This document shows, one piece after another, positions 1-35,660 of a DNA stretch of 35,660 nt (its first letter is position 1; every line of letters begins with the position of its first letter). Origin of the DNA: Prevotella sp. (GTDB lineage Bacteria; Bacteroidota; Bacteroidia; Bacteroidales; Bacteroidaceae). Below the pieces are notes generated by a model. It was given only the letters and a program-made list of their open reading frames with translations. It was not told the origin of the DNA and did not search any database. The position numbers were made by a program, and so were the translations under genes. The stretch is taken from NCBI GenBank assembly GCA_017557185.1, contig JAFZAP010000044.1, forward strand, positions 1-35,660, read 5' to 3'.

Positions 1-64
1 AACCTGCACGTCGCAAGACACCAGATCCTAAGTCTGACGCGTCTACCAATTCCGCCACAGGCGC
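1..64 (-). tRNA. tRNA-Leu (anticodon TAG), cut by the window edge
   Basis: On the minus strand the 5' acceptor arm GCGCCTG (64-58) is followed by TGGCGGAATTGGTAGACGC, the typical start of a bacterial leucine tRNA. The anticodon stem TCAGA/TCTGG encloses the loop CTTAGGA, so the anticodon is TAG. The long variable arm begins after it. The T arm and the 3' acceptor strand lie outside the window. Confidence 0.93.
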
Positions 65-341
65 TTGCGGAGATAGTTTGCGGGTGCAAAAGTACAATGT
101 TTTTGTGAAATATGCAAATTATTCTGCATTTTTCTTTCTCTCGAATCGCAATTTTACCATTTATTACTACTCGGCTAGCAAAGGTTTTTAAAAAACAACA
201 CGAACAACAAGGGACAACGTAAAGTTGTCCAACGTTGTCTGAGTTGTCTTAATAAACACACAACTCAGATAGTCTTTACAAAACAAATGGTTTTCGGGAT
301 CAATAAAGGTTTCAGGGTCTAATCCTATATCATTGCCTATT
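65..341. other. AT-rich intergenic stretch with two hairpins
   Basis: No coding region is visible. Two inverted repeats stand side by side. GGACAAC (212-218) pairs with GTTGTCC (224-230) over a 5-nt loop. CTGAGTTGT (239-247) pairs with ACAACTCAG (260-268) over a 12-nt loop. They share a GTTGTC theme. They could terminate transcription downstream of the S41 peptidase gene, but neither is followed by a clear T-run in that direction. Confidence 0.5.
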
Positions 342-1367
342 TTATCTCAACAAGCGGCGTGCATATTCAATGATGGTATCGATGCCAAGGGCGAAGTCGG
401 CATCGGTGAGGGAGATATTATAGTCGGGATCAATGCCGAACTCCGTTGACTGACGATTGCAGTCGTACATCGGACAGGCCGAGAATCTCACACTCCAGCC
501 ACAGGGCAGCTCTGAGGAGAAGGGCAAGCCGGCTCCACCGCCTGTGCGGTCGCCCACAACGGTGACGTTCGGGCAGCATTTCATGTACTTCACAAATTCG
601 TTGGCAGCGCTGAACACCCCGCGGTTGGTGAGCACGATGACGGGTTTCTGCCAGCGTAGTCCCTTCGACGGCTTCAACCGCTGTTCTTCCATCTTTGAGA
701 AGTCGTTGTGGCCGCGCCCCGTCTTATGCTGCATGTAGCCAACGAGGATTTCCTTGTTGGTGAAGCGCGCCGCCAGTTGTTCGGCTGAGGTGACGAGTCC
801 GCCGCCATTGCTGCGCAGGTCGATAATCAGGGCACGGCAGGGCGACAGGTAGTAAAGGATGTCGTCGAGGTTGCCTTCACCTAATTCATATCCAAACGAT
901 TCACAGCGCAGGTAGCCAGTCTGGTCGTCCAATATGCGGTACTGCATGCCTGAGGCAATGCGGTAATCAGTGCCGAGATATTTCCTGATGAGTGTGTCGC
1001 TGACATTGGCCGGGTAGTCCTCCTGCCACGACCAGTTTCGCGCCACGTCGAACGAGGAGTAGAGATTGACATGTCCGTCGCGCAGTTCGGAGAGCATGTT
1101 GGCTAACACCTCAAACTGTTGCGTCTTTGTCATCGCGGCATCGAACTGCGGCCGATAGCGCTGATAAACCTCATTCCAGTTGAGACCGTATTCCTTCTGC
1201 TTATAATCGAAGAAACAGTAGTGTTCATCGATGATGCGCCAGAGTGCTTCGAAGTTGCCTTGTGGGGTGTCGGCATATTCGTCTTCATCGACACAAGCCG
1301 TGAGGCTTCCGCCGATGACAGCCATCATAGCGATGACGCAGAGGTATTTCAGAATTGTCTTGAACAT
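342..1367 (-). CDS. S41-family (tail-specific protease-like) lipoprotein peptidase
   Basis: A secreted serine peptidase of the S41 (C-terminal processing protease) family, probably anchored as a lipoprotein. The chosen start (MFKTILKYL...) gives a signal peptide ending in the lipobox LTAC, with the lipidated cysteine at residue 25. A start 24 bases upstream would overlap the preceding gene and put eight polar residues before the signal. The S41 core is visible as RALIIDLRSNGGG, followed by VIVLTNRGVFSAANEF, which holds the nucleophile serine region, and VVGDRTGGGAG. No PDZ domain is evident, so this is the short form common in Bacteroidetes. It is the last gene of a minus-strand operon with parC and a barrel protein, 5 bases after the barrel gene. 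The substrate is unknown. Confidence 0.85.
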   Translation of the reverse strand: MFKTILKYLCVIAMMAVIGGSLTACVDEDEYADTPQGNFEALWRIIDEHYCFFDYKQKEYGLNWNEVYQRYRPQFDAAMTKTQQFEVLANMLSELRDGHVNLYSSFDVARNWSWQEDYPANVSDTLIRKYLGTDYRIASGMQYRILDDQTGYLRCESFGYELGEGNLDDILYYLSPCRALIIDLRSNGGGLVTSAEQLAARFTNKEILVGYMQHKTGRGHNDFSKMEEQRLKPSKGLRWQKPVIVLTNRGVFSAANEFVKYMKCCPNVTVVGDRTGGGAGLPFSSELPCGWSVRFSACPMYDCNRQSTEFGIDPDYNISLTDADFALGIDTIIEYARRLLR

Positions 1368-1372
1368 GGTCG

Positions 1373-2236
1373 TCAGAATCGTTTCGTCCATCCGAGCACC
1401 AGCAGATGACTGATGTGATGTTGTTTCAAGTCGTTCACCTTAGCTTGCTGGTAGTCGCCGAGATATCCGATGCGCAGCATGGATTGCGGTTTGCGGCGTG
1501 AGAGCGGGATGTCGAGTGTGAGCATGTGGCGCAGAGAAGGAGTGGCAGCAATGGTTGTCGGCACGATGTTATGATCGTAGTTGCCACGCGAGAAGATCTC
1601 GTAGTACGACTGCCCGTAGTTGGGTGAGAACACCAAGCCGATAAGAGGCACGCTGAGTTCATAGCGCAGGTAGGAAGTACGGCGGAACAACTGTAACTGC
1701 TTGGTGGCTGCCGCCGACGGCAGGAGTTGCACAGAGGCATAGGCTTGTGCAGGGTTGTTGCTGTTGCGAGTGTTGTAGAGAAATCCCACTTGTGCACCGA
1801 TACCGCCGCCAGCCTCCAGCGAGAGCTTGGGTGAAAGTTGCCAGTAGCGTCGCAGGTGATAGCCGAAGTGGTACATGCCTCCCAGCTCATCGTTGTTATC
1901 GGCACGGTTGCTGCCGAAGGAGACGGTTCCCTCGTTGACGAAGGTCTGCATGAACTGTCGCCAAGGCTTTCGGTTTTGGGAAATGAAGCGAATGTCGCTG
2001 CCGTTGTATTTCTCCTGTGAGAGATAGGTGTCGAGGATGTCGGCTTTTCCCACTGCTATCATCGTGGCCTTCTCCCTGATAGGAAGAGGGTCGGCGGGCT
2101 GTCCCTGCAGAGCCTCCTCAGGTGTGGTGGCTTGTGCGTTGGCAGAAAGCGGTAGTTGCGATGACATCGCAACAAACACAACCAGAAGAATGATTCTGCT
2201 GATGGAGTGGGGCAGGTGTCGGCTACATATCGTCAT
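1373..2236 (-). CDS. outer-membrane beta-barrel protein, DUF3316-like
   Basis: The 287-residue product starts with a signal peptide (hydrophobic SRIILLVVFVAMSS, probable cleavage after SANA). The rest alternates polar and hydrophobic residues with aromatic girdles, as in a small outer-membrane barrel, and ends in the strand-like LVLGWTKRF with a terminal Phe. The early segment (ADILDTYLSQEKYNGSDIRF) resembles the Bacteroidetes family DUF3316; that match is from memory and of medium certainty. The start overlaps the end of parC by 14 bases, so the two are probably translationally coupled. The role is unknown. The link to topoisomerase IV may be only shared transcription. Confidence 0.7.
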   Translation of the reverse strand: MTICSRHLPHSISRIILLVVFVAMSSQLPLSANAQATTPEEALQGQPADPLPIREKATMIAVGKADILDTYLSQEKYNGSDIRFISQNRKPWRQFMQTFVNEGTVSFGSNRADNNDELGGMYHFGYHLRRYWQLSPKLSLEAGGGIGAQVGFLYNTRNSNNPAQAYASVQLLPSAAATKQLQLFRRTSYLRYELSVPLIGLVFSPNYGQSYYEIFSRGNYDHNIVPTTIAATPSLRHMLTLDIPLSRRKPQSMLRIGYLGDYQQAKVNDLKQHHISHLLVLGWTKRF

Positions 2237-5200
2237 CGCTGAATAAACTTAGTTGGCCAGTCTTCGGGTCATATTTAAACTGAGGGCTGGGAGCATCATC
2301 GGCAGGAGGCTCAGGAGCTGGCGAGGGCTTCTCAACGGGTTTCTTTTCTTCTTGCTTCTTTGGCTCCTCTTTTTGTTTCTTGGGCTTCTCTTTCTTCTTG
2401 GGCTCCTCTTGTTTCTTAGGTTCTTCTTGCTTCTTAGGTTCTTCTTGCTTTTGGGGTTCTTCTTTTTGCTTCTTGGGCTTTACCGCCTGCTTCTTGGTTT
2501 TCTCTTTCTTCTCAACAGGCTTTTCTTCCTGCTCAGGAGGAGTAGAAGGAGTTTCCTCTTCGACAACCGGTTCCGGTTCAGCAACGGGTTCCGGTTCAGC
2601 AACGGGTTCTGGCTCAGCAACGGGTTCCGGCTCGACAACGGGTTCTGGTTCTGTGCCCTCGTCGTCATCGGCATCCGTTTCATCGAGCTCTGGTTCCGGC
2701 AGGCGAGTGGGCTCCAGCTCCTCGATCGATGCAATCTTCCACGTTGTGACGCGCTTGCCCTTTGCTTTGTAGCTCTTCACAGCGATGAAACTCTCTACAT
2801 CGACCTCCATCGCCTCGCGCGAAGCATCATCGCCGCCGAAGTTGATGAGGATGCGCGGATAGGGCTGGTCGGTGAGCAATACCAGTTGCGAGTTCTTGTT
2901 ATCGCCCATGAAGTTCTTATGCGTCTTCGTCGGTTCCATGAGGAAACGCTTGATGTACGGATAGCCTTGGTTGTCGGCATCGTACAGCACGGCACTCCAA
3001 ACCTTCTCCGGGTCGAACTTCTCGATGCACATGATGTCGTCCTCGTAGTGGTTGTTCAGGTCGAAGTTCGTGCAGTAGAAGTCGCAGTTCTTCAAGACAA
3101 CCAAGATAAGGTCGTCATCGTAGAACTCGCCGAGATATTTCCCGTGGTCGTCGTAGTTCAGTCGGTTCACATCGGGATCCCACCACACCTTCAGACCGCC
3201 CAGCGTACTGTGTCCGAGACTCTTCAGCGAGATGCGGTGTACGGGGTTCTTCGTCAGGATGTTACCCTTCACGCCACGACCTTTGATGAGCACGTCGGCA
3301 AACGAGCGTTCCATGAACAGCTTCTTGTTCTTGCTCTTGTTCTGCAGGATAGAGTCGAAGGTAATCTTGATGACCTCGGCCTCGCCGTTGGGGTTGGCGG
3401 TGAAGTAGAGAATCTTCGAGCCGGGCTTGCCTTGCGTGAGATCCACCTCTCTGTCACGGGTGATGGCAGGCACGTTGAAGCGTTTGATATAGCAGGGACC
3501 GCTCTTTCCGTCGCGGTACACCATATTATATGTCGTGCGCGAGTCGTTCTTCTTGAATACCTGTAAGTGCAGGATGTTCTTGCCCACGAAGAGCTTCTCT
3601 GCCACGCGCACCACCTTCATGCGACCATCGCGGTAGAAGATGATGATGTCATCGATGTCGGAGCAGTTGCAGACGAATTCGTCCTTCTTCAGGCCTGTGC
3701 CGATGAAGCCCTCCTGTCGGTTGATGTAGAGTTTCTGCGTGGCCTCGATGACCTTCGTAGCCTCGATGCTGTCGAAGTTGCGTATCTCCGTGCGGCGCGG
3801 GTGGTCCTTACCGTATTTCTCCTTGATGTAGCGGAACCATTCAATCGTGACGTCGACCATATGGGCCAAGTCATGCTTGATCTCCTTGATCTCCTTCTTA
3901 ACACGGGCGATGAGTTCGTCGGCCTTGTCCTTGTTGAACTTCAGGATGCGCTGCATCTTGATTTCCATGAGGCGCAGGATGTCGTCGCGTGTGATGTCGC
4001 GGATGAGCTTCTTGCGGAAGGGCTCCAGCCTACGTGTCAGGTGTTCGACGACGGCTTCCATGTTGGGAGCCTGCTCGAACTCTCGATCCTTATACATGCG
4101 TTCCTCGATGAAGATGCGCTCAAGCGAGGCGAAGAACAACTGCTCCTCAAGTTCAGCCTTGCGGATTTCCAGTTCGCGGCGCAAGAGTGACATCGTGGTG
4201 TCAACATTGTGGCGCAGCACATCGCTCACGGTGAGGAACTGTGGCTTCTGGTCCTGAATGACGCAGCAGTTGGGTGAGAGGTTGATCTCGCAGTCGCTGA
4301 AGGCATAGAGGGCGTCGATGGTCTTGTCGGACGACACGCCTGGTGCCAGATGCACCTGAATCTCAACGTCGGCAGCCGTGTTGTCATCGACTTTCTTTGC
4401 CTTGATTTTGCCTTTCTCGATAGCCTTCAGGATTGAATCGATGAGCGAAACGGTGGTCTTCGAATAAGGAATCTCGCGGATGACGAGTGTCTTCTGGTCG
4501 AGTTTCTCGATCTTTGCACGCACTTTCAACATGCCGCCACGCTGTCCGTCGTTGTATTTCGACACGTCGATCGAACCACCTGTGGGGAAGTCGGGGAACA
4601 GCCGGAAAGGCTCGCCGCGCAGGTAGCTGATTGCTGCATCGCAGAGTTCGTTGAAGTTGTGAGGCAGAATCTTCGAACTCAGACCGACGGCGATGCCTTC
4701 CGCACCCTGAGCCAGCAGCAGCGGGAACTTCGCGGGCAGCACGATGGGCTCCTTGTTTCGGCCGTCGTAGCTGAGCTGCCAGTCGGTAGTCTTCGGGTTG
4801 AAGACAACGTCGAGTGCGAATTTCGACAGACGAGCCTCGATGTAACGGGGTGCGGCAGAGCGGTCGCCCGTGAGGATGTTGCCCCAGTTGCCCTGTGTGT
4901 CGATGAGCAGTTCCTTCTGTCCCATCTGCACCAATGCGTCGCCGATGCTCGCATCGCCGTGAGGGTGGAACTGCATGGTGTGTCCCACGATGTTGGCAAC
5001 CTTGTTGAATCGTCCGTCGTCCATGCGCTTCATGGAGTGCAGGATGCGGCGCTGCACGGGTTTGAATCCATCTTCAATATGAGGTACGGCGCGTTCCAGA
5101 ATGACGTAGCTGGCATAGTCGAGAAACCAGTTCTGGTACATACCCGACAAATGGTGCACTACCGAGGCATCGAAGCGGTTGGCAGGGCGGTAGTCGGAAT

Positions 5201-5348
5201 GCTGTTCCGGGGCATCGGAGTCGTCTGTCGGTTCCGGGTTTTCAAGAGTTTCCGGATTCTCTTCGTTATCCGTTGAATCCTGTTCCTCTGGCTTCTCGGT
5301 CAGTTCGTTTTCGTTCAGAATTTCGTCGTCTTTTATCTTGTTGTCCAT
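2223..5348 (-). CDS. parC: DNA topoisomerase IV subunit A (ParC) with long charged tail
   Basis: The 1041-residue breakage-reunion subunit of topoisomerase IV, which decatenates replicated chromosomes together with ParE (not in this window). An acidic leader (about 1-55) precedes the winged-helix/tower core. The active-site tyrosine is Tyr169 in AAPRYIEARLS. The HPHGD motif is at 128-132. A canonical GyrA box is absent, which favours ParC over GyrA. From about residue 882 the protein has an unusual low-complexity tail: EPEPVA/V repeats, then K/Q/E/P-rich repeats, and finally KTGQLSLFSDDDM. The start at 5348 was chosen because it follows a TAnnTTTG promoter by about 22 bases; the frame stays open to 5900 but reads through the divergent gene. 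This is the first gene of the operon parC - barrel protein - S41 peptidase. Confidence 0.95.
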   Translation of the reverse strand: MDNKIKDDEILNENELTEKPEEQDSTDNEENPETLENPEPTDDSDAPEQHSDYRPANRFDASVVHHLSGMYQNWFLDYASYVILERAVPHIEDGFKPVQRRILHSMKRMDDGRFNKVANIVGHTMQFHPHGDASIGDALVQMGQKELLIDTQGNWGNILTGDRSAAPRYIEARLSKFALDVVFNPKTTDWQLSYDGRNKEPIVLPAKFPLLLAQGAEGIAVGLSSKILPHNFNELCDAAISYLRGEPFRLFPDFPTGGSIDVSKYNDGQRGGMLKVRAKIEKLDQKTLVIREIPYSKTTVSLIDSILKAIEKGKIKAKKVDDNTAADVEIQVHLAPGVSSDKTIDALYAFSDCEINLSPNCCVIQDQKPQFLTVSDVLRHNVDTTMSLLRRELEIRKAELEEQLFFASLERIFIEERMYKDREFEQAPNMEAVVEHLTRRLEPFRKKLIRDITRDDILRLMEIKMQRILKFNKDKADELIARVKKEIKEIKHDLAHMVDVTIEWFRYIKEKYGKDHPRRTEIRNFDSIEATKVIEATQKLYINRQEGFIGTGLKKDEFVCNCSDIDDIIIFYRDGRMKVVRVAEKLFVGKNILHLQVFKKNDSRTTYNMVYRDGKSGPCYIKRFNVPAITRDREVDLTQGKPGSKILYFTANPNGEAEVIKITFDSILQNKSKNKKLFMERSFADVLIKGRGVKGNILTKNPVHRISLKSLGHSTLGGLKVWWDPDVNRLNYDDHGKYLGEFYDDDLILVVLKNCDFYCTNFDLNNHYEDDIMCIEKFDPEKVWSAVLYDADNQGYPYIKRFLMEPTKTHKNFMGDNKNSQLVLLTDQPYPRILINFGGDDASREAMEVDVESFIAVKSYKAKGKRVTTWKIASIEELEPTRLPEPELDETDADDDEGTEPEPVVEPEPVAEPEPVAEPEPVAEPEPVVEEETPSTPPEQEEKPVEKKEKTKKQAVKPKKQKEEPQKQEEPKKQEEPKKQEEPKKKEKPKKQKEEPKKQEEKKPVEKPSPAPEPPADDAPSPQFKYDPKTGQLSLFSDDDM

Positions 5349-5370
5349 AGGTCTTTGGTAAATTATCTTG

Positions 5371-5378
5371 CAAAAATA
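5371..5378 (-). promoter_or_regulatory. -7 promoter element of parC
   Basis: Read on the minus strand this is TATTTTTG, matching the Bacteroidetes -7 consensus TAnnTTTG. It lies 22 bases before the parC start codon. No clear -33 TTTG is seen at the usual spacing. Confidence 0.6.
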
Positions 5379-5432
5379 CATAAAAAATGTGAGAAAAATA
5401 TCAGAAAAAGCATTTTTCTCACAATAATCATG

Positions 5433-5440
5433 TAAATTTG
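5433..5440 (+). promoter_or_regulatory. -7 promoter element of the FMN-binding protein gene
   Basis: TAAATTTG matches TAnnTTTG and stands 31 bases before the start codon at 5472. It is divergent from the parC promoter within a 120-bp shared intergenic region. Confidence 0.6.
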
Positions 5441-5471
5441 CACGGTGAAATGTAGAAATACGTAAAAGAAA

Positions 5472-5870
5472 ATGAATAACATGAAGAAAATGAAATCGGT
5501 AGTAGGAGCTATTCTCCTTGCTACATTTTTTATGAGTGCAATGCCTGGTGATGACACGATCACTCGCGAGGGTGCTACAACGATTGTCAACACGACCACT
5601 ATCGGCAAGAGCATTCAAGGCTATGCCGGCCCCACACCTCTGAAGATCTACATCGAGAAGAATAAGGTTGTAAAGGTGGAGACGCTGCGCAGCCAGGAAG
5701 GTCCGAAGTATATGGCGAAGGCCAAGAAGCTGCTCGAGAACTATCAGGGCAAGTCGGTGGCAAAGGCCAAGAAGCTGAAGGTGGATGCTGTCACAGGCGC
5801 AACGCTCACCAGCAATGCGCTGATGAAGAACGTCCAGAAGGGCCTCGAGTACTACGAGAAGAACAAGTAG
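5472..5870 (+). CDS. secreted FMN-binding domain protein with covalent flavinylation motif
   Basis: A 132-residue protein: an N-terminal signal peptide (VVGAILLATFFMSA) followed by a single FMN-binding domain of the NqrC/RnfG type. The sequence DAVTGAT (105-111) matches the D-x-x-[S/T]-G-A-[T/S] motif where the transferase ApbE attaches FMN through a phosphoester bond. Thr111 is the predicted attachment site. The protein is therefore probably a periplasmic or envelope one-electron flavin carrier, but no redox partner or apbE gene is adjacent. A start at the second Met-Lys pair (5481) is equally possible. A strong terminator follows directly. Confidence 0.85.
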   Translation: MNNMKKMKSVVGAILLATFFMSAMPGDDTITREGATTIVNTTTIGKSIQGYAGPTPLKIYIEKNKVVKVETLRSQEGPKYMAKAKKLLENYQGKSVAKAKKLKVDAVTGATLTSNALMKNVQKGLEYYEKNK

Positions 5871-5902
5871 GAATCCCGTAATCATTCCGTAACAATCCAT
5901 AG

Positions 5903-5938
5903 AAAAGTCCGGTTGAGCACATCAGCCGGACTTTTTTT
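5903..5938 (+). terminator. intrinsic terminator of the FMN-binding protein gene
   Basis: AAAAGTCCGG (5903-5912) pairs with CCGGACTTTT (5926-5935) around a 13-nt loop and runs into a T tract. Confidence 0.88.
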
Positions 5939-5955
5939 ATTCATGAAACCGCCTT

Positions 5956-6043
5956 TCATGATGCTAGAGCAGTCTTTTCATGATGCTGGAGCAGTCCTTT
6001 CATGATGCTGGAGCAGCCCTCTGATGATACTAGAGCAGCCCTC
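5956..6043. repeat. tandem array A, four copies of a 22-bp unit
   Basis: Units begin at 5956, 5978, 6000 and 6022 with exact 22-bp spacing. The core is TCATGATGCT(A/G)GAGCAG, which contains the small palindrome TGCT-rG-AGCA. The fourth copy is diverged at its start. There is no open reading frame through it. Confidence 0.85.
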
Positions 6044-6051
6044 TTATAAAG

Positions 6052-6157
6052 TAATATATGATATATTACCGACCAATATATAATATATTACTGACCAATA
6101 TATGATATATTACTTTACAATATATGATATATTACTCCACAATATATGATATATTAC
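6052..6157. repeat. tandem array B, five palindromes at 22-bp spacing
   Basis: Five copies of a 17-base palindrome, TAATATAT-g-ATATATTA in the best copy, start about every 22 bp (AATATAT at 6053, 6075, 6097, 6119, 6141). They are separated by short variable spacers such as CCGACC and CTTTAC. This is the same period as arrays A and C but an unrelated AT-only palindrome. Confidence 0.85.
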
Positions 6158-6184
6158 TTGATTAAACGCATCCTCCAGAATCAT

Positions 6185-6250
6185 CGGAGCAATGCTCAGG
6201 ATACATAGGAGCTGTGCTCTAGAAACAGCGGAGCATGGAGATAGATGAAA
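6185..6250. repeat. array C, three degenerate 22-bp units with GAGCAATGCTC palindromes
   Basis: CGGAGCAATGCTC (6185), AGGAGCTGTGCTC (6207) and CGGAGCATGGAG (6229) start exactly 22 bp apart. The palindrome centre at 6192 lies 132 bp (six units) from the first centre of array B, so B and C share one register. The same GAGC-nnn-GCTC theme recurs in array D at 27968. Confidence 0.7.
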
Positions 6251-6308
6251 ATACGCAGCTTTTCCGCAATAAACTTGCGTTTTATGTCAGAAATCGGAAT
6301 TGTTTTCT

Positions 6309-6316
6309 TAACTTTG
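6309..6316 (+). promoter_or_regulatory. -7 promoter element of the esterase gene
   Basis: TAACTTTG fits TAnnTTTG, 43 bases before the start codon at 6359. The -33 box is not obvious. Confidence 0.6.
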
Positions 6317-6358
6317 CATTCGCAAAATTCAGAATAATAAATAATAAAGGTTTACAAA

Positions 6359-7240
6359 ATGAAGAAACAACTATTGATTTTGGCATGTTGCCTTTTGCAA
6401 TGTGCCGTAGGACTCGCTCAAGGCTGGGGACAGCAGAGCAAGGTGATTACCGACAGCATGTATAGTGAGACGCTGAAGGCTTGGCGGGCATACAACGTGT
6501 TTGTGCCGCGCAGTTTCGAACAGGACAAGGATCGTCAGTATCCTGTTCTTTACCTGCTTCATGGCATGTGGGGAACGAATAAGGATTGGGACGGTCGCGG
6601 ACATGTGAAGGATGTGATGGACCAGCTCGTGGCTTCGGGCGAGGCTTGCGAGATGATCATCGTCATGCCGAATGCCGGCGGCGTCGTCGGGAAGGAGTGG
6701 AACGGCTATTTCAATATGAAGGGTTGGCCTTACGAGGACTTCTTCTTCAACGAGCTGATGCCGAAGGTGGAGAAGCAGTATCGCGTCATTGGCGACAAGC
6801 AGCATCGCGCTGTGGCAGGTCTGTCGATGGGCGGTGGCGGCTCAACGAGCTATGCTGAGCGACATGCTGATAAGTTCGGAGCGTGTTATGCCATGAGTGC
6901 GCTGATGGAACTCCCGCAGTACACACCTGAGCAAGAGCGTAACACTGACCTGGAGAGCATGGAAGGACAGCTCTACCTGACCGTTCGCCAGCTGGGATGC
7001 ACGAAATATGTGCGTGAGGCCAGCGATGACGTGAAGCAGCTGTTGCGCACAGTCAATTGGTTTGTTGACTGTGGCGACGACGACTTCCTGCTCGACCGCA
7101 ATCTGGAATTCTTCCAGGCTATGCGCGAAGCTCACATTCCTTGTCAGCTGCGTGTGCGCGACGGCGGTCACACTTGGGAGTACTGGCACTCAGCCCTTTA
7201 CACCTGTCTGCCTTTCGTGACCAGATGTTTTGGCAAATAA
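6359..7240 (+). CDS. secreted alpha/beta-hydrolase esterase (esterase D / feruloyl-esterase-like)
   Basis: The 293-residue product has a signal peptide (MKKQLLILACCLLQ..., probable cleavage after GLAQ) and one alpha/beta-hydrolase domain of the putative-esterase (EstD/Fes/antigen 85) family. The nucleophile is Ser156 in the elbow AGLSMGG. The oxyanion segment is LLHG (about 67-69). The acid is in the DCGDDD cluster (238-243) and the histidine is His271 in GGHTWEYW. Relatives cleave acyl or feruloyl esters from plant polysaccharide or act on small esters; the true substrate cannot be read. It stands alone between the repeat arrays and the sigma-factor operon. Confidence 0.85.
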   Translation: MKKQLLILACCLLQCAVGLAQGWGQQSKVITDSMYSETLKAWRAYNVFVPRSFEQDKDRQYPVLYLLHGMWGTNKDWDGRGHVKDVMDQLVASGEACEMIIVMPNAGGVVGKEWNGYFNMKGWPYEDFFFNELMPKVEKQYRVIGDKQHRAVAGLSMGGGGSTSYAERHADKFGACYAMSALMELPQYTPEQERNTDLESMEGQLYLTVRQLGCTKYVREASDDVKQLLRTVNWFVDCGDDDFLLDRNLEFFQAMREAHIPCQLRVRDGGHTWEYWHSALYTCLPFVTRCFGK

Positions 7241-7330
7241 ATGAAGTGAAGTTTTTTTGCGTTTCATGTCACATTTTTTGTATGTCTGCGTATAGTAGAC
7301 GAAAGAAACATTGAAAACAGAGCGTAAACA

Positions 7331-7813
7331 GTGACGACTGACGATTTCAAACGAGAGGCGCAAGCCGTGCGCCCACAGCTGATCAGCCAAGCCCGACGGT
7401 ATCTCGGTGATACCGACGATGCGGAAGATGTGGTGCAGGATGCATTGCTGAGGCTGTGGCAGATGCGCGAGCAGCTCAACTCGCCGTTGGTCCGGATGGC
7501 CGTAGTCGTCACACGCAACCTCGCTATCGACCACCTGCGTCGGCGCCGGCCTTATGCTTCGCTGGAACTGGTAGTCGCCGAAGAGGAACCTCAAGTCGAT
7601 CCTCGCACGGAGCGCATCCTTGCTATCATCGACACGTTGCCGCCCCTCCAGCAGACCATCCTTCGTCTGCGCCACATGGAAAGTATGGAGATGGCCGACA
7701 TCGCAGAGCTAACTGGAAGCAGCGAGGTGGCCGTTCGCCAAACCCTCAGCCGGGCTCGCAAGGCCGTGAGAGAGAAGTATGTGTCGTTGAAGTTAGTGGA
7801 AATGAATCAATGA
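7331..7813 (+). CDS. ECF-type RNA polymerase sigma factor
   Basis: A 160-residue group 4 sigma factor. Region 2 is about residues 10-65 (RYLGDTDDAEDVVQDALLRL, then NLAIDHLRRRR). Region 4 is about 105-150, with the helix-turn-helix MADIAELTGSSEVAVRQTLSRARKAVREKY. The start codon is GTG at 7331, chosen because the region 2 alignment starts there. It is the first gene of a four-gene operon with a membrane protein of anti-sigma type 20 bases downstream, so it probably controls an envelope response that includes its own operon. Confidence 0.93.
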   Translation: MTTDDFKREAQAVRPQLISQARRYLGDTDDAEDVVQDALLRLWQMREQLNSPLVRMAVVVTRNLAIDHLRRRRPYASLELVVAEEEPQVDPRTERILAIIDTLPPLQQTILRLRHMESMEMADIAELTGSSEVAVRQTLSRARKAVREKYVSLKLVEMNQ

Positions 7814-7832
7814 ATCATGAAGTTTTAAGCAT

Positions 7833-8288
7833 ATGAAAAAGGAATATGACATCAGGACGCTGACAGAGCGATTCTTCGACGGCGAGACCACGCTTGCTGA
7901 GGAACAACGTCTCTATGAACTCTACCGACAGGCGGAGTCGCTACCTGCCGACCTCCTGCCGTTCCGCGAGATGATGTTGGACCTGGAGACTCTTCCCCAG
8001 AGTTCGCAGGAAGAAGGAGTATCTACTCCCCTCCTTTGCAGGGAGGGGCAGGGGAGAGGGTCCCATATGTGGCTCTCTCTTGCCGCTTCCCTTCTCCTCT
8101 TCTTCACGCTGGGCTCCATGTGGTACGGCTATCAGCGACAGAACGAGTGTGTGGCTTATGTCTATGGTGAGCGTGTCACCGACCGAGAATTGGTGATGCA
8201 GGAGATGCAGACCGCTATGGTCTCGCTTGCTTCCGACGACGCCACCGCTACGATGGAACAACAAATGAAAGAACTGTTTAGCAATTGA
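7833..8288 (+). CDS. probable anti-sigma factor, single-pass membrane protein
   Basis: A 151-residue protein. A soluble N-terminal part (1-77, with LTERFFDGETTLAEEQRLYELY resembling the start of Bacteroidetes anti-sigma-like proteins) is followed by one membrane helix (about 78-97, WLSLAASLLLFFTLGSMW) and a short periplasmic tail. It lies directly after the ECF sigma gene, which supports the role. A zinc-finger HxxxCxxC motif is absent. Residues 65-76 (TPLLCREGQGRG) are encoded by a dispersed GC-rich palindromic repeat, just before the membrane helix. The stop overlaps the next start (TGATG). Confidence 0.7.
   Translation: MKKEYDIRTLTERFFDGETTLAEEQRLYELYRQAESLPADLLPFREMMLDLETLPQSSQEEGVSTPLLCREGQGRGSHMWLSLAASLLLFFTLGSMWYGYQRQNECVAYVYGERVTDRELVMQEMQTAMVSLASDDATATMEQQMKELFSN
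8026..8059 (+). repeat. GC-rich palindromic element, copy 1, in frame within the anti-sigma-like gene
   Basis: CCCCTCC (8028-8034) pairs with GGAGGGG (8042-8048) and is followed by a G-rich tail. The same layout is found at 18601, 26868, 28195, 28601 and 32564. Confidence 0.75.
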
Positions 8289-8776
8289 TGGATATGAAAC
8301 AATTATTTCTGATACTGATCACGATGGTTTGCGGCAGTGTGCATGCACAAAGCAACATGCACATCAGTGACCTCTTCGAAGGAAAGGTCGTTCCGGCAAG
8401 CCAAATGGTGGAGACACGTATTCGCGGGAAGGCCATCAGCCAGTATAAGCTGACGTATTTCCACAGCGTGCGCTTCAAGGCCGACGAGGCTTTGGTGAAG
8501 AGAGTTGATCACCTGGCCGCCAAGGATTTCAAGGAGAATGGCTATGAGGGCAACTTAGAGTTGAACTCCAGCATGATTTCTCTGCCAGTCACACATGTCG
8601 GTAAAACGAAAATGAGCGCAGGAAAGTCGACGGTCACGCAGATGTACCGATTGCGCTCACGGGGTAGTCTCAACCGCTTCCTGTGCTATAAGGTTATAGA
8701 CGACGTCATGACGGTCATCTACTTGGAAGGTACTGTCTCGTCGCTCGACGAACTGAAGAAGATTTTCAAAGATTAA
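8288..8776 (+). CDS. small secreted protein of unknown function (DUF6108-like)
   Basis: About 162 residues with a signal peptide (MKQLFLILITMVCGSVHA) and a mature part without catalytic motifs. The start at 8288 makes a TGATG overlap with the preceding gene; the Met two codons later (8294) is also possible. The position, third in an ECF sigma operon before a barrel protein, and the sequence suggest the Bacteroidetes family DUF6108; this is recalled, not searched. The mature N-terminus (ISDLFEGKVVPASQMVETRIRG-like segment) suggests a periplasmic accessory protein, but no function is known to me. Confidence 0.7.
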   Translation: MDMKQLFLILITMVCGSVHAQSNMHISDLFEGKVVPASQMVETRIRGKAISQYKLTYFHSVRFKADEALVKRVDHLAAKDFKENGYEGNLELNSSMISLPVTHVGKTKMSAGKSTVTQMYRLRSRGSLNRFLCYKVIDDVMTVIYLEGTVSSLDELKKIFKD

Positions 8777-8790
8777 TCAACAACGTAAAA

Positions 8791-9711
8791 ATGATATTTG
8801 ATATGAAAACAAAACTCATTACCCTACAGGCTTTGGCCGTTTTTGCCTTAGCCTTCATGACAAACGGTTCCTTGTATGCTGCGGCTCCGTCGCTGCCCAC
8901 CAACGACCAGGACACGCTCATCGTCAACAACCCTCACAAGGTAACGGTCATCACAGGCGACTCGCTGCAGTCCATCCGCATTGAAGGACGTAACGACGAC
9001 CCCGACTTCCGCTATGAGAACACCCTGCAGTTGGTGGACTCGAACTACGTCAGCGGCCTCATGCTGAATGGCGATAATTGGGAGTTCTCGTTGCCTATCG
9101 GCAAGAAGCGCAGCGATGAATGGGTGGAAAACGAAGTGACGATGCACCTGGGATTCGGTTGGTGCAATGCATTGGGCTCTCCTGAGAACATGGATGTATC
9201 GATGGGTTCGTCGTGGGAAATCTTCTGGACCATCGCCCAGTGGGATTACACAGCGAAGAACAGCCGCAGCACATGGTCGACGGGAATCGGCGTCGATTGG
9301 CGCAACTACCGCATGACGAGCAACTTGCGCTTTGAGAAGACACCCGACGAGTGCGTGGTTATTTCGCCTTATGCAGGCGAGAATGTTCGTCCGAAGTTCT
9401 CGCGGGTGAAGGTGTTCAGCCTGCAGATGCCCTTGCTCTATCGCTATAAGTTCGATAGGAACTTCTCTTTCAGCGTAGGTCCGGTGTTGAACCTGAACTT
9501 ACACAGCAGTCTGAAGACGCGTTACAAGATCGACGGACAGAAATACAAGGATACGGACAATGATGCACGCGTCAATCCTGTAACGGTCGACATCATGAGC
9601 ATCATCGAAACGCCCGTCCTCGACCTCTACATAAAATACTCGCCCTGCAACGTGCTGAAAACCGACTTCGCGCCGAAGTTCCAGTCGCTTAGCGTAGGCT
9701 TCTACCTATAA
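8791..9711 (+). CDS. outer-membrane beta-barrel protein of the ECF operon
   Basis: A 306-residue protein with a signal peptide ending near SLYAA. Alternating strands in the C-terminal two thirds (for example VFSLQMPLLYRYKFDRNFSFSVGPVLNLNL) and the terminus LSVGFYL indicate an outer-membrane barrel of about 8-10 strands. A start at 8803 (MKTKLITLQ) fits the signal peptide equally well. The gene closes the sigma-factor operon and is followed by a strong terminator. It may be a target or sensor in the envelope response; that is inference from position. Confidence 0.75.
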   Translation: MIFDMKTKLITLQALAVFALAFMTNGSLYAAAPSLPTNDQDTLIVNNPHKVTVITGDSLQSIRIEGRNDDPDFRYENTLQLVDSNYVSGLMLNGDNWEFSLPIGKKRSDEWVENEVTMHLGFGWCNALGSPENMDVSMGSSWEIFWTIAQWDYTAKNSRSTWSTGIGVDWRNYRMTSNLRFEKTPDECVVISPYAGENVRPKFSRVKVFSLQMPLLYRYKFDRNFSFSVGPVLNLNLHSSLKTRYKIDGQKYKDTDNDARVNPVTVDIMSIIETPVLDLYIKYSPCNVLKTDFAPKFQSLSVGFYL

Positions 9712-9712
9712 A

Positions 9713-9738
9713 AAAAGAGACCCGGCCGGGTCTCTTTT
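9713..9738. terminator. bidirectional terminator between convergent genes
   Basis: A perfect palindrome of 26 bases, AAAAGAGACCCGG and its complement, flanked by A/T runs on both sides. It serves the plus-strand barrel gene and the minus-strand peptidase gene that ends at 9743. Confidence 0.9.
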
Positions 9739-9742
9739 CTTT

Positions 9743-11149
9743 TTATTCGTCCACTTGGAACAGCGGATCCTCAGGCATCACCATCACAGGTTTCTGCTTA
9801 TACTGCTCCATCATCTCGGCAGGCACATACTGGTTGTCGACCACCAGGCGGAACATATACTCCTCGAACCAGCGGTTGGTCATGATGAGGCAGCCGCCAA
9901 CACCGTTGGCAGGGCCCCACGAGTTCTCCACTTTCCACTTCACGGGATTGCCGTCCTTGTCGAGATCGACGGCTGTGAGCGTCATAGCATGTGTCGAACC
10001 GCTGTCGAATGTCATGATGCGCTGTGCCTTGTCCATCTTGAAGTCTGTGCCGAAGAGTGATCCGTAGTCGTAGTTCTCGGTGTCGAGATAGCCGCGCTTG
10101 CGGTCGAACTGCTTGCCCACGTCGTAGCTGGAGTAGAGTTTGCGGCCATCACGGAGCGAGGCGATAGCGAGTTGCTCGATGTCCTTCATCGGCAGGTTCA
10201 GGTATTTCCAGTTCGTGCCGTCATAGGTATGGCGGTCGTATTCCACCTCGTAGGTCTTGTAGAAGGGGCGGCGCGGGTCGTTCATCACCATGATAAACGT
10301 GCCGTTGAGCTTCCGGCCCACCGTCTCGTCATAGAACTGTTTCGGAGTGTATTTGCGGGATTCGCCCACCTGCGTGCCGTTCTTGTCCTTATGGGCATAG
10401 GTGAACTCCTTCACAGGCTCGCCCAACGTCATGCAGAGCATGCGGTAGATGTCGCTGAGCATCTCTGTCTTGCGATTCATGACGGCCTTCGTGGCGGTCT
10501 TCGAGTTCACCATATCGCGCAGTTCCAAGCCGTATTCGCGCAGCTTCGACGAGATGATGCGTGCCATTCGCGATGTGTTGTCGGCAGAGAAAGTCTCCGG
10601 CTGAACGCCCTTTGGCACCAGTCCGTACTTATAGGCCAGGTCGGCCACGCCGCAGAATGTGCCTCCGTCGTTGATGGGGTGGTGGAAGAAGAACTGTACG
10701 CGTGTGTCGTCGATGGGCTTCGAAGCATGGTCGATGACGCCTTGCAGCATGAGATTGGCTTTCTCCAGCTGATCATAGAAGAACAGGTAGTCGTGCGAGA
10801 ATTCCACAGCGAGTGTGTCCTCGTGCTGCTTGGCGAAGTTCGAACGCAGCACGTTCAGCCCCGAGAACATCCAGCAGCGGCCACTTGACTTCTGGTCGTG
10901 GATGCTCTGTTTCGGCGTCTCGATGCTGAAATGGGTGTCGATGTCGCCTTGATTCAGGAAATTCTTTGCCAAGTCGTCGATGTTGTTCTGTGCGATAGCG
11001 TTGAAAAGACCGCGGCTCATGGGCTGCTGAGCCTGTACTTTCTCCATCTGTTGGAGCATCTGTGGCGTGATGCCACCGTCTTTAGTTTGTGCTTGGGCGA
11101 TGCCTGTCATAGCGAGGCAAAGGCCCATGATAATCATTCTTTTTCTCAT
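9743..11149 (-). CDS. secreted C1B peptidase, aminopeptidase C / bleomycin hydrolase type
   Basis: A 468-residue papain-like cysteine peptidase of the bleomycin hydrolase family. The catalytic Cys92 is in SSGRCWMFSG, His387 in STHAMTLT and Asn409 in VENSWG. Cytoplasmic PepC is the usual bacterial form. Here a signal peptide (MRKRMIIMGLCLAMTGIAQA) precedes the domain, so the enzyme is predicted to work in the periplasm or outside, as is common in Bacteroidetes. It probably trims N-terminal residues from peptides. A TAATTTTG promoter element lies about 32 bases upstream. Confidence 0.92.
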   Translation of the reverse strand: MRKRMIIMGLCLAMTGIAQAQTKDGGITPQMLQQMEKVQAQQPMSRGLFNAIAQNNIDDLAKNFLNQGDIDTHFSIETPKQSIHDQKSSGRCWMFSGLNVLRSNFAKQHEDTLAVEFSHDYLFFYDQLEKANLMLQGVIDHASKPIDDTRVQFFFHHPINDGGTFCGVADLAYKYGLVPKGVQPETFSADNTSRMARIISSKLREYGLELRDMVNSKTATKAVMNRKTEMLSDIYRMLCMTLGEPVKEFTYAHKDKNGTQVGESRKYTPKQFYDETVGRKLNGTFIMVMNDPRRPFYKTYEVEYDRHTYDGTNWKYLNLPMKDIEQLAIASLRDGRKLYSSYDVGKQFDRKRGYLDTENYDYGSLFGTDFKMDKAQRIMTFDSGSTHAMTLTAVDLDKDGNPVKWKVENSWGPANGVGGCLIMTNRWFEEYMFRLVVDNQYVPAEMMEQYKQKPVMVMPEDPLFQVDE

Positions 11150-11180
11150 TTGATAATGGGATTTTGTATGTTTATGCCTA

Positions 11181-11188
11181 CAAAATTA
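11181..11188 (-). promoter_or_regulatory. -7 promoter element of the C1B peptidase gene
   Basis: TAATTTTG on the minus strand fits TAnnTTTG and stands 32 bases before the start codon at 11149. Confidence 0.6.
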
Positions 11189-11191
11189 CGA

Positions 11192-11228
11192 AAAAAAGTT
11201 GAATAGAGACCGACTATTCAACTTTTTT
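11192..11228 (-). terminator. terminator of the carboxypeptidase-regulatory-like gene
   Basis: AAAAAAGTTGAATAG (11192-11206) pairs with CTATTCAACTTTTTT (11214-11228) over a 7-nt loop. It stands directly after the minus-strand gene that ends at 11252. The A/T flanks on both sides would allow either direction. Confidence 0.85.
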
Positions 11229-11251
11229 CCTTCATATCTGTCATTTTTTCC

Positions 11252-11773
11252 TTATTTCTTTTCTTCCTTCTCTTCATCTGGAATCTTATCCCATTCTTCA
11301 AGGATTGTCTTAGCGCGCTCCAGATGTTTCCTGTCGCGACGACCACGACGGTCGAGCAGGTTGGCGAAGTCGAAGGAGGCAATGCCACGCGGGGCTTCGG
11401 CAGCACCTATCATCGCACCCGCCATCGCCCAAGCCTTGAACATCGCCAGCATCTGCGGGCTGGCGGCATTCACCTTCACTTCGGGCAACATATGCTCAAT
11501 GGGCAGCAGATACATCGTGTCGCCGACCTCCACCATCTTCAGTTGTTCATGTTCATAACGCACATGGCTGAAGGCGATGCTGTCGAAGACAAAGGGAATG
11601 GAAACCCGTCCGAGGTGGTCGGTCTCTACGGCATGCTTCTGATCCACCTTCACCGATACTCCTTTCACGGGCAAGTCTGTGTCCATATCGAGCACAGTGA
11701 TGTTGCGCTGAGCAGAGACGCTTGCTCCGAACAGCATGAAAAGAATAGCGAAGAACACAATCGGTTTGGTCAT
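11252..11773 (-). CDS. secreted protein with carboxypeptidase-regulatory-like domain
   Basis: A 173-residue protein: a signal peptide (cleavage after SVSA), then a single Ig-like carboxypeptidase regulatory-like domain (about 24-85; DLPVKGVSVKV...DHLGRVSIPF resembles the DxxTgepLpgAnV...TdxdGrFsl pattern). A conserved LPEVKV end of the domain follows. The C-terminal third is helical and charged (DRRGRRDRKHLERAK), ending in EEKEEKK. Relatives are often DUF/peptidase-associated envelope proteins in Bacteroidetes. Monocistronic, with its own promoter and terminator. Function unknown. Confidence 0.7.
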   Translation of the reverse strand: MTKPIVFFAILFMLFGASVSAQRNITVLDMDTDLPVKGVSVKVDQKHAVETDHLGRVSIPFVFDSIAFSHVRYEHEQLKMVEVGDTMYLLPIEHMLPEVKVNAASPQMLAMFKAWAMAGAMIGAAEAPRGIASFDFANLLDRRGRRDRKHLERAKTILEEWDKIPDEEKEEKK

Positions 11774-11792
11774 ATCGGGTGGTTTTTGACTG

Positions 11793-11800
11793 CAAAAGTA
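11793..11800 (-). promoter_or_regulatory. -7 promoter element of the carboxypeptidase-regulatory-like gene
   Basis: TACTTTTG on the minus strand, 20 bases before the start at 11773. Confidence 0.6.
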
Positions 11801-11954
11801 ATGCGAAACCTACGAACCTCCAACTTTTCCCGATTTTCTTAAACTGAATTATAGAAAAACAAAAATATTTATTTAATTAGGGTGAAAAAATGTAATCTTT
11901 TCGCCGAAAAATGCATTTTTACCTATCTTTTTATAGACTTTCAACTTTTCTTCG

Positions 11955-11962
11955 TATCTTTG
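11955..11962 (+). promoter_or_regulatory. -7 promoter element of dxs
   Basis: TATCTTTG, a perfect TAnnTTTG, followed by a leader of about 55 bases before the dxs start at 12023. Confidence 0.65.
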
Positions 11963-12022
11963 CATTTGCAATCCGTGCGAAAAACGGGTTCAACCTGTTT
12001 CGGTTGCCGACAAATTGAACAA

Positions 12023-13930
12023 ATGGAAAATACGAACGAAAGGCTGTTAAGCCAAATTACATATCCTGAAGACCTGCGACGTCTGAAGGTGGAATCGCTG
12101 CCTGAGGTGTGCCAGGAGCTGCGTGACGAGATCGTGAAGGAGCTCAGCGTGAACCCTGGACACCTGGCTTCATCGCTGGGGGTAGTTGAACTCACCGTAG
12201 CTCTGCATTACGTCTTCAATACGCCCACCGACCGCCTTGTGTGGGATGTGGGGCATCAGGCCTATGGCCACAAGATGCTTACGGGGCGTCGCGAGCGCTT
12301 CTCAACCAATCGTAAGCTGGGTGGCATCCGCCCGTTCCCCTCGCCTGAGGAGAGCGAATACGACACGTTCACGTGTGGTCATGCTTCCAACAGCATCTCG
12401 GCTGCGCTGGGTATGGCAGTGGCGGCAAAGCCGCAAGGCGATCATCCCGCTCCTAAGGTCGTTGCGATTATCGGCGACGGTGCAATGAGCGGCGGCTTGG
12501 CTTTCGAGGGTCTGAACAACGTATCCTCTACCGATAACGATCTGCTCATCATCCTCAACGACAACGACATGTCGATTGACCGTGCTGTGGGCGGTATGGA
12601 GAAATATCTCTTGCAGTTGGATACCAATGCCACCTACAACCGGCTGCGCTTCAAGGCGTCGCAATGGCTCAAGGCACGTGGTATGATGAACGACAATCGC
12701 CGCAAAGGTCTGATTCGACTGAACAACGCCTTGAAGTCGGCACTTGCCCATCAGCAGAACATCTTTGAGGGAATGAACATCCGCTATTTCGGACCTTTCG
12801 ACGGACATAATGTTGAGAAACTGGTGCGCATCCTGCGACAGCTGAAAGACATGCGCGGACCAAAGCTCCTGCATCTGCATACCACGAAGGGCAAGGGCTA
12901 TAAGCCTGCGGAGAAGCAGGCCACCATCTGGCACGCACCGGGTAAGTTCGATGCCGAGACTGGTGAGCGATTGGTGAGCGATTGCAGCAACGAACCTCCG
13001 AAGTATCAGGACGTGTTTGGTGAGACGCTGCTCGAGCTGGCCCGGCAGAACGACCGCATCGTCGGCGTTACACCCGCCATGCCTACGGGCTGCTCGATGA
13101 ATATCATGATGAAGGCTATGCCTGACCGGACGTTCGACGTCGGCATTGCGGAAGGACATGCCGTCACTTTCTCGGCGGGAATGGCCAAGGAGGGGCTGCT
13201 GCCGTTCTGCAACATCTATAGTGCCTTCTCGCAGCGTGCCTATGACAACATCATCCACGATGCAGCTATTCAGAAGCTTCCCGTGGTGCTGTGTCTCGAT
13301 CGGGCAGGACTTGTCGGACAGGATGGCCCCACCCATCACGGAGCTTTCGATATGGCATTCCTCCGTCCAATTCCCAATCTCACCATTGCGTCACCGATGG
13401 ATGAGCACGAATTGCGGCGGTTGATGTACACCGCTCAACAGCCCGACCGCGGCACGTTCGTTATTCGCTATCCGCGAGGACGTGGTGTGCAAGTCGACTG
13501 GCGCTGTCCGCTCGAAGCCGTCGAGGTGGGTACAGGTCGGAAACTCCATGAAGGCGCCGATGTGGCAGTGCTTACCATCGGCCCCATTGGAAACGATGTT
13601 GAGGAGGTCATCTCCGAACTCTCTGCCACAAATGCTCCGCTCTCGGTTGCCCACTACGACATGCGCTTCCTGAAACCTCTCGATGAGACGTTGCTGCACG
13701 AGGTGGGACAGCGGTTCCGTCGCATCGTCACCGTCGAGGACGGTGTCCGTATCGGAGGCTTTGGCTCTGCCGTGTTGGAGTGGATGAGCGATCATGGCTA
13801 CCAACCGCAGATCACCCGTCTCGGTCTCCCCGACCACTTTGTGGAACATGGCACTGTCGACGAGTTGCGCCACATAGTGGGAATCGACAAGGAGGCAATT
13901 ATGAAGAGCCTTCGGCCGAGTAAATCGTAA
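12023..13930 (+). CDS. dxs: 1-deoxy-D-xylulose-5-phosphate synthase
   Basis: The 635-residue thiamine-diphosphate enzyme condenses pyruvate and glyceraldehyde 3-phosphate, the first step of the MEP isoprenoid pathway, in the cytoplasm. The thiamine-diphosphate motif runs from GDG (151-153, GDGAMSGG) to NDND (179-182). The conserved histidines are in [10 protein letters not shown] and DVGHQAYGH. The pyrimidine-binding domain has [10 protein letters not shown], and the C-terminal transketolase domain follows. The start at 12023 was chosen because it gives the usual family length and lies downstream of the promoter; the open frame extends upstream to 11882 without homology. It heads a plus-strand run with trkA and trkH. 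Confidence 0.97.
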
Positions 13931-14037
13931 ATCTGTAACTTTTGGAGCAGCAAGAGCAGAGCAAAGCTCGCTTTGGCTATGCCGAGTCGCGACAAAAGTC
14001 AACGAAGTTAAATCGTAAATCCATAAATCGTAAATCC
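13921..14037 (+). repeat. short direct repeats TAAATCGTAAATC between dxs and trkA
   Basis: The 13-mer TAAATCGTAAATC occurs at 13921 (covering the dxs stop codon), 14009 and 14024. The last two are a 15-bp tandem ending at the trkA GTG start. Between the first and second copies lies a palindrome-rich piece (GAGCAAAGCTC-type). The interval looks like insertion and duplication within the operon. Confidence 0.6.
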
Positions 14038-15381
14038 GTGAAGATTATCATCGTAGGCGCCTATGCCATCGGAACCCATCTGGCCAAGTTGCTGTCGCGC
14101 AACGACCACGATACGGTGCTCATCGATTCTGATATAGATCGACTGTCGAGCATCAGTGCTGACTATGACCTGATGACCGTTCAGGCCTCGCCCTCGCGCA
14201 TCCAGACACTGAAGGATGCTGGTGTTGGCAATACCGACTTGTTCATCGCTGTCACGCCCGACGAGAACCTGAACATGAATGCCTGTATGCTCGCCAAAGC
14301 CCTTGGAGCCAGCCGTACGGTGGCTAAGGTCGACAACAACGAGTATATGGACCCGAAACTGAAGTCGTTCTTCGAAAGTGTGGGTGTTACCTCACTCATC
14401 TATCCTGAGAAGCTTGCCGCCGTCGACATTGTCAATGGATTGAAAATGTCGTGGGTACGACAGCGCTGGGATGTCCACGACGGTGCGCTCATCATGCTGG
14501 GTATCAAGCTGCGTGAGAACTGCGAAATCCTCAACCAGCCGTTGAAGGATCTGTGCAAGCCGGAGTCGCCCTATCACATCGTGGCCATCAAGCGCGAGAA
14601 CGAGACCATCATCCCTCGTGGTGATGATGTGTTGAAACTTCACGACATCGCCTACTTCATGACCACACGGCAGTACATTCCCTATATCCGCAGCATCGTG
14701 GGCAAGGAGCGTTATGCGGACGTGAAGAATGTCATGATCATGGGTGGTGGCGCCACAGCCGTCAGGGCTACGGCTCTGATTCCCGAATACATGAAGGTGA
14801 AAATCTTCGAGGCCGATGAAGCACGTTGCGACCGGCTCAACGAACTCATTGACACGAAGCGTGTGATGGTGATTCATGGCGACGGCCGCGACATCGGTCT
14901 GCTCAACGAAGAAGGCATCAAGAACACTCAGGCCTTCGTGGCCCTCACGGGTAATGCAGAAACCAATATCCTCGCCTGCCTGACCGCTAAGCGACTCGGT
15001 GTGCGCAAGACCGTGGCGATGGTCGAGAACTTCGACTATGTCTCGATGGCTGAGAGCCTCGATATCGGTACCATCATCAACAAGAAGGCGCTGGCTGCCA
15101 GCTACATCTATCAGATGATGCTCGATGCCGACGTGCACAACATCCACTTCCTCATGTCGGCCAATGCCGATGTGGCTGAGTTTACGGCCGAGCCCGATTC
15201 AAAGGTTACCCGCAAGAAGGTGTTCGAGCTTGGCTTGCCGAAGGGAACCACCATTGGCGGACTCGTGCGCAACGGCGAGGGTCACCTTGTCAGTGGCGGC
15301 ACGCAGATTGAGGCCGGTGACTCTGTGGTGGTGTTCTGTCATGAAGTAGATATGTCGCGACTCGAAAAATTCTTCCGCTGA
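14038..15381 (+). CDS. trkA: Trk-type potassium uptake regulatory protein TrkA
   Basis: A 447-residue cytoplasmic NAD-binding regulator that gates the TrkH potassium channel. It has two RCK units. The first Rossmann fold is at the N-terminus (KIIIVGAYAIGTHLAKLL). The second starts near residue 235 (VKNVMIMGGGATAVRATALI), and each is followed by an RCK-C domain. The GTG start at 14038 gives the standard V/M-KIIIVG N-terminus and family length; the longer frame from 13942 would add 32 residues from repeat DNA. Its stop overlaps the trkH start by one base, so the two are coupled. Confidence 0.95.
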   Translation: MKIIIVGAYAIGTHLAKLLSRNDHDTVLIDSDIDRLSSISADYDLMTVQASPSRIQTLKDAGVGNTDLFIAVTPDENLNMNACMLAKALGASRTVAKVDNNEYMDPKLKSFFESVGVTSLIYPEKLAAVDIVNGLKMSWVRQRWDVHDGALIMLGIKLRENCEILNQPLKDLCKPESPYHIVAIKRENETIIPRGDDVLKLHDIAYFMTTRQYIPYIRSIVGKERYADVKNVMIMGGGATAVRATALIPEYMKVKIFEADEARCDRLNELIDTKRVMVIHGDGRDIGLLNEEGIKNTQAFVALTGNAETNILACLTAKRLGVRKTVAMVENFDYVSMAESLDIGTIINKKALAASYIYQMMLDADVHNIHFLMSANADVAEFTAEPDSKVTRKKVFELGLPKGTTIGGLVRNGEGHLVSGGTQIEAGDSVVVFCHEVDMSRLEKFFR

Positions 15382-16838
15382 TGTTCAATTTCAAGATTAT
15401 ATATAAAATCATCGGCACGCTGCTCTTCATCGAAGTAGGAATGATGGTGCTGTGCACGGGTCTCTCCCTATATCTGGGCGAGGATGACTCGCTGGCCTTC
15501 GTGGTGTCGGTGGTTATCACCATACTGGGTGGAATCTTGTTCAAGTACGTCGGTCGAGATGCCGATAATTCCCTTGGCCGTCGCGAAGCCTATCTGCTGG
15601 TGACGCTCACGTGGCTCATCTTCAGTCTCTTTGGCTCCTTTCCTTTCCTCATCAGCGGGTATATCACCAACTTCACCGATGCCTACTTTGAGACCATTTC
15701 TGGTTTCACTACTACAGGCTGTAGCATCCTTGATGATGTAGAGGTGCTGCCTCATGGCCTTCTCTTCTGGCGCACAATGACACAATGGATTGGGGGCTTG
15801 GGTATCGTCTTCTTCACCATTGCCATTCTTCCATCTTTCGGAAACGGCAATGTGAAAGTGTTCTCGGCTGAGGCCACCGGCCCTATCCGCGCCCGAATGC
15901 ACCCACGTCTGAGCACCCAGGCCAAGTGGATTTGGAGCATCTACCTCTTCCTGACCATCGGTTGTGGCGTGTGCTACTACATCTCAGGCATGGGGCTTTT
16001 CGACAGTATGAACTATGCGATGACCACCACCGCCACGGGTGGTTTCTCCACACATAATTCCAGTACAGGCTACTTCCATAATCCTTATATTGACTATACG
16101 GCCATCGTGTTCATGTTCCTCTCAGGAACAAGCTTCACATTGCTCTATATTACCCTCTTCAAAGGTCGCCTGAAGCAGTTCTTCCACAATTCCGAGTTCC
16201 GGCTGTATGTCATTACTGTGCTTGTGGCGACGGTGTTCATCACCTTCTTCCTCATTCGCGATAACCACTATGAAGTTCTTGATGCCATCCGCATGAGCCT
16301 CTTCCAGGTCACCTCGTTCATTACGACTACAGGCATCTTCAACGACGATGTTGCTCAATGGCACTTTATCACATGGGTTGTCCTGAGTATTTGTATGTTT
16401 TTCGGTGCCTGTTCGGGATCCACCAGTGGTGGCTTCAAGTGCATCCGTATGGTGATGGTTATCAATATTCTGCGCAACGAGATGCGCCGCATCCTGCATC
16501 CACGGGCCGTATTGCCTGTTCGCGTCAACGATAACACCATCCCGTATTCTTCGCAGGTGACGCTATTGGCTTTCCTTGCCGCCTACATGGCGCTTTGCCT
16601 CTTCACTTATTTCAGTATGATACTCGTGGGCGTCGACAATACCAATTCTATCACGATCGCCTTGAGCTGCGCCAGCAATGTCGGTCCTTCCCTCAGCGTA
16701 GGTATTGGTCCCTCTATGTCTTGGGCTGTCTTCCCTGCTGCCGTGAAGTGGCTCCTCTCTGGTCTGATGCTCATGGGACGTCTCGAAATCTTCACCGTCC
16801 TCGTCTTGTTCTCCCGTGCGTTCTGGAAGGAGAATTGA
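15381..16838 (+). CDS. trkH: Trk-type potassium uptake channel TrkH
   Basis: A 485-residue inner-membrane potassium channel of the TrkH/KtrB superfamily, partner of TrkA. The four pore-loop filter segments are visible in order: ISGFTTTGCS, MTTTATGGFST, FITTTGIFND and CASNVGPSLS, each with the filter glycine. The hydrophobic helices between them fit the 2TM-P pattern. The start ATG shares a base with the trkA stop. Confidence 0.95.
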   Translation: MFNFKIIYKIIGTLLFIEVGMMVLCTGLSLYLGEDDSLAFVVSVVITILGGILFKYVGRDADNSLGRREAYLLVTLTWLIFSLFGSFPFLISGYITNFTDAYFETISGFTTTGCSILDDVEVLPHGLLFWRTMTQWIGGLGIVFFTIAILPSFGNGNVKVFSAEATGPIRARMHPRLSTQAKWIWSIYLFLTIGCGVCYYISGMGLFDSMNYAMTTTATGGFSTHNSSTGYFHNPYIDYTAIVFMFLSGTSFTLLYITLFKGRLKQFFHNSEFRLYVITVLVATVFITFFLIRDNHYEVLDAIRMSLFQVTSFITTTGIFNDDVAQWHFITWVVLSICMFFGACSGSTSGGFKCIRMVMVINILRNEMRRILHPRAVLPVRVNDNTIPYSSQVTLLAFLAAYMALCLFTYFSMILVGVDNTNSITIALSCASNVGPSLSVGIGPSMSWAVFPAAVKWLLSGLMLMGRLEIFTVLVLFSRAFWKEN

Positions 16839-16881
16839 TATTGGGGGAATAACTTCTTTAACTTCTTTAACTTCTCAATTC

Positions 16882-17841
16882 ATGTTCAAATTCACTCCTA
16901 TTCTTAAAAACACCATCTGGGGCGGCACGAAGATAGCCCCGTTCAAGAACATACAGACTCAGCTGCGCAAGGTTGGCGAGAGCTGGGAAATCAGTGGTGT
17001 ACCCGGCAATGAAACGATTGTCAGCAACGGACCTGATGCCGGTCGTAAACTCAACGACCTTGTGGCTGAGCAGAAGGAAGCGCTCGTGGGGTGTGCCAAC
17101 TACGAACGATTTGGCAATGAGTTCCCGTTGCTCATCAAGTTCATCGATGCACGCGATGACCTTTCTATTCAGGTGCATCCCACCGACGAGATTGCACACC
17201 GTCAAGGACGCGAGCGCGGCAAGACGGAGATGTGGTACCTCATGCCTTCCGAGTCGGAGGCCACGTTGCTCTGCGGACTAAAGAAGAAGATCACTCCTGA
17301 GGAGTATAAGCAGATGGTTGCCAACAAGACCATTGTCGATGCTATTGCCCGCTATCCCGTCCATGAGGGCGACTGCTTCTTCCTGCCAGCCGGTCGCATC
17401 CACGCCATCGGCTCAGGCTGCTTCCTCGCTGAGATTCAGCAGACAAGCGATGTCACCTACCGCATCTACGACTTCGACCGCCACGACGACCTCGGCCGTC
17501 CGCGCGAGCTGCACACGGAGCTTGCCGCTGAGAGCATCAACTACGAGGTGCTTGACGACTACCAGACCCATTACACTCCTGCGAAGAACCAGCGCGTCCA
17601 GCTTGTTGATTGTCCTTATTTCACCACCTCGGTCTACGACATCGACCAGCCCGTTGACCTCGACTACACCGAGCTCGACTCCTTTGTCATTCTGATTCCT
17701 CTTAGCGGAGCCGGCATCGTCACCGAGGCTGACGGCACACACTTCGTGCTGCGAGCTGGTGAAACCGTCCTGTTGCCCGCCACCGCCACGCGTCTCCGTA
17801 TCGAAGGTACCGTGAAGTTCCTTGAGACTTACGTCGGGTAA
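16882..17841 (+). CDS. manA: mannose-6-phosphate isomerase, class I
   Basis: A 319-residue cupin metalloenzyme interconverting mannose 6-phosphate and fructose 6-phosphate. Zinc ligands are visible in IQVHPTDEIAH (near residue 97), GKTEMWYLM (near 114) and PAGRIHAIGSG (near 172). QQTSDVTYRIYDFDR is the conserved stretch after the last ligand. The start at 16882 follows a triple AACTTCTTT repeat and gives the usual MFKFTPILKNTIWGG N-terminus; the longer frame overlaps trkH. It is 43 bases from trkH, so co-transcription is possible. Two terminators follow. Confidence 0.93.
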   Translation: MFKFTPILKNTIWGGTKIAPFKNIQTQLRKVGESWEISGVPGNETIVSNGPDAGRKLNDLVAEQKEALVGCANYERFGNEFPLLIKFIDARDDLSIQVHPTDEIAHRQGRERGKTEMWYLMPSESEATLLCGLKKKITPEEYKQMVANKTIVDAIARYPVHEGDCFFLPAGRIHAIGSGCFLAEIQQTSDVTYRIYDFDRHDDLGRPRELHTELAAESINYEVLDDYQTHYTPAKNQRVQLVDCPYFTTSVYDIDQPVDLDYTELDSFVILIPLSGAGIVTEADGTHFVLRAGETVLLPATATRLRIEGTVKFLETYVG

Positions 17842-17858
17842 CAACGGAAATAATTCGC

Positions 17859-17887
17859 AACTCCCTTGGTCATTGATGGAGTTTTTT
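17859..17887 (+). terminator. first terminator after manA
   Basis: AACTCC (17859-17864) pairs with GGAGTT (17878-17883), followed by a T run. Confidence 0.6.
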
Positions 17888-17893
17888 CCCTTT

Positions 17894-17927
17894 CGGATGC
17901 AATAAAACACGATTGCATCCGTTATTT
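17894..17927 (+). terminator. second hairpin terminator after manA
   Basis: CGGATGCAAT (17894-17903) pairs with ATTGCATCCG (17912-17921) over an 8-nt loop and is followed by TTATTTT. Confidence 0.7.
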
Positions 17928-17981
17928 TCCTGTATATATACAAGAATGCCGCATATCGATAGCGGCCAAACTTTTGTTGTT

Positions 17982-18599
17982 ATGATAGAATATATCAAGG
18001 GCGAGCTGACCGAGCTGACGCCTGCACTAGCTGTTGTTGAGGCAGCTGGAGTGGGGTATGCGCTGCAGATTTCGCTGAACACTTACTCCGCCATTCAGGG
18101 CAAGAAAGATGTGAAACTCTACGTTCACGAAGCCATCGTCACGGGTGGTCGCGATGACTCGTTCACACTCTACGGCTTCTCGACGAAGCAGGAGCGCGAG
18201 CTCTACCAGATGCTCATCACCGTGAGTGGGGTAGGGGCGAACACGGCGCGCATGATTTTGTCGAGTCTTTCGCCGAAGGAGCTCTGCAACGTCATCGCCA
18301 ACGGCGACGAGCGTATTCTGAAAGGTGTGAAGGGCATCGGCCTGAAGACCGCGCAGCGCATCATCGTCGACCTGCGCGACAAGGTGATTTCGTCGGGTGT
18401 GGCCAGTGAGTTGCATGCCGGCGGCTCATCGGCAGCCGTTGCCGTGCAATCGCCTGTGAGGGATGAGGCCGTACAGGCACTCACCATGTTGGGCTTCTCA
18501 CCTGCGCCGAGTGCGAAGGTGGTGTCGCAGATTCTGGCTAACGATGCTACTCTGCCTGTTGAGCAGGTCATCAAGCTGGCACTAAAGATGATTAAGTAA
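17982..18599 (+). CDS. ruvA: Holliday junction branch migration protein RuvA
   Basis: The 205-residue RuvA binds four-way junctions as a tetramer and loads the RuvB motor. The OB fold is N-terminal ([12 protein letters not shown]...). Two helix-hairpin-helix motifs follow ([16 protein letters not shown] and [22 protein letters not shown]). The C-terminal three-helix domain ([13 protein letters not shown]...) contacts RuvB. The start at 17982 is the standard one; the frame is open upstream to 17913 without homology. sprA follows 68 bases downstream; the ruvA-sprA order is, to my knowledge, common in Bacteroidetes. Confidence 0.96.
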
Positions 18600-18600
18600 A

Positions 18601-18640
18601 GGGCCCCACCCCTGCCCTCCCCAAAGGGGGAGGGAGAGAC
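18601..18640 (-). repeat. GC-rich palindromic element, copy 2, between ruvA and sprA
   Basis: CCCTCCCC (18615-18622) pairs with GGGGAGGG (18627-18634) over a short AAAG loop. The G-rich tail lies on the minus-strand side, so this copy is inverted relative to the others. It occupies most of the 68-bp gap within a likely operon. Confidence 0.75.
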
Positions 18641-18667
18641 GAGCGAAGGTAGTTAAGAAATTAAACG

Positions 18668-21600
18668 ATGAGACAAAGGAAACGAGCACTGATGACATTG
18701 CTGCTGGCCATGCTGATTATGGTTGGCTATGCACTTGCTGTGCCCGTGTTCCAAGACGATCCTACACGTCGCCGACAGCAAACCCGCACCCCGCAACAGG
18801 TGGGTGCCGCCCAGCAGGGGGGTGGTTTGCAGCAGGGCCGTAACCCACAGGGACGTGGACTGCAGCAGGGCCGCGGCTTGCCACAGGGGGGCAATTTGCG
18901 TAACCAGCAAAACCGCAATCGCAACGGTGCTCAGCAGGACGACGACAAAGAGAAGAACAGAATCGATGTGGCTGAACAGCCCATCCTCGATGATGATGAA
19001 GAGATACCCGACTCGTTGTTGAATCCCCGCTGGAAGATTCAGCGCACCACCCCCATCACCTACGACGACCTCAACCAGAATCCCTCCGACCTGCAGCGAC
19101 CGGAGAACATGAAGCAGCAGGTGGAGTATAACGATACGCTTGGCCTCTACGTCATCGGATCGAAGATCGGACAGCAGTGGATTGCCGCGCCTATCATGAT
19201 GACGCCCGAGGAATACCTGAACTGGAGCACGACGCAGCAGATGCGCAAGTTCTTCCGTACGAAGAACGACGAGATCTATCAGGCCAAGGGTAAGGAGAAG
19301 TTCGACTTCACCGACATGCACTTCGACCTGGGTCCTGCCGAGAAGATATTCGGTCCTGGCGGTGTTCGCATCAAGACGCAGGGTACTGCAGAACTGAAGT
19401 TCGGTGCCACGCTGAAGAACATCGATAACCCGTCGCTGCCTGTGCGCAACCGCAAGACCACTACGATGGACTTCGACGAGAAGATCAACCTGAGCGTGAA
19501 TGGTAAGGTGGGCGACAAGGTGAACATGAACCTGAACTACAACACCGACGCCACCTTCGACTTCGACGCCCAGAACATGAAGCTGAAGTACGATGGCAAG
19601 GAGGATGAGATCATCCGACTCGTGGAAGGTGGTAACGTGTCGTTCCCCAGCAATTCAAGCCTCGTGCGTGGTGCCAGCAGCCTGTTCGGTCTGCGCACCG
19701 ACTGGCAGTTCGGCAAGCTCTCGCTGCAGACGGTGGTCTCACAGAAGAAGTCGTCGTCGAAGAGTGTAGGCTCGAAGGGCGGCGTGCAGCTCACCCCCTA
19801 CGAAATCGATGTGGCCGACTACGAGGAGAACCGCCACTTCTTCCTGTCGCAGTACTTCCGCGACCGCTATGATGCCGGCATGAAGACGCTGCCCAACCTC
19901 ACCACGGGCGTGAAAATCAACCGCGTGGAGCTTTGGGTGACCAACAAGACCGGTACCACGACCAATACCCGAAACATCATCGCGCTGACCGACCTCGGTG
20001 AGAACAGCAAGATTTCGAATCCCCGTTGGACGGCTTCTGGCTCCCAAGTTCCTTCAAACCAGTCGAACACGGAATATGGTTCGCTGGTGAACCAATATGG
20101 CGATGCCCGAAATATCGACCAGACATCGACGGTCCTCGACGGCATCCCGGGCTTTGTGGGCGGCAGCGACTACGAGAAACTGCAGAGCGCCCGTCTGCTG
20201 ACGTCGTCGGAGTACTCCGTGAACACCGCGCTGGGTTACATCTCGTTGAAGACCGCCCTGCAGACCGACCAGGTGCTGGCGGTAGCCTTCGAGTACACCT
20301 ATGGCGGACAGACCTATCAGGTGGGTGAGTTTGCGTCCGACATCACCGACGTGCAGCAGGCACTTTATGTGAAGGCGCTGAAGAACATGTCGAACAACCC
20401 GTCGCAGGGCAACTGGGACTTGATGATGAAGAATGTCTACTACCTCGCTTCGTCGGTCGAGAAGGACAAGTTCCGCCTCGACGTGAAGTTTCAGAGCGAC
20501 ACCGCAGGCGTATACCTTACTTATATCCCAGAACCGCAGGTGAAGAGTGAGATGCTCATCAAGGTACTTGGCGCCGACCGCCTTGACAACAACATGAAAG
20601 CCCATTCCAACGGCCGCTTCGACTATGTGGAGGGCTACACCGTGCAGAACGGCCGTGTGTTCTTCCCCGCTGCCGAGCCCTTCGGCGAATATCTGTACAG
20701 ATACCTCACTGCCAAGGGCGTGAGTGCCGAGAAGGCTGCCGGCTATGCCTTCACCGAGCTCTACGACTCGACGAAGACCATTGCGAAGCAGATTGCCGAG
20801 AAGGATAAGTTCGTGCTTGTCGGACAGTACCGCGGGTCGGCTGCCAACGTCATCTCGCTGGGTGCCTACAATGTGCCGCGAGGATCGGTGGTGGTGACGG
20901 CAGGCGGTGTGACGCTGACCGAAGGAAGCGACTACTCCGTCGACTACAATGCTGGCGAGGTGACTATCCTCAACCAGAGCATCCTTGATGCCGGAACCGC
21001 CGTCAACGTCTCGCTCGAGAGTAATACCGACTACGGGCAGATGCGCAAGACGATGGTGGGTGTGAACTGGGCCTACGACTTCTCGAAGAACTTCCAGCTC
21101 AGCGGTACGCTGCAGCACCTCTACGAACAGGCACTCACCACGAAGGTCGGCATGGGTTCCGAGCCGCTCAACAACACCATTTGGGGATTGAACATCAACT
21201 GGAAGAAGGAAAGCCAGTGGCTAACGAACATGCTCGACAAGATTCCGCTCCTGCACCTCACGCAGCCTTCGCAGATCTCCTTCACAGGCGAGTTCGCCCA
21301 GCTCATCGCCGGACAGAGTCACGGCACACAGGACAACGCCTCCTACATCGACGACTTCGAGAACACCGAGAGCGAGATCGATGTCTCTACGGCCACATCG
21401 TGGACGATGTCGAGCGTGCCGTCGTTGTTCAGCGAGAGCCGCGACAAGACCGGCCTCACGAGTGGCTTCAACCGCTCGCAGATGTCGTGGTATACCATCG
21501 ACCCGCTATTCACGCGCCGCTCGTCGAGCCTCACGCCCAGCCACATCAAGAGCGACCTCGACCAGTTGTCGAACTTCTACATCCGCGAGGTCTATACCAA

Positions 21601-24600
21601 CGAGCTGTTCCCCAACCGCGACCAGAGCAACTACAGCGGTGCCACCGCCACGCTGCCCATTCTCAACATCGCCTATTATCCCAACGAGCGCGGACCGTAT
21701 AACTTCAATCCCGACCTCGCGCAGGACGGAACGCTCAACAACCCCACACAGCACTGGGGCGGCATGATGCGCAAGCTCGAGACCACCGACTTCGAGGCTG
21801 CCAACATCGAGTACATCGAGTTCTGGCTCATGGATCCCTTCCTCTACACGAACCAGCAGGACAACGCCCACGAGTATGGCGGCGACTTCTATATCAACCT
21901 CGGTGAGGTGAGCGAGGACATCCTGCACGACGGTAAGAAGTTCTACGAGAGCGGACTGCCCGTCGACGGCTCACAGGCCTACACGTACACCCAGTGGGGA
22001 AAGATTCCGACACAATCGACGGTCACCTATGCCTTTGCGACGACCAATGGCAGCCGTCCGCGCCAGGACCTCGGACTGAATGGTCTCAACAACGAAGAGG
22101 AACGCACCTACGAGTCCTATCAGGACTTCCTGCAGCAGATTCAGGGTAAGGTGTCGGCAGCCGTCTTCGACTCTATCATGAACGACCCTGCCAATGACGA
22201 TTACCATTACTTCCGCGGCAGCGACTACGACCAGATTCGTGCCGACATCATCCGCCGCTATAAGTACATCAACAACCCACAGGGCAACTCGCCCGACAAC
22301 GACTCGCGCACCGAGGGCTACGACACCAGCTACAAGACGCTGCCCGACGTCGAGGACATCAACCAGGACTATACGCTCAACGAATACGAGAAGTACTATC
22401 AGTATAAGGTGTCGATACGCCCGGAGGACCTCGTCGTGGGACGCAACTACATCGTCGACAAGCGTGAATACACGAAGACGCTGCGCAACGGCCAGGACGG
22501 CCGCATCGCGTGGTATCAGTTCCGCATACCCCTCGACGACTACCAGCAGCGTGTGGGCTCTATCAACGACTTCACGTCGATCCGCTTCATGCGTATGTTC
22601 CTCACCGGCTTCCAGCATCCCGTGGTGATGCGCTTCGGCACGCTGTTCCTTGTGCGCGGCGATTGGCGCGTCTATGAGCAGAGCCTCGACAATAGCGGCT
22701 CGAAGTCGGGCAAGATGACCGTCAGCGCCGTCAACATCGAGGAGAACAACGACATGATTCCGGTGAACTACGTGTTGCCGCCGGGCATCCGTCGTGATAC
22801 CGACCCATCGCAGCCGCAGCTTGTCGAGAGCAATGAGCAGGCCCTGTCGATGATCGTCACCGACCTGGGCAACGGTGAGGCAAAGGCCGTCTATAAGAAC
22901 ACTACGCTCGACCTGCGTCAATACAAGCACATCCAGATGTTCGTCCACGCTCATGCGATGGAGGAGAACATCACCTCGCTTGCCGACAACCAGCTGGCCG
23001 TCTTCGTACGACTGGGTAGCGACTACAAGTCGAATTTCTATGAATACGAGATACCTCTTACGCTGACGCCTCCCGGCCGCTACGACCGCTATTCGCCGCA
23101 GGACTGCAAGGCCGTGTGGCCTGAGGAGAACATGCTCGACGTGCCGCTGAACATCTTCACCGCTTTGAAGAAGGCGCGCAACCGCGCGAAGGCTGAAGGA
23201 ACGGCGAGCTACAACCGTCTCTATTCCGAATACGACGAGGACCGTCCGCAGAACAAGATCTCCATCATGGGTAATCCCACGCTGGGCGAGGTGAAGACGA
23301 TGATCATCGGTGTGCGCAACCTCAGCGGCACGGCGAAGACAGGCGAGATCTGGGTCAACGAGTTGCGACTGAAGGAATACAACAACGAAGGCGGCTGGGC
23401 GGCACAGGGCAATCTGAACATGCAGCTCTCCGACCTCGGCACCGTCAACGTGCAGGGCCGCTACACCTCAGAAGGCTTCGGCGGTCTTGAGGAAGGTGTG
23501 GCGCAGCGTTCCACCGACGATTTCAAGACCTACAGCGTCACCACGTCGCTCGAGCTGGGTAAGTTCTTCCCCGACAAGGCAAAAGTTTCCGCACCTCTTT
23601 ATTACTCTGTGACAAAGGAGGAGACGCGCCCGAAGTACAACCCGCTCGATACCGATATGCGCCTGAACGATGCCCTCGAAGCTGTGGGCAGCCAACACGA
23701 GCGCGATTCTATCGAGTCGATTGCCATCACGCGCACCACCAATACCAACTTCTCGCTCTCGAATGTGCGTGTGGGCATACAGAACAAACGTCATCCCACA
23801 CCCGTCGACCCGGCGAACTTCTCGTTCAGCTACAGCCACTCACATCGCAACACCACGGGTGAAACCACCGTCTATGAGAACGAGGACCAGTGGCGAGGCA
23901 GCATGAACTATGCATGGACGCCGGTGTTCAAGCCGTTGGAGCCGTTCAAGGGCATCAAGTCGAAGTCGAAGTGGTTCGAGATCCTGAAGCGCTTCGGACT
24001 CAACTGGCTGCCGCAGAACGTGGCGTTCAATACCGATATCTCGCGCAACTACTACGAACTGCAGGAGCGCGACATGGAGGACCTCGGCGGTTCGCAGCTG
24101 CCGCTCAGCTTCAGCGAGCAGTTCCTGTGGAACCGCGACTTCTCGTTGCGCTGGGACCTGACGAAGAACCTCCACATGAACTTCCAGAGTGCTACGCATG
24201 CCGAGGTGGAAGAACCCTATACGCCCATCAACAAAGACCTCTATGCCGACCGCTACGAGGCCTGGAAGGATTCGGTGAAGTATTCGCTGCGCCACTTGGG
24301 TTCGCCTCTCGACTACAGCCAGTCGTTCCAGGCCAGCTATCAGCTGCCGTTGAACCTCCTCCCCATCTTCGAGTGGCTGAATGCCGATGCCTCTTACAAT
24401 GCCACCTATGGCTGGGTGCGCGGTACCGATCTCGAGGACGGCACGTCGCTCGGCAACACCATCAACAACAACCGCACGCTGAACCTCAACGGAACCTTCA
24501 ACTTCGAGAAGCTTTATAACATGGTGCCTTTCCTGAAGAAGACCAACGAGAAGTTCAACAAGGAGAAGAGTGCCGCCCAGCTGAAGAAGGAGAAGGAGGA

Positions 24601-26668
24601 GAAGGCGAAGGCAAAGGAAGAGGAACGCAAGAAGAAAGCCGAGGAGGAGAAGGCTCGCGCTGAGGCCATCGCCAACGGTGCCGACCCCGCTCAGGCCGAT
24701 GCCGACAAGAAGGCCGATGCCCAGAAGAAGGAGCTGCCCAAGAACTCGAAGAGCTTCGAGAAGGAGTTGAAGCTCGCTCCCGATACCGTCATCGAAGTGC
24801 AGCACGGCAAGAAGACCAAGCGCTTTATGCTCACCGCAAAGACCGAGGATGGCAAGCAGTATCCGCTGAAGTACAAGGTCGTCGACGAGAATAAAATCAA
24901 GGTGTGGATGCCGAAGGCGCTTGCCAAGCAGATCAAGGCCGACGCCCTCGCCGCCTATCAGGCTGTCCTCGACTCAATCGCCGCTGACTCCATCGCTCAG
25001 GCACAAGCCGAGGCTGCCGACACGCTGCAGAAAGACACGGTGAAGAAGGAGCGTGGCCGCATCTCAGCCAATATGCGCCTCAAGCCTTCACAGAAAGTGA
25101 ATGTCAAGCCGAAGTTCGAGATGCCCGTCACGCAGGTGAAGCTCACGCTCACACCGAAGGAACCCCTCGACGATAAGGGCTGGTACAAGGTGTCGCAGGC
25201 TGTGGCACGCGTTCTGATGATGACACGCAATGCAAGCCTGAGCTATCGCAACCAATACTCGATGGCGCTGCCTGGATTCATGCCGAATGTCGGAAATGCC
25301 TTCGGACAGTCGCGAGGCAGTAGTCTCCTTGCGCCCGGTCTCGACTTCGCATTCGGACTCATCGACGACTCCTACATCGAAAAGGCACGGCAGAACGACT
25401 GGCTGCTCATGAGCGACAGCGTCGCCACGCCCGCCACCACCAGCAAGACCGAGGACCTGCAGCTGCGCATGACGCTCGAGCCGGTGAAGAACTTCAAGAT
25501 CGACCTCAATGCCTCACGCACGATGACGACGGGCAAGAGCATCCAGTATATGTACGTGGGCAATCCTACAACGCAGAATGGCACGTTCACGATGACCACC
25601 CTCTCGCTGGGTAGCGCCCTGCAGGGTGTGGGCAATGCCAACAACGGCTACAAGAGCAAGGTGTTTGAGGAGTTCGTCAACTCTCTCGACGGCTTCCGCA
25701 ACCGTGTCGAGGAACGCTACAACGGGCTCACCTATCCTGCAGGAACCTCCATGCAGGGCAATCCCTACAACCCCGAGAACGGAAGCGTGAACAAATACTC
25801 CGCTGATGTGATGGTGCCTGCCTTCCTCGCCAGCTATACCAGCATGGGAGGCAACGGACTGACCATCTTCCCCGCACTCTCGCGACTGCTGCCCAACTGG
25901 ACCGTTCGCTACAGCGGACTCAGCAAGCTCCCGTTCTTCAGCGAGCACTTCAAGAGCGTCAACATCAACCACTCCTACAAGAGCATCTATGCCGTCGGCG
26001 CCTATAGCAGCTATAGCACGTTCATGGAGGTGATGAACGGACTCGGCTTCGTCAGCGATGCCACCAGCGGCAACCCCATCCCGTCATCGATGTTCAACGT
26101 CTCCACCGTGAGCATCAACGAGTCCTTCTCGCCCCTGCTCGGAATGGATGTAACGCTCCAGAACGGTATGACGCTGAAGCTGGAGTATCGCACCACGCGC
26201 GTTCTCAACCTCTCGATGACGAGCATCCAGCTCAACGAGGCCACATCGAAGGACTGGGTCATCGGTACTGGCTATAAGATCAACGACTTCAACCTGTTCG
26301 GCGGCCGCAATCATCGTCTGGTGAAGAGCAACAAGCGGGGCAGTGGCGACGACGAGAACAACAACAATACCCGACAGAACAGCCGCAGTCAGAGCAGCGG
26401 CACCAACCGCGCGCTGAACCTGCGCCTCGACCTGAGCTACCGCCAGCAGGCCAACATCACACGCGACATCGCATCGCTCACCTCGTCGGCAAGCAGCGGT
26501 AACAAGGCATTCTCGCTGAAGTTCATGGCCGACTACACGCTCTCGAAGCTCGTCACGATGACCTTCTACTTCGACCGTCAGACCAACACCCCGCTACTCT
26601 CGTCCAGCTCGTATCCCACCACCACTCAGGACTTCGGCTTCTCAATGAAACTCTCCCTGACCCGCTAA
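18668..26668 (+). CDS. sprA: SprA, type IX secretion translocon outer-membrane protein
   Basis: A 2666-residue protein. SprA forms the giant single-chain outer-membrane barrel through which the type IX secretion system exports proteins. A signal peptide (ALMTLLLAMLIMVGYALA) is followed by a Q/G/R-rich repeat linker (about 38-90, QQGRGL-type repeats) and an acidic patch. The N-terminal SprA domain comes next (about 140-400, with GPGGVRIKTQGTAELKFG and NTDATFDFDAQNMKLKYDG). Thousands of bases of strand-forming repeats follow. Between about residues 1958 and 2160 a K/E/A-rich coiled-coil-like insert (KEKEEKAKAKEEERKKK...) and an A/D/K-rich segment interrupt the barrel. The C-terminus is DFGFSMKLSLTR. 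No other T9SS genes are in the window. Confidence 0.95.
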   Translation: MRQRKRALMTLLLAMLIMVGYALAVPVFQDDPTRRRQQTRTPQQVGAAQQGGGLQQGRNPQGRGLQQGRGLPQGGNLRNQQNRNRNGAQQDDDKEKNRIDVAEQPILDDDEEIPDSLLNPRWKIQRTTPITYDDLNQNPSDLQRPENMKQQVEYNDTLGLYVIGSKIGQQWIAAPIMMTPEEYLNWSTTQQMRKFFRTKNDEIYQAKGKEKFDFTDMHFDLGPAEKIFGPGGVRIKTQGTAELKFGATLKNIDNPSLPVRNRKTTTMDFDEKINLSVNGKVGDKVNMNLNYNTDATFDFDAQNMKLKYDGKEDEIIRLVEGGNVSFPSNSSLVRGASSLFGLRTDWQFGKLSLQTVVSQKKSSSKSVGSKGGVQLTPYEIDVADYEENRHFFLSQYFRDRYDAGMKTLPNLTTGVKINRVELWVTNKTGTTTNTRNIIALTDLGENSKISNPRWTASGSQVPSNQSNTEYGSLVNQYGDARNIDQTSTVLDGIPGFVGGSDYEKLQSARLLTSSEYSVNTALGYISLKTALQTDQVLAVAFEYTYGGQTYQVGEFASDITDVQQALYVKALKNMSNNPSQGNWDLMMKNVYYLASSVEKDKFRLDVKFQSDTAGVYLTYIPEPQVKSEMLIKVLGADRLDNNMKAHSNGRFDYVEGYTVQNGRVFFPAAEPFGEYLYRYLTAKGVSAEKAAGYAFTELYDSTKTIAKQIAEKDKFVLVGQYRGSAANVISLGAYNVPRGSVVVTAGGVTLTEGSDYSVDYNAGEVTILNQSILDAGTAVNVSLESNTDYGQMRKTMVGVNWAYDFSKNFQLSGTLQHLYEQALTTKVGMGSEPLNNTIWGLNINWKKESQWLTNMLDKIPLLHLTQPSQISFTGEFAQLIAGQSHGTQDNASYIDDFENTESEIDVSTATSWTMSSVPSLFSESRDKTGLTSGFNRSQMSWYTIDPLFTRRSSSLTPSHIKSDLDQLSNFYIREVYTNELFPNRDQSNYSGATATLPILNIAYYPNERGPYNFNPDLAQDGTLNNPTQHWGGMMRKLETTDFEAANIEYIEFWLMDPFLYTNQQDNAHEYGGDFYINLGEVSEDILHDGKKFYESGLPVDGSQAYTYTQWGKIPTQSTVTYAFATTNGSRPRQDLGLNGLNNEEERTYESYQDFLQQIQGKVSAAVFDSIMNDPANDDYHYFRGSDYDQIRADIIRRYKYINNPQGNSPDNDSRTEGYDTSYKTLPDVEDINQDYTLNEYEKYYQYKVSIRPEDLVVGRNYIVDKREYTKTLRNGQDGRIAWYQFRIPLDDYQQRVGSINDFTSIRFMRMFLTGFQHPVVMRFGTLFLVRGDWRVYEQSLDNSGSKSGKMTVSAVNIEENNDMIPVNYVLPPGIRRDTDPSQPQLVESNEQALSMIVTDLGNGEAKAVYKNTTLDLRQYKHIQMFVHAHAMEENITSLADNQLAVFVRLGSDYKSNFYEYEIPLTLTPPGRYDRYSPQDCKAVWPEENMLDVPLNIFTALKKARNRAKAEGTASYNRLYSEYDEDRPQNKISIMGNPTLGEVKTMIIGVRNLSGTAKTGEIWVNELRLKEYNNEGGWAAQGNLNMQLSDLGTVNVQGRYTSEGFGGLEEGVAQRSTDDFKTYSVTTSLELGKFFPDKAKVSAPLYYSVTKEETRPKYNPLDTDMRLNDALEAVGSQHERDSIESIAITRTTNTNFSLSNVRVGIQNKRHPTPVDPANFSFSYSHSHRNTTGETTVYENEDQWRGSMNYAWTPVFKPLEPFKGIKSKSKWFEILKRFGLNWLPQNVAFNTDISRNYYELQERDMEDLGGSQLPLSFSEQFLWNRDFSLRWDLTKNLHMNFQSATHAEVEEPYTPINKDLYADRYEAWKDSVKYSLRHLGSPLDYSQSFQASYQLPLNLLPIFEWLNADASYNATYGWVRGTDLEDGTSLGNTINNNRTLNLNGTFNFEKLYNMVPFLKKTNEKFNKEKSAAQLKKEKEEKAKAKEEERKKKAEEEKARAEAIANGADPAQADADKKADAQKKELPKNSKSFEKELKLAPDTVIEVQHGKKTKRFMLTAKTEDGKQYPLKYKVVDENKIKVWMPKALAKQIKADALAAYQAVLDSIAADSIAQAQAEAADTLQKDTVKKERGRISANMRLKPSQKVNVKPKFEMPVTQVKLTLTPKEPLDDKGWYKVSQAVARVLMMTRNASLSYRNQYSMALPGFMPNVGNAFGQSRGSSLLAPGLDFAFGLIDDSYIEKARQNDWLLMSDSVATPATTSKTEDLQLRMTLEPVKNFKIDLNASRTMTTGKSIQYMYVGNPTTQNGTFTMTTLSLGSALQGVGNANNGYKSKVFEEFVNSLDGFRNRVEERYNGLTYPAGTSMQGNPYNPENGSVNKYSADVMVPAFLASYTSMGGNGLTIFPALSRLLPNWTVRYSGLSKLPFFSEHFKSVNINHSYKSIYAVGAYSSYSTFMEVMNGLGFVSDATSGNPIPSSMFNVSTVSINESFSPLLGMDVTLQNGMTLKLEYRTTRVLNLSMTSIQLNEATSKDWVIGTGYKINDFNLFGGRNHRLVKSNKRGSGDDENNNNTRQNSRSQSSGTNRALNLRLDLSYRQQANITRDIASLTSSASSGNKAFSLKFMADYTLSKLVTMTFYFDRQTNTPLLSSSSYPTTTQDFGFSMKLSLTR

Positions 26669-26677
26669 AACCACGAT

Positions 26678-26795
26678 GCAGCAGAGCTGCAGTTCAGAAG
26701 CCCTTCGGGCGTTCGAATGGTTCAATGCGACTGTGTCGCAGTTCAAATGGTTCAATGCGCTTCGCGCGTTCAAGTGTGTAAAGCGACTGCGTCGC
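26678..26795. repeat. ladder of five small hairpins after sprA
   Basis: Five short palindromes with 3-nt loops: GCAGC-aga-GCTGC (26678), GCCC-ttc-GGGC (26700), GCGAC-tgt-GTCGC (26727), GCGC-ttc-GCGC (26757) and GCGAC-tgc-GTCGC (26783). They are separated by related linkers of the GTTCaaatgGTTCAAT kind. A similar CGACGC/GCGTCG palindrome sits at 31791. There is no T-run, so this is not a standard terminator. Confidence 0.75.
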
Positions 26796-26867
26796 GTGTA
26801 AAGAGTTCCGCCACTTGTAGGGATGCTTTCTTGCTCCTCTTCGCTACGCAAGCTGTCTTGCTGATGG

Positions 26868-26900
26868 CTCCCTCCCTATGGGGGAGGGCGGGGGGAGAGG
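26868..26900 (+). repeat. GC-rich palindromic element, copy 3
   Basis: CCCTCCC (26870-26876) pairs with GGGAGGG (26882-26888) and is followed by CGGGGGGAGAGG. Almost identical to the copy at 28601. Confidence 0.75.
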
Positions 26901-26915
26901 CTCTTTTTGTATGAA

Positions 26916-27122
26916 CGGTCACAGGTCACAGCTGTGACCATGTGTCCTCGCAGTTTCAAAGGGCGGTCACAGAGGTCATTTTGACATAATATAAGCAAAT
27001 AGATGTTTTTCATGACATTATTTCCATAAAACAGCAATTATTGCAATCATAATGTCAAAACGAAACGGTCACACTATTTTGAACCGAAAAGGTCACATGG
27101 TCACAGCTGTGACCTGTGACCG
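26916..27122. mobile_element. 207-bp MITE-like unit with perfect 29-bp terminal inverted repeats
   Basis: Positions 26916-26944 and 27094-27122 are exact reverse complements over 29 bases. Each contains the palindrome GGTCACAGCTGTGACC. The 149-bp interior is AT-rich, has two more GGTCACA copies, and holds nested inverted repeats TGACATTAT (27013) and ATAATGTCA (27049). No ORF is inside. It could be a non-autonomous element or a binding region for a dyad-recognising regulator. No clear target-site duplication is seen. Confidence 0.55.
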
Positions 27123-27206
27123 CCTCAACCTTGAATTTATGTTAAATAATACATAGCGGTCAAGATAAAACTGATTTCTTTCCGATAAAATGAAACCCTG
27201 CGTTCT

Positions 27207-27294
27207 TTCTCGGGGTTATAATAATGAAAAATCGGGGGTATAATTTGTCGGAATAAAAAATTGTTTGTATCTTTGCCACAGAATCAATTTAACG
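27207..27294 (+). repeat. left 88-bp inverted repeat of the kinase/RNA cassette
   Basis: It matches the reverse complement of 28363-28450 at 82 of 88 positions without a gap. It runs from TTCTCGGGG to AACG and contains a full promoter (TTTG at 27244-27247, TATCTTTG at 27268-27275) pointing into the cassette, plus the transcribed first bases CAGAATCAAT. Confidence 0.9.
27244..27275 (+). promoter_or_regulatory. promoter of the small ORF / kinase unit
   Basis: A -33 element TTTG (27244-27247), a 20-base spacer and a -7 element TATCTTTG (27268-27275) match the Bacteroidetes consensus closely. The start codons at 27297 and 27304 lie about 20-30 bases downstream. Confidence 0.8.
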
Positions 27295-27296
27295 TT

Positions 27297-27959
27297 ATGG
27301 ACTATGACATTTCTAAATCAGTTTCACAAGGAAGCGACGGAGCGCAAGATGCGGAAAATTGCCGAATCGCAAAAATCGCCGATGAGCTCTGCCGACTTTG
27401 CCAACTACATGAAGCGCAACCTGGAACGGGCCAAACAGATGTAACCCCGTTCGAGCGAGAACAGCGTGCAGCTGAGCAAATGGCAAAGGCTGGCGGCTAT
27501 TGGATTCTGATGATGCAGGTGTTCGACCTCGGTGTGCCTGGTCCCAGTGGAAACGAAAATGACACATATGTTTCCGATGATGCCGTCTATAAAGTGAATA
27601 ATCTGATGAATAACGGCGGTATCGTGGCTCTACTTGAAAAGATATTGATGCACAACGTGCTCTTCCCCGATACGGCATATCAGTTCCACGGCTTTGCAGG
27701 TTTTGACGGTCGCACCGTGCAGCCCGTCCTCAAGCAGGTTCGCGTGGCCAATGCCACTCCAGCCACACAGATTATGATTGACACCTACATGGCAGCCCTG
27801 GGCTTTGAGAAAGCAGGTGATGTAGGTCGTTTTTCCAATGGGAGCTTTCTGGTTTGGGATATCCTACCACGTAACGTGCTAGTTGATGCTGAGGGTGATA
27901 TCTTTGTGGTTGACGCAGAAATAAAACGATGTGAAGTAGCCATACAAAGCTATAAGTAA
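27297..27959 (+). CDS. putative polyvalent-type protein kinase
   Basis: The C-terminal 165 residues resemble the putative polyvalent protein kinase family found in mobile elements. GNENDTYVSDDAVYKVNNLMN looks like a glycine loop and the beta-3 lysine; FDGRTVQPVLKQVRV follows. VWDILPRNVLVDAEGDIFVVDAEI resembles the D-x(4)-N catalytic loop and a later metal-binding Asp. The start is uncertain. ATG 27297 follows the promoter, but residues up to about 49 look out of frame and overlap the small ORF. Similarity begins near TPFEREQRAAEQ (27444 on), and the next ATG is at 27480. A TTG start at 27261 is rejected because it lies in the promoter. Substrate unknown; an anti-phage or mobile-element role is speculation. 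Confidence 0.65.
   Translation: MDYDISKSVSQGSDGAQDAENCRIAKIADELCRLCQLHEAQPGTGQTDVTPFEREQRAAEQMAKAGGYWILMMQVFDLGVPGPSGNENDTYVSDDAVYKVNNLMNNGGIVALLEKILMHNVLFPDTAYQFHGFAGFDGRTVQPVLKQVRVANATPATQIMIDTYMAALGFEKAGDVGRFSNGSFLVWDILPRNVLVDAEGDIFVVDAEIKRCEVAIQSYK
27304..27444 (+). CDS. small ORF (46 residues) preceding and overlapping the kinase frame
   Basis: This short frame encodes a charged helical peptide (MTFLNQFHKEATERKMRKIA...) and ends MKRNLERAKQM-stop at 27444. Its codons (AAG, CGC, AAC, CTG, GCC) match the usage of neighbouring genes better than the overlapping kinase frame does. It may be a separate small protein translated before the kinase, or the N-terminal part of an ancestral kinase protein cut off by a one-base shift. 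I do not recognise a family. Confidence 0.55.
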   Translation: MTFLNQFHKEATERKMRKIAESQKSPMSSADFANYMKRNLERAKQM

Positions 27960-27967
27960 AGAATACA

Positions 27968-28121
27968 CGGAGCATAGCTTTAGAGCAACTGGAGCTATGC
28001 TTTCGAACCTCTGGAGCATAGCTTACGAACTGCTGGAGCTATGCTCTAGAACAACTGGAGCATTGCTTTAGTATGACTAGAGCAATGCTCTGGCAGGACG
28101 AGAGCAGTGTTCTTGTTTTAC
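27968..28121. repeat. tandem array D, seven copies of a 22-bp unit
   Basis: Units start at 27968, 27990, 28012, 28034, 28056, 28078 and 28100, exactly 22 bp apart. The core alternates (T/C)GGAGCATAGCTT and TGGAGCTATGCTT, so each unit contains an AGC-nnn-GCT palindrome. It begins 9 bases after the kinase stop. It relates to array C at 6185. Units abut without unique spacers. Confidence 0.85.
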
Positions 28122-28194
28122 GATCTCATTGCACTTGCATCACCAAAGCATTGAGATAGACATACGGAAGGATTTCTTTTGATGTACGTAAAGG

Positions 28195-28222
28195 CACCCC
28201 TCCTTTTGCAGGGGGAGGCCCC
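28195..28222 (+). repeat. GC-rich palindromic element, copy 4 (degenerate)
   Basis: CACCCCTCC - TTTTGCA - GGGGGAGGCCCC. It is the weakest of the six copies, and its arms pair only with a G-T wobble and a mismatch. It lies next to the terminator of the candidate RNA. Confidence 0.6.
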
Positions 28223-28260
28223 TAAAAATACCAGCCCGGGTCTCACGACTGGGGCTGGCT
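28222..28260 (-). terminator. terminator of the leftward candidate RNA
   Basis: On the minus strand CCAGCCC (28258-28252) pairs with GGGCTGG (28237-28231) and is followed by TATTTTTA. The plus-strand side has no T-run, which sets the direction. Confidence 0.75.
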
Positions 28261-28375
28261 AACTTAAACTTATACAATATGATACCTAAACAATCAATTA
28301 TCTAGTTTAAAGGGGAGTGAAGGGCTTAAAGGGACATTACAGTCTTTACCCTCTCAACGCCCCGTTTGATTGATT
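28222..28375 (-). ncRNA. candidate structured noncoding RNA of about 150 nt
   Basis: A complete leftward promoter (28413-28382) and an intrinsic terminator (28260-28222) bracket a stretch whose only ATG frame is three codons long. The transcript can fold into one long hairpin. AATCAAT near the 5' end pairs with ATTGATT; inside it CGGGG pairs with CCCC, then AGGG with CCCT and TAAAG with CTTTA, around an apical loop. Such a rod with internal bulges recalls regulatory RNAs in general. I do not recognise an Rfam family. It is convergent with the kinase gene. Confidence 0.55.
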
Positions 28376-28450
28376 CTGCGGCAAAGATACAAACATTTTT
28401 TTATTCCGACAAATTATGCCCCCGATTTTTCATTATTATATCCCCGAGAA
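28363..28450 (-). repeat. right 88-bp inverted repeat of the kinase/RNA cassette
   Basis: The reverse complement of 27207-27294 with six mismatches. Identity continues past the promoter into the transcribed start (GCAGAATCAAT), so a duplicated or transposed unit is more likely than mere promoter convergence. Confidence 0.9.
28382..28413 (-). promoter_or_regulatory. promoter of the candidate noncoding RNA
   Basis: On the minus strand TTTG (28413-28410), a 20-base spacer and TATCTTTG (28389-28382). Spacing is identical to the kinase promoter in the left repeat. Confidence 0.75.
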
Positions 28451-28477
28451 TAAAAAAGAAAAAAAACGTTCTTTCTT

Positions 28478-28508
28478 TTTGTATTCTCCTCACTTATTTG
28501 TATCTTTG
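28478..28508 (+). promoter_or_regulatory. promoter of the BspA-like gene
   Basis: TTTG (28478-28481), a 19-base spacer and TATCTTTG (28501-28508), 61 bases before the start codon at 28570. It lies just outside the right inverted repeat. Confidence 0.8.
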
Positions 28509-28569
28509 CAACATGATAGCCAATGAATTCGAAACAAAATGTCATATTATTAACTAATAACCAAACAAA

Positions 28570-31500
28570 ATGAAAACTATCAACCTTTTCAAACAATTGC
28601 TTCCCTCCCTATGGGGGAGGGTTAGAGTAGGGCTACTACTTCTTTGCCTCATGGCAATGGGCGCTGCCGAAGTGAAGGCTGCAGAAGCCTATGCCTGTTT
28701 AACATACCCTGTTATTGGGAATCCTACTCTGACCTTCTACTATGACAACCTACGTTCGACACGTACTATGACGTACGATTTGGGAGAATTCAATTACGAT
28801 AATTTACCGGGATGGAAAAATGCTGGTATTACCAAGGTTACCTTCGATGCCTCATTTGCAAATGCACGTCCCACGAGAACGACGTATTGGTTCTACGGAT
28901 GCTCTAATTTAACTTCTGTGACAGGCATTGAGAACCTCAATACTTCGAATGTCACCCATATGGGTTTAATGTTCTATGGTTGTTCCAAACTGACCTCCCT
29001 TGACGTATCTAACTTCAATACGGAGAATGTCACCGGCATGGCCTCAATGTTCTATGGTTGTTCCCAACTGACCTCCCTTGACGTATCTAACTTCAATACG
29101 GAGAATGTCACCAGCATGGCCTATATGTTCGATGGTTGTTCCCAACTGACCTCCCTAGATGTATCAAACTTCAATACGGCGAAGGTCACCAATATGGTCT
29201 TTATGTTCTTTGATTGTTCCGCTCTGACAACCATCTACTGCAGTGCCAGTTGGAGTGTGGCTTCTTCATCAACTTCTATGTTTAGTGGTTGCACAAGTCT
29301 CGTGAGCCAGACTTCCGGACTCAGTTACGATGAGAACAAGACAGACGCCACCTATGCCAATCCCATAACGGGGTACTTTACGGATGTTTCTTATGCAGTC
29401 TTTACAGGTAGCAACAACACGCTGACGTTCTATTGCGACAATCAGAGGAACTCGCGTCCGGGAACATCCTACAACCTGAACCATGGAGAAACTGTGCCAG
29501 ACTGGATAAGTGACGGAAATAGTTCGTTAATCCAGCACGCGGTGTTCGACTCCTCATTCGACCACGCCCGCCCCGTTTACACTAACGCATGGTTTGCCGG
29601 GTTGACAACCTTGCAGGACATCACGGGGCTGGAACACCTGCACACCGATGAAGTAATCTATATGAGGTCGATGTTCCAGGGTGCTTCGGGGCTGACCAGT
29701 CTCGACCTCTCGACATTCAACACAGGCAAGGTGACAAACATGGCTAACATGTTCTACGGGTGTACGGGTCTCACCAGTCTAGACATCTCCTCATTCAACA
29801 CCGAGAACGTCACGACGATGTCCTATATGTTCCGAAACTGTTCGAGCCTCACCAGTCTCGACTTGAGCAGTTTCAACACCAAGAAAGTGGCCAGCATGGA
29901 CTTTATGTTCTCTGGTTGCTCTGCTTTAACGACCATCATAGCAGGCGACGATTGGAGCACCTCTGCGGTGGTCCTTTCCGGATCCATGTTCATGAGTTGC
30001 CCTAACCTCACAGGCCGTAATGGTACGAAGTTCGATAGTAGCCACACCGATGCTGAATATGCCCGCTTCGACAATGCCCCCACCAGCCCGGGCTACCTGA
30101 GCGACATTAACAGTTTCTACACAGGGGACGTCAGCCTGCAATTGGAGATTCTGGGCGTGGGTGCGTTGAGACTGATCGACAAGGATGGTAATGTCGTGAA
30201 GAGCCTCTCCAACGACGAACCTATAACACTCGGCACAACAGTCCACTGGCCGAAGGGAACCCGCATGTTTATGGAGGTTACAGCCCCCGCTGGCTATGAC
30301 CCCACCCATTCCACGGCCTACCTCTTCATCGATGGCGTCTCTCGGGTAATGAGCGAAGAAACTGACGAGGACGGCAATATCTATTTCACGTATTATAAGA
30401 GCAGTATCACCGAGCCTCACTCCTATACCCTCGTATTCGTAGGTCTTGAGTCGGCAGCCGCCACCAACCTCATTGATTGGAATCTGCTTATGGTCGGCGA
30501 CGTGGATGTGACGAACAACGAGGATCCAAAGGACTATGCAGAATTGTGGTTTAATCAGCGCGACTTAATATTGATGGCTAAGGAAGGCAGTTCGCTGAAA
30601 GCCACGTACACCATTGATAAGACTTCGTACATACCCGCGGAGACGCCTGCATCCTTCCATGTATATGTAAAGCCCGGGCAGACCTTCAATGTTACCTTCA
30701 ATGGTACCGATGTACCCTTTACCCGTGACGAGGAGAATGATGAGAACGGTGCTCTCTGCTATAAATATGAAGCCACTGACTACGAGCAATTTGCCACCAG
30801 CGGCACTTGGGTGGTTGAGTTCAAGAAGGCGGGCATTACTTGGACGGCAATTGCTGTAGGCGATGTTCCTGAAGGAGCAAGGGCTGAATTCATCATGGAC
30901 GAAGATTCCGATACCCCAATGGATATCGAAATAGACCATGCTTCATCGCATGGGAGCGGCACATACTTCAACGACGAGTTAACTCCTGACATACAGTTAT
31001 ATGTAAATGTTCCTACTGGTTATTTATTCAACGTTTGGTTCAATGGTGAGGAATTTAATAACTATTGGTTAGTTGAAACTACTAATGAAGGGATTCAGAG
31101 ATGGTCATACTATACTGATGATGTAGAAGTTTTGACGCCTCTGGCTACCAGCGGCACTTGGACGGTTGAGTTTAAGAAAGCAAACGACGGCAACTACACC
31201 TGGAACCTGAAGGTAATAGGCGATATTCCTGAAGGGGCTTATGCCGATTTGTACCTTGATGGACAGACGTATGAGGTGTATGCTAGGCCAAGCGACTCAT
31301 ATCTTACTGATATCATCGAACCTTGGCCAGATGGTAATTATGCCTTCGGTGGTCAAATTATTGTTCCTAAGGGATATACCTTCACGCTGTTGTGCAATGG
31401 TGAGGACATCTCGACGGACTTTGATTATAATGAAGCACAATCATATTATTACAAGTATTTGACTGCAGCTCAGTCCGCCCGCTTCAATACCGACATCGAC

Positions 31501-31620
31501 TGGGTTATCGCTTTCACGAAGATTGACGAGAACGATGTGAACTGCGACGGCGAGGTGAATATCTCCGACGTTACGAAACTTGTGAATGAGATATTGGAGC
31601 AGGCTCCGACTCAACCCTAA
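28570..31620 (+). CDS. BspA-like surface protein with DUF285 repeats
   Basis: A 1016-residue exported protein. After a signal peptide (1-37) two similar halves follow. Each has an NxTLTFYxDNxR segment, an ARP...W motif and a run of 26-residue DUF285/BspA-type repeats (LTSLDVSNFNTENVTSMAYMF type). The runs are at about 100-220 and 345-460. The C-terminal part has three related modules marked by SGTWxVEFKKA (two clear copies, one diverged). The end, DVNCDGEVNISDVTKLVNEIL, is a dockerin-like calcium-binding segment common at the C-terminus of Prevotella secreted proteins. No type IX sorting domain is evident. Relatives bind host matrix or other bacteria. Three repeats in the first half are near-identical 78-bp DNA copies. 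Confidence 0.88.
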   Translation: MKTINLFKQLLPSLWGRVRVGLLLLCLMAMGAAEVKAAEAYACLTYPVIGNPTLTFYYDNLRSTRTMTYDLGEFNYDNLPGWKNAGITKVTFDASFANARPTRTTYWFYGCSNLTSVTGIENLNTSNVTHMGLMFYGCSKLTSLDVSNFNTENVTGMASMFYGCSQLTSLDVSNFNTENVTSMAYMFDGCSQLTSLDVSNFNTAKVTNMVFMFFDCSALTTIYCSASWSVASSSTSMFSGCTSLVSQTSGLSYDENKTDATYANPITGYFTDVSYAVFTGSNNTLTFYCDNQRNSRPGTSYNLNHGETVPDWISDGNSSLIQHAVFDSSFDHARPVYTNAWFAGLTTLQDITGLEHLHTDEVIYMRSMFQGASGLTSLDLSTFNTGKVTNMANMFYGCTGLTSLDISSFNTENVTTMSYMFRNCSSLTSLDLSSFNTKKVASMDFMFSGCSALTTIIAGDDWSTSAVVLSGSMFMSCPNLTGRNGTKFDSSHTDAEYARFDNAPTSPGYLSDINSFYTGDVSLQLEILGVGALRLIDKDGNVVKSLSNDEPITLGTTVHWPKGTRMFMEVTAPAGYDPTHSTAYLFIDGVSRVMSEETDEDGNIYFTYYKSSITEPHSYTLVFVGLESAAATNLIDWNLLMVGDVDVTNNEDPKDYAELWFNQRDLILMAKEGSSLKATYTIDKTSYIPAETPASFHVYVKPGQTFNVTFNGTDVPFTRDEENDENGALCYKYEATDYEQFATSGTWVVEFKKAGITWTAIAVGDVPEGARAEFIMDEDSDTPMDIEIDHASSHGSGTYFNDELTPDIQLYVNVPTGYLFNVWFNGEEFNNYWLVETTNEGIQRWSYYTDDVEVLTPLATSGTWTVEFKKANDGNYTWNLKVIGDIPEGAYADLYLDGQTYEVYARPSDSYLTDIIEPWPDGNYAFGGQIIVPKGYTFTLLCNGEDISTDFDYNEAQSYYYKYLTAAQSARFNTDIDWVIAFTKIDENDVNCDGEVNISDVTKLVNEILEQAPTQP
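28601..28634 (+). repeat. GC-rich palindromic element, copy 5, inside a signal peptide
   Basis: CCCTCCC - TATG - GGGGAGGG plus a tail. It encodes LPSLWGRVRVGL, residues 11-22 of the BspA-like protein, between the n-region and the hydrophobic core of the signal peptide. Confidence 0.75.
28990..29223 (+). repeat. three near-identical 78-bp tandem repeats in the BspA-like gene
   Basis: Units start at 28990, 29068 and 29146 and encode 26 residues each. The first two differ by only a few bases, a sign of recent duplication; such repeats can expand or contract by slippage or recombination. Confidence 0.85.
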
Positions 31621-31656
31621 GAGTTTAGGATAGGCCTTTGTCCTATTGAACTACAT

Positions 31657-31703
31657 AAAACTTCGCCCGGTTTTACTTCCGTAAAGCTGGGCGAAGCTTT
31701 TTT
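31657..31703 (+). terminator. terminator of the BspA-like gene
   Basis: CTTCGCCCGG (31661-31670) pairs with CTGGGCGAAG (31687-31696), with TTTAC/GTAAA in the loop, followed by a T run. Confidence 0.88.
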
Positions 31704-31747
31704 GTTGTCTTTACAAAGAATGGTTTTCGTCTGATTCGAGTATTTCG

Positions 31748-31806
31748 ATGTTCACCAACTGGTGTGACACCAAGTGGTGAACATTGAATGCGACGCAGCC
31801 GCGTCG
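31748..31806. repeat. two hairpins in the gap before the carboxypeptidase gene
   Basis: ATGTTCACCA (31748-31757) pairs with TGGTGAACAT (31775-31784), and the inner part nearly pairs too (GGTGT/ACACC). CGACGC (31791-31796) pairs with GCGTCG (31801-31806), as in the hairpin ladder at 26727. A direct repeat GTTAATGT (31813, 31823) follows. Confidence 0.7.
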
Positions 31807-31898
31807 AACAGCGTTAATGTTGGTTAATGTATTTCGCTTTTCACTCACTAAGTCGAACTTTTTCATTATCTTCGCCAATCAATAGCAATAATTGGAAG

Positions 31899-33128
31899 AT
31901 GAGAATGAAACGATTGCTGACAGGGTTGGTGCTGCTGACGGCTGCCTTTTCCCTGCAGGCACAAGAAATAGCGGACTCGCTGGCGGGGGCCGACAGCCTG
32001 AAACAGGTGGTGATCCCGTGGGAACAACAGGTGCGGCTGCAGCTGGACAGTCTGATTGCAAACAGCACGCTGCTGGAGACAACGCAGCTGGGACTGATGG
32101 TGTGGGACCTGGATGCCGACTCGGCACTCTACTACCACAACCACCGGCAGCGTATGCGCCCTGCTTCGACGATGAAGCTCATGACCGCTATCACCGCCCT
32201 CGACCTCTATCGTGGCAATCATCCGTTTACAACGGAGCTGCGTAGCCGCGGACAACTCGTCGGGCACACCCTCTGCGGCGACCTTGTTTGCGTTGGAGGC
32301 ATGGATCCTGCCTTCGACAACGGTGATATGAAAGTGCTTGTGGACCGCGTGCGCTCGGCAGGCATCGACACCATTCGCGGCCGTATCGTCGCCGATAAGA
32401 GCATGAAGGACGACCTCCTGTTGGGCGAAGGCTGGTGTTGGGACGACGACAACCCCTGTCTCTCGGCCCTCCTCGTCAGCCGCAAGGACAACTTCACGGA
32501 ACGCCTCACCCGCGAACTGCAGTCGGCAGGCATCGTCCTCGTCGATACCATCATCAATAAGAACTCCCTCCCTACTGGGGAGGGCTGGGGTGGGGCTTCC
32601 CTTACCCACTCCTTTGACCAGATTCTCACGCGGATGATGAAGCAGAGCGACAACCTCTATGCAGAGTGCATGTTCTATCACAATGCCTTAGCTCAGGCAC
32701 GTCCCGCCACACAGAAGAACGCCCGCACGGCTGTGCGCCGACTGATTCAGAAGCTAGGCTACGACCCCGCGCAATACTATGTTGCCGACGGTTCCGGCCT
32801 TTCGTTGTATAACTATGTGTCGCCCGAACTCATGGTGAGCGCCCTGCGCTATGCCTGGCGCGACGATGTGATTCGTCAGCACCTGCAGCCGTCGCTGCCC
32901 CTTGCCGGCGTCGACGGAACCTTAAAGGACCGCATGCAGAAATCGCCCGCCTACCGAAATGTTCAGGCAAAGACCGGCACCCTCACCAGCATCAGCTCTC
33001 TTGCCGGCTATTGCACCGCTGCCAACGGCCACCATCTCGCCTTCTGCATCATCAATCAGGGCGTTGTCCGCGCGAAGGACGGCAAAGGTTTCCAGGACAA
33101 GGTGTGCACCATTCTGTGCGACGAATAA
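31899..33128 (+). CDS. dacB: D-alanyl-D-alanine carboxypeptidase/endopeptidase, S13 family (PBP4-type)
   Basis: A 409-residue periplasmic penicillin-binding protein that trims or opens peptidoglycan cross-links. The signal peptide is MRMKRLLTGLVLLTAAFSLQA. The three active-site motifs are present: S90-T-M-K93 in RPASTMK, SDN in KQSDNLYAE and KTG in VQAKTGTLTS. The start at 31899 gives the best signal peptide; the frame is open from 31827. At 409 residues it is shorter than E. coli PBP4 (477). Residues 223-233 (SLPTGEGWGGA) come from the dispersed GC-rich palindrome and sit in a loop before the SDN helix, so activity is probably retained. Confidence 0.93.
   Translation: MRMKRLLTGLVLLTAAFSLQAQEIADSLAGADSLKQVVIPWEQQVRLQLDSLIANSTLLETTQLGLMVWDLDADSALYYHNHRQRMRPASTMKLMTAITALDLYRGNHPFTTELRSRGQLVGHTLCGDLVCVGGMDPAFDNGDMKVLVDRVRSAGIDTIRGRIVADKSMKDDLLLGEGWCWDDDNPCLSALLVSRKDNFTERLTRELQSAGIVLVDTIINKNSLPTGEGWGGASLTHSFDQILTRMMKQSDNLYAECMFYHNALAQARPATQKNARTAVRRLIQKLGYDPAQYYVADGSGLSLYNYVSPELMVSALRYAWRDDVIRQHLQPSLPLAGVDGTLKDRMQKSPAYRNVQAKTGTLTSISSLAGYCTAANGHHLAFCIINQGVVRAKDGKGFQDKVCTILCDE
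32564..32596 (+). repeat. GC-rich palindromic element, copy 6, in frame within dacB
   Basis: CTCCCTCCC - TACTG - GGGAGGG followed by CTGGGGTGGGGC. It encodes SLPTGEGWGGA in the middle of the carboxypeptidase. Confidence 0.8.
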
Positions 33129-33171
33129 TACATGTTATAATGCCTTATTGTGAATTTTTTGCATAAAAAGC

Positions 33172-33202
33172 TTTGATATCTGCGAAAAAAATTGTTACTT
33201 TG
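33172..33202 (+). promoter_or_regulatory. promoter of the small barrel protein gene
   Basis: TTTG (33172-33175), 19 bases, then TTACTTTG (33195-33202), a slight variant of the -7 consensus. The start codon follows at 33245. Confidence 0.65.
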
Positions 33203-33244
33203 CAACATATTTGACACATTATCAATAACCAAAACAGAACTATT

Positions 33245-33877
33245 ATGAAGAAATTTCTAGTGAGTTTAGTTGCACTGGTGCTTTCAGTGCCTTCGTTCGC
33301 TCAGTATAGCAGCGGCGGTTTTGATCTCGACAAGGAGAATCTGTATTATGGTGTTCGCATCGGTATGACGGGCGCTACACTCAGTGGTGATGCTATTGAA
33401 GTGAAGGATCTCGGTTCAAAGGTTGGTCTGACAATGGCTGGTGTCATTGGCCTGCGCATTTCGAGCACGGCTCCCGTATTCCTTGAGAGCGGTCTGTACT
33501 ATTCAGAGCGTGGTGCTAAAAAGGACAAGTTCTCCATCAGCTACAACAACATCGAGGTTCCCGTGCTCGTGAAGTACGGTATCAAGGCTACCGACGAAAT
33601 TGCCATTCTGCCTTTCCTAGGCCCCGTGTTCGCCTATGCCGTTAGCGGAAAGTATAAATACAGCGACGGTGGCACAACGGTTGAAGTAGGTGCTTTCGAC
33701 GAGAAGAAGTGGAGTGGTCTGAAGCGTGCCAACATGGGCTTCAAGCTCGGTTGCGGTGCTGAGTACAACAACCTCTATCTCGAGGCAGGCTATCAGTTCG
33801 GTATCACCGATATCAGCAAGGGCGACGACGGCATCCACTCGAATGCCCTGTTCTTGAACTTCGGTGTTAACTTCTAA
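33245..33877 (+). CDS. porin-family outer-membrane beta-barrel protein (PorT-like fold)
   Basis: A 210-residue protein: a signal peptide (MKKFLVSLVALVLSVPSFA) then an eight-strand type barrel of the Bacteroidetes outer-membrane protein beta-barrel family (YYGVRIGMTGATLSG..., FLESGLYYSERGAKK, IEVPVLVKYGI, LYLEAGYQFGITDIS, and the terminal strand LFLNFGVNF ending in Phe). Such proteins are abundant small outer-membrane proteins. Monocistronic, with a promoter and a terminator. Confidence 0.85.
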   Translation: MKKFLVSLVALVLSVPSFAQYSSGGFDLDKENLYYGVRIGMTGATLSGDAIEVKDLGSKVGLTMAGVIGLRISSTAPVFLESGLYYSERGAKKDKFSISYNNIEVPVLVKYGIKATDEIAILPFLGPVFAYAVSGKYKYSDGGTTVEVGAFDEKKWSGLKRANMGFKLGCGAEYNNLYLEAGYQFGITDISKGDDGIHSNALFLNFGVNF

Positions 33878-33898
33878 ACGCCTTACTTCCCCTTATCT

Positions 33899-33926
33899 AT
33901 CCCGAGTCCTTCCGACTCGGGATTTA
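33899..33926 (+). terminator. terminator of the small barrel protein gene
   Basis: ATCCCGAGT (33899-33907) pairs with ACTCGGGAT (33915-33923) over a 7-nt loop. The T tract is short. Confidence 0.7.
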
Positions 33927-33948
33927 TGTATTCATCAAGAATGTCGAA

Positions 33949-34542
33949 ATGGTAAAGTTAGCTGTATTCATTTCGGGGAGCGGCTCGAACTGTGAGCAGC
34001 TCATCCGTCATTTCAATACCAACCCCGAAGGGAAAGAGAACGTGGCCCAGGTGGCCCTCGTGGTAAGCAACCGTAGCGATGCCTATGGACTGGTGCGGGC
34101 AGAACGTCTGGGTGTGCCGACAGTAGTGGTGCGGAAGGCAGAGCTGGCTCAGCCAGAGGTGGTGCTGCCGCTGCTGCAGCAATATGGCATACAGTTCATC
34201 GTGCTGGCAGGCTTCCTGCCGCTGGTGCCCGACTATCTCATAGAAGCGTTCCCGCGCCGAATCATCAACCTGCATCCCGCCTTGCTGCCGAAGTTTGGCG
34301 GAAAGGGCATGTGGGGACATCATGTGCACGAGGCGGTGAAGGCAGCGGGTGAAACGGAGACGGGAATGACGGTGCACTATGTGACTCCTGTCTGCGACGG
34401 CGGCGAGATCATCGCCCAGTTCCGTGTGGCGCTCTCGCCCGATGACAGCGTGGATGATATTGCTGAAAAGGAGCACCAGCTGGAGATGCAATATTACCCG
34501 GCTGTGGTGGAGCAGGTGCTGAGGCCACTTGTAGAGGACTAA
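33949..34542 (+). CDS. purN: phosphoribosylglycinamide formyltransferase
   Basis: A 197-residue cytoplasmic enzyme of purine synthesis. It transfers the formyl group of 10-formyltetrahydrofolate to glycinamide ribonucleotide. The phosphate loop is FISGSGSNCEQL. The catalytic set is Asn107, His109 (RIINLHPALLP) and Asp150 (VTPVCDGGEII). The family signature GMTVHYVTPVCDGG is intact. It stands alone here, not in a pur operon. Confidence 0.96.
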   Translation: MVKLAVFISGSGSNCEQLIRHFNTNPEGKENVAQVALVVSNRSDAYGLVRAERLGVPTVVVRKAELAQPEVVLPLLQQYGIQFIVLAGFLPLVPDYLIEAFPRRIINLHPALLPKFGGKGMWGHHVHEAVKAAGETETGMTVHYVTPVCDGGEIIAQFRVALSPDDSVDDIAEKEHQLEMQYYPAVVEQVLRPLVED

Positions 34543-34550
34543 ACACAAAA

Positions 34551-34586
34551 AAGACATCCGATGAACGTTGATTCATCGGATGTCTT
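34551..34586. terminator. terminator between convergent purN and acyl-CoA dehydrogenase genes
   Basis: AAGACATCCGATGAA (34551-34565) and TTCATCGGATGTCTT (34572-34586) form a perfect 15-bp stem over a 6-nt loop. An A-run on the left can serve the minus strand. Confidence 0.85.
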
Positions 34587-34607
34587 GCTATAATAGAAAT
34601 CCTACTC

Positions 34608-35660
34608 CTACTCTTCGTCTGCAGTGGGCTCGGCAGCACGGAAGCTGTCGAGGTCTTCCACTTTGAAGTTCTTGATATAGGCAGCCTTGCCAAGCACGTT
34701 CTCCTCGGCCATACGCACATAGACGTTGGCACTCTTCTCAAACAACTCGGGAGCCTTGGCGGCATCGCGGATGATGAGCAGCGACATCACGAGCTCGCAG
34801 GTCATGTCGTAGAGACGGCGTGCCAGGAAGTCGAAAGCATCCTGGTTGTCGAGACCCTTGGCATAGGCGAGAGCTTCCTCGTAGACGGGAACGAGTTTTT
34901 GAACTCGAGTTAACAAGTTGACATTTACTTGTTTACTCGTTAACTCGTCAACTAAATCCTTGATGTTGTTGAGCATGGTGCCATTCGAGATGTAGCGGAT
35001 GGCAGCGACGACTTGCAGCTGGGTTGTGCCCTCGTAGATGCTGAAGATGCGTGCATCGCGATAGAGGCGCTGGCACTTGTACTCCATGATGAAGCCTGAA
35101 CCGCCGTGAATAGAGATGGCGTCGTAGGCGTTCTGGTTGGCGTATTCCGAGTTCATACCCTTTGCCAGCGGCGTGAAGGCATCGGCCAGGCGCTGATACT
35201 TCTTCATCTCCTGACGCTCCTCGGGTGTGAGCTTGCGGTCGCGCTCGATGTCCTCGAGGCACTTGTAGATGTCGACGTAGGCGGCTGTCTCGTAGAGCAG
35301 CGAACGGCCGGCATCGAGCTTGGCCTTCATGCGGGAGAGCATATCGTAGACAGCGGGGAAGTTGATGATCTTCTCACCGAACTGGGCGCGTTCCTTGGCG
35401 TAGGCAAGACCTTCGTTGTAGGCTTCCTGCGAAAGACCGACGCTTTGTGCGGCGATACCCAGACGGGCACCGTTCATCAGAGCCATCACGTACTTGATGA
35501 GGCCGAGGCGGGTTGAACCGCAAAGCTCTGCCTTAGCGTTCTTGTAGGTCAGCTCGCAGGTGGGTGAACCGTGAATACCGAGTTTGTGCTCGATGTGACG
35601 CACATTGACGCCGCCCTGACGCTTATCGTAGATGAACATCGACAGACCGCGGCCGTCCTT
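34608..35660 (-). CDS. acyl-CoA dehydrogenase, N-terminal part beyond the window
   Basis: The frame runs off the right edge (KDGRGLSMFIYDKR... continues upstream), so only the middle and C-terminal parts are seen. The flavoprotein core has the middle domain (HKLGIHGSPTCELTYKNA), the C-terminal helical domain (GGSGFIMEYKCQRLYRDARI) and the catalytic glutamate in IYEGTTQLQ. An extra C-terminal domain of about 120 residues follows, as in long acyl-CoA dehydrogenases. It would oxidise acyl-CoA and pass electrons to an electron-transfer flavoprotein; etf genes may lie upstream outside the window. A 61-bp AT-rich palindromic insert is in frame in the linker after the core. Confidence 0.93.
   Translation of the reverse strand, partial: KDGRGLSMFIYDKRQGGVNVRHIEHKLGIHGSPTCELTYKNAKAELCGSTRLGLIKYVMALMNGARLGIAAQSVGLSQEAYNEGLAYAKERAQFGEKIINFPAVYDMLSRMKAKLDAGRSLLYETAAYVDIYKCLEDIERDRKLTPEERQEMKKYQRLADAFTPLAKGMNSEYANQNAYDAISIHGGSGFIMEYKCQRLYRDARIFSIYEGTTQLQVVAAIRYISNGTMLNNIKDLVDELTSKQVNVNLLTRVQKLVPVYEEALAYAKGLDNQDAFDFLARRLYDMTCELVMSLLIIRDAAKAPELFEKSANVYVRMAEENVLGKAAYIKNFKVEDLDSFRAAEPTADEE
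34892..34952 (-). repeat. AT-rich palindromic insert in frame in the acyl-CoA dehydrogenase gene
   Basis: CGAGTTAACAAGT (34906-34918) pairs with ACTTGTTTACTCG (34927-34939) with one mismatch. It is flanked by further GAGTTAAC-type units (GTTAACTCG at 34939). It encodes the linker VDELTSKQVNVNLLTR-like segment, and its base composition differs sharply from the GC-rich gene around it. Confidence 0.75.

Follow-up and report, generated by a model that had tools for sequence, protein, structure and literature searches.

The locus examined here raises the question of which of its parts belong together. Within a 35,660-nucleotide stretch of Prevotella sp. DNA (the window, i.e., the whole stretch that was analysed), positions 27207 to 28450 had been read in a first-pass annotation as a cassette in which a polyvalent-type kinase gene and a convergent structured RNA, transcribed from identical promoters in a pair of inverted repeats, would act as a pair, toxin/antidote-like or otherwise, or would form a mobile unit. 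We conclude that the reported cassette is no functional unit and that its left half belongs to a conserved pair of overlapping genes, namely the kinase gene and a small gene nested out of frame within the kinase 5' end.

The inverted repeat itself is real. Its arms at 27207-27294 and 28363-28450 (annotated without strand) are 88 bp long each, agree at 82 of 88 positions and are spaced 1,068 bp apart, and the same promoter-like sequence is found in each, pointing inward as had been described. In the left arm it consists of TTTG-N20-TATCTTTG, with TTTG at 27244-27247 and TATCTTTG at 27268-27275; by consensus, these sequences are putative promoters. The left arm provides the promoter and leader of the unit formed by the kinase and the small gene, and the right arm carries the same promoter and leader leftward, stopping at the point where the left copy is 2 bases short of the kinase ATG. 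A single copy of a 54-bp core of the arms is found at C30:1810-1863 of the same genome (locus L010, genome G000; 94-98% identity), before an unrelated gene that is presumably hydrolase-like; the promoter core thus occurs singly at one further site with an unrelated gene, but not at many. This core lies ~490 bp behind a transposase-like ORF, which we assume to be IS110-like. Another inverted pair, 45 nt long (87%) and built on GGTCACAGCTGTGACC, is located between the upstream gene and the kinase unit, at 26916-26960 and 27078-27122 of the window.

The 10-mer CGTTCTTTCT, reported on both outer sides of the repeat, has exactly two occurrences in the window (27201 and 28467), where 0.07 would be expected. 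The left copy overlaps its arm by 4 bases and the right copy is 16 bases off the other arm, and because of this asymmetric placement the two do not constitute a clean target duplication. Apart from the 54-bp core at C30, no further copies of the inverted-repeat unit were found in the genome. A transposable element or MITE is therefore rejected, and with it the notion of a mobile unit. Inversion between the arms would also alter little, because both promoters face inward. At the 62 relatives of the kinase that were examined (one of which, L039, has too little upstream sequence to be evaluated) no comparable arms are present, i.e., the kinase occurs without them; short or weak inverted matches were seen in three of the 62, namely 27 nt in L044 and L068, and 35 nt together with a 132-column match of 68% in L051.

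The sequence between the arms on the right side is likewise of a generic kind. Directly after the right leader, the minus strand of 28251-28362 consists of gene-tail-type sequence with no ORF of the pair remaining, and it ends in a terminator hairpin at 28231-28258 (minus strand; CCAGCCCC...GGGCTGG then TATTTTT) of the same kind as those behind other genes of the genome. Of the structured RNA with its own terminator that had been proposed here, the hairpin terminator stands, but the RNA region matches 13 further sites in the same genome, some over only 30-40 bp, and several of these lie directly behind the stop codons of BspA-type and other unrelated genes, with the same terminator hairpin. 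Its folding is modestly better than that of shuffled sequences (z -2.29, 3 of 200 shuffles as good), and Rfam gives no match above the gathering threshold anywhere in the window. In 59 other genomes the region is hardly conserved, with one weak 38-bp match; these genomes include G033 and G034, which have some of the nearest kinases. The palindrome array between kinase and RNA region (27969-28113, no strand assigned) does show the seven 22-bp units that had been described, each with a short palindrome and visible from 27971 to about 28113, but it is not special: it is a dispersed repeat resembling more than 20 other sites of the genome, and Tandem Repeats Finder counts no more than 4.7 copies at period 22, or 2.8 at period 44. 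Two further repeats were observed in passing. A tail repeat (AGAGGGTAAAGA...GTAATGTCCCTTTAAGCCC) is present behind the stop codons of several genes here (L011, L013, L014, L015, L018), and an identical 20-mer, TCCCTCCCTATGGGGGAGGG, is found at 26869-26888, which is intergenic, and at 28602-28621 inside the ORF 28570-31620, where it falls in an N-terminal, signal-peptide-like part, so that an intergenic repeat seems to have turned coding.

A pairing of kinase and RNA is accordingly dismissed, the RNA region being a dispersed tail and terminator sequence of this genome. The arms with their inward promoters and the flanking 10-mers in excess of chance are what speaks for the cassette in either form; against the dispersal of the RNA region, its near absence elsewhere, the lack of comparable arms at relatives, the single copy of the unit and the imperfect geometry of the 10-mers, we consider it very improbable. 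The inverted repeats seem to be merely a local promoter copy. The right arm is most plausibly a stray copy of the promoter and leader of the gene pair joined to a generic gene tail and terminator, possibly as a remnant of a lost inverted second unit or as a copied promoter, and its promoter is predicted to yield, probably, at most a short transcript with no partner role.

What remains is the left half. The kinase gene (27297-27959, plus strand) is an ORF encoding 220 aa with a Pfam match to PF18762, Kinase-PolyVal (E 4e-21, 76.1 bits compared to a curated cut-off of 27), as the first-pass annotation had supposed. Residues K99, E87, Q147, D188, N193 and D206 are invariant in 38 sequences, and the conserved PF18762 active-site set is kept, namely the Lys, Asp, Asn and Asp, the Glu before strand 2 and the Gln of the N-lobe, with roles assigned in part by comparison with Iyer et al. 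2017 (PMC5512222). Kinases of this family have been proposed to phosphorylate host proteins in conflicts (PMC5512222). The AlphaFold2 model of the kinase (mean pLDDT 86.2, pTM 0.82) includes a helix of residues 15-40 that is encoded in the overlap, and Foldseek retrieves kinase domains only, the best at E 6.4e-4 and TM 0.30, a weak match. A kinase that starts only after the overlap is unlikely, because the frame is open to the upstream ATG, the first helix is modelled with confidence (mean pLDDT 96 for residues 21-30) and the giant ORFs described below run through the region; L080, which is part of a giant ORF, and L081 are without an obvious kinase start just upstream. Collections of phage and plasmid records gave no match with four protein queries (the window kinase against both, L191 and L224 against phages, and L080 against plasmids).

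The small gene (27304-27444, plus strand) encodes 46 aa in the +1 frame relative to the kinase. Its ATG follows the kinase ATG at 27297 by 7 nt, a distance shared by most close relatives, and its ORF lies wholly within the 5' end of the kinase gene, the overlap spanning the first ~48 kinase codons; as had been noted, the two genes form one expression unit behind the left promoter. The product is predicted to be a helical hairpin: AlphaFold2 builds two helices with pLDDT 90.0 and pTM 0.46. Database searches found no Pfam or PADLOC family, one chance-level match in NCBIfam (E 0.089), weak matches in PHROGs (best E 0.03) and a best E of 0.062 among PDB sequences, and Foldseek returned no match to the model at E 10.

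The association of the two genes was assessed from both sides. Among 62 loci found by the kinase alone, 49 have both genes, none has the kinase only, and 10 have the small gene with a kinase frame shorter than 195 aa; two have neither gene and one is cut by a contig end. Setting this edge case aside, the small gene is thus present in 49/49 loci with a kinase of at least 195 aa, the loci being related so that such counts are not independent. A profile search of 200 genomes of the same genus placed the small gene in 72 genomes (90 places) and the kinase in 87. All 48 full-length kinases of these subfamilies in the 200 genomes (matches beginning at or before model position 5 and reaching at least position 194, with no stop) have the small gene, always in frame +1; both profiles, A1 and A2, were built from loci having the pair, so that the pair is the more readily found. 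A further 36 kinases of the genus belong to other subfamilies, with an N-terminus not matched by the model. The small-gene profile reached 72 of 200 genomes in the genus, 5 of 247 in the order and 2 of 395 in a sample of the phylum, the genome of the window being included in each.

By coordinates, 49 of the 90 small-gene places overlap an intact kinase, in frame +1 throughout. Inspection of the DNA of the 34 remaining overlaps showed a broken kinase in 31, a cut by contig ends in two and an intact kinase in one, with the small ORF unbroken in all 34. The final tally is 50 places with an intact kinase, 31 with a broken one, two cut by contig ends and seven others or short fragments (two near a kinase without overlap, and five fragments of 20-26 residues). 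Most of the inspected copies that have no working kinase are preceded by TAnnTTTG-like boxes, and in L286 the small gene is followed by a C-terminal fragment of the kinase. At another locus (L290, G031:C108:92438-92744) two small ORFs of the nested family stand in tandem with no working kinase. The neighbours of the 54+54 loci scanned are mixed, with no constant third gene and with a few cases beside restriction, HipA or HepT genes.

Three tests addressed whether the small frame is coding. The position-class test used 83 distinct overlaps of 144 extracted, 60 of them with an intact kinase; the overlaps were chosen by similarity to the small ORF, and badly decayed small ORFs would be missed. 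In the 60 kinase-intact loci variability is 0.404 at the third position of the small frame, 0.240 at the third position of the kinase and 0.203 at the position that is first in one frame and second in the other, compared to 0.272/0.181/0.598 for the three codon positions of the kinase beyond the overlap. The most variable class within the overlap is therefore the third position of the small frame and not that of the kinase. The second subfamily (17 loci) gives 0.340, 0.241 and 0.173, with a control third position at 0.548, and a divergent set of nine loci, mostly giant or distant, gives 0.498, 0.293 and 0.336. Fourfold sites diverge at roughly half the rate in the small frame that they do in the kinase body, an indication that the kinase frame also restrains the overlap: 47/284 versus 276/829 (0.165 versus 0.333, 24 pairs) in one divergence bin, 256/850 versus 1176/2188 (0.301 versus 0.537, 75 pairs) in the second, and 1084/3299 versus 6022/8572 and 0/52 versus 8/149 in the other two. 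When the small protein is encoded with random synonymous codons, the kinase frame is free of stops with a mean probability of 0.007, and it is stop-free in all 60 intact loci; pairs and loci in these coding tests are related and do not represent independent trials.

In the 23 loci where the kinase frame is shorter than 200 aa, the small frame is free of stops, with pN/pS 0.14, and in four of the 23 a kinase-frame stop falls within the overlap itself. For the kinase frame in the overlap, pN/pS is close to 1 (0.93 with the kinase intact, 1.01 with it broken); since its synonymous sites are suppressed by the small frame, we do not take this as a sign of neutrality. Both frames are under constraint, as these comparisons of sequence show, and the small frame, being the more constrained, dominates the overlap. 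A chance overlap is ruled out by the position-class and fourfold-site tests and by a +2-frame control (see below), and we regard the overlapping gene pair itself as real with hardly any reservation.

The same arrangement recurs in more divergent kinases. In a second subfamily, whose kinases are 26-29% identical to that of the window, the small ORF is 18-32% identical to its counterpart in the window, with N5 and H8 invariant; 17 of the 20 loci fetched have it nested at this same position, with the two starts 4, 7 or 10 nt apart. Of the three exceptions, L190 has the motif without a preceding ATG, the N-terminus of L186 is altered, and L183 starts within the kinase. In a third group (L196, L197, L221, L224, L227, L229, L230) a +1 ORF with INDFHR is present. 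Scanning viral contigs with the kinase profile yielded 32 loci, which together with 20, 11 and 20 fetched from genomes give a set of 83 kinase loci at greater distance. In 36 of the 83, [LIVFM]N.[FYE]H stands as a +1-frame motif ahead of the kinase domain, with an ATG before it in 35 of the 36; the +2 frame has this motif in none of the 83. The other 47 have no recognisable nested motif, and because of these and the 36 unmatched kinases of the genus, the kinase does not need the partner everywhere.

Eight of the 32 viral loci carry the motif, and in seven of the eight it lies in an ORF of at least 1,400 aa (1,400-2,878 aa; two pairs among these are near-duplicates); giant ORFs are also found at L080, L193 and L211. 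Domain scans of four giants place the kinase domain mid-protein, ahead of a polyvalent InPase domain, and three of these four proteins also have LPD14. A full TAnnTTTG box (6/6), promoter-like by consensus, precedes the nested ATG within 65 nt in 8 of the 11 long ORFs (with two near-duplicate pairs), compared to 0% to 5.7% of control windows elsewhere in the same ORFs. The box is matched at 5/6 in L080 and L193, a level that ~20% of control windows reach, and at 4/6 in L240.

Two loci place the small protein differently. In L271 (G051:C91:42181-42318) a small gene of the second type begins 5 nt behind the stop of a third-subfamily kinase; the same contig carries a second, normally nested pair ~4 kb away. 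In L205 (G218:C34) the C-terminal end of the kinase resembles the small protein, in frame, and may possibly be a natural fusion of the two, as judged from a 28-residue match (E 2.8e-5) obtained when all six frames were searched permissively. We attribute a downstream small ORF in L215 (E 0.042) to chance.

The reading that we favour, with a probability of roughly 0.55 for overlap and inhibitor together, is that the locus encodes a kinase effector and its helical inhibitor as a gene within a gene. The toxin/antidote-like pair suggested earlier thus remains the best description, with the overlapping small ORF, and not the RNA, as the partner of the kinase. A single mRNA started at the left promoter would carry both genes; the kinase would act as a conflict effector modifying host proteins, and the small protein would bind and inhibit it in the manner of an immunity or antitoxin protein. 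With both starts within a few nt of each other, synthesis of the two proteins may be coupled; the putative internal promoter in giant genes would allow the inhibitor to be made without the giant protein, and solitary chromosomal copies could protect from kinases on incoming elements. As in toxin-antitoxin systems, the two genes are found together with the putative antidote overlapping the toxin, and, for these subfamilies only, the antidote is found alone and the toxin is not (10 small-only versus 0 kinase-only loci). More tentatively, at a little under even odds, phages and mobile elements of Bacteroidales would hide in a giant effector gene, out of frame and with its own promoter, an immunity gene directed at the kinase domain of that effector, and chromosomes would have captured the two as a compact overlapping pair and often kept the immunity gene alone. 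If true, this would constitute a family of fully nested, out-of-frame toxin-immunity pairs.

Three other roles for the small protein have to be weighed against inhibition. It could instead be a partner or activator of the kinase, such as a substrate adaptor or folding aid, and the strict co-occurrence with full kinases of these subfamilies agrees with that, as do the placement behind the kinase in L271 and the apparent C-terminal fusion in L205, two arrangements compatible with any physical partner. Once the kinase is broken, an activator should decay as well, and the unbroken small ORFs beside broken kinases at 31 of the 90 places, together with the small-frame pN/pS of 0.14, count against it. 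An inhibitor or immunity protein fits better, because the small gene accompanies every full-length kinase of these subfamilies found here, is kept under purifying selection beside broken ones and is carried inside effector genes of mobile elements; we therefore regard an activator as unlikely. Retention without the kinase would also fit a small protein that has an independent function (such as DNA or RNA binding), i.e., a primary gene on which an optional kinase was overprinted, and this would be in line with the promoter-like boxes of copies that have no working kinase, with the stronger constraint on the small frame and with the invariant N5 and H8. The absence of kinase-only cases among 61 evaluable kinase-found loci and the nesting at the same place in giant phage ORFs point to a standing link with the kinase, and make such a primary gene slightly less probable still than an activator. 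Finally, the short length of the ORF and the starts 4-10 nt apart might suggest a leader peptide or translation-coupling device with an irrelevant product, but amino-acid constraint along its length, persistence in copies without a kinase, the non-nested copy behind a kinase and the confident helical hairpin model render this highly implausible. Inhibition of the kinase by the small protein thus remains our preferred reading.

To our knowledge, long and conserved same-strand overlapping genes are rare in bacteria and have usually been shown in one or a few strains. The present overlap is shared by three or more divergent kinase subfamilies and by giant genes of phages, and the copies without a working kinase serve as natural controls that make dual coding measurable. 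Gene callers that forbid overlaps miss such a nested gene. We found no paper in the open-licence literature on a nested out-of-frame partner of a PF18762 kinase, and the pair appears to be undescribed there. If the small protein does inhibit the kinase, it would offer a first handle on the role of polyvalent kinases, which PMC5512222 left as a proposal, and it would suggest searching for hidden immunity genes in other polyvalent effector domains.

Several known systems share part of this organization. Immunity genes of polymorphic toxins are kept alone after loss of the toxin, and they normally follow the toxin gene. The solitary retention is alike, whereas the proposed immunity gene here lies inside the toxin gene. 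The Kinase-PolyVal domain described for polyvalent proteins (PMC5512222) is the same domain, with a reduced C-lobe and invariant active-site residues, and likewise occurs stand-alone in Bacteroidetes and inside giant (pro)phage proteins; the portions of that account used here mention no nested out-of-frame gene and no inhibitor of the kinase, whereas a nested gene is present in our loci. In the HipBST system (PMC9325769) a kinase toxin is similarly neutralised by a small separate protein, but HipS matches the N-terminal part of HipA, is encoded by a separate gene and belongs with another kinase family, and full out-of-frame nesting is not mentioned in the parts of the paper drawn on here. By analogy, the nearest concept would be that of the Rpn intragenic antitoxins (Zhong et al. 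2023, PMC10327210), where a gene within a gene yields a separately translated small product that blocks the large one, as demonstrated by experiment. RpnS is read in the same frame as RpnL and constitutes its C-terminal domain (PMC10327210). In the pair described here, by contrast, the small gene is out of frame with the large one (+1 in 49/49 overlaps with an intact kinase), lies on its N-terminal side, encodes a sequence unrelated to the kinase and is also found inside giant phage genes.
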